This document shows, piece by piece, positions 1 through 64,000 of a DNA stretch of 64,000 bases. Every line of letters starts with the position of its first letter. The first letter of the stretch is position 1. Under the pieces are notes generated by a model, which saw nothing but the letters and a program-made list of their open reading frames with translations, made no database searches and was not told where the DNA came from. This stretch comes from Agarivorans sp. TSD2052. Lineage in GTDB: Bacteria > Pseudomonadota > Gammaproteobacteria > Enterobacterales > Celerinatantimonadaceae. The stretch is from assembly GCF_023238625.1 (NCBI RefSeq), contig NZ_CP096670.1, positions 4,236,001-4,300,000 on the forward strand, written 5' to 3'. Made by a program: the position numbers and the translations under genes.

Positions 1-546
1 TAAATCAGCCTGCGCCACCAGCACTACCATCGAGGTGAAATACACAATCACATAGACCGAGAGGTCTAAGAGCTTCATGACGGTTTCACGCACTGACAGA
101 GCCGTTTGCATCACTTTAGTGGCGACTCTTCCCGCAAAATCATTCGCAAAAAAAGTGACACTTTGGCGCAATAAATAGCGGTGAGCTGACCAGCGAATCG
201 CCATCGGAAAATTGCCAAGCAACGCTTGGTGAATCAATAAAGAGTAAGCTAGAGTCAGCAGAGGCATGATAACTAACAACATTAACCCCATGCCCCACAA
301 GGTGGATGCTTCGTCACTTAATAAAGTGTTGGGGTCTTTAGTACTTAACCAATCAACCAGCTTGCCCATAAAGCCAAACAATGCAACTTCACATACTGCA
401 ATTAGCGCAGCCAACACAGCCATCAGTAATAAGGGCGCAACCATACCCTGACAATAGTGCCGACAAAATTGGTATAAACCTTTTGGGGGTTGGTTAGGCT
501 CTTGTTTCGGAAACGCTACCGTGAGCCGCTCAAAAAAACTAAACAT
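1..546 (-). CDS. ABC transporter, N-terminal membrane domain (partial)
   Basis: The reading frame is open from an ATG at 546 to the window edge, giving the first 182 residues of a longer protein. A hydrophilic N-terminus of about 30 residues is followed by hydrophobic segments near residues 36-60, 84-110 and 163-180. The stretch around residues 131-150 (FFANDFAGRVATKVMQTA) is typical of the first cytoplasmic loop of ABC-type exporters that fuse membrane and ATPase domains, as in the MsbA/MdlB group. The ATPase domain would lie outside the window, so the substrate cannot be named. It is separated from the next minus-strand gene by a terminator-like hairpin, so it is probably a separate unit. 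Confidence 0.75.
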   Translation of the reverse strand, partial: MFSFFERLTVAFPKQEPNQPPKGLYQFCRHYCQGMVAPLLLMAVLAALIAVCEVALFGFMGKLVDWLSTKDPNTLLSDEASTLWGMGLMLLVIMPLLTLAYSLLIHQALLGNFPMAIRWSAHRYLLRQSVTFFANDFAGRVATKVMQTALSVRETVMKLLDLSVYVIVYFTSMVVLVAQADL

Positions 547-690
547 CAAGCAATCCTTGCGATAAATCGCGGAGATATAAATTACAAATACTACTTACTA
601 CTTTAACGCACTTTATCAGTGAGACGCAGTATTGCTGAGCATAAAACGACAATTAACTAATTCTCGATGAACATCAGAATAAAAACCATA

Positions 691-722
691 AAAAAGGCTG
701 AAACCAGACGTTCCAGCCTTTG
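691..722 (-). terminator. Rho-independent terminator of the DUF3179 gene
   Basis: Read on the minus strand, AAAGGCTG pairs with CAGCCTTT across a short loop and is followed by a run of T. It lies just downstream of the stop of the minus-strand gene that ends at 749. Confidence 0.65.
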
Positions 723-748
723 CCATCAAAGTGCGGGGGTAAAGAGGT

Positions 749-1963
749 TTACTGGCTTATATTAAGCTCGGTTTGTGGGAAAAAGTTAGCCCACACTATC
801 CAAAAAATACCCGCTTTAAGTGTTTCCACTCGCTTTAGCTGTTCGCCATTTTCTAAGTTACCCGCAAAATCTAAACCTATTACTGGCTGCTGATTTGGAT
901 TATAAAACACCCCTAAGCTTTGCATCTCTTGATCGTAATTAACCACAATGGTTTGCCCTTCAGCTTCAATACTCACTAAGCCACCTTGGCTGCGTAAAAA
1001 CGCTTCGGTATAGGCAAAATAACTCTCCCCTATATTAAACGCCCACACTAATTGCTTACTGGGTAAGCGTTCGTCTACATGTTTAATCGTGGGAAATATG
1101 GGTTTTTCCATTTTATGTTGTGCATTGATGGCCAGGCCAAAAATCAGTTCAATCATACGGTCGTAAACATAAACCACTGGGTTTCGCCAAAATGGTGGCC
1201 GTAAACCTTTTTCAAGGTAATCATTTACAAACACTAAGCCATTAGGGTAAGCCTGTTTAAACTTGGCAAACGGCATTCTAAAGGTAGCCACCTGCTGCAT
1301 TTCGCCAGCATTACCGGCCGTTACATCACATTCTTTACGGCCCCACAGCTGCTGGATTGGTTGGTCGGTATTCGCGTCAGCCATCACCAAATTATTTTCT
1401 AGCTGTAACACTGGGCGAAGTGACAAAGCTTGACCATTAATTTCAGGTACAACAGCCATACCTAAATTGGTTAAACCGCAATAGGTCATCACGACATTTG
1501 CCGGGCCGTCGGAACGATCACCAACCACATGGGGACGAACCAATTGTTTATCAGAATGCGCACGTGCTTGGCCAGCGTATTCATAAACAATCACACTTTC
1601 ATCATCGTGATAGTACTGCTGCGCTTGCTCGGTATTAACAAATACCGCATTGTCTTGGCGGGCACGCATCATAAAATCTGGGTTTATTGCGCCAGAGAAA
1701 AACATCAGCAAAATGACCACACTGATTACCAGCATCATCATTAACGGGATATGACTCGCTAAAACCAGCCACAATCCCCAAGCAAGCACCAAGCTTAGCA
1801 AGGTGTTTCGGCTCAAACGTTTTCGTTGATGCCAAGCTCGCATGGTTTTACTGCGTGTAGACTTAACCACCCACTGGCCAAAATCCCCCAGCTCCATAAA
1901 AATAATAAACGCGAAATATAAGGACGCCGCTAAGCCCGCTCCGATTAATAAACTCGTAAACAT
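749..1963 (-). CDS. DUF3179-family protein with N-terminal membrane segments
   Basis: A 404-residue protein of unknown function. Hydrophobic segments lie near residues 3-25 and 55-95, so the bulk of the chain is probably anchored at the inner membrane. The later part matches the general pattern of DUF3179 proteins: a region on use of the stored sequence (NGQALSLRP), a MTYCG motif in place of the usual YCPLC, then LENNLVMAD and a QQLWGRKE segment. Only one cysteine is kept at that motif. I chose the ATG at 1963 because AGAGG precedes it by 5 bases; an ATG at 1987 without such a site would add 8 residues. It diverges from a LysR regulator at 2092, which may control it. The family call is from remembered motifs. 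Confidence 0.65.
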   Translation of the reverse strand: MFTSLLIGAGLAASLYFAFIIFMELGDFGQWVVKSTRSKTMRAWHQRKRLSRNTLLSLVLAWGLWLVLASHIPLMMMLVISVVILLMFFSGAINPDFMMRARQDNAVFVNTEQAQQYYHDDESVIVYEYAGQARAHSDKQLVRPHVVGDRSDGPANVVMTYCGLTNLGMAVVPEINGQALSLRPVLQLENNLVMADANTDQPIQQLWGRKECDVTAGNAGEMQQVATFRMPFAKFKQAYPNGLVFVNDYLEKGLRPPFWRNPVVYVYDRMIELIFGLAINAQHKMEKPIFPTIKHVDERLPSKQLVWAFNIGESYFAYTEAFLRSQGGLVSIEAEGQTIVVNYDQEMQSLGVFYNPNQQPVIGLDFAGNLENGEQLKRVETLKAGIFWIVWANFFPQTELNISQ

Positions 1964-2091
1964 AAACACCTCTGCTCTATCATTCATTCAATTGCAGCTA
2001 GCTTAATGTGAAGGAAGTAGCGGAAAAACCGACGACAATACAACTTATTGTTGCATATAATGGAACAACGACAGCCCGCAAGGATCGCGAT

Positions 2092-2979
2092 ATGAATTTA
2101 GAAGATATGGAACTATTTGTTAATCTAGCCGAGCAAGGTAGCTTTACTAAGGCAGCCGACGCGACGGGGATCCCTAAATCCACGATTAGTCGCCGAATCA
2201 CCAATCTAGAAAAACACCTTGGGGTGCAACTGCTAGCGCGAACGACTCGCAGCCTGAGCTTAACCGAAGTAGGTAACAACTACTTACAGGGCTGCGAGCA
2301 ACTTATTCAACAAGCTAAACAGTTAGAGCACGATACTCAGCAGCAAAACGACCAGCCAAGTGGCACCTTAAGTATTTTCATCCCCAATACGCTGCTACGC
2401 ATATTCTGGCCGGTAGTGATAGACATGATTAATGACTACCCAGAATTAAAATTTGAAGCGTTTAGCAGCGAAGGTCGCCAAGAAGAGCAAACATCGACCC
2501 GTTACGACATCATGTTTCATGTAGACGAACCAAAGGATTCATCCTTAATCGCCCGACGTATTACCACCATTAAGTACGATTACTACGCCAGCCCCAAATA
2601 TATTGCGCAACACGGTTTACTTCAGCATCCTAGTGACGTGAACAAGCACCGAATTATTTTTAACTCTGTCTCTCAATCACCCACTCACTTTTGGCGCTTT
2701 GAGCACCAGGGCGAGCTTGTGCTGCAATCCATATCACCATTTTTTAGTGTGCAAAACCCTGAATTAGGCTTAGATTTGTGTTTACAAGACAAGGGAGTTG
2801 CTCTAGTTCCTGATATGCTGTCTAAGGGTTTAGTACAACAAGGCAAATTAGTTAAAGCTTATGCACATCCGCAGCAACTTAGCGGCTACCTCTATGCTAT
2901 TTACCACTCTCGTAAGTATTTACCAGCCAAAGTGGCTATATTTATAGAAAAACTACAAGCTTTTATGGAACACAAATAG
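2092..2979 (+). CDS. LysR-family transcriptional regulator
   Basis: A 295-residue regulator of standard LysR size. The N-terminal winged helix-turn-helix covers about residues 1-60 (ELFVNLAEQGSFTKAADATG, then IPKSTISRRITNLEKHLGVQLL), followed by a substrate-binding domain from about residue 88. The subgroup resembles the CrgA/DsdC-like LysR proteins that end near 300 residues. The ATG at 2092 is preceded by AAGGA at 2081 and is preferred over a GTG at 2008. It is transcribed away from the DUF3179 gene, and divergent arrangement is typical of a LysR regulator and its target. The inducer is unknown. Confidence 0.88.
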   Translation: MNLEDMELFVNLAEQGSFTKAADATGIPKSTISRRITNLEKHLGVQLLARTTRSLSLTEVGNNYLQGCEQLIQQAKQLEHDTQQQNDQPSGTLSIFIPNTLLRIFWPVVIDMINDYPELKFEAFSSEGRQEEQTSTRYDIMFHVDEPKDSSLIARRITTIKYDYYASPKYIAQHGLLQHPSDVNKHRIIFNSVSQSPTHFWRFEHQGELVLQSISPFFSVQNPELGLDLCLQDKGVALVPDMLSKGLVQQGKLVKAYAHPQQLSGYLYAIYHSRKYLPAKVAIFIEKLQAFMEHK

Positions 2980-2993
2980 CCGTACTTCCACTC

Positions 2994-3012
2994 GGTGAGC
3001 GTAGCGCTCACC
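2994..3012. terminator. Hairpin after the LysR gene
   Basis: GGTGAGCG and CGCTCACC form a perfect 8-bp stem with a 3-base loop 14 bases after the stop codon. There is no T run, so termination by this hairpin alone is uncertain. Confidence 0.35.
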
Positions 3013-3165
3013 TATGAGGCGATCTCCCGTATTGACTAAACCCCATCTATTTACGCCGTGATTAAGCCAATTAGTGGAACAATCATTCCCAGCTAACAGG
3101 CTTATTCTGCAATAGCAAAGTTCATATGATGCCTCCATCAACATGACTTACTGCAGGAACTTACC

Positions 3166-3933
3166 ATGAACATCAAATCATCATTGTACGCACTTATCTT
3201 CGCTGGTCTTATTTCAAGCTCGGCTCACGCCGCAACCGTTCAGCTAAAAGATGGCCGTTCTTTGCAAGGCGCCATCGTGTCGCAAAATGCAGAAACGCTG
3301 GTCTTAGATTTAAACGGTATTGAGGTAAAGCTCCCTACCGCCCAAATTGCCAATATTAGTTTCAGTGACAACTTAAATGATAACAACACCATCAGCAGCT
3401 TTACCGACAGCAACCAAACAGAAGCCGCTAACACAGACGCGAGTCCAATTGAGCCCGCAGAAGTCCCCGCTGGCACCGTGATAACGGTGCGCATGAGTGA
3501 AGGTGTAAATACTCGCCAGCACGAAACAGGCCAGCGCTTCACAGGCACCTTAGAAGCCAACTTAATGTCGGGTGATACGGTGGTAGCCAAGCGTGGTAGC
3601 ACCGTTTATGGTGAGCTAAGTGAAGTAAAAAAAGCGGGCCGAGTAGCAGGCTCAGCCAGTATGAGCATCACTCTAACTAGTGTGTTAATAAACGACCAAA
3701 TGCATGATATTCAAACCGATTCATTAAGCTCTAATGGCTCAAACACCGCCGGAGACACCGTCGGTAAAACGGCTCGGGCAGCCGCTATTGGTGGGTTAAT
3801 AAATGGCAGCAGTGGAGCCAAAAACGGGGCAAAAGTAGGGGTGGGCGCATCGCTTATTACTCAAGGTAACGATATAGAACTGCCAAAAGATAGTCTTATT
3901 GAGTTTACCCTAGCAGCCCCTCTAGTTGGCTAA
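3166..3933 (+). CDS. Secreted hypothetical protein with glycine-rich C-terminus
   Basis: A 255-residue protein with a clear signal peptide (MNIKSSLYALIFAGLISSSAHA, cut after residue 22). The mature N-terminus (VQLKDGRSLQGAIVSQNAET) is a short beta-rich segment. From about residue 98 there is a second domain starting VPAGTVITVRMSEGVNTRQ, with pairs such as GTLEANLMSGDTVVAKRGSTV, as in proteins that keep a periplasmic or cell-surface beta domain. Near residues 195-225 is a glycine/alanine-rich stretch (AARAAAIGGLINGSSGAKNG) that may insert in or pack against membrane, like glycine-zipper proteins. I do not recognise a function. It is flanked by two LysR genes and seems monocistronic. Confidence 0.7.
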   Translation: MNIKSSLYALIFAGLISSSAHAATVQLKDGRSLQGAIVSQNAETLVLDLNGIEVKLPTAQIANISFSDNLNDNNTISSFTDSNQTEAANTDASPIEPAEVPAGTVITVRMSEGVNTRQHETGQRFTGTLEANLMSGDTVVAKRGSTVYGELSEVKKAGRVAGSASMSITLTSVLINDQMHDIQTDSLSSNGSNTAGDTVGKTARAAAIGGLINGSSGAKNGAKVGVGASLITQGNDIELPKDSLIEFTLAAPLVG

Positions 3934-3939
3934 ACTAAG

Positions 3940-4833
3940 CTACTCGGCGGGAGGTAACTCTCCTGCCTGTTGCAAACTAAAGGCAGTAGCTGGCTCTGTT
4001 TTATCTAACAACTTCTCTACTTTTTTAATTTGTTCCAAAGCGGCAGAATCTTTACGGTAGCTTAAATACACTGGCCGCAACCAAGCCTCTGAGTGCGCTA
4101 CCGTGAACAACTGCTGGGACTCGAGAAAAGGCTCCACAATGGATGCGGGTAAATAACAAGCTCCGCCTTTTTCCAATATAAAATCTAAGGCTATTCGTCC
4201 GGTTGAGGTACGTAAAAAGGGGGGTGGCATTTTACTATGGCGAGTCGCATGTTCAGAGGCAAAGCGGGTCCCCCAATCAACATATACATAGCCCTGCTCT
4301 AAAGCCTGCTGCTGATTTTTGGGCTGGGTCGATACCAACATCAACTCCAAATCGGCGACTTTCTTACAGGCTAATTCATCTGATTTTAAAGGATCAACCC
4401 CGACCCCTATATCTAAGGTTCGTTCTATTAAGGCGCGATTCATATGCTCCCTACCTAGAGTTTCTGCGGTAAATGCATAGCCCTCAAAATGCTCGGTAAC
4501 CACACTTAGGCCGTTTTGCAAATAGGCATCCCATACATTAGGTGTACCGGCAAGAGTAAGCTGAATAGCGTGGGCTTGAGTGAGTAATAGTTCCGCTTTA
4601 GATTGCTCAAGAGTTCGCACCATGTTTTCCGCATAGGCAATCAAGCGCTCCCCAGAGCTGGTTAATTTAATGGCATTACGATCACGGATAAATAAAGGCG
4701 CATCAAAAAAAATTTCAAGCTGCTTAATTCGGGCGCTTACCGCAGCCTGAGTGATATATAAATTTTCTGCCGCTCGCCCAAAGTGTTTTTCTTTAGCCAC
4801 TTCTAGAAAGGTGCGAAATACTTTTACATCCAT
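3940..4833 (-). CDS. hdfR: LysR-family regulator, HdfR-like
   Basis: A 297-residue LysR regulator. The start MDVKVFRTFLEVAKEKHFGR and the HTH (AAENLYITQAAVSARIKQLE) closely follow E. coli HdfR ([32 protein letters not shown]), a repressor of the flagellar master operon flhDC. The gene is divergent from a maoP/DUF413 gene, the same arrangement as hdfR and yifE/maoP in E. coli, which supports orthology. The ATG at 4833 is preferred over an in-frame ATG at 4911, because the family begins with this MD-x-x-xx-FL pattern. Whether it controls flagella here is unknown; the sensor domain has drifted more than the HTH. Confidence 0.82.
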   Translation of the reverse strand: MDVKVFRTFLEVAKEKHFGRAAENLYITQAAVSARIKQLEIFFDAPLFIRDRNAIKLTSSGERLIAYAENMVRTLEQSKAELLLTQAHAIQLTLAGTPNVWDAYLQNGLSVVTEHFEGYAFTAETLGREHMNRALIERTLDIGVGVDPLKSDELACKKVADLELMLVSTQPKNQQQALEQGYVYVDWGTRFASEHATRHSKMPPPFLRTSTGRIALDFILEKGGACYLPASIVEPFLESQQLFTVAHSEAWLRPVYLSYRKDSAALEQIKKVEKLLDKTEPATAFSLQQAGELPPAE

Positions 4834-4995
4834 AGGGTTATCTCTTTGCTCTAGTGCTTGCGAGATTAACAAACAAAAATTGTTCTTACGACAAAAACTA
4901 TTCGTTTTCATATTTGCCCAATAGTCTCTACCTTGCAGCCAACTTAGCTGCGCTGCTTAGCCAGCCTTTTTCCTGAATAAGTTGGAGTAACGGTA

Positions 4996-5352
4996 ATGAC
5001 GACTGATTTTCGCTTTGGAAAAAAACGTTTCTACGATGATCTGAAATTTAAACGCGGTTTTAGTAAATCCGGTGATTTCACCCTGCTAGAGTCTGAGTTA
5101 CTAAGCTTATTTGGTGAAACCATGAAGGCCCTTGAAACCGGTGAACTGCTGCCTGAAGGCAACCAAGAACAACGGTTCTTGCTGGTCACCAGCTTACAGC
5201 TAGAGCCGAGTAGCAAACTAGAAAAACTATGGATGAAATATAAGACATTGGCTTATTCAAGGCGTCGCTTTCATACCTTAAATAGCAACGCAAAATCGCC
5301 CGGCGGTAAACATCACATCGCTGAAGAAATATTTATTGATGATGACGACTAA
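4996..5352 (+). CDS. maoP: DUF413 / MaoP macrodomain Ori organisation protein
   Basis: A 118-residue basic protein. The start FRFGKKRFYDDLKFKRGFSKSG and the LAYSRRRFHTLNSN region are hallmarks of the DUF413 family (E. coli YifE, renamed MaoP). In E. coli MaoP acts together with a DNA site, maoS, next to its gene to constrain the Ori macrodomain of the chromosome. The acidic tail FIDDDD is common in the family. It is divergent from the hdfR-like gene, as in enterobacteria. It is followed after 39 bases by rimK on the same strand, so read-through is possible. Confidence 0.85.
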   Translation: MTTDFRFGKKRFYDDLKFKRGFSKSGDFTLLESELLSLFGETMKALETGELLPEGNQEQRFLLVTSLQLEPSSKLEKLWMKYKTLAYSRRRFHTLNSNAKSPGGKHHIAEEIFIDDDD

Positions 5353-5391
5353 ACTAAACACGGCATCAGCTCATACCATTAAGGAATTACC

Positions 5392-6297
5392 ATGCGTATA
5401 GCCATTTTATCTCGCGGAGAAAACCTCTACTCCACTCGTCGCTTAAAAGAGGCTGGTGAAGCCCGTGGCCATCAAGTAGATATCATAGATACCTTACACT
5501 GCTATATGGACATAACTAGCAGTAAACCCACGGTTCGCTACAACGGTGAGGTACTGCCTAACTACGATGCGGTCATCCCACGGATTGGTTCATCAATTAC
5601 TTTTTATGGTACAGCGGTGGTTCGTCAGTTTGAAATGATGGGTACCTTTTGTGTCAATGAATCGGTTGCCATTAGCCGTTCACGCGATAAGTTGCGCTCA
5701 CTACAATTATTGTCACGTAAAGGCATTGGTTTGCCACGCACCGGCTTTGCCAGCAAGCCTGACAAGATTCAAGATCTAATTAAAAATGTAGGTGGAGCGC
5801 CGCTAGTGATTAAGTTGCTTGAAGGCACGCAAGGCATTGGTGTTGTACTGGCCGAAACCAATAAAGCCGCCGAAAGTGTGATTGAAGCCTTTATGGGCTT
5901 AAAAGCCAACATTTTGGTACAAGAGTTTATTAAAGAAGCCGGGGGGGCCGATATTCGCTGCTTAGTAGTCGGAGGCAAAGTCGTCGCCGCTATGAAGCGC
6001 CAAGCGGCAGAGGGTGAGTTTCGTTCTAACTTACACCGCGGCGGCGCAGCACAGTTGGTCCGCTTGAGCAAAGAAGAGCGAGCCACTGCTGTTAATGCGG
6101 CAAAAGCCATGGGTTTAAACTTATGTGGTGTAGATATTTTGCAATCTAATAATGGTCCAGTGGTGATGGAAGTGAACTCTTCGCCAGGTTTAGAAGGCAT
6201 AGAAACATCCACCAAAAAAGATGTAGCAGGCATGGTATTTGAGTTTATTGAAAAAAATGCCAAACCCTTCGCCACTAAAACTCGTGGTAAAGGCTAA
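5392..6297 (+). CDS. rimK: Ribosomal protein S6 glutaminyl/glutamyl ligase RimK
   Basis: A 301-residue ATP-grasp ligase, the same length as E. coli RimK (300), which adds glutamate residues to the C-terminus of ribosomal protein S6. The N-terminal pre-ATP-grasp part begins [18 protein letters not shown]; the ATP-grasp domain runs from about residue 104, with the ATP-binding [11 protein letters not shown] loop near 143 and the Mg-binding [12 protein letters not shown] motif near residue 262. A GGATG-like site and 39 bases separate it from maoP. It is followed by an AstE-like hydrolase, an MscS-type channel and a RimB-type retropepsin, a set of neighbours known for rimK in many gammaproteobacteria. 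Confidence 0.93.
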
Positions 6298-6330
6298 TAG
6301 CATTAGGACTAAAGCGTTAAGAGGCTAACG

Positions 6331-7347
6331 ATGATCATTGCTGGAATAGAAGTAAAACCGGGTGAACATAAACAAATAGAAATTCCGGTAGCGAAACTAT
6401 ATACCGATACCAATATTTCTATTCCAGTGCATATCACCCGCGCAAAACGGGCGGGCCCAACGGTATTTATCAGCGCGGCAGTGCATGGTGATGAGCTAAA
6501 TGGCATCGAAATTATTCGTCGCTTAACGCGCTCCCCTAGTTTTAAGCTGACCAAGGGCTGCTTAATTGCTGTGCCCATGGTAAATATTTATGGGGTACTT
6601 AACCAAAGCCGCTATATGCCTGATCGGCGTGACTTAAACCGCTGCTTTCCAGGCTCTGAAAAAGGATCGTTAGCGGGCCGTTTGGCACACATTTTTTTAA
6701 GCGAAATAGTGGCGCAATGTGACTACGGCATTGATTTACACACCGGCGCGATTCATCGCTCAAATTTGCCACAAATCAGGGCTAATTTGAAAGATCCTGA
6801 GACTAAGCTCTTAGCCGAGGCCTTTGGTGTACCGGTTTTATTAAACGCCGATTTACGTGATGGTTCGTTACGTGAATCCGCGGTAAATAACGGAACCAAA
6901 ATCTTGCTTTATGAAGCCGGAGAAGCCTTACGCTTTGATGAATTATCGATTCAAAGTGGAGTAAAAGGCATTTTAAAAGTACTGTCGCATTTAGGTATGA
7001 TTAAGAAGCGGCGCAGTAGCAAAAAAGCGCCGCCTTACATTGCCTACAGTAGTTCGTGGTTACGCGCGTCTGCTAGTGGCATTGTCAGTGAATATGCCCA
7101 ATTAGGGGATCTGGTGGAAGAGGGGGATATATTGGCTGACATTTATAGCCCTTTTGGCAAGCTGATCAACCAAGTAACGGTTAAGCGCTCGGGTATTGTG
7201 ATTGGCAAACAAAACATCCCCTTGGTGCAAGAAGGCGATGCCATGTATCACCTCGCCTATTTTGGCGCCGACCAAGACGAAGTGGCAGAGCAAATAGAAA
7301 CCCTGCAAGAGTCAATTAAGCCCCTAGATAACGGCTTAGTACAATAA
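6331..7347 (+). CDS. Succinylglutamate desuccinylase/aspartoacylase-family hydrolase
   Basis: A 338-residue zinc hydrolase of the M14-related AstE/AspA family. The zinc site is visible: VHGDELNGIE with His52 and Glu55, and a later IDLHTG histidine near residue 147, plus the substrate-binding DLNRCFPG motif. The C-terminal third (SGIVSEYAQLGDLVEEGDILADI) is a lipoyl-like beta barrel domain common to this subgroup. The substrate is unknown; the constant link to rimK suggests, as inference only, that it removes glutamate-type modifications or trims small acyl amino acids. A 9-base gap joins it to the next gene. Confidence 0.88.
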   Translation: MIIAGIEVKPGEHKQIEIPVAKLYTDTNISIPVHITRAKRAGPTVFISAAVHGDELNGIEIIRRLTRSPSFKLTKGCLIAVPMVNIYGVLNQSRYMPDRRDLNRCFPGSEKGSLAGRLAHIFLSEIVAQCDYGIDLHTGAIHRSNLPQIRANLKDPETKLLAEAFGVPVLLNADLRDGSLRESAVNNGTKILLYEAGEALRFDELSIQSGVKGILKVLSHLGMIKKRRSSKKAPPYIAYSSSWLRASASGIVSEYAQLGDLVEEGDILADIYSPFGKLINQVTVKRSGIVIGKQNIPLVQEGDAMYHLAYFGADQDEVAEQIETLQESIKPLDNGLVQ

Positions 7348-7356
7348 GGTAAAGTA

Positions 7357-7914
7357 ATGAGCATTAACGAGATCTTATTAAGCGCTTTAGCCCTAATCGG
7401 CTTCATGGCTGGCCAAACTAAACTCAACCAATTGGTGCTAAAAATTGGGCAGGAACGTAGTATTGCCAAAGCGCGGATTCACTACGTAACTTGGGTATTG
7501 CGTAGTATTATGGCCTTAGTATTACTGATGATTCTCAGCATCATTAGTGATGTTGGCTTTAATGACTTCGGGGTATTTTTTTCCTCGGTATTTGCAGTTA
7601 TCGGCGTTGCTTTATTTGCCCAATGGTCAATTTTGAGTAATGTAACTGCCAGTATCATTGTGTTTTTCTTCTTCCCTTATCGGGTGGGTCACCAAGTTAA
7701 AATCTTAGATGGTGACAACTCCATTGAGGGGCGCCTAGAAGAAATTACCTTGTTTCACGTTATTTTGGTCGACGAGAACGGTGCTAAACTCACCTTCCCT
7801 AATTCGATGGTATTTCAAAAAGCGGTGGTGATTAGCGCCGAACAGAAAACGCAGCTTGATGCAGACCAACCGATTGAAACGCCAACAAGCACGGAGGAAA
7901 AAGCCAATGGCTAA
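7357..7914 (+). CDS. Short MscS-family mechanosensitive channel-like protein
   Basis: A 185-residue membrane protein. Hydrophobic helices lie near residues 4-22, 45-65 and 72-105. The join WSILSNVTASIIVFFFFPYRVGHQVKI matches the TM3/beta-domain boundary of MscS channels, and FPNSMVFQKAV matches the IPN motif after it. It lacks the large cytoplasmic cage of MscS (E. coli MscS is 286 residues), ending soon after the beta domain. It could be a minimal channel or a modulator. The stop codon overlaps the start of the retropepsin gene, so the two are translationally coupled in a rimK operon. Confidence 0.83.
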   Translation: MSINEILLSALALIGFMAGQTKLNQLVLKIGQERSIAKARIHYVTWVLRSIMALVLLMILSIISDVGFNDFGVFFSSVFAVIGVALFAQWSILSNVTASIIVFFFFPYRVGHQVKILDGDNSIEGRLEEITLFHVILVDENGAKLTFPNSMVFQKAVVISAEQKTQLDADQPIETPTSTEEKANG

Positions 7915-8338
7915 GTTAATCATTGGCAACCTAGAAACCTGCCATTTACCCGAACTCGGCATTAGCGAACTACCCGTTCGCATTGACACTGGAGCTAAAA
8001 CCTCATCTTTGCATGTGGATAATATTGAACGTAAAAAAATCAAGGGTAAGCCACATATTAGCTTTGATTTGCATCCAGATATTTATAACTTGGAGCAAGT
8101 TTGCCGATGTTCGGCGCCTATCTTTGATACGCGCCGCGTAAAATCATCTAATGGCGAAGTAGAGCAGCGTTATGTGATTCAAACCGCGTTCCAGTTAGGT
8201 GAGCAAACTTGGCCTATTGAGATAACCTTAACCAATCGCCAAGATATGAGTTACTTAATGTTATTAGGGCGCCAAGGCATGGGTGATAAAGTATTAGTAG
8301 ACCCTTCGCAAAGTTTTCTAGTTGATTCTGCCGGCTAA
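7907..8338 (+). CDS. rimB: RimB-like retropepsin ('ATP-dependent zinc protease' family)
   Basis: A 143-residue cytoplasmic protein of the Zn_protease/retropepsin-like family linked to RimK. The catalytic aspartate motif IDTGAKTSSLHV (Asp27-Thr-Gly) is intact, and the C-terminal MLLGRQGMGDKVLVDPSQSFL matches the family. In Pseudomonas the rimABK operon encodes a protein of this type that works with RimK. The ATG at 7907 has GGAGG 9 bases upstream and lies 8 bases inside the channel gene; an upstream ATG at 7856 with no ribosome site was not used. A second, exported member of the family lies at 27422. Confidence 0.85.
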   Translation: MAKLIIGNLETCHLPELGISELPVRIDTGAKTSSLHVDNIERKKIKGKPHISFDLHPDIYNLEQVCRCSAPIFDTRRVKSSNGEVEQRYVIQTAFQLGEQTWPIEITLTNRQDMSYLMLLGRQGMGDKVLVDPSQSFLVDSAG

Positions 8339-8394
8339 AATGGCCGCAGAAAGGACCGTATACGCACTAACAAATACCGACAGGGAGCAACAAC

Positions 8395-9765
8395 ATGACT
8401 AACGAAGTTACGCCAAGCTCCAACCAACAAATATTTGATGGTCACCATGATGAAGCCCTAAGTCGAGTCCTTGAAACACTTAACTCAAGCACCGATGAGC
8501 AAGATTTAAGCTTTGTCGGCCAATACGATAATGCGGTCTTGGCTAACCTGGTTGAATCACTCCCAGAGGCTTATCGTCAGCAGGTTTGGCCTTACATTGA
8601 AACAAAGCGTAACTGGGAAATATTGCACCTACTGCAATACGAAACGGTAAAGCACCTATTTAGTCAACTTGGCGAGCAACAATTAAACGATCTGCAACAC
8701 TATATCAGTGATGCAGAAATTGTTGAATTTGCTGATTTTCTTCCAGAGAAAATGGTCGATATTTATCTGGAACAACAAGATGAGCTGACCACTTCACAGC
8801 TGCAAGATGCACTAAGCTATGAAGACGAACAAATTGGCCGTTATGTCGATACCCATATACTACGTGCCCGCCCCAATTCTAGCGTGCAACGGATTAAACA
8901 GCGCTTAGCTGACAAAGCCGACAAACACGTCGCCATTTATTTGGTAGACGCTAATGGACAGTTTCACGGTGCCTGCAGTATGACTGACATAAGCAACGCG
9001 GCCGATGCGACACGTTTAGCGGAAATCTGCCAAAGCATTGAGGTGTTCGACCACCAGCAAATGCTCAGTGACGTAGCTATGTCGGTGAATATTGTGCCCG
9101 GTCATGCTTGGCATCCGGTGCAAAAAGACGGCAAAATTGTTGGCGCTATTGCCCTTTCTAATCTAGTGCAATGGCTACAAGAAAAAAGTTTAGATGTGGT
9201 GATTAACGACGGCCCTTCTGATGAGGAAGACTTGTTCACACCGGTGCCAACAGCAGCCAAAATGCGTGCTATTTGGCTCACGACCAACTTAGCCACTGCC
9301 TTTTTGGCTTCATGGGTCATTGGCTTATTTGAAGGTGCCATACAGCAACTGGTGGCGTTGGCTATTTTAATGCCAGTAGTCGCCAGTATGGGTGGCATCG
9401 CTGGTAGCCAAACCTTGGCGGTAGCACTGCGTGGTATTGCCCTTAATCACTTACAGCAAAGCAACCTTAAGCTTCTGTTAAATAAAGAACTTAAGATTGC
9501 TGCCTTTAACGGTTTAATGCTCGGTTTGGTGATTGCAGCAGTGGTGAGTTTTTGGTTTGATTCCGTGCCATTAGGTGTAGTGATCTTCATAGCAATTGTA
9601 TTAAATAGCTTAGCGGCAGCAGCCTCAGCGACCTTAATACCGTTTGTATTGAAAAAAATGAACATAGATCCTGCAGTAGCGGGCTCTGTAATTTTAACTA
9701 CCGTCACCGACATAGTGGGTTTCGTCGCATTTTTAGGGCTAGCTTCGCTTTTTTTAATTCGCTAA
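8395..9765 (+). CDS. mgtE: Magnesium transporter MgtE
   Basis: A 456-residue protein with the full MgtE order: N-terminal superhelical domain (about residues 1-135), two CBS domains (about 136-260, with HVAIYLVDANGQFHGACSM), a connecting helix, and five membrane helices from about residue 290. The pore segment VASMGGIAGSQTLAVALRG and the final TVTDIVGFVAFLGLASLFL are family hallmarks; the first helix pore motif and the aspartates of the last helix are present. It would take up Mg2+ gated by cytosolic Mg2+. It is 57 bases after the retropepsin gene and 28 bases before a CorA-type gene. Confidence 0.92.
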   Translation: MTNEVTPSSNQQIFDGHHDEALSRVLETLNSSTDEQDLSFVGQYDNAVLANLVESLPEAYRQQVWPYIETKRNWEILHLLQYETVKHLFSQLGEQQLNDLQHYISDAEIVEFADFLPEKMVDIYLEQQDELTTSQLQDALSYEDEQIGRYVDTHILRARPNSSVQRIKQRLADKADKHVAIYLVDANGQFHGACSMTDISNAADATRLAEICQSIEVFDHQQMLSDVAMSVNIVPGHAWHPVQKDGKIVGAIALSNLVQWLQEKSLDVVINDGPSDEEDLFTPVPTAAKMRAIWLTTNLATAFLASWVIGLFEGAIQQLVALAILMPVVASMGGIAGSQTLAVALRGIALNHLQQSNLKLLLNKELKIAAFNGLMLGLVIAAVVSFWFDSVPLGVVIFIAIVLNSLAAAASATLIPFVLKKMNIDPAVAGSVILTTVTDIVGFVAFLGLASLFLIR

Positions 9766-9792
9766 GCCACGCGTAAATCTAGGGACACATAG

Positions 9793-10764
9793 ATGATTAG
9801 AACTTGGTTAAGCCGCGACGACGGTTCGCCTAGCTTGGGCGATGCAAGCCAGATAGACAGTTGGTCATCACAAGCTAGTCACAGCATTTGGATCGATATT
9901 GATTTACAAGCGATGACACAGCTCGATGCCGAACAACTGTTAAAACGCTTCAATTGCCACTCCTTAGCAATAACCGACGTATTTCGCAGCCGTCACCCGC
10001 CTAAAATTGAGCTATTTGATGAGCAAGTATTCATCATGTATCGGGGCATTCAACAGTGCTTAGGCGAACTAAAATTCGACCATATGCAACTGGCCATGTT
10101 TGCTGGTAACAACTACCTTATCACTGTTCATCAAGGCCAATCACAAGGCATAGAAAACTTAATCAACCAAGGTTTTAATAAATACTTACAGGCTCCCTTG
10201 AGTTTAGCCTGTCGAATAATGCATAGCGCTTCAAACTTATATTTAAACCAGCTGTTAGAGTTTGAAGACCATTTAAGCGAATTAGAAGAAAAAATTAGCC
10301 GCCATGGCGACGATCAATTGTTAGCCGCTATTACCCTGCAAAAAACCGATATATTGCGACTAAATCGAATTTTTAATTATCACCTTAGCGTCAGTAAAAA
10401 GCTGGTTAATTTGCAGTCAGAACAAAGCGTTACCAACATAACTATCGACCAGCCGGTATTACAAGACTTGCACGAACGTTTCGAACGCCTACATAGCTTA
10501 ACGACCATGTATTATGAGATCTGTGGGGATTTAGTCGACGGTTACTTATCGATTAGCTCACATAAGCTCAATAACACCATGCGTGTATTGACATTGATTA
10601 CCGCGATATTTGTGCCACTAAGCTTTTTAGCTGGCATCTACGGCATGAACTTTGAAGTCATTCCTGAGCTACACCACCCCAATGGCTACTTCATCTTGTT
10701 GGGCAGTATGCTGTCAATTGCGATAGCGTTAATTGCATTATTTAAATGGAAGCGCTGGTTTTAA
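9793..10764 (+). CDS. CorA/ZntB-family metal transporter
   Basis: A 323-residue protein with a cytoplasmic alpha/beta N-domain, a long coiled stalk helix (residues about 140-260) and two C-terminal membrane helices. The pore signature GMN is present as FLAGIYGMNFE near residue 285, and the chain ends with a lysine/arginine-rich tail (FKWKRWF). The family moves Mg2+, Co2+ or Zn2+; which ion cannot be read from the sequence. Two different Mg2+-transporter families encoded back to back on one strand is unusual and suggests shared control with the rimK run. Confidence 0.88.
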   Translation: MIRTWLSRDDGSPSLGDASQIDSWSSQASHSIWIDIDLQAMTQLDAEQLLKRFNCHSLAITDVFRSRHPPKIELFDEQVFIMYRGIQQCLGELKFDHMQLAMFAGNNYLITVHQGQSQGIENLINQGFNKYLQAPLSLACRIMHSASNLYLNQLLEFEDHLSELEEKISRHGDDQLLAAITLQKTDILRLNRIFNYHLSVSKKLVNLQSEQSVTNITIDQPVLQDLHERFERLHSLTTMYYEICGDLVDGYLSISSHKLNNTMRVLTLITAIFVPLSFLAGIYGMNFEVIPELHHPNGYFILLGSMLSIAIALIALFKWKRWF

Positions 10765-10851
10765 GCGTTAGACGTTACGCTATAGACAACTGGAAAAACT
10801 ATTGGTAAATGATAAGCTGCTTAACAATTAAGCGTGCAACTTGGAACAAAA

Positions 10852-11448
10852 ATGAAACGATTAATCTTAGTCACATCGCCACCGGCCAGTGGTAAAACCT
10901 ATATTTCTAAACAGTTGGCCAAGGCGCTTAAGCATGTTGTTTATCTCGACAAAGACACGCTGATTGTACTGTCGCATCAAATATTCAAACTGGCCAACGC
11001 TGAAGTAAATCGCAGTTCTGATTTCTTTGAACAGCATATTCGCAACTACGAGTACCAAGCGACTTTAGCCTTGGCCATGGAAGCCTTAGATTACGACGAC
11101 ATCGTGTTAATTAACGCACCTTTTACTCGAGAAATAAGAGATACCGCCTATATCGATAACTTGAAAAGTCAACTGCTTGAAAAAAATGCCCGACTCACCG
11201 TGGTATGGGTTGAAACCGACGTAGACGTGGTGAAACAACGGATGATTGAGCGAGACTCTCCTAGAGACACTTGGAAATTAGAAAACTGGGATGAGTATAT
11301 TAAAGGCGTTGATTTCTCGATACCTCATTGCATTGATAATCCGGAAGTGGTGGACGATTTACTGCTGTTTAAAAATTCCAACCAAGCACAGTATCAGCAG
11401 TCTATGCAACAGATACTGTCGGTCTTAGAGGCGAGTCATAAGCCTTAA
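10852..11448 (+). CDS. P-loop AAA-family kinase-like protein
   Basis: A 198-residue protein with a P-loop near residues 9-16 (SPPASGKT, the first glycine of the usual motif replaced) and a likely second acidic element at VLINAPFTREIRD. A later segment (VVWVETDVDVVKQRMIERDSPRD) resembles the lid region of small-molecule or polynucleotide kinases. It could phosphorylate a small molecule or nucleotide; no specific substrate is recognisable. The ATG at 10852 is preferred to a GTG at 10834. It is 87 bases after the CorA-type gene and probably belongs to the end of the same transcription unit; the next gene is convergent. Confidence 0.75.
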   Translation: MKRLILVTSPPASGKTYISKQLAKALKHVVYLDKDTLIVLSHQIFKLANAEVNRSSDFFEQHIRNYEYQATLALAMEALDYDDIVLINAPFTREIRDTAYIDNLKSQLLEKNARLTVVWVETDVDVVKQRMIERDSPRDTWKLENWDEYIKGVDFSIPHCIDNPEVVDDLLLFKNSNQAQYQQSMQQILSVLEASHKP

Positions 11449-11463
11449 GTGGTAGGTTACTGC

Positions 11464-11784
11464 CTAGCCTTCCCACATTACATTGCATTGCTCTTTAGCC
11501 GCTGCGCTTAATAATTCAATCAAGGGTAATGCGCGGGTACTTAGGCTAACAGGCGGCTCAACATAGGTATCTGGGTCATCTTCAGTTTGATGTTGAGCTT
11601 GCGCTTTTATCTCTTTGTCGATGGCCGTTTTTAGCTGGCTGAGTGCCGCTGGCACATCTTCAGCTCGAAGCGCACCAGGCACTGTTCCACTGTGGCCCAT
11701 CATCTTCAACAAATGCAGTCCTACCTCACCAAACATGGTCACCTTGGCATAGGCTTTACAGCTAAATGTAATTAACATACTCAT
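11464..11784 (-). CDS. DUF1840 domain protein
   Basis: A 106-residue protein. Its start (MSMLITFSCKAYAKVTMFGE) and the segment LLKMMGHSGTVPGALRAEDV are diagnostic of the DUF1840 family of proteobacterial proteins, about 100 residues long with no known function. A charged, proline-containing linker (residues about 68-90) leads to a short C-terminal helix. The ATG at 11784 has GAGG 6 bases upstream; longer in-frame starts to 11874 have none. It is convergent with the kinase gene. Confidence 0.85.
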   Translation of the reverse strand: MSMLITFSCKAYAKVTMFGEVGLHLLKMMGHSGTVPGALRAEDVPAALSQLKTAIDKEIKAQAQHQTEDDPDTYVEPPVSLSTRALPLIELLSAAAKEQCNVMWEG

Positions 11785-11904
11785 CGTTATCCTCTTGGCT
11801 ATAAGCATAAAGCTTAACGCTGAATACAAACAATAACCTGAACCCAGCATACAATATTGTGATTTTTCAGTCATCGCGACATTTTGCTAACTTTAGCTAG
11901 CCAA

Positions 11905-12810
11905 TCAAACTTGACCTAGCGCTTGAGCAATAATGTCGAATACTCGCCGCACTCTAAGGCTAGTTCGTAATTCTTGATGGCATACTAGCCATAAAGGGAG
12001 GCGCATGGCTGGCCCCAGGTGTTCAAAAGCACGCTGCAAGTGCGGGTCCTTATCACCCATATCTTGAGGGAAAAACATCAGGCCCAGTCCTTCTTTACAC
12101 AAACCCAGCTGTAATAGCTGAAATGAAGTAATCAATTGAAAATTCTGTTTTGTCAGCTGCCAACCTTGTTGATTGAGAACCTTTGATACCGCGCTCGTTC
12201 GGTCAAAACCGATAAGCTGAATGTCACTGAAATTGCTGATATCTGAGAATGCGGGCAACTGTTCCAAATAGCCTTTGGTTCCGTAGAGCCAAATACGCTC
12301 TTCTCCAAGCTTCTTAGCAATCAGATCATGCTGCGTTGGACGAAAATTGCGAATCGCGATATCGGCTTCCCTTCGCTTTAGATCGCTGGTTTGATTGGTA
12401 ACGATGACTTCAAGGTCTATTCCCGGTTCTTGTTGTCGCAATCTAGCGATGATTTTAGGTAAACGAAACACTGCATCTAACTCTCCAACGGAAATGGTCA
12501 CTGAACCTTCAAGTTGTTGAGATTGTCCGCTAGCCGCTAAAGAAAACTGCAAGGCTGCATTTCCCATGGCGCGTGCATGCTCTAATAGTTCTAGGCCACT
12601 TTCAGTTAACACCAAGCGTTGCCCCACCCGTTCAAATAAGCTGACTGCTAGCTCCGCTTCGAGTGCCGCCACCTGACGGCTCAGCGTTGGCTGCGTCATA
12701 TTCAAGGCTTTAGCTGCGGCGGATAAAGTGCCTTCTTCTGCGGTGACCAAAAATGCTCTCGTGTTGTTCCAATCGAATTTAGCTGACTTCCAGTTCATAC
12801 GAAAATGCAT
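11905..12810 (-). CDS. LysR-family transcriptional regulator
   Basis: A protein of about 301 residues with the LysR HTH near residues 12-70 (NNTRAFLVTAEEGTLSAAAK, then LNMTQPTLSRQVAALE) and a substrate-binding domain (residues about 95-290). It is divergent from a putative NAD(P)-binding protein at 12897, with 86 bases between, so it may control that gene. The start is uncertain: ATGs at 12810 and 12798 are both possible and neither has a clear ribosome site. The effector is not recognisable. Confidence 0.85.
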   Translation of the reverse strand: MHFRMNWKSAKFDWNNTRAFLVTAEEGTLSAAAKALNMTQPTLSRQVAALEAELAVSLFERVGQRLVLTESGLELLEHARAMGNAALQFSLAASGQSQQLEGSVTISVGELDAVFRLPKIIARLRQQEPGIDLEVIVTNQTSDLKRREADIAIRNFRPTQHDLIAKKLGEERIWLYGTKGYLEQLPAFSDISNFSDIQLIGFDRTSAVSKVLNQQGWQLTKQNFQLITSFQLLQLGLCKEGLGLMFFPQDMGDKDPHLQRAFEHLGPAMRLPLWLVCHQELRTSLRVRRVFDIIAQALGQV

Positions 12811-12896
12811 ACTTATTATACTAATTTAGCCAATTTACCTTCTATTTACGTATAAGTATAGTGAGGCCACATCATTGATAATGGGAGAACAAAACG

Positions 12897-13622
12897 ATGA
12901 CTACTCTGGTCGTTGGGGCTAGCGGGGCAACCGGTCAGTTGTTAGTTGAGCAATTGCTCAAACAAGGGCAAAAAGTAAAAATTATCGTCCGCTCAGTGGG
13001 ATATTTATCTGACGCATTAATCCACAATCAGCAACTTTCGATTACCCAAGCCAATCTCTTAGACATGAGCGATACAGAACTACACCACCACGTATCAGGC
13101 TGCCAAGCGGTCGCTTCATGCCTTGGTCACAACTTAACGTTGCACGGAATGTTTGGCCAACCACAGCGACTCGTTAGTGATAGCGTTCAGCGATTATGCA
13201 TGGCGATAGAGAGAAGCAAGCCCGCCTCTCCAGTAAAGTTTCTACTGATGAATACAAGCGGTAATGTAAACATACCAGCAGGCGAAACAATATCGACTGC
13301 ACAATCCTTTATTATAGGGTTAATAAGAATGCTCTTACCCCCGCATGCCGACAACGAAGAAGCGGCGGCGTATCTGCAGTCGCATTTTAGCACCAGCCAC
13401 AATAGCATCGAATGGGCGGCAATCAGACCTGATAGCCTAGTGAACAACGATGTGGTCACTCAATACGATGTGTATTCATCGCCAATACGCAGTGCAATTT
13501 TTGATGCAGGTAAAACCAGTCGAATCAATGTGGCCCACTTCATGACGCAACTGATCATCAACGAGCTAATCTGGCAACAATGGAAAGGCCAATGGCCCGT
13601 TATTTATAATGCGTCTAATTAA
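12897..13622 (+). CDS. NAD(P)-binding NmrA/SDR-like protein
   Basis: A 241-residue Rossmann-fold protein. The nucleotide-binding glycine motif GASGATGQLL occupies residues 7-16, and ASCLGHN follows strand 4. The fold matches the atypical short-chain dehydrogenase group to which NmrA-type proteins and flavin reductase-like proteins belong. No catalytic Tyr-x-x-x-Lys is obvious, so a regulatory or NADPH-sensing role is possible. It is divergent from the LysR regulator, with AT-rich intergenic DNA containing the likely operator. Confidence 0.82.
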   Translation: MTTLVVGASGATGQLLVEQLLKQGQKVKIIVRSVGYLSDALIHNQQLSITQANLLDMSDTELHHHVSGCQAVASCLGHNLTLHGMFGQPQRLVSDSVQRLCMAIERSKPASPVKFLLMNTSGNVNIPAGETISTAQSFIIGLIRMLLPPHADNEEAAAYLQSHFSTSHNSIEWAAIRPDSLVNNDVVTQYDVYSSPIRSAIFDAGKTSRINVAHFMTQLIINELIWQQWKGQWPVIYNASN

Positions 13623-13693
13623 CATGGTTTACTGACGAGAACACAAAGACCCAGCATGAAGAGGATAGTCCTGCTCTGCCCTACAACCTTGTA

Positions 13694-13723
13694 ATAGCGA
13701 CTAACGGTACAGTTAATCGCTAT
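13694..13723. terminator. Hairpin between two convergent genes
   Basis: ATAGCGA-C-TAAC pairs with GTTA-A-TCGCTAT around a 6-base loop, with one mismatch. It sits between the ends of the SDR-like gene and aspartoacylase and could terminate both. No T run. Confidence 0.35.
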
Positions 13724-13738
13724 GGGATTAACCGTCTA

Positions 13739-14629
13739 CTACTCTAGCTCTAAGTACACCTTGTCGAGTAGCGACATCGCCAAGTCATTATCGTAATAGG
13801 CAGCTTCGTTAATAAACGCCGGATACACCGTTTTCTCACCCTGGTAGCAAATATCTTCACCCGTAAAGGTGCGGAATATTGGGTCTCCAGACTTTATCGC
13901 TTTAAAGTCATTGTCTTGCACATTGCTATGCACCATAGCCAGGCGTTCACCCTGGTCATCTAGCGGCAGTTTAATACTATCGAGATATAAAAAGGCTTCT
14001 ACTTGCTTGGGTAGTTCCGGGACTTGCTGCTGATTGTGTAACTCAACAAAATCGAGAATATGGCCAGTCATGTTTTCCATTTGCTCAAGAATATCTTGAC
14101 GCAATACTGATTGTGGCTGCGGGCCAACTTCAACCAACACCCCGTATTTTCCACAGCTGGCCAAAAAGCGATGGTTGGCTAAATCGTCTTCTGGCTCATC
14201 TAAAAATACCACTGCCTCGGGCATTTGTAGTTTCACATACGCCGCCAGTTGTTTGTAAAACGGCGTTGGCTCGAGCAAGATTAAGGTGGGCCCCATATTA
14301 GAGGTGGTGTTATGTAAATCAATCACCAAGTCCATATTGGGGCTGGCTTTGGGGCCTAGCTGCTGATGTAATACTTTGGCTCGCGACTGCTCGTAGTTAC
14401 TTAAGCTAAGATCGTTCAGTTCGGACATTGTAAACTGTCGATTAAGATCGGCATCGATATAACGCTTGTTTTCGCCATAAGCTTTGGGGTTAGCAAATAC
14501 GGTGTCTACGCTGATGCTAGGGCGGGAGATAAGTTCGGGAGATTGCTGCCACTTGTTGAGTAAATAAATACCGCTGAATTCGTTTCCATGCGTACCGCCA
14601 ACGATAGCGACTGTGCTAATTTTAGACAA
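13739..14629 (-). CDS. Aspartoacylase
   Basis: A 296-residue zinc amidohydrolase of the aspartoacylase family, which splits N-acetylaspartate into acetate and aspartate. Visible zinc and substrate elements: GGTHGNEFSG with His14 and Glu17, DADLNRQF near residues 59-66, and IDLHNTTSNMG with His106. The ending (MSLLDKVYLELE) and length agree with the family (human ASPA is 313). The start ATG at 14629 is in family register. It is a single gene, transcribed toward the SDR-like gene and away from xylR. Confidence 0.86.
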   Translation of the reverse strand: MSKISTVAIVGGTHGNEFSGIYLLNKWQQSPELISRPSISVDTVFANPKAYGENKRYIDADLNRQFTMSELNDLSLSNYEQSRAKVLHQQLGPKASPNMDLVIDLHNTTSNMGPTLILLEPTPFYKQLAAYVKLQMPEAVVFLDEPEDDLANHRFLASCGKYGVLVEVGPQPQSVLRQDILEQMENMTGHILDFVELHNQQQVPELPKQVEAFLYLDSIKLPLDDQGERLAMVHSNVQDNDFKAIKSGDPIFRTFTGEDICYQGEKTVYPAFINEAAYYDNDLAMSLLDKVYLELE

Positions 14630-14672
14630 AGCAAACTTTCCTTTAAGCTATTGAGCAAACAGCCTTGAGCTT

Positions 14673-14707
14673 AAAAGGAAACGCGCTTTGACTCAAGCCA
14701 AAGCGCG
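14673..14707 (-). terminator. Rho-independent terminator of xylR
   Basis: On the minus strand CGCGCTTTG pairs perfectly with CAAAGCGCG (loop 8 bases), then TTTCCTTTT. It starts 7 bases after the xylR stop at 14714. Confidence 0.75.
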
Positions 14708-14713
14708 GGCTTG

Positions 14714-15916
14714 TTACTCTTCCAATTCTAAATCTTGTTCTTGGTCTTGCTCTTGCTTACCGATACGGTAGGCTTTTGGGGTGAGCTCTAGGTCTTTCTT
14801 AAATACCGCGTACATATATTGCAATGACGGATAACCACATAACTCTGCGATGTCTGAGGTTGATAACTCAGTATTACGTAGCAAACTCATCGCTTGCTCT
14901 AGCTTGGCACAGTGGATCTCTTGGTGTACCGAGTGACCAATGTCATCTTTAAAACGTTTTTCTAAGTTTGAACGAGATACCCGCACATAATCGAGTACTT
15001 GCTCAACCTTAATCCCTTTACAGGCATTGTGGCGAATAAAGTGCATGGCTTGAATCACGTAAGGGTCTTTTAAAGCTTTAAAATCGGTTGATTGACGCTC
15101 GATAACCTGTTCTGGTCCCACCAATTCACGTACGTTGCGTAGCTCTTGCCCTTGCAATTGACGGTGCAATAGCTTGGCAGCCTGAAAGCCCATTTTACGA
15201 CAGCCCTGCGCTACCGAGCTTAAAGACACTCGGCTTAGGTGGCGAGTTAAGTCTTCATTATCGATGCCAATAATCGACACCTTATCAGGTACGATAATGC
15301 CTAGGTGGTCACACACTTGAAGTAAATGACGCGCGCGCGCATCTGATACTGCAACAATACCCACCGGTTTGGGCAGTGACTGGATCCAGTCAGCTAAGCG
15401 GTTCATCGCATATTGCCAAGATTCAGGGGTGGTTTCCATGCCACGGTATACCGCACATTCGTAACCATCGCTAGCCACTAACTGCTGAAAGATTGACTCT
15501 CGCTCCATGGCCCAGCGATTATTTTCATTGGGCGGCATACCATAATAAGCAAACGATTCTAAGCCTTTGGTTTTGAGATGCTCATACGCCGCTCCTACCA
15601 AGGAGCGGTTATCAGTAGCCACATAAGGAAACTTAGGGTACTGATCAGGGTTTTCGTAAGAACTGCCCACTGCCACTACAGGTACCCGCAAACCAGTAAG
15701 CGCTTGCTCTATTTCGGGGTCATCAAAGTCAGCGATAATACCATCGCCTACCCAATGCTGCAGCCGATTGATACGGCAGCGAAAATCTTCCTCAAGAAAA
15801 ATATCCCAGTCACATTGCGACGCTTGCAAATAATCCCCGATCCCTTTGATTATCTGGCGGTCATAGACCTTGTTAGCATTAAACAACAATGTGATTTTGA
15901 AACGTTTATCAAACAT
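14714..15916 (-). CDS. xylR: Xylose operon regulator XylR
   Basis: A 400-residue regulator close to E. coli XylR (392): the start FKITLLFNANKVYDRQIIKG matches ITLLFNANKAYDRQ, and DARARHLLQVCDHLGI and IDNEDLTRHLSRVSLSSVAQG match in the same order. The N-terminal two-thirds is a LacI-type sugar-binding domain (about residues 7-285) and the C-terminus an AraC-type double HTH (about 295-385), as in E. coli XylR, an activator bound by D-xylose. It has an unusual acidic tail (EQDQEQDLELEE). It is divergent from xylB, and both probably share the 283-base region between them. Confidence 0.93.
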   Translation of the reverse strand: MFDKRFKITLLFNANKVYDRQIIKGIGDYLQASQCDWDIFLEEDFRCRINRLQHWVGDGIIADFDDPEIEQALTGLRVPVVAVGSSYENPDQYPKFPYVATDNRSLVGAAYEHLKTKGLESFAYYGMPPNENNRWAMERESIFQQLVASDGYECAVYRGMETTPESWQYAMNRLADWIQSLPKPVGIVAVSDARARHLLQVCDHLGIIVPDKVSIIGIDNEDLTRHLSRVSLSSVAQGCRKMGFQAAKLLHRQLQGQELRNVRELVGPEQVIERQSTDFKALKDPYVIQAMHFIRHNACKGIKVEQVLDYVRVSRSNLEKRFKDDIGHSVHQEIHCAKLEQAMSLLRNTELSTSDIAELCGYPSLQYMYAVFKKDLELTPKAYRIGKQEQDQEQDLELEE

Positions 15917-16000
15917 ATGGGGCTCCTAAAAGCGTAGTGCCTAAGGTTATTTAATTTACTATGTAAAAAAAATGGCTTTTATGCCACCGTGAAAAAACAT

Positions 16001-16021
16001 AATGTGATGATGATCATGCAC
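16001..16021. promoter_or_regulatory. CRP-like site upstream of xylB
   Basis: TGTGA-TGATGA-TCATG matches the CRP consensus TGTGA-N6-TCACA at 8 of 10 positions. It lies between divergent xylR and xylB, where E. coli xyl promoters are also CRP-dependent. Prediction only. Confidence 0.45.
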
Positions 16022-16022
16022 A

Positions 16023-16094
16023 AATTGAGTGAAACTGTGAACTCAGGCACGCCATAGAAAAACGCTACCCTACTAGCAGTTTTCGTAATTGAGT
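16023..16094. promoter_or_regulatory. Repeated AATTGAGT elements, possible XylR half-sites
   Basis: AATTGAGT occurs at 16023-16030 and again at 16087-16094, 64 bases apart, upstream of xylB; AATTGAG recurs upstream of xylA at 24613. Repeats of this kind in front of genes of one pathway could be regulator half-sites. I cannot tell from the sequence alone. Confidence 0.3.
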
Positions 16095-16199
16095 CACTTT
16101 TCCTATTCACGGCAGGATGGCCTTATTAAATTAACCAGCTAGGTCTATTTGTCTTTAACAAAACAAGTTGAGCAGCTCGCGTCCCAATAAGGAACTTCT

Positions 16200-17651
16200 A
16201 TGTACATTGGTATTGATTTAGGCACTTCAGGCGTAAAAGTGGTTTTACTCGCAGAAAGCGGCGAACTATTAAGCCAAGCAACCGCTAGCTTAAGCGTTTC
16301 TAGGCCTGCTCCACTATGGTCAGAGCAAGCCCCCCAAGATTGGTGGCAAGCCACCCAAGATGCTTTAACCAGCTTGAGTAAGCAGCATTCTTTAGCGCAA
16401 GTAAAAGCAATTGGCCTAAGTGGACAAATGCATGGCGCAACCTTACTCGATGCCAAAGGTGACATTTTACGCCCAGCGATTTTATGGAACGACGGTCGCA
16501 GCGCCGCTCAATGTGAAGAAATAGAACGCCTAGTGCCTAACTCTCGAGACATCGTTGGCAACTTGATGATGCCTGGTTTTACCGCGCCTAAACTACTGTG
16601 GATTAAGCAAAACGAACCAGAAATATTTGCTCAAGTAGACAAGGTATTATTACCTAAAGATTATTTGCGTTATTTGTTATCAGGTAACTTTGCTTCCGAT
16701 ATGTCTGATGCGGCTGGCACCATGTGGTTAGACGTAGCCAAACGTGATTGGAGCGATGAAATACTGGCCGCTACCGGCCTAAACCGCGCCAACATGCCTG
16801 AGCTATTTGAAGGGAGCGAAGTCACCGGTACCCTAAAACCTGAACTGGCCGAGCGCTGGGGCATGCCTGCTGTACCTTTAGTAGCGGGCGGTGGTGATAA
16901 CGCTGCTGGCGCTGTAGGCGTGGGCATTACTAAACCAGGCCAAGCGATGTTGTCGCTAGGCACCTCAGGTGTTTACTTTGCAGTAAGCGATGGCTACTTA
17001 AGTAATCCAGAATCTGCTCTGCACAGCTTCTGCCACGCCTTACCAGGTGCTTGGCATCAAATGTCGGTTATTTTAAGTGCTGCTTCATGTTTAGATTGGG
17101 TCGTTAAGCTGACAGGCCAAGCCGACGTACCAAGCATGTTAGCCGCTGTTGAAGCCGCACCAGAATCTGAAGATACCGTTTTCTTCTTACCTTATCTTTC
17201 AGGTGAGCGGACTCCGCATAACAACCCAGAAGCTAAAGGCGTGTTTTTTGGCATGACCCACAGTACTGGCCCACTCGATTTATGCCGCGCAGTATTAGAA
17301 GGTGTCGCTTACGCCTTTGCGGATGGCTTAGATGCACTCCATTCAACCGGATTAAAGCCTGAAGAAATCACCCTAATTGGTGGTGGCGCACGCAGCCAAT
17401 ACTGGCGTCAAATGCTAGCCGATGTATTTGGTCAAAGCGTCAGTTACCGTTTAGGCGGCGAAGTAGGCCCAGCTTTAGGTGCGGCTCGTTTAGCCCAACT
17501 TGGCGTCACTGATAATGCTGATCTTGACCTTATTTGCCCTGTGCCAGAGCTCGTTGAAGTGCATCAGGTGAATGCTCAACGTCACGCGAGCTATGCTGCA
17601 CGCCGCGCAACATTCCAAGCTATTTACCAGAAACTAGCGCCGTTGTTTTAA
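16200..17651 (+). CDS. xylB: Xylulokinase
   Basis: A 483-residue FGGY-family kinase that phosphorylates D-xylulose to xylulose-5-phosphate, the same length as E. coli XylB (484). The start MYIGIDLGTSGVKVVLL carries the phosphate-binding motif, IGLSGQMHGATLLD the substrate part, ILWNDGRSAAQC the sugar-binding tryptophan and aspartate, and IGGGARSQYWRQMLAD the FGGY adenosine motif near residue 400. AAGGAACTTCT precedes the ATG. It is followed by a long hairpin and then a second XylR-type gene. Confidence 0.95.
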   Translation: MYIGIDLGTSGVKVVLLAESGELLSQATASLSVSRPAPLWSEQAPQDWWQATQDALTSLSKQHSLAQVKAIGLSGQMHGATLLDAKGDILRPAILWNDGRSAAQCEEIERLVPNSRDIVGNLMMPGFTAPKLLWIKQNEPEIFAQVDKVLLPKDYLRYLLSGNFASDMSDAAGTMWLDVAKRDWSDEILAATGLNRANMPELFEGSEVTGTLKPELAERWGMPAVPLVAGGGDNAAGAVGVGITKPGQAMLSLGTSGVYFAVSDGYLSNPESALHSFCHALPGAWHQMSVILSAASCLDWVVKLTGQADVPSMLAAVEAAPESEDTVFFLPYLSGERTPHNNPEAKGVFFGMTHSTGPLDLCRAVLEGVAYAFADGLDALHSTGLKPEEITLIGGGARSQYWRQMLADVFGQSVSYRLGGEVGPALGAARLAQLGVTDNADLDLICPVPELVEVHQVNAQRHASYAARRATFQAIYQKLAPLF

Positions 17652-17663
17652 TCATTAAGGCCG

Positions 17664-17696
17664 GCTAACAGCCATAACCCTGTTATGGCTGTTAGC
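17664..17696 (+). terminator. Long hairpin after xylB
   Basis: GCTAACAGCCATAAC and its exact complement form a 15-bp perfect stem with a 3-base loop, 12 bases after the xylB stop. There is only a weak T-rich tail, so it may end or stabilise the xylB transcript. Confidence 0.6.
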
Positions 17697-17742
17697 AATA
17701 TTGACCATTAGTGAATCTATTTAAGCATTGGCTTAAATAGAC

Positions 17743-17759
17743 TTATTTCAGCGAAATAA
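17743..17759. promoter_or_regulatory. Palindrome upstream of the second XylR gene, candidate operator
   Basis: TTATTTC-AGC-GAAATAA is a perfect 7-bp inverted repeat with a 3-base centre, ending 26 bases before the next start codon. The left half TTATTTCAGCG recurs at 19190-19200 upstream of transaldolase. It could be an autoregulatory site. Confidence 0.45.
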
Positions 17760-17785
17760 TCGTAGTAATACGGAAGACAAATACC

Positions 17786-19000
17786 ATGGCAAAAAACTAC
17801 CGCGTAGCGTTGCTATTAAACGCAAATATGGCTTACGACCGAGGCATTATTACCGGCATTTCCTCGTTTGTGAAAAATGGCGCACCTTGGAACTTATTCA
17901 TTGGCGAGCAAAACCTATTCTCAGTGGATGATTTTAGCAAGTGGCAAGGCGATGGGGTTATTGCTGATTTTGATCACCCTGAAATTCGCGACGCGATCAA
18001 GTCTCGCAACATACCGGTTGTCGGTATTTCGAGTAGTGAATTGTCGGCTAACAGCATGCAAAATTACCCTTTGGTCATGTCGGATAACAAACAAGTTATC
18101 AATATGGCGGCGCGCTTTTTAAAAATGCGCCGTTATACCCATTTAGCATTTTGTGGCTACCCTAACCGACAGTTTAACGATTGGTCTGCCGACCGAGAAC
18201 GGATGCTGCAGGACTGGTGCGAGCGTAATCAATGTGCCTATAGTCAGTTTAGCGGCAAAGCGGAAGCTGATAGTTGGGATAGCGATTTACAAAGCTTATG
18301 TGACTGGCTACGTTGCCTGCCAAAACCGGTTGGGATTATCGCAGCAAACGATGTACGAGCACGCCAACTAAGTTATGCCTGTGAGTTAGCCAAAATAAAG
18401 ATACCTGAAGAGGTGTCAATTATGGGTATCGACGATGACGAGTTAAATTGTACCTTGAGCCTGCCAACCCTAACATCGGTTCGCCAAGGTACTCGCGCTA
18501 TGGGCTATTTGGCCGCATCTTTACTGCAACCACTCATGGACGGAAAGCAATTACTAAAACAGCACCATCATGTACAACCTGAACGGGTGATTGGTCGCGA
18601 TTCAACCGACTACTTCCACTTCAAAGATAATCTAGTACGTGGCGCTCTTAGCTTGATTCGAATTAATCAAGGCAATATCAAGGTGAAGCAAATTTTGGCC
18701 GAACTGGGCTGCTCTAGAGGTGCCATCGACAATAAATTTCACGCTGAACTGGGCATATCGTTACACTCGTATTTGCTGGATACCCAACTTAACTTAGCGC
18801 TAGAGTTACTCATCGATACCGAGCAAACCTTGGGTGAAATCGCGAAAACAGTAGGCTTTAGTAGCCCGCAGTATTTGTCTTGCGCCATTAAGAAACGCTG
18901 GAATATGACACCAGGTAAGCTACGAGAACAAAAAGGGGTGACAAATAGAGATCTGGATCCCCTTATTATTGATGAACAGCCAATTTCGGCCAGCGCTTAA
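17786..19000 (+). CDS. Second XylR-type AraC-family regulator
   Basis: A 404-residue paralogue of the XylR at 14714, with the same domain order: a LacI-like sugar-binding domain (YRVALLLNANMAYDRGIITG at the start; ANDVRARQLSYACELAKI; IDDDELNCTLSLPTLTSVRQG) and a C-terminal AraC-type HTH (QILAELGCSRGAIDNKFHAE, then IAKTVGFSSPQYLSCAIKKR). It is clearly diverged from XylR, including the sugar-binding part, so it may sense another pentose or a xylose derivative. It lies between xylB and transaldolase on the plus strand. Confidence 0.88.
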   Translation: MAKNYRVALLLNANMAYDRGIITGISSFVKNGAPWNLFIGEQNLFSVDDFSKWQGDGVIADFDHPEIRDAIKSRNIPVVGISSSELSANSMQNYPLVMSDNKQVINMAARFLKMRRYTHLAFCGYPNRQFNDWSADRERMLQDWCERNQCAYSQFSGKAEADSWDSDLQSLCDWLRCLPKPVGIIAANDVRARQLSYACELAKIKIPEEVSIMGIDDDELNCTLSLPTLTSVRQGTRAMGYLAASLLQPLMDGKQLLKQHHHVQPERVIGRDSTDYFHFKDNLVRGALSLIRINQGNIKVKQILAELGCSRGAIDNKFHAELGISLHSYLLDTQLNLALELLIDTEQTLGEIAKTVGFSSPQYLSCAIKKRWNMTPGKLREQKGVTNRDLDPLIIDEQPISASA

Positions 19001-19455
19001 GGCAAGCTATAGTCGCTTTATTCTGGTTATATTCGATGAGCAGTGCCTGTTTTATTGAGTTTAGCGAAGCGAAGTTGCCATCAAACGAAGCTTGCAAAGA
19101 AACAACGCGAACCAACAGATCAGGTTATGATCAAAAAAACATCATTAGCCTTATGAAAACTCTGATAGTTAAGCGCGTTTCTTTTTAAATTATTTCAGCG
19201 CACCATGGCTTCGAGTGTGACGAAGCGATTAGATTTACGCCGTCAAAACCAAGAAAACATCAAATAAAGTGTGATCTAGGTTGGGACTGCGAAAATTCAA
19301 CATTAGCGCTAAAAAAAGCGTAATTGCGCTCAACTGCCAGTCTGGCACTTTAATACGGACATGAAGCTTAGCTTTGGTCACCGACCTTCAGCAATAATGA
19401 AGGCTCACCAAACAAGCCGCACAATTAGTTTTCATTACAAGGGTCTATACATCTT
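19001..19455. other. Intergenic region upstream of transaldolase
   Basis: 455 bases with no credible ORF. It holds the TTATTTCAGCG half-palindrome at 19190-19200, a short GCTTCG/CGAAGC hairpin at 19208-19226, and a half CRP-like element (TGTGATCTAG at 19270). It is likely to carry the promoter of the tal-tkt unit. Confidence 0.5.
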
Positions 19456-20415
19456 ATGAGTTCTCTACTAACACAGCTAAAACAATACACCACGGTAGTT
19501 GCCGATACTGGCGATTTGGACACCATGCGCAAGTTTTCTCCAGAAGACGCGACAACTAACCCCTCGTTAATTGTTAAGGCCTTAGGTTTGCCTGAGTACT
19601 CAAGCTTGCTAAAAGAAGTGGCCGAATGGGCAAAAACGCAATCTGACGTACCCGCCGAGCAAATCGAAATGGCCGCCGACAAGTTAGTCGTGACCATTGG
19701 TTGTAAAGTACTTGAGTTAGTACCTGGCCGTATTTCTACTGAAGTAGATGCACGTTTGTCTTTTGATACTGAAGCCAGTATTACTAAAGCGCGCCGCTTA
19801 ATTGAGCTATACCAAGCGGCCGGCATTAGCAAAGAACGCGTATTGATTAAACTAGCCTCTACTTGGCAGGGTATTCGCGCTGCAGAACAATTAGAGAAAG
19901 AAGGCATTAACTGTAACCTAACTTTATTGTTCTCTTTCGCTCAAGCACGTGCCTGTGCAGAAGCTGGCGTATTCCTTATCTCTCCTTTTGTGGGTCGTAT
20001 TTTAGATTGGTACAAAGCTAAAGATAGCAACGCCGATTTCGCTGGCGCGAAGGATCCTGGCGTTATCTCTGTGACTGAAATATACCAATACTACAAAGAA
20101 CATGGCTATAACACTGTCGTGATGGGCGCGAGCTTCCGTAACATTGGTGAAATCGTTGAATTAGCCGGTTGTGACCGTTTAACAATTGGCCCTGCATTGC
20201 TTGAAGAGTTAGACCAAACCAACGCTCCTTTAGAAGCGCGCTTAGTAGACAAAGGCGTTTCTCATAATCGTCCTGCGCCAATGACCGAAGCCGAGTTTTT
20301 CTGGGCTCACAACGAAGACGCTATGGCCACCGAGAAATTGGCTGAAGGTATTCGCGCCTTTGCCGTTGACCAAGTGAAACTAGACAAAATGCTTATTGAA
20401 GCACTGCAAGCTTAA
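19456..20415 (+). CDS. tal: Transaldolase
   Basis: A 319-residue class I transaldolase (E. coli TalB is 317). The Schiff-base lysine is Lys132 in [13 protein letters not shown], the same number as in E. coli Tal[13 protein letters not shown] (residues 31-42), [20 protein letters not shown] and [11 protein letters not shown] are all family signatures. It interconverts sedoheptulose-7-P and glyceraldehyde-3-P with erythrose-4-P and fructose-6-P. It is 27 bases before transketolase, so the two form an operon that drains xylulose-5-P. Confidence 0.95.
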
Positions 20416-20442
20416 AGATTATTTATTATTAGGAAATTAAAG

Positions 20443-22446
20443 ATGGCTCACCCTCGTCAACATTTTGCTAACGCTATCCGTGCCTTGAGCATGGACGGCG
20501 TTCAACAAGCTAACTCAGGTCACCCAGGCGCCCCTATGGGCATGGCTGACATCGCCGAAGTACTTTGGCGTGATCACTTAGCTCACAACCCAGAAAACCC
20601 AAGCTGGAGCAACCGCGACCGTTTTGTTTTGTCTAACGGCCACGGTTCAATGTTGTTGTACTCGCTACTTCACCTAAGCGGTTATGCCCTGCCGATAGAA
20701 GAGTTGAAAAACTTCCGTCAGTTGCATTCTAAAACCCCAGGTCACCCAGAATATGGTTATGCTCCTGGTGTTGAAACAACGACCGGTCCACTAGGCCAAG
20801 GTATTGCTAATGCGGTAGGCATGGCGCTCGCTGAGAAAATGTTAGCGGCCCAATTTAACCGTGCAGATCATGAGATTGTCGATCACTTCACTTACGCCTT
20901 TATGGGCGACGGTTGTTTGATGGAAGGTATTTCTCACGAAGTGGCTTCACTGGCTGGCACCCTAGGCTTAGGTAAACTAATCGCCTTCTGGGATGACAAT
21001 GGTATTTCTATTGATGGCCACGTTGAAGGTTGGTTCACCGATGATACCCCAGCACGTTTTGAAGCCTACGGCTGGAACGTAATTCGTGACATCGACGGAC
21101 ACAATCCTGAGCAAATTAATGCCGCGATTGTTGCTGCTAAAGGTGACATCACTAAACCTACGCTAATCTGTACTAAAACAGTCATTGGCTTTGGTTCACC
21201 GAATAAGTCTGGTTCACACGACTGTCACGGTGCACCACTAGGTAATGACGAAATTAAAGCCGCCCGCGAATTCTTGAACTGGCCATATGCGGCTTTTGAA
21301 GTACCTGCTGACGTTTACCAAGCATGGGATAACAAAGCCAAGGGCAACACTCAAGAGCAAGCGTGGAACGACAAATTTGCCGCTTACAAAAAAGCTTACC
21401 CAGAACTCGCTGCTGAGTACGCACGCCGTGTTGAAGGCACGCTGCCAGAAAACTGGAAAGCTGAAACTCAAGCCTTATTGCAACGCTTACAAAACGAGCC
21501 TGCTAATATTGCTAGCCGTATGGCGTCGAAAAACACGCTTGATGTAATTGGTAAAATTTTACCTGAATTGTTAGGCGGTTCAGCGGATTTAGCCCCTTCT
21601 AACCTTACCTTCCACGCGAGCTCTAAGTCAGTAACGGCAGAAGATGCATCAGGTAACTACTTACATTACGGTGTACGTGAATTTGGTATGTCGGCAATGC
21701 AAAACGGTATTGCTTTACATGGTGGATTTGTTCCTTACTCAGCGACCTTCTTAATGTTCATGGAATACGCCCGTAATGCGGTTCGTATGGCAGCATTAAT
21801 GAAGCAACGCTCTATTTTCGTTTACACTCACGATTCTATTGGTTTGGGTGAAGATGGTCCAACGCACCAGCCTGTTGAGCAAGTAGCGAGCCTACGTTTA
21901 ACACCAAACATGGAAACCTGGCGCCCTTGTGACCAAGTAGAGTCTGCCGCTTCTTGGATTAACGCGGTAGAACGCAATGATGGCCCAAGTGCGTTAATTT
22001 TCTCTCGCCAAAACCTTGCCCAGCAAAAACGCAGTGGTGAGCAGTTAGAACTCATTAATCGTGGTGCTTACGTGCTTAAAGATTGTGCGGGTACGCCAGA
22101 GCTAATCTTAATGGCCACAGGCTCTGAAGTTGAGCTAGCGGTAAACGCCGCAGTTAAACTGACTGAGCAAGGCAAACAAGTACGGGTAGTATCTATGCCA
22201 TGTACCGAGCGTTTCGACAAGCAAGATGCCGCTTACCGCGAAGCGGTGCTACCTAAAGCAGTACGAGCACGAGTTGCCGTAGAAGCCCTACAAGCTGGCT
22301 TTTGGGGCAAGTATGTTGGTCTAGACGGCGTTACCGTAGGTATGACAACCTTTGGTGAATCAGCTCCTGCCGGCGAACTATTTAAAATGTTCGGCTTTAC
22401 TGTAGAAAATGTTGTCGACCAAAGCTTAAGCTTATTAGATAGCTAA
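20443..22446 (+). CDS. tkt: Transketolase
   Basis: A 667-residue thiamine diphosphate enzyme, the length of E. coli TktA (663). [20 protein letters not shown] near residues 24-44, the ThDP-binding [18 protein letters not shown] near 154, and [22 protein letters not shown] near residue 460 are intact. It transfers two-carbon units from xylulose-5-phosphate. Its place in the xylose block right after transaldolase, with AGGAAATTAAAG before the ATG, shows that the pentose phosphate step is co-expressed with xylose use. Confidence 0.95.
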
Positions 22447-22461
22447 ACTAAAAAAGGACAC

Positions 22462-22498
22462 ATAGGGCGCTAGCTGAAAACGAATAGCGCCCTATTAT
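22462..22498 (+). terminator. Terminator after tkt
   Basis: ATAGGGCGCTA and TAGCGCCCTAT form a perfect 11-bp stem around 12 bases, starting 16 bases after the stop and followed by T-rich sequence. Confidence 0.7.
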
Positions 22499-22648
22499 TC
22501 TCCCAATCACGTAATGTCCCCCGCAGCAAAAACCTCAGTAATAAAGATCCAGTTCAACTATTTCAACTAAACATGCTCGCTAAGCAATTGATATTCATCG
22601 GTCTGACTATACTATTGCTAACCACCTTATCCCTTTGGAGTCGATGTT

Positions 22649-23392
22649 GTGCGCGTAGCTTGCTTGGCAATTTTATTATGTATTGGAGTAAGCGTTCCAC
22701 CTAGCTATGCTGAACCCCTGCGTTTGGTGTATCCCAATTTTGTGCCTTATACCTTTGCCAGTGAGCAACCATTAGCAGGAGGCAATTTTCTCATCGACAA
22801 AATAATGCAAGAGCTAAACGTCCCCTATCAAAGCAAAATGGTGCCTAATTACAAACGCGCATTTAGTGATGTAGAGAATGGTATGGCAGATGGTTTTTTC
22901 TTAGCCTCGCAGAACCAACAGCGTGACCAAGTAGCGGTATTTTCTCACCCAATTTTGTTTAATAACTGGAGCTGGTTTTTTCGTTATGACAGCTATTTAG
23001 ATCCCGACGCTGAGGGCTTCAAATCAAGTGCAAAAGTGTCCTCGATAGAAGGAACAAATACCCTTCGTTGGTTGAATAAGCACTATTATCGAGTGATCGG
23101 TAAACAGAAAAACGTCGCTAAACTGGCACAACTACTGTTTGATTTAAAACGTATTGATGCGGCATTTTTGTCGGCCGATGTGTTTAAAACGGCTAATGTG
23201 CATACCAATATTATTAGCGGCGAGTATATTGAAGTGGTACAACGCTCGGCGCCCTTTGGTATCTATATTTCTAAGAACTATTTAGCTAAGCATCCCGATT
23301 TTATGTTGCGGCTCAATCTGGCTATTAGCAAAGTGCAAAAACACTACCTAGACAACTCCTACACCCTTTCAGGCATAAAACGGCAGCCTTAA
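22649..23392 (+). CDS. Orphan periplasmic solute-binding protein (family 3-like)
   Basis: A 247-residue exported protein: signal peptide MRVACLAILLCIGVSVPPSYA, then a fold of the amino-acid-binding type (LRLVYPNFVPYTFASEQ, with the aromatic opening common to family 3 binding proteins). No transporter genes are next to it. Proteins of this kind in marine bacteria often act as sensors or are of unknown role. The GTG start has GGAG 8 bases upstream; an ATG at 22644 is out of frame. It lies between tkt and the sugar kinase, so its part in xylose use is only suggested. Confidence 0.75.
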   Translation: MRVACLAILLCIGVSVPPSYAEPLRLVYPNFVPYTFASEQPLAGGNFLIDKIMQELNVPYQSKMVPNYKRAFSDVENGMADGFFLASQNQQRDQVAVFSHPILFNNWSWFFRYDSYLDPDAEGFKSSAKVSSIEGTNTLRWLNKHYYRVIGKQKNVAKLAQLLFDLKRIDAAFLSADVFKTANVHTNIISGEYIEVVQRSAPFGIYISKNYLAKHPDFMLRLNLAISKVQKHYLDNSYTLSGIKRQP

Positions 23393-23484
23393 GCTAGAAG
23401 CTAGCCACACAACGAAGACTCGATTTAAGCCATCATATTAGCCAACAGTATGAATCAGAAAAAACGTAGATACGAGGGAAAGCG

Positions 23485-24396
23485 ATGAATGAGCCAAAGG
23501 TTTGGAATTTAGGTGATGCGGTGATTGACTTGCTCCCCGAGGCTAATGGACTACTAAAAATGTGTCCTGGCGGAGCCCCAGCTAACGTTGCCGTGGCCTT
23601 AGCGCGCTTAGGCGTAGCCAGTGGTTTTATTGGTCGAGTAGGCAATGACCCAATGGGCCAGCGTGTTAGCGCGACCCTGCGCGCTGAAGGCTTAGACCTG
23701 CGTTGCTTAAGCATTGACCAACAGCATCATACGTCTACGGTAATGGTATCTTTAGACCCACACGGAGAGCGTGAGTTTTGCTTTTTAGTCAAGCCGAGTG
23801 CCGACCAATTTTTAAGCCTTGACCAACTACCCACTTTTCAATCAGAGCAATGGTTACAATTGAGCTCTATTGCTTTAGCGGCTGAACCTTGCCGCCAAAC
23901 AGCCACAGTGGCGGCCAAACAATGTAGCACCGCAGGAGGTTGGGTGTTTTTTGATCTCAATTTGCGCCCAATGTTGTGGCCCAGCCCCGAACATATGCGC
24001 CTACATATCACGCAATACCTGCCATTGTGCGATCTTATAAAATTATCGGAAGAAGAGGCATTATGGTTAACCGACAGCCAAGATTTGTCTCTTGCCATTG
24101 AACACTTACATAATAATTTTCAGATCCCTGTGATTTTATCGCTGGGTGAACAAGGCAGCCAGCTGATCTATAAGGGTCAGCAGCATCAGGTGGCCTCTGA
24201 ACCGGTGGACAAAGTGGTTGATACTACCGGCGCTGGTGACGCCTTTGTGGGTGGCGTGTTAGCGCAGTTATGCCAGTTTAGTCAGTGGCAAGATAAAACC
24301 ATTCTACTAGAGGCTTTAGCGCGTGGTAATAAATGTGGAGCCTTGGCGGTGGCAGAGAAAGGCGCAATGTCGGCGCTTCCCTACCTTAAGCGCTAA
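23485..24396 (+). CDS. PfkB-family sugar kinase (fructokinase-like)
   Basis: A 303-residue ribokinase/PfkB-family kinase. CPGGAPANVAVALARLG near residues 30-46 is the PfkB signature 1, and VDTTGAGDAFVGGVLAQL near 245 is signature 2 with the catalytic aspartate. The subgroup resembles bacterial fructokinases that phosphorylate fructose at C6. In this setting it could act on a ketose from the pathway, but the substrate cannot be read with certainty. It is 92 bases after the binding-protein gene and 304 bases before xylA. Confidence 0.87.
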   Translation: MNEPKVWNLGDAVIDLLPEANGLLKMCPGGAPANVAVALARLGVASGFIGRVGNDPMGQRVSATLRAEGLDLRCLSIDQQHHTSTVMVSLDPHGEREFCFLVKPSADQFLSLDQLPTFQSEQWLQLSSIALAAEPCRQTATVAAKQCSTAGGWVFFDLNLRPMLWPSPEHMRLHITQYLPLCDLIKLSEEEALWLTDSQDLSLAIEHLHNNFQIPVILSLGEQGSQLIYKGQQHQVASEPVDKVVDTTGAGDAFVGGVLAQLCQFSQWQDKTILLEALARGNKCGALAVAEKGAMSALPYLKR

Positions 24397-24700
24397 ACTA
24401 AGCCAAAACACCTCGATGTTTTGGGTGCTGTTCCGTAAGTTAGGTGGTCACGATTGAATCGCCCCACCCTACAGCAACCAAATTCGCATTACGATATTTC
24501 CCATCCACGCAATGAAATCACTACTTTTGCTGAAAAACCCTAAAAAACCTCCATTCAAAACGGGAGTTAGCGCACGAAAAGCAAATAGCTGAAAAAAGAC
24601 CGCATTTTTCATAATTGAGAGAATTCATCCTAAGGCTAACAATACTTAACAAGCAGGAGATTGGTTCTCCTATGTATTACATTCCTTTAGGAGTAGTTTC
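24397..24700. other. Intergenic region upstream of xylA
   Basis: 304 bases with no ORF. It contains the xylA promoter region with AATTGAG at 24613-24619 and A/T-rich stretches; AGGAG before the ATG is the ribosome site. A CACCTCGATGTTTTGGGTG hairpin near 24411-24429 could end the sugar kinase transcript. Confidence 0.5.
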
Positions 24701-26023
24701 ATGACTCAATATTTTGAGCAGTTCGAGAAAATCGCATACGAAGGGCCAGAGTCCACTAATCCACTAGCGTTTCGTCATTACGACGCTAAAAAAGTAATCA
24801 TGGGTAAAACCATGGAAGAGCACCTGCGCTTTGGTGCTTGTTACTGGCATAACTTCTGCTGGGACGGTTTTGATATCTTCGGTGCCGGCACCTTCGATCG
24901 CCCTTGGCAAAAACCAGGTAACGCACTTGAAATGGCGAAAATGAAAGCCGATGTTGCTTTTGATTTCTTCTCTAAAGTGGGCACGCCTTACTACTCGTTC
25001 CACGACGTTGACGTAGCACCAGCAGGTAACTCTATAAAAGAGTACACCGAAAACATGAAAGTCATGATGGATGTGCTTGCGCAGAAGCAAAGCGAAACCG
25101 GCATGAAATTGTTATGGGGCACGGCAAATGCGTTCTCTAACGCACGTTACATGTCTGGCGCAGGTTCAAACCCTAATCCTGAAATCTTCGCTTACGCAGC
25201 GAGCCAAATCTTTACTGCGATGAACGCAACTAAGATGCTAGGCGGCGAAAACTACGTATTATGGGGCGGTCGTGAAGGTTACGAAACGCTACTAAATACC
25301 GACTTGCGCCAAGAGCGCGAGCAGCTAGGTCGCTTGTTCCAAATGGTGGTTGAGCACAAACATAAAATCGGTTTCACCGGTACTATTTTGATTGAGCCAA
25401 AACCCGCTGAGCCTACTAAGCACCAATACGATTACGATACTGCTACCGTTTACGGTTTCTTAAAACAGTTCGGTCTAGAAGACGAAGTGAAAGTAAACAT
25501 TGAAGTTAACCACGCTACTTTAGCGGGTCATTCTTTCCATCACGAAATTGCTACCGCTATTTCTTTAGGCCTATTTGGCTCTATCGATGCTAACCGTGGT
25601 GATGCGCAACTAGGCTGGGATACTGACCAATTCCCTAACAGCGTAGAAGAATGGACACCGGTAATGTATGACATTCTTCGCTCTGGCGGCTTTAAAGACG
25701 GTGGTTTGATGTTTGACACTAAACTACGTCGTCAAAGTATCGATCCCGCTGACTTCTTCCACGGCCACATTGGCGGCATGGATACTTGTGCACTTGCACT
25801 AGAAAAAGCGGCTAGCTTGCTAGAGAGCCAAGACATCAGCAAGATTGTTACTGACCGCTACGCGGGATGGAACGGTGATTTAGGTAAAGGCATCATGACC
25901 GGCGATTACAGCCTAGAGTCTTTAGCCACACAAGCGATTGCTGACAACATTGACCCAGCACACGTTTCTGGTCGCCAAGAAGAATTAGAAAACATCGTTA
26001 ATAAACATATTTTTAGTAAGTAA
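24701..26023 (+). CDS. xylA: Xylose isomerase
   Basis: A 440-residue class II xylose isomerase, the length of E. coli XylA (440). The catalytic pair His101 and Asp104 in FHDVDVAP is intact, as are the metal ligands around [15 protein letters not shown] and [12 protein letters not shown], and the [11 protein letters not shown] segment. It converts D-xylose to D-xylulose. It is followed by a strong terminator. Unlike E. coli it is separated from xylB by the pentose phosphate genes. Confidence 0.97.
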
Positions 26024-26057
26024 AACCTGAGTATTAGTTAGTTCCTTTTGCATTATT

Positions 26058-26086
26058 GCCGACGCAGCAGCGTCGGCCTTTTTTTA
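26058..26086 (+). terminator. Terminator after xylA
   Basis: GCCGACGC-AGCA-GCGTCGGC is a perfect 8-bp GC-rich stem followed by CTTTTTTT. It lies 34 bases after the stop codon. Confidence 0.85.
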
Positions 26087-26093
26087 TCTTAAA

Positions 26094-26450
26094 TTACTCA
26101 CTAGACAGTGCAGCACCATTCACTACCCCCACATCTAAACTCAAGGGGTCGACCCCCTCTAAACAGCCTGCATTAACCCGAGTTAGCGCTGGCGCAGTAC
26201 GCGGATTATGGAAGGTATATATTCCACAGTGTTTACAAAAATAATGTTTAGCCACTTGTGTATTCCATTGGTACAACGTCAATGCTTGCTCACCAGACAA
26301 TAACTCGAAACTCGTATCATCAGCTGTCACCATTACAATACCTTTACGCTGGCAAAGGCTGCAGTTACAACGCACCGCCGGTTCTAAACTCGTTTTCAAG
26401 CTAAACCTCACCGCGCCACAATGACAACTTCCTAGGTAACTTTTAGTCAT
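26094..26450 (-). CDS. GFA (glutathione-dependent formaldehyde-activating) family protein
   Basis: A 118-residue zinc protein. The three cysteine motifs of the GFA/CENP-V family are seen: GSCHCGAVRFSL, CNCSLCQRKG and FCKHCGIYTFHNPR. Members bind zinc in a beta-tent fold, some with glutathione; most have no defined reaction. The ATG at 26450 is preferred to a GTG at 26459, as GAGGG stands 8 bases before it. It is convergent with xylA. Confidence 0.88.
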   Translation of the reverse strand: MTKSYLGSCHCGAVRFSLKTSLEPAVRCNCSLCQRKGIVMVTADDTSFELLSGEQALTLYQWNTQVAKHYFCKHCGIYTFHNPRTAPALTRVNAGCLEGVDPLSLDVGVVNGAALSSE

Positions 26451-26567
26451 AATTCTCACCCTCAGAGATAAACCTTTTTTGAGTTTAACGCTGAATGCGA
26501 TAAATGCTAGCGAGCCTTTTTCATTTGCACTATTATTAGTAACAAATAAGTCAATACAGAGGTGCGC

Positions 26568-27413
26568 ATGGAAACTTCTCTCAGTAGCAAACTCCGTCTT
26601 TGTTTACTGTTAATCAGTAGTCGCGAGGCTTTTGCCCAAGCAGTGCAACCACCACAACTGATGCTGGCAGCCGACTACCAGCAAGATTTAGCGCTGCAAC
26701 ACTATTGGGTGTGTGAAAAATATGATGGGGTGCGCGCTTATTGGGATGGAACGCAACTACTCAGTCGTCGCGGCCACATCATTGAATTACCCAAGGCGTG
26801 GCTGAGTCAATTACCCAAGGTTGCCGTAGACGGAGAGCTATGGCTCGGTAGAGGACAATTTAGTCACTTAGTGGGCTTAATCAATCAACACAACCCCAGC
26901 TTGCCACTGTGGCAAGAAGTCCGCTTTATTGCCTTTGATTTACCGCACTATTTGGGTTCTTATCAGCAACGCTATCGGCACTTACAAACCCTAAGTGCAG
27001 CCAATGCCTTTATGCAGGTACCCGTTTATCGCGCTTATCCAGGGCGGCCAAAATTAGAACAGCAGCTGCAACAAATCAGTGCTGAGGGCGGTGAAGGTTT
27101 AATGCTAAGAGACCCTGAATCACTGTATTTACCGAGTCGTAGCAACGCACTAATCAAGTATAAAAGCTACCAAGATGCCGAGGCGGAGGTGATCGCCTAC
27201 AGCCATGGAAAAGGTAAGTACCGAGGTATGTTAGGTGCCTTAGTCGTAGAAGACGCGCAAGGTCGAAAATTTAAAATAGGCAGTGGTTTGAGTGACCAAT
27301 TACGGGCCGAACCACCCCCTATCGGCAGCGTGATTGAATATCGCTACAATGGCCTAACCGAACACGGCAAACCTCGTTTTGCCCGTTTTGTGCGCATTCA
27401 CCAAGCCTTATAA
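26568..27413 (+). CDS. ligE: Exported ATP-dependent DNA ligase, LigE type
   Basis: A 281-residue minimal ligase with a hydrophobic leader (residues about 9-25, ending AFAQA) that suggests export to the periplasm, as described for LigE in Haemophilus and Neisseria. The catalytic lysine is Lys51 in EKYDGVRAYW. Later motifs include DGELWLGRG, FIAFDLPHYL, AEGGEGLMLRDPESLY and IKYKSYQDAEAEVIAY, followed by a C-terminal OB-fold. It would seal nicks in DNA at the cell envelope, for example during DNA uptake; this role is inferred. The ATG at 26568 follows AGAGG by 5 bases. Confidence 0.88.
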   Translation: METSLSSKLRLCLLLISSREAFAQAVQPPQLMLAADYQQDLALQHYWVCEKYDGVRAYWDGTQLLSRRGHIIELPKAWLSQLPKVAVDGELWLGRGQFSHLVGLINQHNPSLPLWQEVRFIAFDLPHYLGSYQQRYRHLQTLSAANAFMQVPVYRAYPGRPKLEQQLQQISAEGGEGLMLRDPESLYLPSRSNALIKYKSYQDAEAEVIAYSHGKGKYRGMLGALVVEDAQGRKFKIGSGLSDQLRAEPPPIGSVIEYRYNGLTEHGKPRFARFVRIHQAL

Positions 27414-27421
27414 GGCGACGT

Positions 27422-27958
27422 TTATTTTAAGTCTTTGTTTCGTTCTACATCGACCAGGTAGTCACCTTCAAGCCAATTGCGCCCAACTAACAATTTGTAG
27501 TGCATTTTACTGCGGTCACGTAAATTTACTTCCACTGTTTTGGCATGGCCTTGCCATTCCACCGCCAAAGCCACCTTGTAGCGGATTTCTAAGCCCTGTG
27601 AATTTCGCACCGCAGCAACATTGGTGATAAGCGCCTTACCTTGGTGTTTTTCACCCTGCTCGTTTTCAGTAGTAAACTGCAAGTACTTGCCGATATTTTT
27701 ACGCATTGTGGGACGCACTATCGACTTTTGCTCAGCCTCGCTGTAATCCGCAGGATTAATATTCTCGCCATCCAATACGGTCATGGCTTCTGCATGCATA
27801 GAAGTGCTAGCTGCACCAGTATCAATTCGAGTTAAGAAGTGCAGGTCGGCTTCGACGATGCGAACACGCTCGGCGGCACCTACCGTTAGTTTTTCGGCCA
27901 TTGCACTGCTTACGCAAGCAAGTACTAGTATTGCTGCAACTAGTAGTTTCTTTAACAC
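27422..27958 (-). CDS. Exported retropepsin-like protein (Zn_protease family)
   Basis: A 178-residue protein related to the RimB-like retropepsin at 7907 but with a signal peptide (MLKKLLVAAILVLACVSSAMA). The active-site motif is TRIDTGAASTSMHA with Asp46-Thr-Gly, and the end (YKLLVGRNWLEGDYLVDVE) matches the family. It would act in the periplasm on an unknown substrate. The GTG start has AGAGG 6 bases upstream. It converges with ligE only 8 bases apart. Confidence 0.82.
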   Translation of the reverse strand: MLKKLLVAAILVLACVSSAMAEKLTVGAAERVRIVEADLHFLTRIDTGAASTSMHAEAMTVLDGENINPADYSEAEQKSIVRPTMRKNIGKYLQFTTENEQGEKHQGKALITNVAAVRNSQGLEIRYKVALAVEWQGHAKTVEVNLRDRSKMHYKLLVGRNWLEGDYLVDVERNKDLK

Positions 27959-28084
27959 GCTATACCTCTCTTATGTGATTGTTCACGCGGATAATAAATA
28001 AAACGGTTAGTTACCGCCGTTTGGGTCGCTTACCATAGCATGTTTGCCTATAATTTTGCCGAGAGTTCAAAGATGAGGATACAA

Positions 28085-28825
28085 ATGAAATACCTCGTAT
28101 TATTTTTGATAATAATTAGCTGTGGTACATCGCAAGCAAAAACGATTGAAATACAAAGCTTCATTTTCCCGCCTTACATTATGCTCAATGCTCAAGGCAG
28201 AGCAGAGGGGATCATTATCGATCTCATTGACCAGAGCTTTGCAAAACTTGGCGTGGATGCCGATTATCAGCTAAGCAATTGGGCAAGAGCGTACGCCAAG
28301 GTGAAAACCCATCAAAGTCAGGGGCTTATTCCCACTATGCGTACCACCGACAGAGAGCAGTTTTTCTACTATCCTGATACCGCCTTTTTATTCCTAGATC
28401 AGCACCTCATTGCCACATCGTCATGGTCTGAGAATAGCTTTTCAGGAGATTTCTCTGAACTCGATGCCTATCGTATAGGTAAGGTGCGCAATGTCCGTAT
28501 TTCGCCTTCTTTTGATGCAGCACTAGCAGATAAAGTATTTGATGTAGACAAACACAATAGCGTTGAAGGTTTAGTCAAATCATTATTATTGGGCAGGTTA
28601 GATATGATAGCCACCGACAGTCGGCAAGCACTTTTGGTTGCCACGCAAGAGGGTAAACCGCACAGCTTGAAGCTGCTCAAGCCTGCTTTAGGCCAAGTCC
28701 CCGTGTACTTAGCTTTTAGCAAAGAACAGGTTGACGAAAAGTTTGTTGAGCAATTTGACCAACAGCTTAAGCAATTACTTGAACAAGGGGCTTTGGCACA
28801 ATTAGAAGCTAAATACTTGCAGTAA
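28085..28825 (+). CDS. Orphan periplasmic solute-binding protein
   Basis: A 246-residue exported protein with a signal peptide (MKYLVLFLIIISCGTSQA) and a family 3-like binding fold: IIIDLIDQSFAKLGVDADYQL, then a domain change near residue 80 and LKLLKPALGQVPVYLAFSK later. There is no adjacent transporter. It converges with thiH with a gap of 3 bases. The ATG at 28085 has GAGGA 5 bases upstream; upstream ATGs at 28073 and 28040 are weaker. Like the one at 22649, it may be part of a sensing function. Confidence 0.75.
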   Translation: MKYLVLFLIIISCGTSQAKTIEIQSFIFPPYIMLNAQGRAEGIIIDLIDQSFAKLGVDADYQLSNWARAYAKVKTHQSQGLIPTMRTTDREQFFYYPDTAFLFLDQHLIATSSWSENSFSGDFSELDAYRIGKVRNVRISPSFDAALADKVFDVDKHNSVEGLVKSLLLGRLDMIATDSRQALLVATQEGKPHSLKLLKPALGQVPVYLAFSKEQVDEKFVEQFDQQLKQLLEQGALAQLEAKYLQ

Positions 28826-28828
28826 CCG

Positions 28829-29941
28829 CTAGCCTAGCGCTCGATCCCAATCTTTCCATACCACTTGATAGCCTGCGTTTGTTACCGCTTCGGCGACCAC
28901 TTCAGGCCTACGATCATCGCTAATTTCAAACTGTTCTAAGGCTTTCTCACTGGTATCGGCATAACCTCCCGGTTGAGTACTAGAAAAAGCACTCATGCTA
29001 GTAATACCCAGCGGGATAGCATGATTGCGAAAATGCTCCGACTCGCGGGTAGATAATGACAATTCAACATCAGGGTTAAACAAACGATAGGCACAAATTA
29101 GCTGCACTAATTGTTTGTCGCTCATTACAGATTTAGGTTGAAAGCCCCCCTCACAAGGACGTAAGCGAGGGAAAGAAATAGAAAATTTACTCTTCCAGTA
29201 TTTTCGTTCTAAGTATTGCAAATGCGCCGCCACATAAAAGCAATCGCTGCGCCATTCATCTAAGCCAATTAGCGCACCAATACCCATTTTTCTGATGCCG
29301 GCGTCACCTAAACGCTCTGGCGTAGCTAAACGATAATCGAAATTACGTTTTCGCCCTTTAGGGTGGACCTCTGCATAACGGTGTCTGTTATAGGTTTCTT
29401 GGTAAACCATCACTGCGTCCAAACCCAAGCTAATAAGTTCTTCATATTCAGCTTGGTCTAACGGCTGAACTTCCATGGAAACATGTGAGAAACGGGCTTT
29501 TATTTTAGGCATGACTAGGCGGAAGTAATCCATGCCAACTTTGCGTTCGGACTCTCCGGTAACCAACAAAATGTGGTCAAAACCGAGTTGTTTAATGGCG
29601 TCTAACTCAGCCTCAAGCTCTTCCATATCTAAGGTAAGCCGGCGAATTTTGTTACCCATCGAAAACCCACAATAGTCACAAATATTACTGCACATATTGC
29701 TTAGATACAGCGGAATATAGAACTGTTGAGTTTTACCAAAACGCTGCTGGGTTAAACGCATGCTACGTTGCGCCATCTCCTCTATATAGCCTTCTGCGGC
29801 AGGCGAAATCAAAGCCTGAAAATCATCTAAATCCAGCTTATCTTTAGCGAGTGCCCGTTCTACATCAACGGTGGTTTTACTGTTAATGGCTAAATGAACA
29901 GCAGCATTATCGTATTGGGCTAATTGCTTGGCAAAACTCAT
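28829..29941 (-). CDS. thiH: 2-iminoacetate synthase ThiH
   Basis: A 370-residue radical SAM enzyme (E. coli ThiH is 377) that splits tyrosine to dehydroglycine for the thiazole ring. The cluster motif CSNICDYCGFS has Cys84, Cys88 and Cys91. The order thiF-thiS-thiG-thiH and a 12-base gap to thiG show one operon. It uses the tyrosine route, so the organism should make the thiazole without a glycine oxidase (ThiO). Confidence 0.95.
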   Translation of the reverse strand: MSFAKQLAQYDNAAVHLAINSKTTVDVERALAKDKLDLDDFQALISPAAEGYIEEMAQRSMRLTQQRFGKTQQFYIPLYLSNMCSNICDYCGFSMGNKIRRLTLDMEELEAELDAIKQLGFDHILLVTGESERKVGMDYFRLVMPKIKARFSHVSMEVQPLDQAEYEELISLGLDAVMVYQETYNRHRYAEVHPKGRKRNFDYRLATPERLGDAGIRKMGIGALIGLDEWRSDCFYVAAHLQYLERKYWKSKFSISFPRLRPCEGGFQPKSVMSDKQLVQLICAYRLFNPDVELSLSTRESEHFRNHAIPLGITSMSAFSSTQPGGYADTSEKALEQFEISDDRRPEVVAEAVTNAGYQVVWKDWDRALG

Positions 29942-29953
29942 AGGCTTCTCTAC

Positions 29954-30721
29954 TTACAAGGTATCTAAAAATGCTGTTAAGGGGCTAGTCGCTTCGGCGT
30001 GACGTAGTTCTGCTCCTAAGCCCGCAAGATAGGCAGTGCGGCCCGCTTCGACAGCTTGCGCAAAGGCTTTGGCCATAGCCACTGGGTCTTTAGCCACCGC
30101 CATAGCGGTATTTACAAGCACCGCGTCAGCACCTAATTCCATGGCTAAAGCCGCGTCTGACGGCGCACCAATGCCAGCATCAACGACAACAGGCACCTTG
30201 GCTTGTTCAATAATAATTTCGAGGAAGTCACGACTACGTAAACCTTTATTTGTGCCAATTGGTGCACCTAAGGGCATTACCGCGGCGCAGCCTACATCTT
30301 CCAAACGTTTACATAACACTGGATCTGCATGCACATAAGGCAGCACCACAAAGCCCTGCTGCACCAGCTTTTCGGCGGCTGCTAAGGTTTCAATAGGATC
30401 AGGCATCAGATATTTAGGGTCAGGGTGTATTTCTAGCTTAAGCCAGTTAGTGCCCAAGGCTTCGCGGGCCAAATTAGCGGCAAAAATGGCTTCTTCGGCA
30501 TTGCGCGCACCCGAGGTATTAGGTAACAAATTGACCCCCGCTTTAATCAGCGGAGCCAGAATGTCGTCGTGCTGGTCTTGCGCATCAACCCGCTTCATCG
30601 CCATAGTCACCAATTGACTACCACTGGCTTGAATACTGTCGCTCATTAGCTGAGCCGTGGCAAACTTTCCAGTGCCAGTAAATAAGCGACTAGTAAAACT
30701 TTTATCTGCAATTTTTAACAC
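29954..30721 (-). CDS. thiG: Thiazole synthase ThiG
   Basis: A 255-residue TIM-barrel enzyme that joins DXP, iminoacetate and ThiS thiocarboxylate into the thiazole phosphate. [20 protein letters not shown] at the N-terminus and [15 protein letters not shown] with [28 protein letters not shown] later are family motifs. It lies between thiS (11 bases) and thiH (12 bases). Confidence 0.95.
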
Positions 30722-30732
30722 AACGTATCCTT

Positions 30733-30936
30733 TTAACCACCAGCGATTGCGCGGAAGACTCTTACTTTTGCTTGATCCAAGATCTCAGTATTTGCCCATT
30801 CACTACGCGTAATAATGTTGCCGTTCAATACCACGGCGACCCCTTCAGAATTTTGTGCTTGCTGAGCTAATAACTGCTCAATATTAAGAGGTGGCTTCAA
30901 CTCGGTAGCCTGACCGTTAAATTCAATGCATATCAT
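30733..30936 (-). CDS. thiS: Sulfur carrier protein ThiS
   Basis: A 67-residue ubiquitin-like protein that ends in the Gly-Gly (FRAIAGG) needed for thiocarboxylate formation. It overlaps thiF by 4 bases, so the two are translationally coupled. It carries the sulfur to the thiazole synthase. Confidence 0.93.
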
Positions 30937-31718
30937 GACTGTTCTCTATTGGTACCGCACACTGGACACTTAGGGTCATGTTTGGTTGTTAGGTGAAACC
31001 ACTCAAGAGTGTGAGCATCAAAGCTAGAAAAACGTCCCACTTGAGCCGATGCGATTCCAACAATCAATTTGATTGTTTCTAGCGCTTGTAAGCTGCCAAT
31101 AGTGCCTACCACAGGGCCCAATATGCCGGCGTTACTGCAGTTCAACTGCTGCTCGCTAGCATTGGGAAATAAACAGTGATAACAGCCTTGTGCTGCTTGG
31201 CGAAAATCAAACACCATTAGCTGCCCATCAAAAGCCACCGCGGCACCACTCACCAGCGGTACGCTGGCTGCCACACAAGCCTGATTTACCGCATAACGGG
31301 TAGTAATGTTATCGCTACAATCAAGCACTACATCTGCCTGCGCCACTTCCATAGCCAATAACATAGTATCCATTTTTCGATTTACTGTGCGTATCTGAAT
31401 ATGAGAATTAAGCGCCTGTAAGTGCTGCTTAGCCGCAGACACTTTCGGCTGCTTTATATCCTCTTCTCGATACAGCACTTGACGTTGTAAATTGGAACTA
31501 TCAATGTCATCAAAGTCAGCGAGCACTAACTTGCCGACACCTGCGGCCGCTAAATACAAACTAGCTGGCGCACCTAAACCGCCCATACCGATCACCAAAA
31601 CCTGCGCTTGCTTAAGCTTAACTTGCCCTTCTTCACCCACATCTTTTAATAACAAATGGCGGCTATAACGAAGGCATTCTTGATCGCTTAAGGTCAAATC
31701 ACTGTTGGCTTGGTTCAT
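30933..31718 (-). CDS. thiF: ThiS adenylyltransferase ThiF
   Basis: A 261-residue E1-like enzyme that adenylates the C-terminus of ThiS. The nucleotide-binding GMGGLGAPASLYLAAAGVG is near residues 44-62, DCSDNITTRYAVN near 129, and a zinc-binding CPVC motif near the C-terminus, matched by an earlier CYHC. It follows the thiD-thiE fusion gene by 8 bases. Confidence 0.94.
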   Translation of the reverse strand: MNQANSDLTLSDQECLRYSRHLLLKDVGEEGQVKLKQAQVLVIGMGGLGAPASLYLAAAGVGKLVLADFDDIDSSNLQRQVLYREEDIKQPKVSAAKQHLQALNSHIQIRTVNRKMDTMLLAMEVAQADVVLDCSDNITTRYAVNQACVAASVPLVSGAAVAFDGQLMVFDFRQAAQGCYHCLFPNASEQQLNCSNAGILGPVVGTIGSLQALETIKLIVGIASAQVGRFSSFDAHTLEWFHLTTKHDPKCPVCGTNREQS

Positions 31719-31726
31719 ATTGCTTC

Positions 31727-35550
<3,824 letters not shown>

Positions 35551-36102
35551 TTAGAAAAAGCTTTGCGGAACATTCAGCACATCGCCAGCTGAAACGCGAT
35601 CTTCTAAAGTGACTCTTTGTTGTTGGTCGGGGCTGGCACCTTCGGCTTGAATAGTAATTTTACTTTTACCTGCACGCTCACTAAAGCCGCCCGCTAAAGT
35701 GATTGCACGGTTGACCGTTAAACCCGGTTGATAAGGGTAAGCCCCCGGGCGGGCGACTTCACCATTGATAAAAAATGGTCGGTATTCGACCATGGTCACT
35801 TGTACCATAGGGTCGACCAGATAGTCGCCACTCAGACCGGATTGAATCAGCAACTGTAACTCGGTCAAGGTCATATCTTTGGCTTTTATTTTGCCAAGAA
35901 AAGGATAACGAATATAACCATCGTCAGCTAAACGCGTCTCCATGTGAAGTTCTGGCTCACCGTACACAATCACTCGAAAGGTATCACCCGCCGCTAAACG
36001 ATATTCTTGTATTGCTTCGTTAGCGTCAGCTAAAAGACCAAAGGATAACCCAGCAAGCAGCACAGTAAGTCCGCATTTAAATGGCCTCCATCCTTTGTTC
36101 AT
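35551..36102 (-). CDS. Polysaccharide export protein (Wza-like, SLBB domain)
   Basis: A 183-residue exported protein. The hydrophobic leader runs to about residue 25 (LLAGLSFGLLADA), then the Poly_export domain (EYRLAAGDTFRVIVYGEPELHMETRL) and an SLBB segment (FINGEVARPGAYPYQPGLTVNRAI). It lacks the long C-terminal membrane helix of full Wza and is short for the family, as in outer-membrane export components such as EpsA-type small proteins. It is 16 bases after a beta-barrel gene and should act with it in exporting an exopolysaccharide. Confidence 0.83.
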   Translation of the reverse strand: MNKGWRPFKCGLTVLLAGLSFGLLADANEAIQEYRLAAGDTFRVIVYGEPELHMETRLADDGYIRYPFLGKIKAKDMTLTELQLLIQSGLSGDYLVDPMVQVTMVEYRPFFINGEVARPGAYPYQPGLTVNRAITLAGGFSERAGKSKITIQAEGASPDQQQRVTLEDRVSAGDVLNVPQSFF

Positions 36103-36118
36103 TTAGCTAAATCCTCAT

Positions 36119-37306
36119 TTATAGGCTGAGTCTCAATTTAAGACTAGTTACCTGCTTATCATAGCTAACGGCCTCAACCGTAGAATCTTTATCCCTCCAT
36201 AGCTGCCAAAGTGAAATTTCTAGCCAACGACGGAATTGATAGCTTACCCCAATTCGACCTTCATAAGTTTTATCTTGTCGAGTAATGCCAAGATAATCAT
36301 CATCGTCATAGCCAAATGTCACATAAGTTAACAGTCGTTCTTGCCAATAATGTTGCCAATCTAACTTGATATTAGTGTTATCTATTATATCTCCGCCTTG
36401 CTCTGGCGCTTTGGCTTTGCGCCCCCCCTCTAAACTAACGGTAGAGTAAGTTCTCGGTGACCAATCAGCTGCGATACTCCAGCTGAGGTCGGCGAACTTA
36501 TCACGAGAGCCCTCTTTAAACTTACGCTCTTGCCAACCAATTTTAGCGCGCCCTTTGGTTTTACCTGTCACCGCCCAGTCGCCACCCACATAGGCAAACA
36601 AGTCATTGAAGTCTCGGCTATCGGTATTAGGCTCGGTGGTTTTGTAATCACTTTGCAAGGCTTCAAGCTCGGCCAGTAAACGGGTCGCTGAAGACACCCT
36701 ATAGAAAAAACGTACACTGCCGTCAATTGCTTTGCGGTCACGATACTGAGTGACATCACGAAAATTGACATAGTCTAGTTGACGAGCATTGGCTTCTAAT
36801 TCAATTTGCGCGCTTGCACTCAGCGCTCCATAGCCATATAAGCCATGAAAATGATTTAAGTTATATTGAACAGGTTCGTCAATCACGCCACCTAAACCCG
36901 CCGAAATGCCGTCACCTCGTTGATCATGGGTTCGTTTGAAGTCATAACTCAATTGACCACGGTGACGTGCCGAGAACTCCCAATCACCATTCAACTGCAG
37001 ATGGTGATCGACAAAGTTATCTTCGGGGCTATCAAAATACTCAGCCCACTCGAGGCGGTAGCCGGCATAATAACGGCTGGTATCACGCTCTGATAACAGC
37101 GCTATGGCAGGGGACACAATGGTGCCCCAAGAGGACACTTTGTCGTCATTAGTGTTGGTTAAGTTACTGTCATAGAGGCCAAGTACTTCTATACTAGGCA
37201 TCACTCCGACTCCATCTGCACTGTACCACTGAGCTGGCTGCATTGCCGCCAAGGCATGACCTGCCATTGCTAGGGCTGGCAGCAAGACGATCCCTATCTT
37301 GCGCAT
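36119..37306 (-). CDS. Outer-membrane beta-barrel protein for exopolysaccharide
   Basis: A 395-residue protein with a signal peptide (MRKIGIVLLPALAMAGHALA) and alternating aromatic, polar strands typical of a beta barrel (EYFDSPEDNFVDHHLQLNG, then many such pairs), ending in LRLSL. It resembles the beta-barrel porin 2 type proteins that stand next to Wza-like genes in polysaccharide clusters. It is the first gene of a two-gene unit with the export protein. No glycosyltransferases are nearby, so the rest of the pathway lies elsewhere. Confidence 0.78.
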   Translation of the reverse strand: MRKIGIVLLPALAMAGHALAAMQPAQWYSADGVGVMPSIEVLGLYDSNLTNTNDDKVSSWGTIVSPAIALLSERDTSRYYAGYRLEWAEYFDSPEDNFVDHHLQLNGDWEFSARHRGQLSYDFKRTHDQRGDGISAGLGGVIDEPVQYNLNHFHGLYGYGALSASAQIELEANARQLDYVNFRDVTQYRDRKAIDGSVRFFYRVSSATRLLAELEALQSDYKTTEPNTDSRDFNDLFAYVGGDWAVTGKTKGRAKIGWQERKFKEGSRDKFADLSWSIAADWSPRTYSTVSLEGGRKAKAPEQGGDIIDNTNIKLDWQHYWQERLLTYVTFGYDDDDYLGITRQDKTYEGRIGVSYQFRRWLEISLWQLWRDKDSTVEAVSYDKQVTSLKLRLSL

Positions 37307-37431
37307 TATTTATTCTCCAAATTGACTAACTGCTACCTTAACAAAGCCGAAGGACAACGCCCAAGGCTTTTTGCTGAGGTTTATTAGAATAAATGTGAAT
37401 AATACGCCTCACTCAGCGATAAGCCTAGCCA

Positions 37432-38334
37432 CTAAAATTGCAAGCCAGCGCTAAATACCAGTGCCAACACAAAGCTCAGTTTTGCGGTGGCTTGCAATTG
37501 TTGGTCAAGAATTTGATGTTGGTGGTGACGAAATACTGTGAGCGCCACTTTGATCAGAGCCATGGCGGGCAATAAATATAACCAAGCCAAGCTAGTGGGA
37601 GCCTGCAAAACGATATAGATAGCAAACAACAGCAAAGCGCCAAATACCAACGCTAAATGGTAATAACGCGCCAACTGTTCCCCTAAACGCACCGCTAAGG
37701 TTAACTTGCCAGCCTGTTGATCGGGCTTAAAGTCTCGTAAGTTATTAATATTTAATACCGCTGTAGCGAGTAAGCCGTTGGCGGCGGCCACTAAACAGAC
37801 GGTAAAACTCATGCTTTGTGTATGCAGGTAATAGCACCCCATCACACCCAACAAGCCAAAAAACAAAAAGACACTGATATCGCCAAAACCTCGGTAGCCG
37901 TAGGGTTTAGCGCCCATTGTATAGGCCATTGCAGCCACAATGGCTAAACCTCCAAGGCCAATAAATCCCAGCCAAGCCTGCCAATGTCCTCCCAAGCTGG
38001 TCGCTAACAAACTAAGCCCGCTCACCACTGACAACAAAGCCACCACCAGTATCGCTCTAAGCATTTGCTGCGGGCTCAGCAAGCCAGCTTGAATAGCCCG
38101 CTGTGGGCCCACCCGAGAGTCATCATCTACACCTTTCACTGCATCGCCATAATCATTAGCCAAATTAGACAGTATTTGCAGCAATAAGGCGGTCACTAGG
38201 GCTAACACCAAAACTGGCCAAGAAAACGCTTGCTGAGAAAGCGCCAGCGCGGAGCCAAGAATAATCGAAGAACTTGCCAAAGGAAGAGTGCGTAAACGCG
38301 CCGCATGAAGCCATGATTTCAAAGTAATATTCAA
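37432..38334 (-). CDS. menA: 1,4-dihydroxy-2-naphthoate octaprenyltransferase MenA
   Basis: A 300-residue UbiA-family membrane enzyme. The first aspartate motif is LANDYGDAVKGVDDD (near residues 61-75), the second is NINNLRDFKPDQQAGKLT (near 195), and eight to nine hydrophobic helices run to the C-terminus. It prenylates DHNA in menaquinone synthesis. It is divergent from menF, with 121 bases between, probably carrying both promoters. Confidence 0.93.
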   Translation of the reverse strand: MNITLKSWLHAARLRTLPLASSSIILGSALALSQQAFSWPVLVLALVTALLLQILSNLANDYGDAVKGVDDDSRVGPQRAIQAGLLSPQQMLRAILVVALLSVVSGLSLLATSLGGHWQAWLGFIGLGGLAIVAAMAYTMGAKPYGYRGFGDISVFLFFGLLGVMGCYYLHTQSMSFTVCLVAAANGLLATAVLNINNLRDFKPDQQAGKLTLAVRLGEQLARYYHLALVFGALLLFAIYIVLQAPTSLAWLYLLPAMALIKVALTVFRHHQHQILDQQLQATAKLSFVLALVFSAGLQF

Positions 38335-38455
38335 CTTAAAGATAAGAACTTAGCGTCTATTATTGCTCAGCATCAAGGCTGAGCCAAATCTGACTGTAAT
38401 ATTGTAAAAAAAACAGCTACATTGAGAACGTCATCAAGCGCAGGAAGTAACTACG

Positions 38456-39787
38456 GTGAAGCTGTCTGACAGCCAATTTGAACAAGCCATACGCCAATTG
38501 AGGCAGGCACCCCAGCACGGGTTTCAACAAGCTTGTATCAAGCTTGCCAAACTCGATCTGTTAGCGTGGTTAAACCAACAGCAACATAGCACCCGCGGTT
38601 ATTGGAAAAATAAACATCAACAACAAGTTGCCTTTGTAGGGGCCGCTAAATCAATATTAAATCTCGAACAACTGCAGTCGGTATGCGACCAACTCGATCC
38701 GGCCAATAACCAACTCCGTTTTTATGGCGGCATTGCCTTTGCAAGGCAAAGCGCTCTTTGGTCGAGCTTTCCGCAGCGACGTTTCATCCTGCCGCGTTTC
38801 GAAATTCGTTGTGATGGTGAATATACCCGACTGTTTATTAATGCCAATTTTGAGCATCAGCCAGAACTTGAATATCAGCGTATCGAGAAAGCCTTTCGCG
38901 CCTTAAAACCCAGCCAAGCACTGCAACATGCCCCACTGAAAGCCTTAAGCCGTCAAGACCAACCTAGTCGCCAACATTGGCAGCGCTTGGTTGACCAAGT
39001 CACCAGTGAAGAGTTTCAACAGCATACCGCCAAGGTAGTGTTATCGCGACAGACCAACATTCAACTCAATGCAGAGCTCAACGCCTTCTCTTTACTCAAG
39101 CAATGGCAACAAAAAGAACAAAACTGTTATAGTTTTTTGTTTCAATTTGATGGGGTTAGTAGCTTTTTAGGCTGTAGTCCCGAACGCCTGTATTCGCGTG
39201 AGGGAAGTCAATTGGTTAGTGAAGCACTGGCAGGCACGACACCTAGAGGCAACACACCCGAGCAAGACCAACAACTGGGCGAACAATTACTCGAAGACGC
39301 CAAAAACCAATTAGAGAACCAATTGGTGGTAGATGATTTAACCCGTCGCTTAAGGGAATTGAGCCTGCATGTTCGTACACTCGATGAATTGCAGTTAGTC
39401 AAGTTAGACCGGGTACAACATTTAAAACGGCGGATCCAAGCCAAAATAAGCCCTTCTTTAGACGACCGTTCTTTATTGCAGGCTTTACACCCCACTCCTG
39501 CGGTGGGCGGCCTACCGCGTTCATCAGCAGTACAATTTATATTAAAAAATGAAGGTTACGCTCGCGGCTGGTATGCTGGAGCGGTTGGCTGGCTAAGCGG
39601 AGCCCAAAGTGAATTTTCAGTGGCAATCCGCAGCGCACTGGTCACGCCTCAGCATTTAAGTACCTTTGCCGGTGCTGGGATTGTTGCTGGCTCACAAGCC
39701 GAACAAGAATGGCAAGAACTGAATCATAAAATCGCCACGGTACTGCAGTTAGTAGATGAGGACGCGCTGCTTGAAAAAGAACATTAA
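38456..39787 (+). CDS. menF: Isochorismate synthase MenF
   Basis: A 443-residue chorismate-using enzyme (E. coli MenF is 431). The conserved C-terminal motifs are visible: FLGCSPERLYSREGSQLVSEALAGTTPRG near residues 240-268, KNEGYARGWYAGAVGWLSG near 363-381, and a final AGAGIVAGSQAEQEWQE. It isomerises chorismate for the menaquinone route. The GTG start has AGGAA nine bases upstream. Its end overlaps the start of menD by 32 bases. Confidence 0.92.
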   Translation: MKLSDSQFEQAIRQLRQAPQHGFQQACIKLAKLDLLAWLNQQQHSTRGYWKNKHQQQVAFVGAAKSILNLEQLQSVCDQLDPANNQLRFYGGIAFARQSALWSSFPQRRFILPRFEIRCDGEYTRLFINANFEHQPELEYQRIEKAFRALKPSQALQHAPLKALSRQDQPSRQHWQRLVDQVTSEEFQQHTAKVVLSRQTNIQLNAELNAFSLLKQWQQKEQNCYSFLFQFDGVSSFLGCSPERLYSREGSQLVSEALAGTTPRGNTPEQDQQLGEQLLEDAKNQLENQLVVDDLTRRLRELSLHVRTLDELQLVKLDRVQHLKRRIQAKISPSLDDRSLLQALHPTPAVGGLPRSSAVQFILKNEGYARGWYAGAVGWLSGAQSEFSVAIRSALVTPQHLSTFAGAGIVAGSQAEQEWQELNHKIATVLQLVDEDALLEKEH

Positions 39788-41501
39788 TATTGCCTGGGCT
39801 GAGTGGTTAATAGAAGACTGCGTACGCCACGGTATTGAGCACTTTTGCATTGCACCGGGCTCTCGCTCAACCCCCTTAACGTTAGCGGTGGCCAATCACC
39901 CCAAGTGCATTAGCCATTGCCACTTTGACGAGCGAGGCTTAGGCTTTTTTGCTTTAGGTGTGGCCAAAGCAAAGGCACAAACTGTGGCGCTAATCACCAC
40001 CTCTGGCACCGCGGTGGCTAACTTATATCCAGCGGTCATAGAGGCTAAGCAAAGCGCCGTTCCGCTGCTGGTTCTTAGCGCAGACCGCCCCCATGAATTA
40101 ATTGCGGTAGGCGCTAACCAAGCGATAGAGCAGTTGGGTATTTTTGCTAACTATCCGGTATATCAAGCGCAACTGGCCGAACCCAGCTTAAGTCTCTCAC
40201 CACGAAGCATGCTAACAGAGCTTGGCCATGCCTTAGCGGTGCAGCAACAGACTACCGGTCCGGTGCACTTAAATTGCCCCTACCGTGAACCGTTTTACCC
40301 TGAACAGGCGCAACAAGATCTTCGCCAGCAAGCGAATGAACTCGCGCCTTGGCTCGCAGGATCGCAGCCTTACTATCAACAACTCAGCGCTGAGCCGCTA
40401 GCGCCCCCTGCCAGTGATTGGCATCAACTAAAGATTGAGAGCAAAGTACTGGTCGTGATCGGCCAACAAGCAAGAGAACAAAGCCAAGCCATTATCGCTT
40501 GGGCTCAACAGGCTGGCTGGCCAGTAGTAGCCGATTGTCAAAGCCACTGGCAACAAAGTGACACTCGCAAGGGAATTATTAGCCAAGCAGAATTGTTACT
40601 CGCCAATCAGCACTTTGCACAGCACGCTGACGCCGAATTGATTATTCAGTTTGGCGGTAAATTAGTCTCTAAACGCCTAAACCAATGGCTAGCGGCATCA
40701 AACGCAAGGCATTACTTGATTGATACGCTACCACAGCGAATAAATTCCGCTCACAGAGCACAACAACGTTGGCAGTGCCAAGCCAAGTCATGGTTAGCCG
40801 CTCATCCGGTAACAAGTGGCTTATCCAATGCCCACTACTTAGAGTTATGGCAAGCTGCCCAGCAACAACTAGCGCCTGTGATTAATCGCGCTCTAGTCGA
40901 TTATTCTGAGCTAGCAATATGTCAGCAAATATCTCGATTACAAGCAGATAATACCGCGCTATTTATGGGGAATAGTATGATAGTGCGTATGTTTGAGTTG
41001 CTTGGGCAAGACTGTAAAGCCAAACACTACTTTAGCAACCGTGGAGCCTCTGGGATTGATGGCCTACTCGCTACCAGTAGCGGAATTAACCAAGCGCTGC
41101 ACACATCCACTACCTTGGTGATTGGCGATACCTCTCTTCTACATGATTTAAACTCTTTAGCCTTAGCCAGTCGCTGTCAGTCTAATTTAATCATCGTGCT
41201 ATTTAATAACCAAGGTGGAGAGATCTTCAAGCTGCTTCCCGCGCTTGCTGAGCCAAATAAGCACCACCAATTGGCCAATGACTATTACCAGCTCCCTCAT
41301 AACACTCAGTTTGCAGCGGCGGCTAACACCTTTAACTTACCTTATCTTAAAGTCGCTAACATCGAGCAGTTTGTCCAAGCCTTTAAACACTCCCAACAGC
41401 AACCAGGTGCCAGTTTAATTGAGGTAAGTTTTACCTCTGGGGATGCCAGCACCCGCTATAAAAATTTAATCATAGAGGTGAGCTCTAAAGATGCACTTTA
41501 G
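39756..41501 (+). CDS. menD: SEPHCHC synthase MenD
   Basis: A thiamine diphosphate enzyme of about 581 residues that adds 2-oxoglutarate to isochorismate. CIAPGSRSTPLTLAVANHP near the N-terminus, HFDERGLGFFALGVAKA next, and SNRGASGIDGLLATSSGIN with VLFNNQGGEIFKLLP in the C-terminal part are family signatures. The start is uncertain: ATG at 39756 inside menF, or TTG at 39771 with GAGGA 8 bases upstream, which gives the usual MenD N-terminal length. Confidence 0.92.
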   Translation: MRTRCLKKNINIAWAEWLIEDCVRHGIEHFCIAPGSRSTPLTLAVANHPKCISHCHFDERGLGFFALGVAKAKAQTVALITTSGTAVANLYPAVIEAKQSAVPLLVLSADRPHELIAVGANQAIEQLGIFANYPVYQAQLAEPSLSLSPRSMLTELGHALAVQQQTTGPVHLNCPYREPFYPEQAQQDLRQQANELAPWLAGSQPYYQQLSAEPLAPPASDWHQLKIESKVLVVIGQQAREQSQAIIAWAQQAGWPVVADCQSHWQQSDTRKGIISQAELLLANQHFAQHADAELIIQFGGKLVSKRLNQWLAASNARHYLIDTLPQRINSAHRAQQRWQCQAKSWLAAHPVTSGLSNAHYLELWQAAQQQLAPVINRALVDYSELAICQQISRLQADNTALFMGNSMIVRMFELLGQDCKAKHYFSNRGASGIDGLLATSSGINQALHTSTTLVIGDTSLLHDLNSLALASRCQSNLIIVLFNNQGGEIFKLLPALAEPNKHHQLANDYYQLPHNTQFAAAANTFNLPYLKVANIEQFVQAFKHSQQQPGASLIEVSFTSGDASTRYKNLIIEVSSKDAL

Positions 41502-42276
41502 TGTTTATGGCCAACACCAACTTCCTTGCTTGGTATTACTGCACGGCTTTTTGGGCAGCGGTAGTGACTGGCGCGCAGTCATCGCAGCGCTAAGCCAGCA
41601 CTATTACTGTGTCACTATAGATATTCCCGGACATGGAATGAGCGCCCAACAACGCTTAAAACCACGAGCCGCTTTTAAAGACTTTAGTCATCAACTAAGT
41701 GCCTGCCTTAAAAGGTTAAAAGTCACGCACTATAGCTTGCTCGGCTACAGCTTAGGCGGCCGCCTAGCCCTGCATCACGCCTTGTTAGCCCCAAAAGGTT
41801 TGCAACAGTTGATTATTGAGTCAGCACATACCGGGTTAAGCGATGACCAAGAGCGAAAGCAACGCTTAGACCACGATAAAAAGTGGGCTGAACGCTGGTT
41901 AACAGAACCCTTGGAGAAACTGTTAGACGATTGGTACCAACAAGGCATATTTGCCAATTTGTCCAGCGAGCAGCGCCAGCAACTAATAACCAAGCGTAGC
42001 CAGCAAGATCGACAAGGCATCGCAGCCACCCAAGTGGCATGTAGTGTCGGTTTACAGGCTGATCTCGCTCAACAACTGGGTCGACTGAAAATGCCACTAG
42101 ATTTTATTGGCGGTAGCCTAGACAATAAGTACCAAGGCTTAGCTAAACAGCTATCGCAAAACACGCCTAGCCTGCGTTGGCACAGCATTAACAACGCCGG
42201 GCACAACTGCCACTTTGAACAACCGACACTGTTTCTTCAGCAACTGTCCCAGTGTCTTAAAAACCATAGAGAATAG
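41491..42276 (+). CDS. menH: SHCHC synthase MenH
   Basis: A 261-residue alpha/beta hydrolase fold enzyme. [14 protein letters not shown] is near residues 14-27, the nucleophile Ser87 in [15 protein letters not shown], and the catalytic histidine in [12 protein letters not shown] near the C-terminus. It removes pyruvate from SEPHCHC to give SHCHC. It overlaps menD by 11 bases and is followed after one base by menB, so all are translationally linked. Confidence 0.9.
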
Positions 42277-42277
42277 A

Positions 42278-43123
42278 ATGACTAAGATTGATAACTCCGC
42301 TGTAAATTGGTTGAATGCCGACAATGGATACAGCGATATCCGCTACCACAAGTCACGCTGCGGCATCGCCAAAATTACCATTAATCGCCCTCAAGTACGC
42401 AATGCTTTTACCCCCTTAACGGTACAAGAAATGATGCACGCCTTACACGATGCGCGAATTGACCCAGAGATTGGCGTCATCATTTTAACCGGTGAAGGTG
42501 AGCTAGCATTCTGTTCGGGTGGCGATCAGTCAGTACGTGGAGATTACGGCGGTTACAAAGACGATCAGGGCACCCATCACCTCAATGTGCTAGATTTCCA
42601 ACGGCAAATTCGCACTTGTCCGAAACCGGTGGTTGCCATGGTAGCGGGATACGCAGTGGGCGGCGGTCATGTATTGCATATGATGTGTGATTTAACCATT
42701 GCCGCCGACAATGCTAAATTTGGCCAAACAGGGCCCAAAGTGGGTTCATTTGATGGCGGCTGGGGTGCCAGCTACATGGCGCGTATCGTCGGCCAGAAGA
42801 AAGCCCGTGAAATTTGGTTCTTGTGTCGCATGTACGACGCCCAAGAGGCCTTAGACATGGGCTTAGTAAACACCGTAGTGCCCTACGCCGAACTGGAAAA
42901 AGAAACCGTGCAATGGTGCAGAGAAATGCTTCAGAACAGCCCAATGGCACTGCGCTGCTTAAAGGCAGCGCTCAATGCTGACTGCGATGGCCAAGCAGGC
43001 TTACAAGAGCTTGCTGGGAATGCCACTATGCTATTCTATATGACAGAAGAAGGTCAGGAAGGGCGTAATGCCTTTAATGAAAAGCGGCCGCCAGAATTTA
43101 GTAAATTTAAGCGGAACCCTTAA
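42278..43123 (+). CDS. menB: Naphthoate synthase (DHNA-CoA synthase) MenB
   Basis: A 281-residue crotonase-fold enzyme (E. coli MenB is 285). Family motifs include [11 protein letters not shown] near residues 80-90, [21 protein letters not shown] and [22 protein letters not shown], and the ending FKRNP is typical of MenB. It closes the second ring of the naphthoquinone. An upstream in-frame extension to 42215 lies in menH and was rejected. Confidence 0.95.
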
Positions 43124-43223
43124 TTAACAAAAGAATCAATTGATCATATTGAGCTTCCGATGATAGATTGAGAGGGGTAAGCATATGGCTTACTCCCATT
43201 CTAAAATGTAGAGGATTAAAGGC

Positions 43224-44144
43224 ATGTTATGTCACTGGAAAAGTGCCACGCTAAGCCGTTATAGCCAAGCGTTAACCAAACCCTTGCAGCTTGGGCCTCT
43301 ACAAATAAGCCATCGACAAGGCTTATACCTAGACATTCAATTTAGCGATGGTCGAATTGGTCGGGGAGAAATTGCCCCCCTGCCTGGCTTTAGTGATGAG
43401 AATTTAGCCCAAGCAGAGCAACAAATCATCGACTGTTTGCAAGGACATACCCAACGCAAACTGTATCCCAGTGTGGCCTTTGGTCTAGATTGTGCGATGG
43501 CAGGCCTACCACCTGAATCGCCAATTCAAGTGGCTTACCCCCTATTAACGGGTGATTTAACTGACTGCCAGCAAGTACTTAACAAAGGTCATATTACGCT
43601 GGCCAAACTCAAAGTGGCTCGGCACTCTCCGAAACACGACATCCAGCTGATTCAACAATTACAACAACAATACCCCTCACTCACCTTGCGCTTAGATGCC
43701 AATCAAGGGTGGATTTGGAACCAAGCTGTTTTTGTTTTAGAAAGTATCGATTTAAGCCGAATTGAATACGTTGAAGAGCCACTAAACAACAGTCAACAAT
43801 GCGCTATGCTAGCTGCCCGCACTCAAGTAGGTATCGCATTAGACGAAACCTTGCAAGATAGCACTTATCGCTACCACTACTTTGAAGGTTTACGCTGTTT
43901 AGTCATCAAGCCCAGTTTAGTCGGATCTTGGCATCGCACCATTAATCTGATTGAACAAGCCAGCGCTGATAAGGTTAAGTGCGTATTAAGCTCAGCCTGC
44001 GAAACAGAAACAGGGCTGGCTTGGATCCAAACCCTAGCCAAACAATACACTCCTGATGAAGCGCCAGGCTTAGACACTTTTAAAGCCTTTGCTGACACCC
44101 CCCGCGAGATAGAACTCATTCAAGAGTTTACACATAGCCGTTAA
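43224..44144 (+). CDS. menC: o-Succinylbenzoate synthase MenC
   Basis: A 306-residue enolase-superfamily enzyme. The catalytic Lys pair is in LAKLKVAR (Lys128, Lys130), LRLDANQGWIW near residue 152 carries a metal ligand, and YVEEPLNN and ALDETLQD the next two. It dehydrates SHCHC to o-succinylbenzoate. It is 100 bases after menB. The next expected gene, menE, does not follow. Confidence 0.92.
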   Translation: MLCHWKSATLSRYSQALTKPLQLGPLQISHRQGLYLDIQFSDGRIGRGEIAPLPGFSDENLAQAEQQIIDCLQGHTQRKLYPSVAFGLDCAMAGLPPESPIQVAYPLLTGDLTDCQQVLNKGHITLAKLKVARHSPKHDIQLIQQLQQQYPSLTLRLDANQGWIWNQAVFVLESIDLSRIEYVEEPLNNSQQCAMLAARTQVGIALDETLQDSTYRYHYFEGLRCLVIKPSLVGSWHRTINLIEQASADKVKCVLSSACETETGLAWIQTLAKQYTPDEAPGLDTFKAFADTPREIELIQEFTHSR

Positions 44145-44550
44145 GCACCACCAGTCACCCGCTAAAGTTCGGTTAATAGAAGGGAGATTGCTGATAACTA
44201 CCTGGTGGCATTTTTTACTAACAATCAGAAAGTTAAACACAAACACTTGAACTAACACCGGCTACCGCCATGCTTTTTTGTCGCCAAAAAATAAGCCACT
44301 CAAGCAAAACTGTGACTCAACTATAGTGCCAATGCGTAATAAGCACGCCCCACAGGAAAACGTTTTCTTGAGGTGTGTCACAAAGTGTTACTTTATGTGA
44401 ATAAACATCATGCCTGAACAAAAAAGCATCATTGGCGATTATTTTTCATACGCCTAGTCTGGATGCTGAGGAATGGTTATTGGGATGACCTCTTCACCCT
44501 ACATTTAGCTAAAACAAAATAAAACAAGCTATAAAGCAAGGAGCAAAAAT
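44145..44550. other. Intergenic region upstream of xylF
   Basis: 406 bases with no ORF, between menC and xylF. CTTGA-GGTGTG-TCACA at 44367-44382 matches the CRP consensus at 8 of 10 positions. A TTATTTTTC element near 44440 resembles the candidate xyl operators. The menE gene that often follows menC is absent. Confidence 0.5.
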
Positions 44551-45543
44551 ATGAAAAAACTGATCACTCTACTGTGTACAGTGGTATTGGCGATGTCTGC
44601 CCCAGTATTTGCGAAAACTGTAAAAATTGGCCTAGCAATAGACGACCTTCGTTTAGAGCGCTGGCAAAAAGACCGCGACTTTTTTGTTGAGAAAGCAGAA
44701 GCTCTCGGCGCCAAAGTATTTGTTCAATCATCAAACAGTAATGAAACCGCCCAGATATCGCAGATAGAGAACATGATTTCTCGCGGTGTGGATGTCTTAG
44801 TTATCATTCCTTACAATGGTAAAGTACTGTCAAACGTAATTGCTGAAGCCAAGTCAGAAGGCATTCAAGTATTGGCCTATGATCGTTTAATCAACAACGC
44901 TGACATCGACTTCTACCTATCTTTTGATAATGAAAAAGTCGGTGAACTACAAGCTGAAGCACTGATTAAGCATAAAGCAGACGGTAACTTCTTCTTAATG
45001 GGTGGGTCTCCGGTAGATAACAATGCCAAATTGTTCCGCCAAGGCCAAATGAACGTATTACAACCGCTGATTGATAAAGGCGACATTAAAGTTGTTGGTG
45101 ATCAATGGGTAGATGGTTGGTTAGCTGAAAATGCCCTTAAGATTATGGAAAATGCGCTCACTGCCAATGACAATAATATCGACGTAGTAGTGGCCTCAAA
45201 TGACTCGACGGCGGGAGGTGCAATTCAAGCGTTGGACGCTCAAGGTCTTGCAGGTAAAGTGTTCATTTCAGGTCAAGATGCCGATTTAGCCGCAAGTCGC
45301 CGAGTTGTTGCAGGCACCCAAACCATGACTATCTACAAACCGATTAAATTATTGGCTACCACCGCGGCAGAACTCGCCGTTCAAATGGCCAATGGTGAAA
45401 TGCCAGAGTCTAACTCTAGCTTAAACAACGGCACCAAAGATGTTCCTTCATACTTACTCACACCAATCCCAGTAGATAAAAGCAATATTGACGCGACCGT
45501 CATCGCTGATGGCTTCCACGCTAAATCGGATGTTTACCAATAA
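44551..45543 (+). CDS. xylF: D-xylose-binding periplasmic protein XylF
   Basis: A 330-residue exported protein (E. coli XylF is 330). The signal peptide is MKKLITLLCTVVLAMSAPVFA. The body (KIGLAIDDLRLERWQKDRDF, VDVLVIIPYNGKVLSNVIAEA, YDRLINNADIDFYLSFDN, GGSPVDNNAKLFRQGQM) follows XylF closely. It delivers xylose to XylG-XylH. A hairpin after the stop separates it from xylG, which would allow more XylF than transporter. Confidence 0.96.
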   Translation: MKKLITLLCTVVLAMSAPVFAKTVKIGLAIDDLRLERWQKDRDFFVEKAEALGAKVFVQSSNSNETAQISQIENMISRGVDVLVIIPYNGKVLSNVIAEAKSEGIQVLAYDRLINNADIDFYLSFDNEKVGELQAEALIKHKADGNFFLMGGSPVDNNAKLFRQGQMNVLQPLIDKGDIKVVGDQWVDGWLAENALKIMENALTANDNNIDVVVASNDSTAGGAIQALDAQGLAGKVFISGQDADLAASRRVVAGTQTMTIYKPIKLLATTAAELAVQMANGEMPESNSSLNNGTKDVPSYLLTPIPVDKSNIDATVIADGFHAKSDVYQ

Positions 45544-45566
45544 ACATTTTTTCACTTAGCAGTTAG

Positions 45567-45593
45567 AAAGGGTGGGCACTACCCGCCCTTTTT
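45567..45593 (+). terminator. Attenuator hairpin between xylF and xylG
   Basis: AAAGGGTGGG and CCCGCCCTTT pair across 5 bases, with one G-T pair, followed by a T run and the xylG ribosome site. Partial termination here would raise the ratio of binding protein to transporter. Confidence 0.65.
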
Positions 45594-45606
45594 ATTAGGA
45601 GCAATG

Positions 45607-47130
45607 ATGAGTCAAACTAGCTTATTGGTGATGTCGAACATCGTCAAAAAATTCTCCGGAGTGATTGCCTTAAATGGGGTTAACTTTGATTTAGAGCGCG
45701 GCGAAGTCGTATCACTTTGCGGCGAAAATGGCTCGGGTAAATCCACCTTAATGAAGGTGCTTACCGGTGTGCACCCTTATGGCAGTTATGAAGGTCAAAT
45801 TCAATACAAAGGCGCTCCGCTTACGTCTTCCTCCACCAGAGATAGCGAAGCCAAGGGCATTGCAATCATCCACCAAGAGCTCACTCTAGTCAAAGAGCTG
45901 TCGATACTAGAAAACATTTTTCTTGGTGCTGAGATCTGCAGTTATGGTGTGCTGGATCACAGCGCGATGTTTAAACAAACCGAAGCCTTACTGCAACGGG
46001 TCAAACTAGACGTGTCACCCGATACGCCGATTCGCGAATTAGGGGTTGGCCAACAACAATTAGTTGAAATAGCCAAAGCCTTATCTAAAAATGCCGAAAT
46101 ATTGGTTTTGGATGAGCCTAGCGCCCCTCTCACGGAATCTGAAACTCGCGTTTTACTGGATATCGTTAAACAGCTACGTAACGAAGGGGTTAGCTGTGTT
46201 TATATCTCGCATAAGCTGACCGAAGTAAAAGAGATCTCTGATCGTATTTGCATTATTCGCGATGGCGAACATATTGGTACACAAGACGCTAAACACATGA
46301 GTACCGATGACATTATTAGCATGATGGTCGGTCGAGAACTTAAGCAACTGTTTCCACGTGAAGAGCATCCCATTGGCGATGTTATTTTAAAGGTAGGTCC
46401 CGTAAATGCGCAATTAAGCAAAACCGCCAACTTAAAGCAAGTTGATAGCGTTAGCTTTAGTCTACGTAAAGGCGAGATTCTGGGAGTCGCTGGTTTAGTT
46501 GGCTCTGGCCGAACGGAGTTAATGCAATGCTTATTTGGTTCCTACGAAGGTATTTACCAATGCCCAGTAGAACTAAACGGCAACCCCATAAAAATTCGCC
46601 ATAATCGCGACGCGCTCGCTCATGGTATCGCCATGGTGCCAGAAGATCGTAAACGGCATGGCATCATACCGATAATGGGGGTAGGTCAAAACATTACCTT
46701 GGCAGGTTTAAATATGTTTGCAGGGCTGGCTCAAACCGTAGATGAATCCGCGGAACAAGCTGCCATCGATGAGTCTATTTTACGGCTAAAAGTAAAAACA
46801 GCCTCCCCTGAACTTGCCATAAAAAGCCTCAGTGGCGGCAATCAGCAAAAAGCGATTTTAGCCAAATTTCTATTACTGAAACCACGAATTCTGATCCTCG
46901 ACGAGCCCACCCGAGGAATAGATGTTGGCGCCAAATATGAAATTTATAAGTTGATGTATCAACTGGTTAAACAGGGCATTAGCATCATCATGGTATCTTC
47001 AGAACTTCCCGAAGTATTAGGAATTAGTGATCGAGTTCTAGTGATGCATGAAGGGAAATTAAAGGGTCTATTAGACAATCAGAACCTAAGCCAAGAAATG
47101 GTGATGGACTGTGCGCTGGCCGAGGAGTAA
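45607..47130 (+). CDS. xylG: Xylose ABC transporter ATPase XylG
   Basis: A 507-residue protein with two ABC cassettes, as in sugar importers of the XylG/RbsA type (E. coli XylG is 513). The first Walker A is [14 protein letters not shown] near residue 40; the second cassette has [12 protein letters not shown] and signature [15 protein letters not shown]. The start at 45607 has AGGAG 5 bases upstream; ATG at 45604 is also possible. It lies 4 bases before xylH. Confidence 0.95.
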
Positions 47131-47134
47131 CAAC

Positions 47135-48313
47135 ATGTCTAGTCAAGAAACCACCATCAGTAATACTGCCACCAAAGGAAGCCTGATGGACAATATTAAA
47201 AAAATGAAGCTACAGGTATTAGTTATGTTTGCGGCAATTGCCGTCATTATGCTGTTTTTCTACTTTGCCACTGACGGTAGCTATCTCACTCCGCGTAATA
47301 TATCTAACTTACTGCGCCAAACCGCAATTACAGGCATATTGGCGATTGGCATGGTGTTTGTAATCATCTCCGCTGAAATTGATTTATCGGTAGGCTCAAT
47401 GATGGGTTTATTAGGCGGAGCGGCGGCTATCATGGATGTTTGGTGGCAATTACCACTGCCATTAACCATTGTTCTTACCTTGATAGCGGGCTTTTTATTA
47501 GGCCTATGGAACGGTTGGTGGATAGCTTATCGTAAGGTGCCTTCTTTCATTGTCACCTTAGCGGGCTTATTGGCATTTAGAGGCATATTGATTGGGATTA
47601 CCGGTGGCAGCACCGTAGCGCCCACCACTCCAGAGATGTCGATCATTGGTCAAAGTTACTTACCTGATATGTTTTCCATGATTACAACGGTGGGAGCCTT
47701 GGCTGTATTTTTTGCCTGGCAAGGTAAACTCCGTAAGAACCGCACTTCTCATCAGCTAAGTAATACGCCGGTGACTGGCGATATTTTCAAGTTTGGTCTA
47801 ATTGCTATCTTTGCGCTTGGCACGGTATTACTACTGAATGATTACCGTGGCGTACCCACTCCGGTATTACTACTGGTGGTATTGATGTTTATCGCCGCTT
47901 TCATGGCGAAGAAAACCGCTTTTGGTCGGCGCATTTATGCCATCGGCGGTAACTTAGAAGCCAGTCGTTTATCGGGTATCAATGTTGAACGAACAAAGCT
48001 AAGTGTATTTGCGATTAACGGCTTGCTAGTGGGTGTTGCCGCCCTTATCTTAGCATCACGCCTAGGAGCGGGTTCCCCCTCTGCAGGTAACATCGCGGAG
48101 TTAGATGCTATTGCAGCCTGTGTGATTGGTGGCACCAGTTTAGCAGGTGGCGTAGGCACGGTGTTTGGAGCAGTAATAGGGGCCTTTATCATGGCCAGTT
48201 TAGACAATGGCATGAGCATGATGGATGTTCCCACCTACTGGCAGTCAATCATCAAAGGGAGCATCTTGCTACTGGCAGTATGGATGGACGTAGCCAGTAA
48301 AAAACGCGCCTAG
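47135..48313 (+). CDS. xylH: Xylose ABC transporter permease XylH
   Basis: A 392-residue membrane protein (E. coli XylH is 393). About ten hydrophobic helices, with the family motif [18 protein letters not shown] near residues 75-95 and [26 protein letters not shown] later, as in RbsC/XylH permeases. GAGGAGTAACAAC precedes its ATG; the ORF could start earlier but without such a site. A 14-bp hairpin follows. Confidence 0.95.
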
Positions 48314-48316
48314 AAG

Positions 48317-48354
48317 CTTAAGGGTAAAGCGGTTGAGGCTGCTTTACCCTTAAG
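48317..48354 (+). terminator. Hairpin after xylH
   Basis: CTTAAGGGTAAAGC and its exact complement GCTTTACCCTTAAG form a 14-bp stem around a 10-base loop, starting 3 bases after the stop. No T run follows. Confidence 0.6.
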
Positions 48355-48466
48355 GGTTGCCAATAGATACCGATGTCACCGAAATTGCAGATCCCGCTTA
48401 GTAAATCCCACCCCACAGCCACTTTTAGACATATCATTTCGCCAATACTGCTTACTCAACCGAGAG

Positions 48467-48482
48467 TGTGTGCTCTATCACA
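48467..48482. promoter_or_regulatory. CRP-like site upstream of the alginate lyase
   Basis: TGTGT-GCTCTA-TCACA matches the CRP consensus TGTGA-N6-TCACA at 9 of 10 positions, 110 bases before the start codon. It is the best CRP match I found here. Confidence 0.55.
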
Positions 48483-48591
48483 CTACCATTGACTAATGAG
48501 CTACAGTATCTATTTTTCTAAGCAGATCACAATTTGTAATACAATACTATAGTAACTTATTTGCATTAACTAAGACTCAGGAAAAGATAGA

Positions 48592-49632
48592 ATGAAAAAA
48601 ATCCACCTTAGCTTGCTAGCCTTCAGTGTATTAACGGGTTCCGCTTACGCTACAAGCCCTTCAATGCAAGATCTTACCGCCAAGCTTGACCCCAAGGCAG
48701 CACCCGCAGAGAATTTTGATCTATCAAATTGGAAAATCACCCTACCTGAGCTCACTAAAGAAGGCTCCCGTAAAGGTAAAGCCTTAGAAATCGACAAGCA
48801 TCGCTTAGCAGACACCAAAACGCCGTATATCCACCCTGAGTGGTTCTATACCAATGAACAAACCGGTGCTTTAGTATTCGTGTCACCTAATGAAGCCCCT
48901 ACCACACCTAACAGTAAAAATACCCGCAGCGAATTACGCGCGATGCTGGCTGAGCATTATGGTGAACCGAAGAATAACTTTGTGGTGGCTTCTCACCCAG
49001 AGGCAAAAGAATATGGTGCCATTGGCGGTCAATTAAAAGCCACCTTGTCGGTTGACCAAGTCAGTACCAGCGGCAACCCTAAAAAAAATGGGGCTTATGC
49101 TGTCGTCATTGGTCAAATTCATGGGTCAAAAAACGAACCTTTAAAGATATCTTATCGAAAGCTGCCTGAGCATGAGTACGGTTCATTAAGTTGGAACTAC
49201 GAGCTAAATCCGACTAAAGAGCTGCAGAATGCCAAAGATGAAAATGGTAAAAAACTGCGTAAAGACATTCGTCATGATGTTTTTGGTAAACACAATCTAC
49301 GCCAAGGTGCTGCAGACCCCAAAGATGGCATCAAGCTAGGTGAAGTCTTCGCTTATGAGGTGAATGTTAAAGGCGATATCATGCACCTCACCTTCATCAA
49401 AAACCCAGGTACTGCTGAGGAATTAAGTAAAACCTATGATATTGACCTTACCAAGGGCAACTATCAAGGGCACGACGTTGACTTAGGTTATGGGCAGGAC
49501 TGGATGTATTTTAAAGCTGGCGCTTATAATCAATGTAACACCAAAAAGAGTAGCTCAAACTGTGAATGGCGCGGAATGGAAGCAGGTGATTACACTCAAG
49601 CTAGCTTCTATCAATTAGAGCTTAACCAATAA
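48592..49632 (+). CDS. Secreted alginate lyase, polysaccharide lyase family 7
   Basis: A 346-residue exported enzyme: signal peptide MKKIHLSLLAFSVLTGSAYA, then a single PL7 domain with the three catalytic motifs RSELR (residues 112-116), QIH (175-177) and YFKAGAYNQ (306-314). It cuts alginate by beta-elimination. In PL7 enzymes QIH rather than QVH goes with preference for guluronate-containing blocks, so that is the predicted substrate. There is no carbohydrate-binding module. It lies 278 bases after xylH as its own unit, with a CRP-like site upstream and a strong terminator after. Confidence 0.95.
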   Translation: MKKIHLSLLAFSVLTGSAYATSPSMQDLTAKLDPKAAPAENFDLSNWKITLPELTKEGSRKGKALEIDKHRLADTKTPYIHPEWFYTNEQTGALVFVSPNEAPTTPNSKNTRSELRAMLAEHYGEPKNNFVVASHPEAKEYGAIGGQLKATLSVDQVSTSGNPKKNGAYAVVIGQIHGSKNEPLKISYRKLPEHEYGSLSWNYELNPTKELQNAKDENGKKLRKDIRHDVFGKHNLRQGAADPKDGIKLGEVFAYEVNVKGDIMHLTFIKNPGTAEELSKTYDIDLTKGNYQGHDVDLGYGQDWMYFKAGAYNQCNTKKSSSNCEWRGMEAGDYTQASFYQLELNQ

Positions 49633-49703
49633 TCCAAGCTCGTCGCCTTACTATACGCGATGTAAGCCCCGCGTGGTGAGTCAGCAATGCACTAAAACTT
49701 ACT

Positions 49704-49732
49704 AAGCCAGAACCTAGGTTCTGGCTTTTTTT
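49704..49732 (+). terminator. Terminator after the alginate lyase
   Basis: AAGCCAGAACC-TA-GGTTCTGGCTT is a perfect 11-bp stem followed by TTTTT. Confidence 0.85.
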
Positions 49733-49800
49733 ATTAAAATATTAACTAGGCTTAACGATTACCTCAATAAACTCTGCCCAAGAGAAGCTAAGATAGTCAG

Positions 49801-50228
49801 ATGACTATGCATAGCGCTACTCCTCACGGTGACTATCAACTATATTTGCGTGATAATCTATTAATAGCCAGCGCTCAAGGGCCTTGCCCCCCTCTGCCAT
49901 AATTTTTGTCGTGACTTCATACAACTCGGTAAATCATTACGCCAGCCCTGGGCACACATGGTATTACTGAACAATAGGAACTAGCGGTACCTGAAGTGGA
50001 ACAAGAGATTTGCCAATTACAGCAATGGTGTATTAAAAAAGGCATGAGCCATGTGGCTCAGGTATTCAGCTTTTCACCGCTGAAGGCATTTCAACTGCAG
50101 CGCATGCTCCCTGAAGAACAACGTTACCAGAAAGGAGGTGGCTTCAGCGGCTGAGCCAACAAGGATTTATCAGCGCCACTTCGATTATGTCGCCTGAACC
50201 AATCTATAAGGACTTTTCAAAAGCGTAA
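49801..50228 (+). pseudogene. Frameshifted remnant of an unidentified small protein gene
   Basis: Four consecutive reading segments in changing frames read as one protein: MTMHSATPHGDYQLYLRDNL and on to TAA at 49900; FCRDFIQLGKSLRQPWAHMV (49904-49984); ELAVPEVEQEICQLQQW to EEQRYQKG (49978-50154); and WLQRLSQQGFISATSIM to a stop at 50226. The pieces have the order and spacing of one protein of about 140 residues, with amphipathic helix-like ends, of a type seen beside signalling genes in marine bacteria. It needs at least three frameshifts, so it is not functional. I do not recognise the family. Its tail overlaps the end of the convergent cyclase gene. Confidence 0.7.
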
Positions 50229-51910
50229 TAGCTGTATTGATTTCGACCTTTTGCTTTAGCTCTATACATTGCAACATCCGCATTGCGTATCAATACCTCA
50301 GGATCCTGCCCATCTACTGGGTATAAGCTAATACCGATGCTCGCATGAACCGGCTGAGGTTGAGGCCCTAAGTTAATTTCTTGCGCTAAACGACGTAACA
50401 CTTTGCTGGCTATTTCAGAGGCATCCTGGCCTTCTTTAATGCCCTCTAAGGCCAACATAAATTCATCGCCGGCAAAACGGGCAACACAGTCTTCAGCCCT
50501 TACCGTGTCGTGTAATACTTTGGCCACTTGTTTCAACAGTCTGTCCCCGACATCATGACCAAAACTATCATTAATTTGCTTGAAATTATCTAAGTCGATA
50601 AATACCACTGCAAGCGTGGTATTGTGCCGCTGAGCTCGATGTATCATAGATTTTAGCTGCTCGATAAATAAGCCGCGATTAGGCAAATCAGTCAAACTAT
50701 CGTGGCTTGCCATATAGCGAAGGTGTATCGCGTTATTCTTTAATTCATCTATTTGAGTGTTTATTTGTTGTGACATTGAGATAAAGGTATTAGCTAACAG
50801 GCCGATCTCATCGCTACGCTGACTAGGTAAAAGCTTAGTCACAGGTATTTCTCCAGCCCTGTATGCTTGCACTACCGAGACCATATTGCGAATCGGTCGT
50901 GATAATACCCTAGCAAATAACAATGAGGTAAGTAGGCCTAGTAAACTCAAGGCTAAACTCACCTTAATCATCGAACCCGCTAAGGAATCAATAATCGCGC
51001 CCAAGGTAGGCAAGGGACTGGCTAAACCCATTACCGCTAACCGTTGACTCGCGGGCGGCCCATAGAATAGAGGCGTAAACGACACCGCTCGCTGATAGCG
51101 AATATCAGTTGAAGAATCTAATACGTAAGTTAGGGCTTGGTAATTATCGAACATACTTTCCATTCTCGGAAAGTCATGTTGAATCAAATAGCGATGGCCA
51201 AAGTGAAAACCAAATTGTTTATCAGGGTTAGGATTAACCAAATAATCTCCCTGTTGATTTGCTAAGTATATTTCTACACCCTCGGGCAAATCGGCTTGCA
51301 ACTGGCTAAATAAATTTTCTAAACCAACATTGATGACAATTAAGCCGATAGTTTGGCCGTCAATATGCACAGGCGCGGCAACTTTCAGGGTGGGTTGGTG
51401 TAGGCCAAGCTCTACCCCCCGCTCGGTATGAATATCAATAGCAGAAAGATAGACATCTCCTGCAGGTAAACGCAGTGTTCGAAATACGTAAGGGTAGTGA
51501 GATTTTTCTTCTAATAAACTGTCTTCAATGGCCACTAAACCATCACGAAGCCGGTCAACTCTAACCAGTTCTTTTCCAAAGTCTGCCGCACTAATAAAGC
51601 GAATTTGAAAATACGAAGGGTTAAGTCGCAGCTTTTGTTTAAAAATGTCGCTTAGCTGTTGACGGGTATCTTTAGAATATCGAGTTGTTTGCGGGATAGC
51701 ACTCAAGAACAAGGTATCCTTTACTATTTCATCGATGGTTCGAATAAATCCACGGGTTAATATTTGAGTTGTTGTTGCTAATTCGCGTTCGGCGCTTTCT
51801 GCTAATAAACCGCGACTTTCATGATAACTGACGGTGGCAGTAACAATGGAAGCCAAAATACCAAACATAGCAAACCAAAGGCCAAAGCGCAGAGAGATAA
51901 ACCTGCTCAT
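50204..51910 (-). CDS. Diguanylate cyclase with periplasmic sensor domain
   Basis: A 568-residue membrane protein: a helix near residues 10-30, a periplasmic sensor region with dCache-like pattern (about 35-300), a second helix near 315-335, a HAMP segment (RVLSRPIRNMVSVVQAYRAG), then a GGDEF domain (HDSLTDLPNRGLFIEQL to the AGDEF site in ARFAGDEFMLAL). The first residue of GGDEF is Ala, a common active variant. It should make c-di-GMP when its sensor is engaged. Its ATG overlaps the stop of the binding-protein gene upstream (CCATGA), so the two are coupled. There is no EAL domain. Confidence 0.9.
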   Translation of the reverse strand: MSRFISLRFGLWFAMFGILASIVTATVSYHESRGLLAESAERELATTTQILTRGFIRTIDEIVKDTLFLSAIPQTTRYSKDTRQQLSDIFKQKLRLNPSYFQIRFISAADFGKELVRVDRLRDGLVAIEDSLLEEKSHYPYVFRTLRLPAGDVYLSAIDIHTERGVELGLHQPTLKVAAPVHIDGQTIGLIVINVGLENLFSQLQADLPEGVEIYLANQQGDYLVNPNPDKQFGFHFGHRYLIQHDFPRMESMFDNYQALTYVLDSSTDIRYQRAVSFTPLFYGPPASQRLAVMGLASPLPTLGAIIDSLAGSMIKVSLALSLLGLLTSLLFARVLSRPIRNMVSVVQAYRAGEIPVTKLLPSQRSDEIGLLANTFISMSQQINTQIDELKNNAIHLRYMASHDSLTDLPNRGLFIEQLKSMIHRAQRHNTTLAVVFIDLDNFKQINDSFGHDVGDRLLKQVAKVLHDTVRAEDCVARFAGDEFMLALEGIKEGQDASEIASKVLRRLAQEINLGPQPQPVHASIGISLYPVDGQDPEVLIRNADVAMYRAKAKGRNQYSYYAFEKSL

Positions 51911-52944
51911 GGTAGTTCCATCATTTGCAGAGTGTTTCCACTGATGATGTTTTGCCAAAAATGACTACGTTGCGGCTGGTCTTCTACCTGTTCCAACCAA
52001 ATAATTTTATCCTCAGCCACACTGCGTTGATCTTGAACGATAGTATTTGCTAGGCCTTGTCGTTCGGTCAGCAATTGGCTCACTGATTTTTCAAGCGTGA
52101 AATTGATCCATTGGTGAGCCAACTCTCGATTTTGTAAACCACTCGATAACACCCAACAATCAAGCCAAGCTAGCGCCCCCTCTTCAGGGATCACATAACC
52201 TATATTAGCACCCGCGTCCTCTAGTTTTTTCAATTGCTGTGCACCATAGTTGGCAAATACTAAGGCCACCGATTCCTGATTAAAATAATCCAAGGCCTCT
52301 TCAGGAGAGCGATAAAAAGTGAGCACATTGCGACGTAAGGCAAGCAAATGTTGCGTGCTTTGCTGAAACTGAGCGGCGGTAAGTTGAAAAGGATGATCGA
52401 ACCCCAAAGCCATAGCCGCCAAGGAATAATTATGGGCGCTGCCATTGTAAGCCAAAATTTTTGCTTGGTACTTAGGGTCCCAAAGAACCTTCCATGATTG
52501 CGGGGGTTCGGAGAAAAAATCTTTGTTATAAATCAGGCCCATTTCTGAATAAGTGTAAGGAACGGCGTATACCGCATTACCTCTAGTCGCTCCAGGAATA
52601 GCTTTTATGGTTCTAAATCGGGGCAGTTGGTTAGCTAAATTAGGGATATTTTCAAGGTCTAAAGACAGGGCCAAGCCTGCATCAATATAGCGTTGCAACT
52701 CAGCAGTATTTACCGCAAATACATCGTAATTCGCACCGTTTTCATGGGCCATACGCAGCCACATGTCATCATCGCTGGTTATGTAACTCACCTTAACACT
52801 TACTTGATAACGCTGTTCGAATTCGGCCACTACATCAGCGTCGGCGTAACCAGGCCAAGCCAATACCCGCAAATCAACGGTTTCAGCCCAAACGTGCCAA
52901 CTAGTGATATAGCCAAGTAGCAACACAGATAAAAATCGTAACAT
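51907..52944 (-). CDS. Periplasmic polyamine-type binding protein, NspS-like
   Basis: A 345-residue exported protein with a signal peptide (residues 1-20). The fold is that of PotD/PotF spermidine-type binding proteins (LRVLAWPGYADADVVAEFEQ, YDVFAVNTAELQRYIDAG, VYAVPYTYSEMGLIYNKD). In Vibrio cholerae such a protein, NspS, binds norspermidine and controls the membrane GGDEF-EAL protein MbaA. Here it is the first gene, coupled to a GGDEF membrane protein, and no polyamine transporter is nearby, so a sensor role is inferred. Confidence 0.83.
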   Translation of the reverse strand: MLRFLSVLLLGYITSWHVWAETVDLRVLAWPGYADADVVAEFEQRYQVSVKVSYITSDDDMWLRMAHENGANYDVFAVNTAELQRYIDAGLALSLDLENIPNLANQLPRFRTIKAIPGATRGNAVYAVPYTYSEMGLIYNKDFFSEPPQSWKVLWDPKYQAKILAYNGSAHNYSLAAMALGFDHPFQLTAAQFQQSTQHLLALRRNVLTFYRSPEEALDYFNQESVALVFANYGAQQLKKLEDAGANIGYVIPEEGALAWLDCWVLSSGLQNRELAHQWINFTLEKSVSQLLTERQGLANTIVQDQRSVAEDKIIWLEQVEDQPQRSHFWQNIISGNTLQMMELP

Positions 52945-53044
52945 TCCTTGTTTCCTGAAGTTCTAAGTCCTTGTAAATCTATCATCCACACTCTTATATA
53001 CCGCTATTCAGTATACGTTTATCAAAGCAATTGTGAATTAAAAG

Positions 53045-53060
53045 TTAAACGTACGTTTAA
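53045..53060. promoter_or_regulatory. Perfect 16-bp palindrome upstream of the NspS-like gene
   Basis: TTAAACGTACGTTTAA is its own reverse complement. It lies about 100 bases upstream of the binding-protein start, so it could be the operator of that operon; the flanks extend the symmetry with one insertion. Confidence 0.45.
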
Positions 53061-53086
53061 ACTTAACTTCCACAAAAAGGTGGCTA

Positions 53087-53269
53087 TTAGTAATGACCAA
53101 CGCCTCGCATTACCCCACCCAATATACCAAATACTAGACTGCCAATGATGGATAAAATAATAAAGGCAGGGATCGACGCAATAGCAGCTTTCACCATAAA
53201 CACTACCATAGACCAAAATGGCAATTTGATATCCACAATAGTAACCGCTTGATTATTATGATCTTCCAT
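53087..53269 (-). CDS. Small hypothetical membrane protein
   Basis: A 60-residue protein. After a short acidic N-terminus (MEDHNNQAV) almost the rest is hydrophobic (residues about 18-52: WSMVVFMVKAAIASIPAFII and ILSIIGSLVFGILGGVM), suggesting one long or two short helices. The ATG at 53269 has AAGGA 6 bases upstream; an ATG at 53275 is also in frame. It is AT-balanced like its neighbours. No function is recognised. Confidence 0.65.
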   Translation of the reverse strand: MEDHNNQAVTIVDIKLPFWSMVVFMVKAAIASIPAFIILSIIGSLVFGILGGVMRGVGHY

Positions 53270-53330
53270 TATCATTCCTTAGTACATAACCGACTTATTT
53301 AGTTTAGTTCAAATAATCAATCGTAAGTAC

Positions 53331-54137
53331 TCAATCTCCTTTAGATTGCAAAGCTTGGCCAAGTAATTCGAAGTAAGCAAGTGCAGCCTCACCAATAAGA
53401 CGTAAATGCTCAGGTTCAGGGTAAGCGCCCGCTTTAGCCAATTCTGTTTGTTTGGTGCCACTAACCAAGTAACTATTTTTAATGTCTGTTCGGCTTTGAA
53501 TCCACGCCTCAAAGGCGCGCGCCATCATTTCTGTGGGCAAACTAAAATAACGACGACGCAATTGTTTATCCAGCGTCACTGAACGACTCACGAAAGCATT
53601 GAGGTTTTGTCCATCGGGGCTAAGTAATACCGCCGCAAATAAACGATCTAGTCGAAGATTAAGCAGATGTTGATGTTGTGCGTCGTTGGCTAACCACCGA
53701 GTTGAAGCAAACTCATTGCGTTGCGCGGCATCGGTAAATAACTTGTTTGCCATATAATGGTCAAAGGCGTGCCACCACTCATGGGCTAAGGCGCCAGCCC
53801 CTGCATGTTTAGCTAAGGCAAGGGTACGACTCGCCGGAGCATAGTGGGCTTGAACATTTTGCTGGCCACCGGTGCCAAAGGCTAAACGTAAGCTGCCTCG
53901 CAGCCCCAAAGCATACGGAGGCAAATTCAATAGAAAAGCCAAATCAGCTAAGGCATCAAAAATAAGGCTCGCCGCGCGTGGTTTCTCTGCTGTAGTCACC
54001 CAAGCCCCTACGGCTAAACCTTCAAAACCAAAGGTGTGTTTTATATCGGCAAAATCCACCGCATCACCATGACGATAATCAGGGCCGCGCCGATAGTAGT
54101 CGCGATATAGGCCTATAGACTCATGATTGTCTGGCAT
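53331..54137 (-). CDS. CLCA_X-type putative zinc metallopeptidase
   Basis: A 268-residue protein with the zinc metallopeptidase motif HEWWHAFDHY (His119, Glu120, His123). The N-terminus IGLYRDYYRRGPDYRHGDAVDF and FGFEGLAVGAWV are usual for the family annotated as CLCA_X. A later FSLPTEMMARAFEAWIQSR could carry the third ligand glutamate. There is no signal peptide, so it is cytoplasmic or released another way. Target unknown. It is next to the DUF805 gene on the same strand. Confidence 0.75.
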   Translation of the reverse strand: MPDNHESIGLYRDYYRRGPDYRHGDAVDFADIKHTFGFEGLAVGAWVTTAEKPRAASLIFDALADLAFLLNLPPYALGLRGSLRLAFGTGGQQNVQAHYAPASRTLALAKHAGAGALAHEWWHAFDHYMANKLFTDAAQRNEFASTRWLANDAQHQHLLNLRLDRLFAAVLLSPDGQNLNAFVSRSVTLDKQLRRRYFSLPTEMMARAFEAWIQSRTDIKNSYLVSGTKQTELAKAGAYPEPEHLRLIGEAALAYFELLGQALQSKGD

Positions 54138-54153
54138 TTTATAGCAAGGTTAA

Positions 54154-54522
54154 CTACGTGTTTACTTTGGGATTAGGCCCAAACTGATTAGCCTCAGATT
54201 GGCTGTCTGAACAAAAGAAAAACAACAAGGTCAGTACACCAATGATTGGCAATAGTAAGATAAACAGCCACCAGCCACTGCGGCCGGTGTCGTGCAGCCT
54301 TCTTATAGCAACTCCCATTGAGGGCAATAACACGGCCAGCGCATAAATCCCCCCCAACAAACCTAAGCCTAGTTGAGGATTAACCGTTCCGCTGACAGTG
54401 TCAATCCAGCTAAATACCACACCAAACACACTGTTAATTAATACAAACATCCAATACTCTTTGCGCCTAGCACGCCCGCTAAACACCATGTATTGTTTTA
54501 GTACACCAAAATACCAATTCAT
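54154..54522 (-). CDS. DUF805 membrane protein
   Basis: A 122-residue membrane protein with the DUF805 start (NWYFGVLKQYMVFSGRARRKEYW) and RRLHDTGRSGWW near residue 80, then two hydrophobic helices and a soluble C-terminus rich in N and P (QFGPNPK). The family occurs widely and has no known function. The start at 54522 has GGAG seven bases upstream; 54525 is also possible. It is 16 bases upstream of the CLCA_X gene, so they are likely co-transcribed. Confidence 0.88.
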   Translation of the reverse strand: MNWYFGVLKQYMVFSGRARRKEYWMFVLINSVFGVVFSWIDTVSGTVNPQLGLGLLGGIYALAVLLPSMGVAIRRLHDTGRSGWWLFILLLPIIGVLTLLFFFCSDSQSEANQFGPNPKVNT

Positions 54523-54633
54523 CATTTTGCTCCATATAAAATTTGCAATAGCATCATTGGGAGGTTTCACTAAGCCTAGGCTTGATATTATACGTGGATT
54601 ATTTATTACACGAAGAAAAATAGCAGTGAGGGA

Positions 54634-54740
54634 ATGAAACGAAGGGTAGAATGTAAATATTTAGAGAAACGTCAGTGAGTAAACAACAAAAACATAGAAA
54701 AACGTTAAAGCCTAGTCCATCAGGCTCTAAAGAAAAATAG
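54634..54740 (+). other. Two tiny overlapping basic ORFs
   Basis: ATG at 54634, with GAGGG upstream, encodes MKRRVECKYLEKRQ and stops at TGA 54676. A GTG at 54675 overlaps that stop and encodes MSKQQKHRKTLKPSPSGSKEK, stopping at 54740. Both are very basic. They may be a frameshifted short basic protein, coupled microproteins or chance. Confidence 0.3.
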
Positions 54741-54745
54741 CTTTT

Positions 54746-55468
54746 TTAGAAGCGGTAACCCAAGCCTAACCAACCAACGGTATCTGAGTCACTTATTCCT
54801 GCGTATGAACCACCATTTGGATTCATATGATTAACTTTCACGTAAGGTGTCCAACCACTTTGATGATGATAACTGAAGATAACTTCATGCTCATTGGCTC
54901 GACCTGAATAATCTAATTCTGTACCCGCGTAAATACCATCATCATCTAGATTATGATGAGTATAATCGTATGTTAGCTGCCAACCCGTATTGCCAAAAGT
55001 ATAAGCTGCCCCTAACATAATTTTTCCATTCGTGAAGTCGCTAGAATCCGCCACATTACCAGCTACATCGACTTGCTGCCCCTTGCCTTGCTCCCAACCT
55101 AGACCCGCGCTAAGCGAAAAGTCATCGTTCACATTCATTGTTAAGTGAGCTTCAACTAACAAGTAGTTATCATCTGAAAGATCCACTTCATAATCATCGT
55201 TTACTGGTGATGAAAATTGACCATACTCGGCCATAAATGTCATATATTTGTTAGCGTCAATTGCGACGTCGACCTCATAGGCCAAGGCAGCCCAACCTTC
55301 ACTATCGCCCATAATAGCTAAAGTAGCATTCTCATGAATTTCAAGGGCCACACCCATTTCGAATACATCATCAGTACTATATTCGATGTAAGCTGAATCC
55401 ATACCAGCGAAAACTGCAGTCGATAAAAAAGAAGCTGACACAGTTAGGGCCACTAAAGACTTTTTCAT
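54746..55468 (-). CDS. Outer-membrane beta-barrel protein
   Basis: A 240-residue protein with a signal peptide (MKKSLVALTVSASFLSTAVFA) and alternating strands, ending in GLGYRF with C-terminal Phe, the usual outer-membrane signal. Acidic residues in loops (NDDYEVDLSDDN, NLDDDGIYAGTELDYSG) are many. It may be a small porin, perhaps of the oligosaccharide-specific KdgM type, but I cannot confirm that. It stands alone with a 335-base upstream region. Confidence 0.7.
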   Translation of the reverse strand: MKKSLVALTVSASFLSTAVFAGMDSAYIEYSTDDVFEMGVALEIHENATLAIMGDSEGWAALAYEVDVAIDANKYMTFMAEYGQFSSPVNDDYEVDLSDDNYLLVEAHLTMNVNDDFSLSAGLGWEQGKGQQVDVAGNVADSSDFTNGKIMLGAAYTFGNTGWQLTYDYTHHNLDDDGIYAGTELDYSGRANEHEVIFSYHHQSGWTPYVKVNHMNPNGGSYAGISDSDTVGWLGLGYRF

Positions 55469-55803
55469 TATATTATTTACCTTATTATTTATTCGCGCTG
55501 CAAATAAGACTCACAGCGACATTGGAATTGTTGAAAAACCTTGAGGATGATGAACAAGTGGCAAACGGGAGCGGTGATGAATAAGCATTAGCTACTCTAT
55601 TCACTTCAACAATAACCCGCATTTGCTTGATTCATCATCAACCAAGAGATTCATTGTTCCATGTAGCTCAAATGTGAGTAAGTAAGGTAAATGAAAAGTA
55701 TTGTTTCACTAAATGAGATAGTTATCTTCAACAAAGCTAAGTTGATGAAACCACACTGAGCCTATGTAACTTCATAAACAATAGGGAATTAACTAGCGAC
55801 TAT
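55469..55803. other. Intergenic region upstream of the outer-membrane gene
   Basis: 335 bases, AT-rich, between the outer-membrane gene and modF, both on the minus strand. No ORF. It should hold the promoter of the outer-membrane gene. I see no clear repeats or operators. Confidence 0.5.
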
Positions 55804-57234
55804 TTAAAGTGCTTGGCTCAATAAAACATTACCGTCTATAAAATCAACATAATGCTGAATACTAGGTAAGCAATCATCCAGATGATGGGTAACATAAACC
55901 AAATGGCTCAAGTTATGTTTGGCCACTAACTCAAGTGCATTTAGTACGGTTCTACGATGTAGAAAATCTAAACCCTGGCAAGGTTCGTCTAATAGCAATA
56001 GTGTGGGGGCTTTAACTAAGGCTCTAGCAATAATCAATAGGCGCTGCTGCCCATAAGATAAGGACTTAAAATAATGTTTTTCTAGATGACCCATACCAAA
56101 TAACTGCAGCCATAAACGCGCTTTTTCTATCTCTAATTCACTCGGTTTTTGATAGACACCGATGGAGTCAAACAAGCCCGACAATACAACCTCTAAAGCA
56201 CTGCAATTAACCCGATATTGGAGATGTAAGCCAGCAGACACCATGCCGATGTGCTGCTTTATATCCCAAATACTCTCCCCTGTGCCACGTTGGTAACCCA
56301 ACACTTCAATTTGATTGCTGTAACACTGCGGATGGTCACCAAAAATAAGGTTTAGTAATGTGCTTTTTCCACAACCGTTCGGGCCTCTAATTTGCCAATG
56401 TTGCCCCGGCGCAATACGCCAATTTAAATCGCTAAAGATCGGCACACCAGCATAGGTGACTTTACCTTGCTGAATAGAAAACAGCACTTGGGGTAAATCT
56501 GGCTGATGATGGTGTCGAAGAGCGTCTATAATAACGCTTGATTGTCTGCTTGCTTGTTGTTCGAGGCTTTGTCTCTCTGGGTGAGTCAACCATTGCTCTG
56601 TAGTTAATTGTTGACTCAAACCCTGCTCATCTAATACTGCTACATGACTAATAACCGAAGGTAATTCCTCATCTCGCGACGTAATTATGACTAATTGACA
56701 ACGTTTAGCTAGTTGCTCTAGTAAGATCAGTAATTGCTGTTGATGGGTCAGATCTAAACCAGCGAATGGCTCGTCGAGAATTAATAACTGAGGCTCGTCT
56801 AACAGAGCTAAAGCAAGCATTAAACGACGCGTTTCACCGGTAGACAATAAGCGAAAACCTCGAGTCATCAAGCTTGTTAAATCACACTGCTGAACAACAT
56901 TCGCCATGTGCTGAGTGTTACGAGCCTTACGGGATAATAGCTCGGCGACACTGTGGCCAACATCAACCTGATCGGTAAAGTCACTATCATCTTCTGCTAA
57001 TTCTTGCGCTAATAAGGCTTGTTGCTGCTCTAACGAGACCAACCCGACTCGTTCAGGGCGACCACTATAGCGGCCTTGTTCGGCATCTAAATCACCGCTT
57101 AGCCACGCCCCAAGTAGCGACTTACCACTACCACTATGGCCAAAAATGGCCCAATGTTGGCCATGTGCCAACTCCCAGTGCTTAATGCTAAGTTGTCGCT
57201 CACCGGCGACTAAGCGTAAATCGTCAATAATCAT
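55804..57234 (-). CDS. modF: ModF-type tandem ABC ATPase
   Basis: A 476-residue protein with two ABC cassettes and no membrane part, like E. coli ModF (490). First Walker A is GHSGSGKS (residues 32-39) with LSTGETRRLMLALALL; second is GPNGCGKSTLLNLIFGDHPQ, followed by GTGESIWDIKQHIGMVSAGL, nearly as in E. coli ModF (GSGETIWDIKKHIGYVSSSL). Role in E. coli is unclear; it has been linked to molybdate and to DNA photorepair (PhrA). The ATG at 57234 is preferred to a GTG at 57273. No mod transport genes are near. Confidence 0.88.
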   Translation of the reverse strand: MIIDDLRLVAGERQLSIKHWELAHGQHWAIFGHSGSGKSLLGAWLSGDLDAEQGRYSGRPERVGLVSLEQQQALLAQELAEDDSDFTDQVDVGHSVAELLSRKARNTQHMANVVQQCDLTSLMTRGFRLLSTGETRRLMLALALLDEPQLLILDEPFAGLDLTHQQQLLILLEQLAKRCQLVIITSRDEELPSVISHVAVLDEQGLSQQLTTEQWLTHPERQSLEQQASRQSSVIIDALRHHHQPDLPQVLFSIQQGKVTYAGVPIFSDLNWRIAPGQHWQIRGPNGCGKSTLLNLIFGDHPQCYSNQIEVLGYQRGTGESIWDIKQHIGMVSAGLHLQYRVNCSALEVVLSGLFDSIGVYQKPSELEIEKARLWLQLFGMGHLEKHYFKSLSYGQQRLLIIARALVKAPTLLLLDEPCQGLDFLHRRTVLNALELVAKHNLSHLVYVTHHLDDCLPSIQHYVDFIDGNVLLSQAL

Positions 57235-57416
57235 TAAGTACCGCCATCCCAAAGTCTTACATATATTAGTCACTATCTTCGCCTAGACTAAAGCATTAAT
57301 ACACCGTAATTGGTAAACCCTTACGCTGAACTAGACTAAATCTAACGACGTTTGAATGATTAATCCTAATTCACAGGTCTGATAGGAAAGATAAATGCAA
57401 CAGGAAGTGCGACACC

Positions 57417-58544
57417 GTGACTGAACCCTTAAATAGTAAGCCATCATCTCCTTACGTATCACCAGGAATGCCCGCGCTGGATATGAATGGTAAAACCACT
57501 TCTTTCTTTGAATTTTGGCCCACTTGGGCGGTGTATATTCCGGTAGTGCTGCAATGGTTAGTGCTTAGTGTACGCCACCGCTCTCTTACCCTGCCTCTAT
57601 TAGCCAACCCCAAATTACCGCTGGCGGGTATGGTTGGAGTAGGGAAAAGTGAGTTGTTAATACAAGCCACCGGCAGTTGTGATAAGGCTGTACTACCGTG
57701 GCTAAAAGTTAATCGTAGTGGCGCGCCTTTAGCGCGCCAAGTGGAAGATTTACTACAAATAATGCAACAACGCGGGCTACAGTTTCCTTTAGTCGGTAAG
57801 CCTGACATTGGCTGCAGAGGCGCAGGAGTAAAACTACTTCACAATCGCCAGCAACTGCAAGATTGCTTAGACAGTTACCCTATGAATTCGGCTATGCTGC
57901 TGCAAAAACTGGCCAGCTATGAAGCAGAAGCCGGCGTATTTTTTGTACGCCACCCCGATCAGCCAGCCGGGGAAATTATCTCTCTTGCCTTAAAATACAC
58001 CCCTTATGTGGTGGGTGATGGGCAATCTAGCCTTAAACAACTAATTCAATCCGACCCGCGCGCCAGTGACTTACAGCACCTCTATTTAAGCCGTCACCAA
58101 GACAAGTTGGAGGAGATAATCGAGCAAGGCAAGCCCTACAAATTAGTATTTTCAGCCAGCCATTGTCGCGGGGCCATTTTCAGGGATGCCAATCAATTAA
58201 TTACCCCTGAACTGAACGCCGCCATCAATAAAATGATGGCTGACTTACCGGAATTTTATTATGGGCGAATGGACATTAAATTTGCCGATATCGAGCACCT
58301 TCAACAGGGTAAAGATTTAGAGATTGTGGAAATAAACAGCGCGAGTTCAGAGTCTTTACATATATGGGATAGGAAAACGCCCTTCAGCGAAGCGATGCGT
58401 TCTTTACTCTTTCAATATAAAACGCTGTTTGAGCTGGGCGCTGCTAACCGTAAACGAGGTTACCAACCACCCAAGCTTAAAGAGTTACTGGTCCGCTGGA
58501 AACACGAGCGCGAGCTAACCGCCTATTATCCCGAAACGGATTAA
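57417..58544 (+). CDS. ATP-grasp ligase-like protein, next to OlsF-like gene
   Basis: A 375-residue protein. After about 65 residues, including a hydrophobic stretch (WAVYIPVVLQWLVLSVRHRS), it has an ATP-grasp fold: FPLVGKPDIGCRGAGVKLL (residues about 123-141), MLLQKLASYEAEAGVFFVR, and metal-binding EIVEINSASSES near 304. It thus resembles D-Ala-D-Ala ligase-type enzymes, which join carboxylates to amines. The GTG start has AGGAA upstream. The gene is 10 bases before the OlsF-like gene. Its substrate is unknown; the pairing suggests that it makes or changes the head group of a lipid. Confidence 0.75.
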   Translation: MTEPLNSKPSSPYVSPGMPALDMNGKTTSFFEFWPTWAVYIPVVLQWLVLSVRHRSLTLPLLANPKLPLAGMVGVGKSELLIQATGSCDKAVLPWLKVNRSGAPLARQVEDLLQIMQQRGLQFPLVGKPDIGCRGAGVKLLHNRQQLQDCLDSYPMNSAMLLQKLASYEAEAGVFFVRHPDQPAGEIISLALKYTPYVVGDGQSSLKQLIQSDPRASDLQHLYLSRHQDKLEEIIEQGKPYKLVFSASHCRGAIFRDANQLITPELNAAINKMMADLPEFYYGRMDIKFADIEHLQQGKDLEIVEINSASSESLHIWDRKTPFSEAMRSLLFQYKTLFELGAANRKRGYQPPKLKELLVRWKHERELTAYYPETD

Positions 58545-58554
58545 GGAATCATCC

Positions 58555-60336
58555 ATGCAGAATAAAAATAACCCTTTTAGGCTAAGCATGCGCCCGCAAT
58601 GGCTAGCACGAATCATTGAAACAGCGCTTGGCCTTGCGAAACTCGCGCAAATCTATGATGACCGTCCTCACTACACTGATGATGGTAAAACCGCCTTAAA
58701 TTTTTTGCGCTATACCATGCGCAGCTTAGATTTTTCTTTTCTGGCCAACAATCCGGAAGCCCTCAAGGAAATACCAGAACAAGGACCACTGTTGATTGTG
58801 GCTAACCACCCTCTCGGCGGACTAGAAGGTGTAGCAATGAGCGAACTATTATTGCAAGTTCGCCCCGACCTGAAAGTGCTTACCAATGAATTACTGGCTA
58901 ACATTCCCGAGTTTAAGGATTTATTTATCGGCGTAGATGTACTCTCTGAACAGGCAGCCAAAAAGAATGCCCGTGGAATTCGACTGTCTTGTCAGCACCT
59001 CTCCAAAGGTGGCGCTTTAATGATTTATCCCGCTGGTATGGTATCGGCGATTAACACTGGAAATCGCCAAATAGAAGACCGCGAATGGAACAATTTGGTC
59101 GGTCGTTTGGCCAAACGTTATCAAGCTCAGATATTACCCTGCTTTGTTAGCGGCCGTAACTCCACCTTATTTTATCTTTCGGGCTTAATCCATCGTCGCT
59201 TACGCACCGCTTTACTCCCTCGCGAACTGGTCAATAAACGTGGTCGCGAATTCACGATGCAAGTGGGCGAATTAATTAAAGCCAAAGACTATCAAGACCT
59301 CAGTGATCAGCAGGCTGTCACTGACTACCTGCGTGTCGCTACTGATTTACTCAGTTTACCTATCAGCCAAACAACTACAACCGTGGCCAAACATCCTCCT
59401 TTACACCTTGTGGAGTGTTTACCTAATGGCCGCCAAGACTTACGCAAGCAACTCGACAATCTAGAAGATTGTATGCTGGTCACACACCGTAATTTTAGCG
59501 TTTATTGTGCTCCCTACTCGCGCCTTGGACCAATCATGGACGAGATAGCCTTAGCGCGAGAGGTGACTTTTAGGGCTGCTGGTGAAGGCACAGGCAACAA
59601 CATCGATAGCGACCAGTTTGACCCCAATTACCTACACTTATTTGTATGGGATAACGATAGTCATTGCTTAGTGGGGGGTTATCGCTTGGGGCACGCCAAC
59701 GAAATCGTTGCTCAACATGGTATTAATGCTCTGTATAGCCGTTCTTTGTATGACTTTGACCACAACTATTTAAAACGCATGGGCGATTGTTTAGAGATGG
59801 GCCGTTCATTTGTGGTACCTAAATACCAGCGACACCCGCGCGCCCTCGACTTATTGTGGCAAGGTATTGGCCACTACGTGGCGAAACATCCGCAATATCA
59901 CACACTATTTGGCTGTGTCAGTATTTCCCAAGAACATTCTGAGCTGGCACAAGCCTTCATCTCAGACTCTATGATTTCAGCCTTTCGTGCCGAGCAACGT
60001 TACTTAAACGATGTAAAACCGATGGTGCCTCTTAAGGTGAAAGGCAAAGTATGGACCAGTAAGGTGCTGGCTTCTCTGAGCAATATCGCCATTTTAAACA
60101 AACTAGTTGGCCAATGTGAGCCCGGTAAAACCATTCCTATTTTGCTGCGCCATTACTTAGCCTTAAATGGCCGTTTTGTCTGTTTTTCGGTGAATAACAG
60201 CTTTAATCAGTCATTAGATGGATTGATTATTGTTGATCTAAGAAAGACACCTGAGAAATATTTGCGTCGTTACCTCGGTCAAACAGGTAGTCAACGATTT
60301 TTGAACAAATGGAGAAACAATGAAGCAGCTGCGTGA
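58555..60336 (+). CDS. Bifunctional acyltransferase, OlsF-like
   Basis: A 593-residue protein of two parts. The N-terminal part (about residues 60-280) is a PlsC/OlsA-like O-acyltransferase with NHPLGGLEG (Asn84, His85) and YPAGMVS motifs. The C-terminal part (about residues 300-580) is a GNAT/hemolysin-like N-acyltransferase with CLEMGRSFVVPKYQRHPRAL and FGCVSISQEHS. This is the domain order of OlsF, which makes ornithine or other aminolipids, so an aminolipid role is likely. It overlaps the DinB gene by 17 bases. Confidence 0.8.
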   Translation: MQNKNNPFRLSMRPQWLARIIETALGLAKLAQIYDDRPHYTDDGKTALNFLRYTMRSLDFSFLANNPEALKEIPEQGPLLIVANHPLGGLEGVAMSELLLQVRPDLKVLTNELLANIPEFKDLFIGVDVLSEQAAKKNARGIRLSCQHLSKGGALMIYPAGMVSAINTGNRQIEDREWNNLVGRLAKRYQAQILPCFVSGRNSTLFYLSGLIHRRLRTALLPRELVNKRGREFTMQVGELIKAKDYQDLSDQQAVTDYLRVATDLLSLPISQTTTTVAKHPPLHLVECLPNGRQDLRKQLDNLEDCMLVTHRNFSVYCAPYSRLGPIMDEIALAREVTFRAAGEGTGNNIDSDQFDPNYLHLFVWDNDSHCLVGGYRLGHANEIVAQHGINALYSRSLYDFDHNYLKRMGDCLEMGRSFVVPKYQRHPRALDLLWQGIGHYVAKHPQYHTLFGCVSISQEHSELAQAFISDSMISAFRAEQRYLNDVKPMVPLKVKGKVWTSKVLASLSNIAILNKLVGQCEPGKTIPILLRHYLALNGRFVCFSVNNSFNQSLDGLIIVDLRKTPEKYLRRYLGQTGSQRFLNKWRNNEAAA

Positions 60337-60832
60337 GGCGACCGTAGAAGCACTACAACAAGTGCAACAATTGGTGGAAGCAAGTGATGAAGCACTCTAT
60401 AACCAGCCATCATTACACAGTGAATCAGGTATTGGTCGTCATGTTCGCCACATTTTAGATCACTTTCTCGCGCTACAACTCGGTTTGGAGCAAGGCAACA
60501 TTGATTACAATACTCGCCATCGTGATAGCGACATTGAAAATAATCCAAGCCTTGCACTCCAACTGATTGAACAGCTATCTGCTTGGATATTGCACCCAAC
60601 ATCAGCCATCATCGAACGTGCCGTTACGGTTGAATCTGAAGTGTCTTTAAAGCAGCAATACAGCATGCAATTTGATAGCAGCTTAAGCCGTGAACTTTGC
60701 TACTTAATTAATCACACGGTGCACCATGTCGCTTACGCAAAGCTAGTCGCTAAAGAGTTAAGCTTACCAGTAAGCGACAGCGTGGGCATTGCCCCTAGCA
60801 CTGCAAGTTACCTCCGCCAACAAGGGACTTAG
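60320..60832 (+). CDS. DinB-family protein
   Basis: A 170-residue four-helix protein of the DinB/YfiT type. IGRHVRHILDHFLALQLG near residues 38-55 and LINHTVHHVAYAKLVAKELSL near 131-151 hold the histidines that would bind a metal in place of the DinB-family triad. Members are metal-dependent transferases or hydrolases for small thiols; the substrate is not known. It starts inside the end of the OlsF-like gene and is followed by the NRDE gene after one base, so translational coupling is likely. Confidence 0.85.
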   Translation: MKQLREATVEALQQVQQLVEASDEALYNQPSLHSESGIGRHVRHILDHFLALQLGLEQGNIDYNTRHRDSDIENNPSLALQLIEQLSAWILHPTSAIIERAVTVESEVSLKQQYSMQFDSSLSRELCYLINHTVHHVAYAKLVAKELSLPVSDSVGIAPSTASYLRQQGT

Positions 60833-60833
60833 C

Positions 60834-61625
60834 ATGTGCACACTCAGTGTTCTTCGTCTTACAGACCATACTGTAATCACCATGAATCGCGATGAAGCGC
60901 GAAGCCGTCACGAGGCTGGCATGAAGCGCCAACACCAGGGTAAGCAGCAGCAGCTTTATCCGGTCGACGGCCAAGCAGGTGGCAGCTGGTTCGGCATCAA
61001 TAATCATGGGGTGGTACTGGCGCTGCTCAACCGTTATCAAGATCCTCAGCGTAGCGAAGCTCCCACTCGCGGACAGATAATACCCCAGGCATTAGCCTAT
61101 GGTTCGGCTATCTCAGTAAGCCAGCATCTAGCCGCTCAAGACTATCAGCTTTATAACCCTTTTGATTTGGTGTTTATCGCAGCAACTATCAGCCAGCATT
61201 TCAGCTGGAACGGCCAACAATTAACCCTGACGAACTTAGACCAAAGCGCCTTCCAATTCAGCTCGTCAGCGATTAATACTGAGCAAGTATTATCAAGCCG
61301 CAAGCAACGTTTTGACCAGTGGTTACAGCATACTCTGTCTGCCAGTGCGACATCTGTATTACAAGAGATTCACCTGCAACAATGCCAGAAAAATCGCCAA
61401 CACTCGGTGTTAATGGACCGCCACGATGCCCACAGCAAAAGTATTTGCCAAGTGCAGCTAGGAGCCAATACTAGCCAATTTGACTACTACCCAGAACAAA
61501 GTTTACAGGCTTGGCGAGAACAGCTACACCAACCACAACAGACGGCTTCGCTAGCATCGCTAAGCAAACAACAGCATCTGTTTCAACTGATTAATCCCGC
61601 TTTAATCGATGAGGTATCATCATGA
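60834..61625 (+). CDS. NRDE (TANGO2) family protein
   Basis: A 263-residue protein. It begins MCTLSVLR, so a cysteine follows the start methionine as the possible N-terminal nucleophile, and TMNRDEARSRHE near residue 17 gives the family name. GGSWFGINNHGVVLALLNRY is another family motif. TANGO2-type proteins have been linked to haem or acyl-group handling, but no reaction is fixed. The start follows the DinB stop by one base, and its end overlaps the YHS gene by 4 bases. Confidence 0.87.
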   Translation: MCTLSVLRLTDHTVITMNRDEARSRHEAGMKRQHQGKQQQLYPVDGQAGGSWFGINNHGVVLALLNRYQDPQRSEAPTRGQIIPQALAYGSAISVSQHLAAQDYQLYNPFDLVFIAATISQHFSWNGQQLTLTNLDQSAFQFSSSAINTEQVLSSRKQRFDQWLQHTLSASATSVLQEIHLQQCQKNRQHSVLMDRHDAHSKSICQVQLGANTSQFDYYPEQSLQAWREQLHQPQQTASLASLSKQQHLFQLINPALIDEVSS

Positions 61626-62056
61626 AAAAACTGCTTTTAGTATTACTGTTTGTATCTGGCTATAGTTTTGCCGCCGATCCCATTTACACCCCTTGGTTTA
61701 ATAACCTTGCCATTAAAGGTTACGACAGTGTGGCTTATTTCACTGATAATAAGCCCATAGAAGGCAGTGAACAATTTGAATATCAATGGCAAGGCGCCAC
61801 TTGGCGATTTAGTAGTGCTCACAATTTGGCGCTGTTTAAAGCCGATCCTGAACAGTATGCCCCGCAGTATGGTGGCTACTGCGCCTACGCCGTCGCTAAA
61901 GGTAAAACGGCGAGTATCGAGCCTGAGCAATTTACCGTCCTAAATGGCAAGCTCTATCTTAATTACAACGCCAGTGTGCAACAAAAATGGCAAGCTGAGC
62001 GTGATAGCTACATAGAAAAAGCTGACAAAAACTGGCCTAAAGTACTCAATGATTAA
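61622..62056 (+). CDS. Exported YHS-domain protein
   Basis: A 144-residue protein with a signal peptide (MKKLLLVLLFVSGYSFA) and a YHS-like domain (LAIKGYDSVAYFTDNKPIEG, then EQYAPQYGGYCAYAVAKGK). YHS domains bind metals or copper in several families. It is the product of an ORF whose ATG overlaps the NRDE stop (ATGA). Function unknown. It overlaps the next gene by 8 bases. Confidence 0.85.
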   Translation: MKKLLLVLLFVSGYSFAADPIYTPWFNNLAIKGYDSVAYFTDNKPIEGSEQFEYQWQGATWRFSSAHNLALFKADPEQYAPQYGGYCAYAVAKGKTASIEPEQFTVLNGKLYLNYNASVQQKWQAERDSYIEKADKNWPKVLND

Positions 62057-62450
62057 ACACTATCAAAAACTGGTTAATCAGCTAAGTCCTTGGCAAATAG
62101 CGTTGTTAGCGGCGCTACTTTACGGCGCTTGGGCGGCTTTTGTAAATAGTGAATATGGCAGCAATATCGCATTTAAAGCCGGCATTGTTCAGGGCAGTTA
62201 TGCTTTTGGCTCTACTTGGTTAATTAGCTTTATCGCTAAATCGGTCTTGCAACACTGGGGGTATAGCCAAGCCGTTCGCTGCTTGGCTATGGCGGTCAGC
62301 TGGTTAGTGATGTTGTTTATTCCGGTCACCTTACATACTTGGCAACAGACCCCTGACTTAATTGAAGCGATGTTACCCGGCCTAGCCATTGGTAGTGTGT
62401 ATTTATGGACTTATTGCTTTCAATTAGAAGCCAAGCCAGCCAGCACTTAA
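62049..62450 (+). CDS. Hypothetical membrane protein
   Basis: A 133-residue protein with about four hydrophobic helices (for example residues 15-32, 48-65, 78-97, 108-125). Its gene overlaps the YHS gene by 8 bases, so it belongs to the same transcription unit from the ATP-grasp gene. I do not recognise a family. It may take part in a membrane-lipid function, given the context; this is only an inference. Confidence 0.7.
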   Translation: MIKHYQKLVNQLSPWQIALLAALLYGAWAAFVNSEYGSNIAFKAGIVQGSYAFGSTWLISFIAKSVLQHWGYSQAVRCLAMAVSWLVMLFIPVTLHTWQQTPDLIEAMLPGLAIGSVYLWTYCFQLEAKPAST

Positions 62451-62458
62451 CCCATGTC

Positions 62459-62953
62459 TTACTCGCGTTTGTTAGTTTTACTGTCTGGATGTTGTACCGT
62501 TTGAAGGTAGGCATAATCTAGCTTGCCTTGCTCCTCTTTCGCCCTACGCCTTTGTCTCTGATAGAGGCGTAGGCGTTTTACTTTTTCTTCCTGAGGGTTA
62601 GTCCAAGCCAGGTATAACAATCCACCGAGAGAGATCATACTCATCGCACTTAACAGGGCGGTGACCGATGACTCGGCGACACTAGTGGTTAATATCATAT
62701 TCAGAATATGCACAAAGGCGATGACCGTTAATAATAAACGACCATGCAGGCTGCTATAAAGCAGAGAATAAGCGGCCAGTAAACTTAAAAACAATACCAC
62801 TAGGGCGAGCTCAAAGCGTAACGGAAATATCCATATTCGATGCAGCAAGTTTTGCTCAGCAAAGCCCCCCCCTAAGGCTGTGGCGAGAAAAGCCAAGAAG
62901 GCACAACAAACAAAAATATTAATGGCATATTTGAGCGACTTGATATGTGTCAT
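62459..62953 (-). CDS. Hypothetical membrane protein
   Basis: A 164-residue protein with about four hydrophobic helices (residues near 8-27, 42-62, 67-88 and 98-117) and a basic, charged C-terminal tail with many K, R and Q (EEKVKRLRLYQRQRRRAKEE). It is convergent with the preceding membrane protein. No family recognised. The start ATG at 62953 has TGAGGGTGAGTC upstream. Confidence 0.68.
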   Translation of the reverse strand: MTHIKSLKYAINIFVCCAFLAFLATALGGGFAEQNLLHRIWIFPLRFELALVVLFLSLLAAYSLLYSSLHGRLLLTVIAFVHILNMILTTSVAESSVTALLSAMSMISLGGLLYLAWTNPQEEKVKRLRLYQRQRRRAKEEQGKLDYAYLQTVQHPDSKTNKRE

Positions 62954-63151
62954 GACTCACCCTCAAACACCGTTCTCACTAAGCTTACTATAAACTATAA
63001 TGTAAATAGTACTGATAAAAATCCACTCAGATCATGCTTAAAGCAATCGCTCTTGAACAGTCTGCTTGAAGGCAATCGACAAAAAAGCAGCGACAGAGAC
63101 AATCACCGTGAGCCTCACCATTAGGGTTTAGATAAATGCTAGCAGTAAAGC

Positions 63152-64000
63152 TTAGCTGTCTACATCAAGTACTGCGCGATTACGCCCTTGATGCTTGGCT
63201 TTATACAGGCAGTTGTCCGCCAGCTCTAATAGGCTGGCAGATTCAATTACGTCTTTAGGGTCAACCAATACTCCGCCTAAGCTGATGGTGAGTACTGAGC
63301 CTACTAGAGAGCCCTTATGTTCTAACTGTAAATTAGCGACTTGCTTAACGATCCGTTCAGCCATTAGTGGTAACTCATGGGCGTCTACATTACATAACAA
63401 CAAAGCAAACTCTTCACCGCCGACTCTAGCCACGCAGTCTTCACTGCGCTTAACCACTGATACCAAGGCATGAGCGACCTGTTTTAAGGCTTCGTCACCC
63501 TGAGGGTGGCCATAATGATCGTTATAAGCTTTGAAGTAATCAATGTCAGCCATCATCACCGCGATTTTCGAACCGTGCCTCCGAGCACTCGCGATCGCCC
63601 GATTAAGCTCCCTTTTAAACGGGCGTCGATTAACCAAGCCGGTTAGTTCATCCGTTTCAGCTAACACTTGTAAGCGTTCATTCACTTGCAATAGCTCATT
63701 TTGCAAATGGGCCATGGCTGAGTCATTTTTGTCTTTAATGATGAGTCCACTGATAGCGGCAGCAAATTGACTCAACAAAATGATTTTATAATTCGGCCAA
63801 ATAGAACAACTATTTAAACTAGTACAGGTTAATAAGCCAAAGGCTTTATTACCATCGCTTAACGGAAAAGTAGCCAAGGATTTTACCCCACGGCTCTTTA
63901 GTAATTGATACTCTTTCGGGGCCTGATATTTAAGCTCGCTGAGATCACTGACCAGAGTCGGTGATAGGTCGATTAAACGATGCTTTAATTCGTCTAAGCG
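63152..64000 (-). CDS. GAF-GGDEF diguanylate cyclase (partial)
   Basis: The frame is open to the right edge, giving 282 residues of the C-terminal part. An upstream GAF-like segment (RGVKSLATFPLSDGNKAFGL) is followed by a GGDEF domain: ETDELTGLVNRRPFKRELNRA, DIDYFKAYNDHYGHPQGDEAL and the active site RVGGEEFALLL. It ends at LDVDS. A possible TTG start at 63877 was rejected since the GAF domain continues beyond it. It should make c-di-GMP; the signal for the GAF domain is unknown. Confidence 0.88.
   Translation of the reverse strand, partial: RLDELKHRLIDLSPTLVSDLSELKYQAPKEYQLLKSRGVKSLATFPLSDGNKAFGLLTCTSLNSCSIWPNYKIILLSQFAAAISGLIIKDKNDSAMAHLQNELLQVNERLQVLAETDELTGLVNRRPFKRELNRAIASARRHGSKIAVMMADIDYFKAYNDHYGHPQGDEALKQVAHALVSVVKRSEDCVARVGGEEFALLLCNVDAHELPLMAERIVKQVANLQLEHKGSLVGSVLTISLGGVLVDPKDVIESASLLELADNCLYKAKHQGRNRAVLDVDS

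What the first reader, a model, noticed from the sequence alone, without database searches (positions are those of the whole stretch)
57417..62450. ATP-grasp ligase paired with an OlsF-like bifunctional acyltransferase and a coupled downstream set
Seen: an ATP-grasp gene lies 10 bases before a PlsC-GNAT fusion, followed by overlapping DinB, NRDE, YHS and membrane-protein genes. Known: OlsF fusions make ornithine-type aminolipids. Inference: the ATP-grasp enzyme may make or modify an aminolipid head group, and the downstream genes may process it. I do not know this pair as a described pathway.
Basis: partly seen in the sequence, partly recalled or inferred. Interest (0 to 1): 0.7.

Follow-up and report, generated by a model that had tools for sequence, protein, structure and literature searches.

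The report
ATP-grasp ligase in ornithine-lipid operon
A marine bacterium carries a conserved set of genes in which a ligase of unknown substrate travels with a probable ornithine-lipid synthase, which suggests that some bacteria chemically extend or otherwise handle this membrane lipid in a way that I did not find described.

Summary
Window 57417-62450 (Agarivorans-like) holds one co-oriented set: ATP-grasp, OlsF-like fusion, DinB, NRDE/TANGO2, YHS and a small membrane protein. The link between ATP-grasp and aminolipid acyltransferase recurs: in 41 of 55 mapped loci (two of the 55 appear to be one record) an OlsF-like or split OlsB-like gene lies within 7 kb on the same strand. None of 16 canonical OlsF loci has ATP-grasp, DinB, NRDE or YHS within 1.5 kb. 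The window's synthase belongs to a second OlsF clade that holds both proven ornithine-lipid synthases of Vibrio cholerae; one of them, VCA0646, is the last gene of this same set there (PMC12186959). VTT membrane-protein genes lie near the ATP-grasp in 34 of 55 loci, sometimes fused to it. Best reading: a membrane-associated carboxylate-amine ligase that derivatises the ornithine-lipid head group. The pathway link is strong; substrate and chemistry are inferred, and published V. cholerae labelling reports only ornithine lipid plus label at the origin. Roles of DinB, NRDE and YHS stay open. The searches I ran showed no paper that ties this ligase to aminolipids.

The parts
57417..58544 (+). ATP-grasp carboxylate-amine ligase (375 aa) with a hydrophobic N-terminal segment (about residues 34-52)
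   Evidence: RimK Pfam 26.9 bits, cut-off 21; weak cyanophycin synthetase match; family profile nearest in PDB to RimK-domain, glutathione synthase and cyanophycin synthase chains; K128, D286, E305, N307 invariant in the 13 rows aligned; hydropathy
58555..60336 (+). OlsF-like bifunctional acyltransferase (593 aa), second OlsF clade
   Evidence: Acyltransf_2 plus Acetyltransf_5; NF052615 405 bits, cut-off 620; trees; conserved residues
60320..60832 (+). DinB-family protein with conserved histidines (among them H44, H132, H136)
   Evidence: Pfam DinB 23.6 bits, cut-off 23; His invariant in 7 of 7 aligned relatives
60834..61625 (+). NRDE/TANGO2-family protein; Cys directly after the start residue (ORF list start 60789 is upstream of the likely start)
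   Evidence: TANGO2 65.2 bits from the 60834 start; Cys and the R-D-E of the NRDE motif invariant in 7 of 7
61622..62056 (+). YHS-domain (seleno)protein with a signal-peptide-like N-terminus (by eye, not predicted with a tool)
   Evidence: NF041384 170.6 bits, cut-off 70; Pfam YHS 41.7 bits
62049..62450 (+). small membrane protein (133 aa), no family; homologues recur with DinB and the ATP-grasp in other genomes
   Evidence: same element in L065, L064, L066, L003 and more weakly in L004, L081, L082
55804..57273 (-). left boundary, not part: divergent ModF-like ABC ATPase
   Evidence: PRK10938 444 bits, cut-off 459
62459..62953 (-). right boundary, not part: convergent ORF of no family

Best explanation
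This is an aminolipid operon. The OlsF-like enzyme N-acylates ornithine with a 3-hydroxy fatty acid and then O-acylates that hydroxyl, giving ornithine lipid (inferred from clade-mates that were tested in print). The ATP-grasp enzyme, held at the inner face of the membrane by its hydrophobic N-terminal segment, uses ATP to activate a carboxylate as an acyl phosphate and forms an amide on the ornithine-lipid head group: either the lipid's free alpha-carboxylate with an amine, as in the known ornithine-taurine lipid, or an amino acid with the lipid's delta-amine. VTT (DedA-type, recalled) and DoxX-like membrane proteins that accompany or are fused to the ATP-grasp elsewhere would move or anchor the product. 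Shown: gene set, domains, conserved catalytic-type residues, recurrent linkage to fused and split acyltransferases, VTT fusions, membership of the OlsF in a clade with proven synthases. Inferred: that the substrate is the lipid, which group is joined, and every role of DinB, NRDE and YHS. I put the pathway link (ATP-grasp works with the aminolipid) at about 0.85 and the full head-group-ligase statement at 0.5.
For: Linkage: an OlsF-like or GNAT gene within 7 kb, same strand, in 41 of 55 loci mapped, including split DinB-ATPG-OlsB-like-OlsA-like (4 genomes of label f8) and DinB-NRDE-ATPG-OlsB-like-OlsA-like-YHS (2 genomes of f152), and ATPG beside an OlsB-like GNAT in G1061 and Variovorax. Control: 0 of 16 canonical OlsF loci have ATPG, DinB, NRDE or YHS within 1.5 kb. 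Joint absence: the same-genus genome G006 and same-family genomes G008 and G010 lack both the ATP-grasp and the clade-2 OlsF and keep only the canonical one. Co-occurrence: of 397 Pseudomonadota genomes 17 have the ATP-grasp, and all 17 are listed among the 274 of 397 with PF13444; 12 of 12 chosen ATP-grasp genomes, 9 of them without an acyltransferase nearby, have PF13444 (G583's only match is its cut-short OlsF). Proven clade-mates: VC0489 and VCA0646 (PMC12186959, abstract, passages and Discussion) fall in the same clade, score like the window protein on NF052615 (419 and 434 against 405), and VCA0646 is the last gene of VTT-ATPG-DinB-NRDE-YHS-OlsF. The own genome also has a canonical OlsF (836 bits). 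VTT-ATPG fusions in G781, G1044 and Azospirillum lipoferum. Residues invariant. Head groups Gly-Ser, Gly-Ser-Orn and Orn-taurine are known (PMC8433624, PMC6669457, PMC12493201, passages).
Against: In 14 of 55 loci no acyltransferase is within 7 kb on the same strand, and on the one Komagataeibacter plasmid mapped the ATP-grasp has neither a lipid gene nor VTT beside it. PF13444 is common (274 of 397), so genome-level co-occurrence alone is weak; it was not corrected for kinship. Many of the 55 loci are close kin. In V. cholerae, which carries the whole set, the published labelling reports ornithine lipid plus label at the origin and no modified lipid in the parts I read. VCA0646 makes ornithine lipid alone in E. 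coli, so the ligase is not needed for the base lipid. Six (tree) or seven clade-2 OlsF rows have no ATP-grasp beside them. The structure model failed (mean pLDDT 36.9), so no fold-level substrate hint exists. The hydrophobic segment is modest (maximum Kyte-Doolittle mean 1.39 in the window), and in 2 of the 8 proteins examined the highest window is elsewhere.
Confidence: 0.5

Rival explanations
1. Shared-condition module: the ATP-grasp, DinB, NRDE, YHS and VTT proteins do another envelope job (metal, heme, redox or acyl-CoA handling) and sit with the synthase only because both are needed in the same stress.
For: 14 of 55 ATP-grasp loci lack a nearby acyltransferase; DinB-ATPG sets exist without one (G154, G081); a promoter is reported immediately upstream of VCA0646 inside the set (PMC12186959, passages); DinB and NRDE also lie near OlsF without an ATP-grasp nearby in G017.
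Against: The pairing survives swaps between fused OlsF and split OlsB/OlsA and changes of gene order, and none of the 22 distinct ATP-grasp genomes checked lacks a PF13444 match (in G583 it is a cut-short OlsF), which mere co-regulation does not require.
Confidence: 0.27
2. Precursor first: the ATP-grasp makes a soluble dipeptide or amino-acid amide that the linked acyltransferase then acylates.
For: Cyanophycin- and RimK-type ATP-grasp relatives join amino acids (recalled); the linked OlsF, OlsB-like and OlsA-like proteins that I scanned all score below the curated ornithine cut-offs.
Against: Two proven ornithine synthases score equally low (419 and 434 of 620), so the low score does not mean another substrate; in V. 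cholerae VCA0646 incorporates labelled ornithine (PMC12186959, passages), presumably with the ATP-grasp gene present (I saw it in G1255, not in strain A1552 itself); the VTT fusions point to a membrane substrate.
Confidence: 0.13
3. Acyl supply: the ATP-grasp activates a fatty acid as an acyl phosphate and itself forms an amide with an amino acid, in parallel to the GNAT domain.
For: ATP-grasp enzymes that make acyl-histidine are cited in the aminolipid review PMC11631085 (passage), and the GH3-like OlsH does ATP-dependent ornithine acylation in planctomycetes (PMC12493201, abstract passages).
Against: A GNAT-type N-acyltransferase domain is encoded beside it or elsewhere in each genome checked, so the step would be redundant; the review names Pfam 13535 for that activity, while this protein matches RimK.
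Confidence: 0.07
4. Neutral synteny inside related marine bacteria, without functional meaning.
For: Many of the 55 loci are close kin (Vibrio-type and Agarivorans-type genomes).
Against: 16 of 26 genus-level groups (my grouping), several acyltransferase arrangements, and gene fusions of ATP-grasp with VTT.
Confidence: 0.03

Closest known systems
V. cholerae VCA0646 locus (OlsF homologue expressed at low salinity; PMC12186959)
   Same: Same gene set: VTT, ATP-grasp, DinB, NRDE, YHS, OlsF in genome G1255; same OlsF clade.
   Different: Gene order differs (OlsF last, VTT first), and the window set has no VTT but a small membrane protein. The paper treats VCA0649-VCA0646 as a four-gene putative operon; the terms ATP-grasp, ligase, DedA, VCA0650 and VCA0651 do not occur in its main text.
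Canonical OlsF (NF052615; also encoded elsewhere in this genome)
   Same: Acyltransf_2 plus Acetyltransf_5 type fusion with shared conserved residues.
   Different: Separate, well-supported clade; the 16 canonical loci examined lack the ATP-grasp set.
OlsB/OlsA ornithine-lipid synthases
   Same: The split acyltransferases beside the ATP-grasp that I scanned (one f8 and one f152 genome) match them best (OlsB model 142 and 177 bits, OlsA model 172 and 172 bits).
   Different: All below the curated cut-offs (350 and 300).
Cyanophycin synthetase / RimK / glutathione synthase ATP-grasp ligases
   Same: Nearest solved relatives by profile (8fxh 6.6e-8, 7ta5 9.8e-7, 7txv 6.5e-6).
   Different: Only about 200 residues match; far below the NCBIfam cut-offs; this family has its own N-terminal segment.
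Ornithine-taurine lipid (cerilipin) and Gly-Ser / Gly-Ser-Orn peptide lipids
   Same: Aminolipid head groups joined by a further amide, the product class proposed here (PMC6669457, PMC8433624, PMC12493201, passages).
   Different: No link to these genes has been shown; occurrence in Agarivorans is unknown. PMC12493201 speaks of 'taurine transfer' as a known modification and cites papers that I did not read, so an enzyme may be known.

Membership tests
OlsF (bifunctional ornithine lipid synthase) | Acyltransf_2 and Acetyltransf_5 domains in one chain | tested here: met
   68.1 and 71.7 bits, both above cut-off
OlsF (bifunctional ornithine lipid synthase) | NCBIfam equivalog NF052615 cut-off (620 bits) | tested here: not met
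   405 bits; but the proven synthases VC0489 and VCA0646 also fail it (419, 434), so I call the window protein OlsF-like, clade 2
OlsF (bifunctional ornithine lipid synthase) | Conserved residues of both acyltransferase domains | tested here: met
   N84 H85 P86 G88, E336, R340, E414 and G416-S418 among others conserved in 26 linked and 18 canonical rows (that these are catalytic is recalled)
OlsF (bifunctional ornithine lipid synthase) | Makes ornithine lipid on expression | not testable with these tools
   Only the V. cholerae clade-mates were tested, in print (PMC12186959)
ATP-grasp superfamily | Profile match and invariant ATP/Mg residues | tested here: met
   RimK 26.9 bits over cut-off 21; K128, D286, E305, N307 invariant in the 13 rows aligned; residue roles recalled
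RimK / cyanophycin synthetase families proper | NCBIfam curated cut-offs | tested here: not met
   cya_phycin_syn 31.8 of 850, rimK_fam 19.8 of 143.4
D-alanine-D-alanine ligase (name given in some records, e.g. Salinivibrio) | Match to a Ddl model | tested here: not met
   No Ddl family among Pfam or NCBIfam matches up to E 0.1 for the window protein; weak PDB matches to Ddl chains only (E 3e-4 at best)
DinB metal-dependent family | Profile match and metal-binding histidines | tested here: met
   23.6 bits at cut-off 23; His invariant in 7 of 7; metal role recalled
NRDE/TANGO2 family | Profile match, N-terminal Cys, NRDE motif | tested here: met
   65.2 bits; Cys, R, D, E invariant in 7 of 7

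The most novel reading that the evidence does not exclude
A previously unnamed ATP-grasp family is a dedicated aminolipid head-group ligase that turns ornithine lipid into an amide-extended lipid at the membrane, with VTT/DedA proteins as its partner translocases. It would occur in alpha-, beta- and gammaproteobacteria, be annotated as D-Ala-D-Ala ligase, VTT protein or hypothetical protein, and supply a ligase for lipids of the ornithine-taurine type.
Probability: 0.35. Interest if true: 0.8.

Novelty: new variant of a known kind. Interest (0 to 1): 0.62.

Why it matters
Ornithine lipids can be formed by about half of sequenced bacterial species (PMC12186959, Discussion). Extended head groups such as ornithine-taurine and Gly-Ser are known chemically, and the searches and passages that I saw name no ligase for them. 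If this ATP-grasp does that job, it would explain a conserved, inconsistently annotated gene set in marine bacteria and Vibrio, give genes to known lipids, and suggest a lipid partner for VTT (DedA-type) membrane proteins. It also recasts the VCA0646 low-salinity locus as a six-gene set whose first two genes are not mentioned in that paper's main text.

Tried and rejected
AlphaFold model of the ATP-grasp from a three-row alignment (collected): mean pLDDT 36.9, discarded; no fold search was run. Paper search for PDB entry 8FXH gave two unrelated papers. Paper search for dipeptide lipid with GlsB and ligase gave none; the six papers were seen as a listing only. Pho-box pattern: 7 matches in the window against 4.3 expected; one (60905, inside the NRDE gene) lies in the set and none directly upstream of it, so no phosphate-control claim. 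Promoter and terminator scan: 7 and 7 against shuffled means 9.0 and 6.1, so no boundary claim from it. PurE as a taxon marker for G972 and G991: nearest solved chains are ones that I recall as Acetobacter aceti; for acetic acid bacteria I use only the named Komagataeibacter records. The idea that the window OlsF must use a different amino acid because it misses the curated cut-off was dropped. The idea that acetic acid bacteria prove the cerilipin link was dropped: on the plasmid mapped the ATP-grasp is not beside aminolipid genes, and their chromosomes were not seen by name.

Rows dropped before counts: L061 (G045, contig end, second ATP-grasp copy) was left out of the 55 loci. L110 and L173 appear to be the same record (same length and coordinates), so 54 are probably distinct. 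Genomes G001, G003, G004, G005 and G011 were not mapped in full (coordinates and short loci only; in all five the pair is adjacent). Three weak ATP-grasp matches (G012, G021, G033; E 1e-5 to 3e-4) were taken as other ATP-grasps and not followed. In one search the OlsF of G031 (L037) was labelled linked by hand, because its ATP-grasp lies outside the short locus but inside L056. The tree left out the long-branch row L141. Near-identical OlsF rows were removed by a 5-mer rule (70 to 51). Both trees are quick searches with SH-aLRT support only, midpoint-rooted, with long-branch warnings. Of 29 plasmid records with a match eight were opened.
Full report
What is there. The window lies at 4236001-4300000 of a 4.6 Mb single-contig genome; the nearest named match to its OlsF-like protein is in Agarivorans sp. 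Toyoura001 (89%, residues 1-593). Six co-oriented genes run from 57417 to 62450: a 375-aa ATP-grasp protein, 10 bases, a 593-aa acyltransferase fusion, DinB, NRDE/TANGO2, a YHS (seleno)protein and a small membrane protein. The fusion scores 405 bits on the ornithine lipid synthase model NF052615, whose cut-off is 620. The ATP-grasp protein is weakly detected by general models (RimK 26.9 bits), and its V. cholerae homologue gets no Pfam match at E 0.001, which may be why public records name the family inconsistently (D-Ala-D-Ala ligase, ATP-grasp, VTT or hypothetical).

A second OlsF. The genome also encodes a canonical OlsF elsewhere (34% identical to the window protein; 836 bits, above the cut-off). 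A quick tree of 51 OlsF rows has two sides, each with SH-aLRT 100 (no bootstrap, midpoint root): 18 canonical rows, none with the ATP-grasp gene in its locus, and 33 rows that include the window protein, 27 of them linked to the ATP-grasp gene (one labelled by hand). A second tree with the two V. cholerae proteins and without one long-branch row gives the same split: 18 against 34, of which 27 are linked. Of the columns conserved in at least 95% of both linked and canonical rows, five differ between the two sets and the rest are the same residue, so both acyltransferase domains look intact.

Linkage. I mapped 55 loci that hold the ATP-grasp gene (L110 and L173 appear to be one record). In 41 of 55 an OlsF-like or OlsB-like (GNAT) gene lies within 7 kb on the same strand (recounted); one of the 41 (G583) has both genes cut short, by what looks like a single deletion. 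By genus label or organism this is 16 of 26 groups (my grouping from the labels and the named records; G183, which has no acyltransferase nearby, is counted under its genus, and some named and unnamed groups could be the same genus). The arrangement varies: ATPG-OlsF-DinB-NRDE-YHS-MEMB (Agarivorans and kin); VTT-ATPG-DinB-NRDE-YHS-(DoxX-like in some)-OlsF (Vibrio, Photobacterium, G484, G882); DinB-ATPG-OlsB-like-OlsA-like (four genomes labelled f8); DinB-NRDE-ATPG-OlsB-like-OlsA-like-YHS (two of f152); an OlsB-like GNAT beside ATPG (G1061, Variovorax); OlsF followed by a VTT-ATPG fusion (G781). Of the split proteins I scanned one pair each: L079 scores 177 and 172 bits and L059 142 and 172 on the OlsB and OlsA models, all below cut-off. 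'DoxX-like' is a loose label: the Pfam matches are below cut-off. A VTT gene or domain lies within 7 kb in 34 of 55 loci, in 32 of them on the same strand. Fourteen loci have no acyltransferase nearby, among them all four alphaproteobacterial plasmid loci that I opened by name (two Paracoccus, Azospirillum lipoferum, Komagataeibacter medellinensis): Azospirillum has a VTT-ATPG fusion, the two Paracoccus loci a VTT gene on the other strand, Komagataeibacter none. The chromosomes of those four were not searched for aminolipid genes.

Controls. Of 30 short OlsF loci (1.5 kb each side where the contig allowed), 16 are canonical by score, and 0 of those 16 have ATP-grasp, DinB, NRDE or YHS matches; one has a weak VTT match (16.8 bits). 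Of the other 14, ten show the ATP-grasp within that distance. Same-genus G006 and same-family G008 and G010 lack both the ATP-grasp and the clade-2 OlsF. The ATP-grasp was found in 7 of 370 (class), 35 of 394 (order) and 17 of 397 (phylum) genomes; the draws overlap and the thresholds differ (1e-20, 1e-20, 1e-15). All 17 of the phylum draw are listed among the 274 of 397 genomes with PF13444. This is consistent but weak alone, since PF13444 is common and kinship was not corrected. Twelve chosen ATP-grasp genomes, nine of them without an acyltransferase nearby, all have a PF13444 match; in G583 that match is the cut-short OlsF.

The experimental anchor. PMC12186959 (abstract, passages, and the Discussion read in full) reports that V. 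cholerae VC0489 and VCA0646 both make ornithine lipid in E. coli, that VCA0646 does so in V. cholerae at low salinity, and that its loss changes polymyxin B susceptibility there. With primers printed in that paper I found the matching genome (exact VC0489 primer in 1 of 227 genomes of the genus), its two OlsF genes (44% and 41% identical to the window protein) and their surroundings. Further primers agree: the VCA0649 promoter amplicon runs from 6561 to 6869 of L181, 309 bases as the paper's 258 + 51, which puts the VCA0649 start at 6819, the start of the DinB gene; the VCA0646 primer falls on the start of the OlsF gene with one mismatch at the start codon. Upstream of DinB lie an ATP-grasp (555 bits to my profile) and a VTT gene. 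So the window's set is the set of the VCA0646 locus in another order. Both proven synthases score 419 and 434 on NF052615, like the window protein, so the missed cut-off does not argue for another amino acid. Ornithine is therefore the likely first head group (inference).

Mechanism. RimK, cyanophycin synthetase and glutathione synthase, the nearest solved relatives by profile, join a carboxylate to an amine through an acyl phosphate (recalled). The Lys, Asp, Glu and Asn positions expected for catalysis are invariant in the 13 family members aligned (roles recalled). A hydrophobic segment near residues 34-52 and the fusions to VTT membrane domains put the enzyme at the membrane (inference). 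The linked acyltransferases make a lipid that offers a free carboxylate and a delta-amine, and aminolipids are known whose head group carries a further amide: Gly-Ser, Gly-Ser-Orn and ornithine-taurine (PMC8433624, PMC6669457 and PMC12493201, passages only). The simplest chain is OlsF, then ATP-grasp on the lipid, then a membrane protein that moves it. Against it: the V. cholerae labelling legend reports radioactivity in ornithine lipid and at the origin, and no new lipid. The origin signal could hide a more polar derivative, but the paper does not say so, and I saw no statement on whether it differs between strains.

Downstream genes. DinB keeps its histidines and NRDE its Cys and NRDE motif; a paper says human TANGO2 binds acyl-CoA (PMC11867700, search listing with the start of the abstract). 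These make DinB a likely metal protein and NRDE a possible acyl-binding or amidase-type protein, but I assign no step to them.

What is in print. Searches for ATP-grasp with OlsF, with aminolipid, with ornithine lipid and related terms (top 15 of 55 listed), for dipeptide lipid with GlsB and ligase (none) and for DedA/VTT with aminolipid terms (top 15 of 45 listed) showed no paper that joins this ATP-grasp to aminolipids. The only paper with both ATP-grasp and OlsF, PMC11631085 (passages), cites a different ATP-grasp (acyl-histidine). PMC12493201 mentions taurine transfer as a known modification and cites work that I did not read. The library is open-access only, so this is not proof of absence.

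Verdict. Observation confirmed; interpretation supported at the pathway level; the chemistry is open and directly testable. New variant of a known kind: an aminolipid operon with a ligase component that I did not find described.

Noticed in passing
window 5392-8338: A second, ordinary-looking RimK-type ATP-grasp ORF followed by a deacylase-like ORF and a protease-like ORF; looks like the known RimK cluster (names from recall, read from the translations, not scanned).
   Followed up: no
G000:C1:3369245-3370789 (L070): The own genome also carries a canonical OlsF (836 bits), and PF13444 has 6 matches in this genome, so probably four further GNATs of this family exist besides the two OlsF.
   Followed up: partly
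L115 (G583:C7:118000-134000): A Vibrio-type genome in which the ATP-grasp and OlsF genes are both cut short and the genes usually between them are missing, as if by one deletion.
   Followed up: partly
L068 (G017) and L067 (G016): Clade-2 OlsF genes without an ATP-grasp nearby but with NRDE and/or DinB matches nearby on the other strand, so the DinB/NRDE link to OlsF may outlast the ATP-grasp.
   Followed up: partly
L082 (G081:C1:50000-67000): A DinB-ATP-grasp pair followed by an overlapping TauE/SafE family gene, of interest because taurine is one candidate amine.
   Followed up: no
L056 and L113: In several Vibrio-type genomes a 5'-nucleotidase-like gene (Pfam for L056) and oppositely oriented cysD/cysN-like genes (names from recall) lie just upstream of the VTT-ATP-grasp set.
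   Followed up: no
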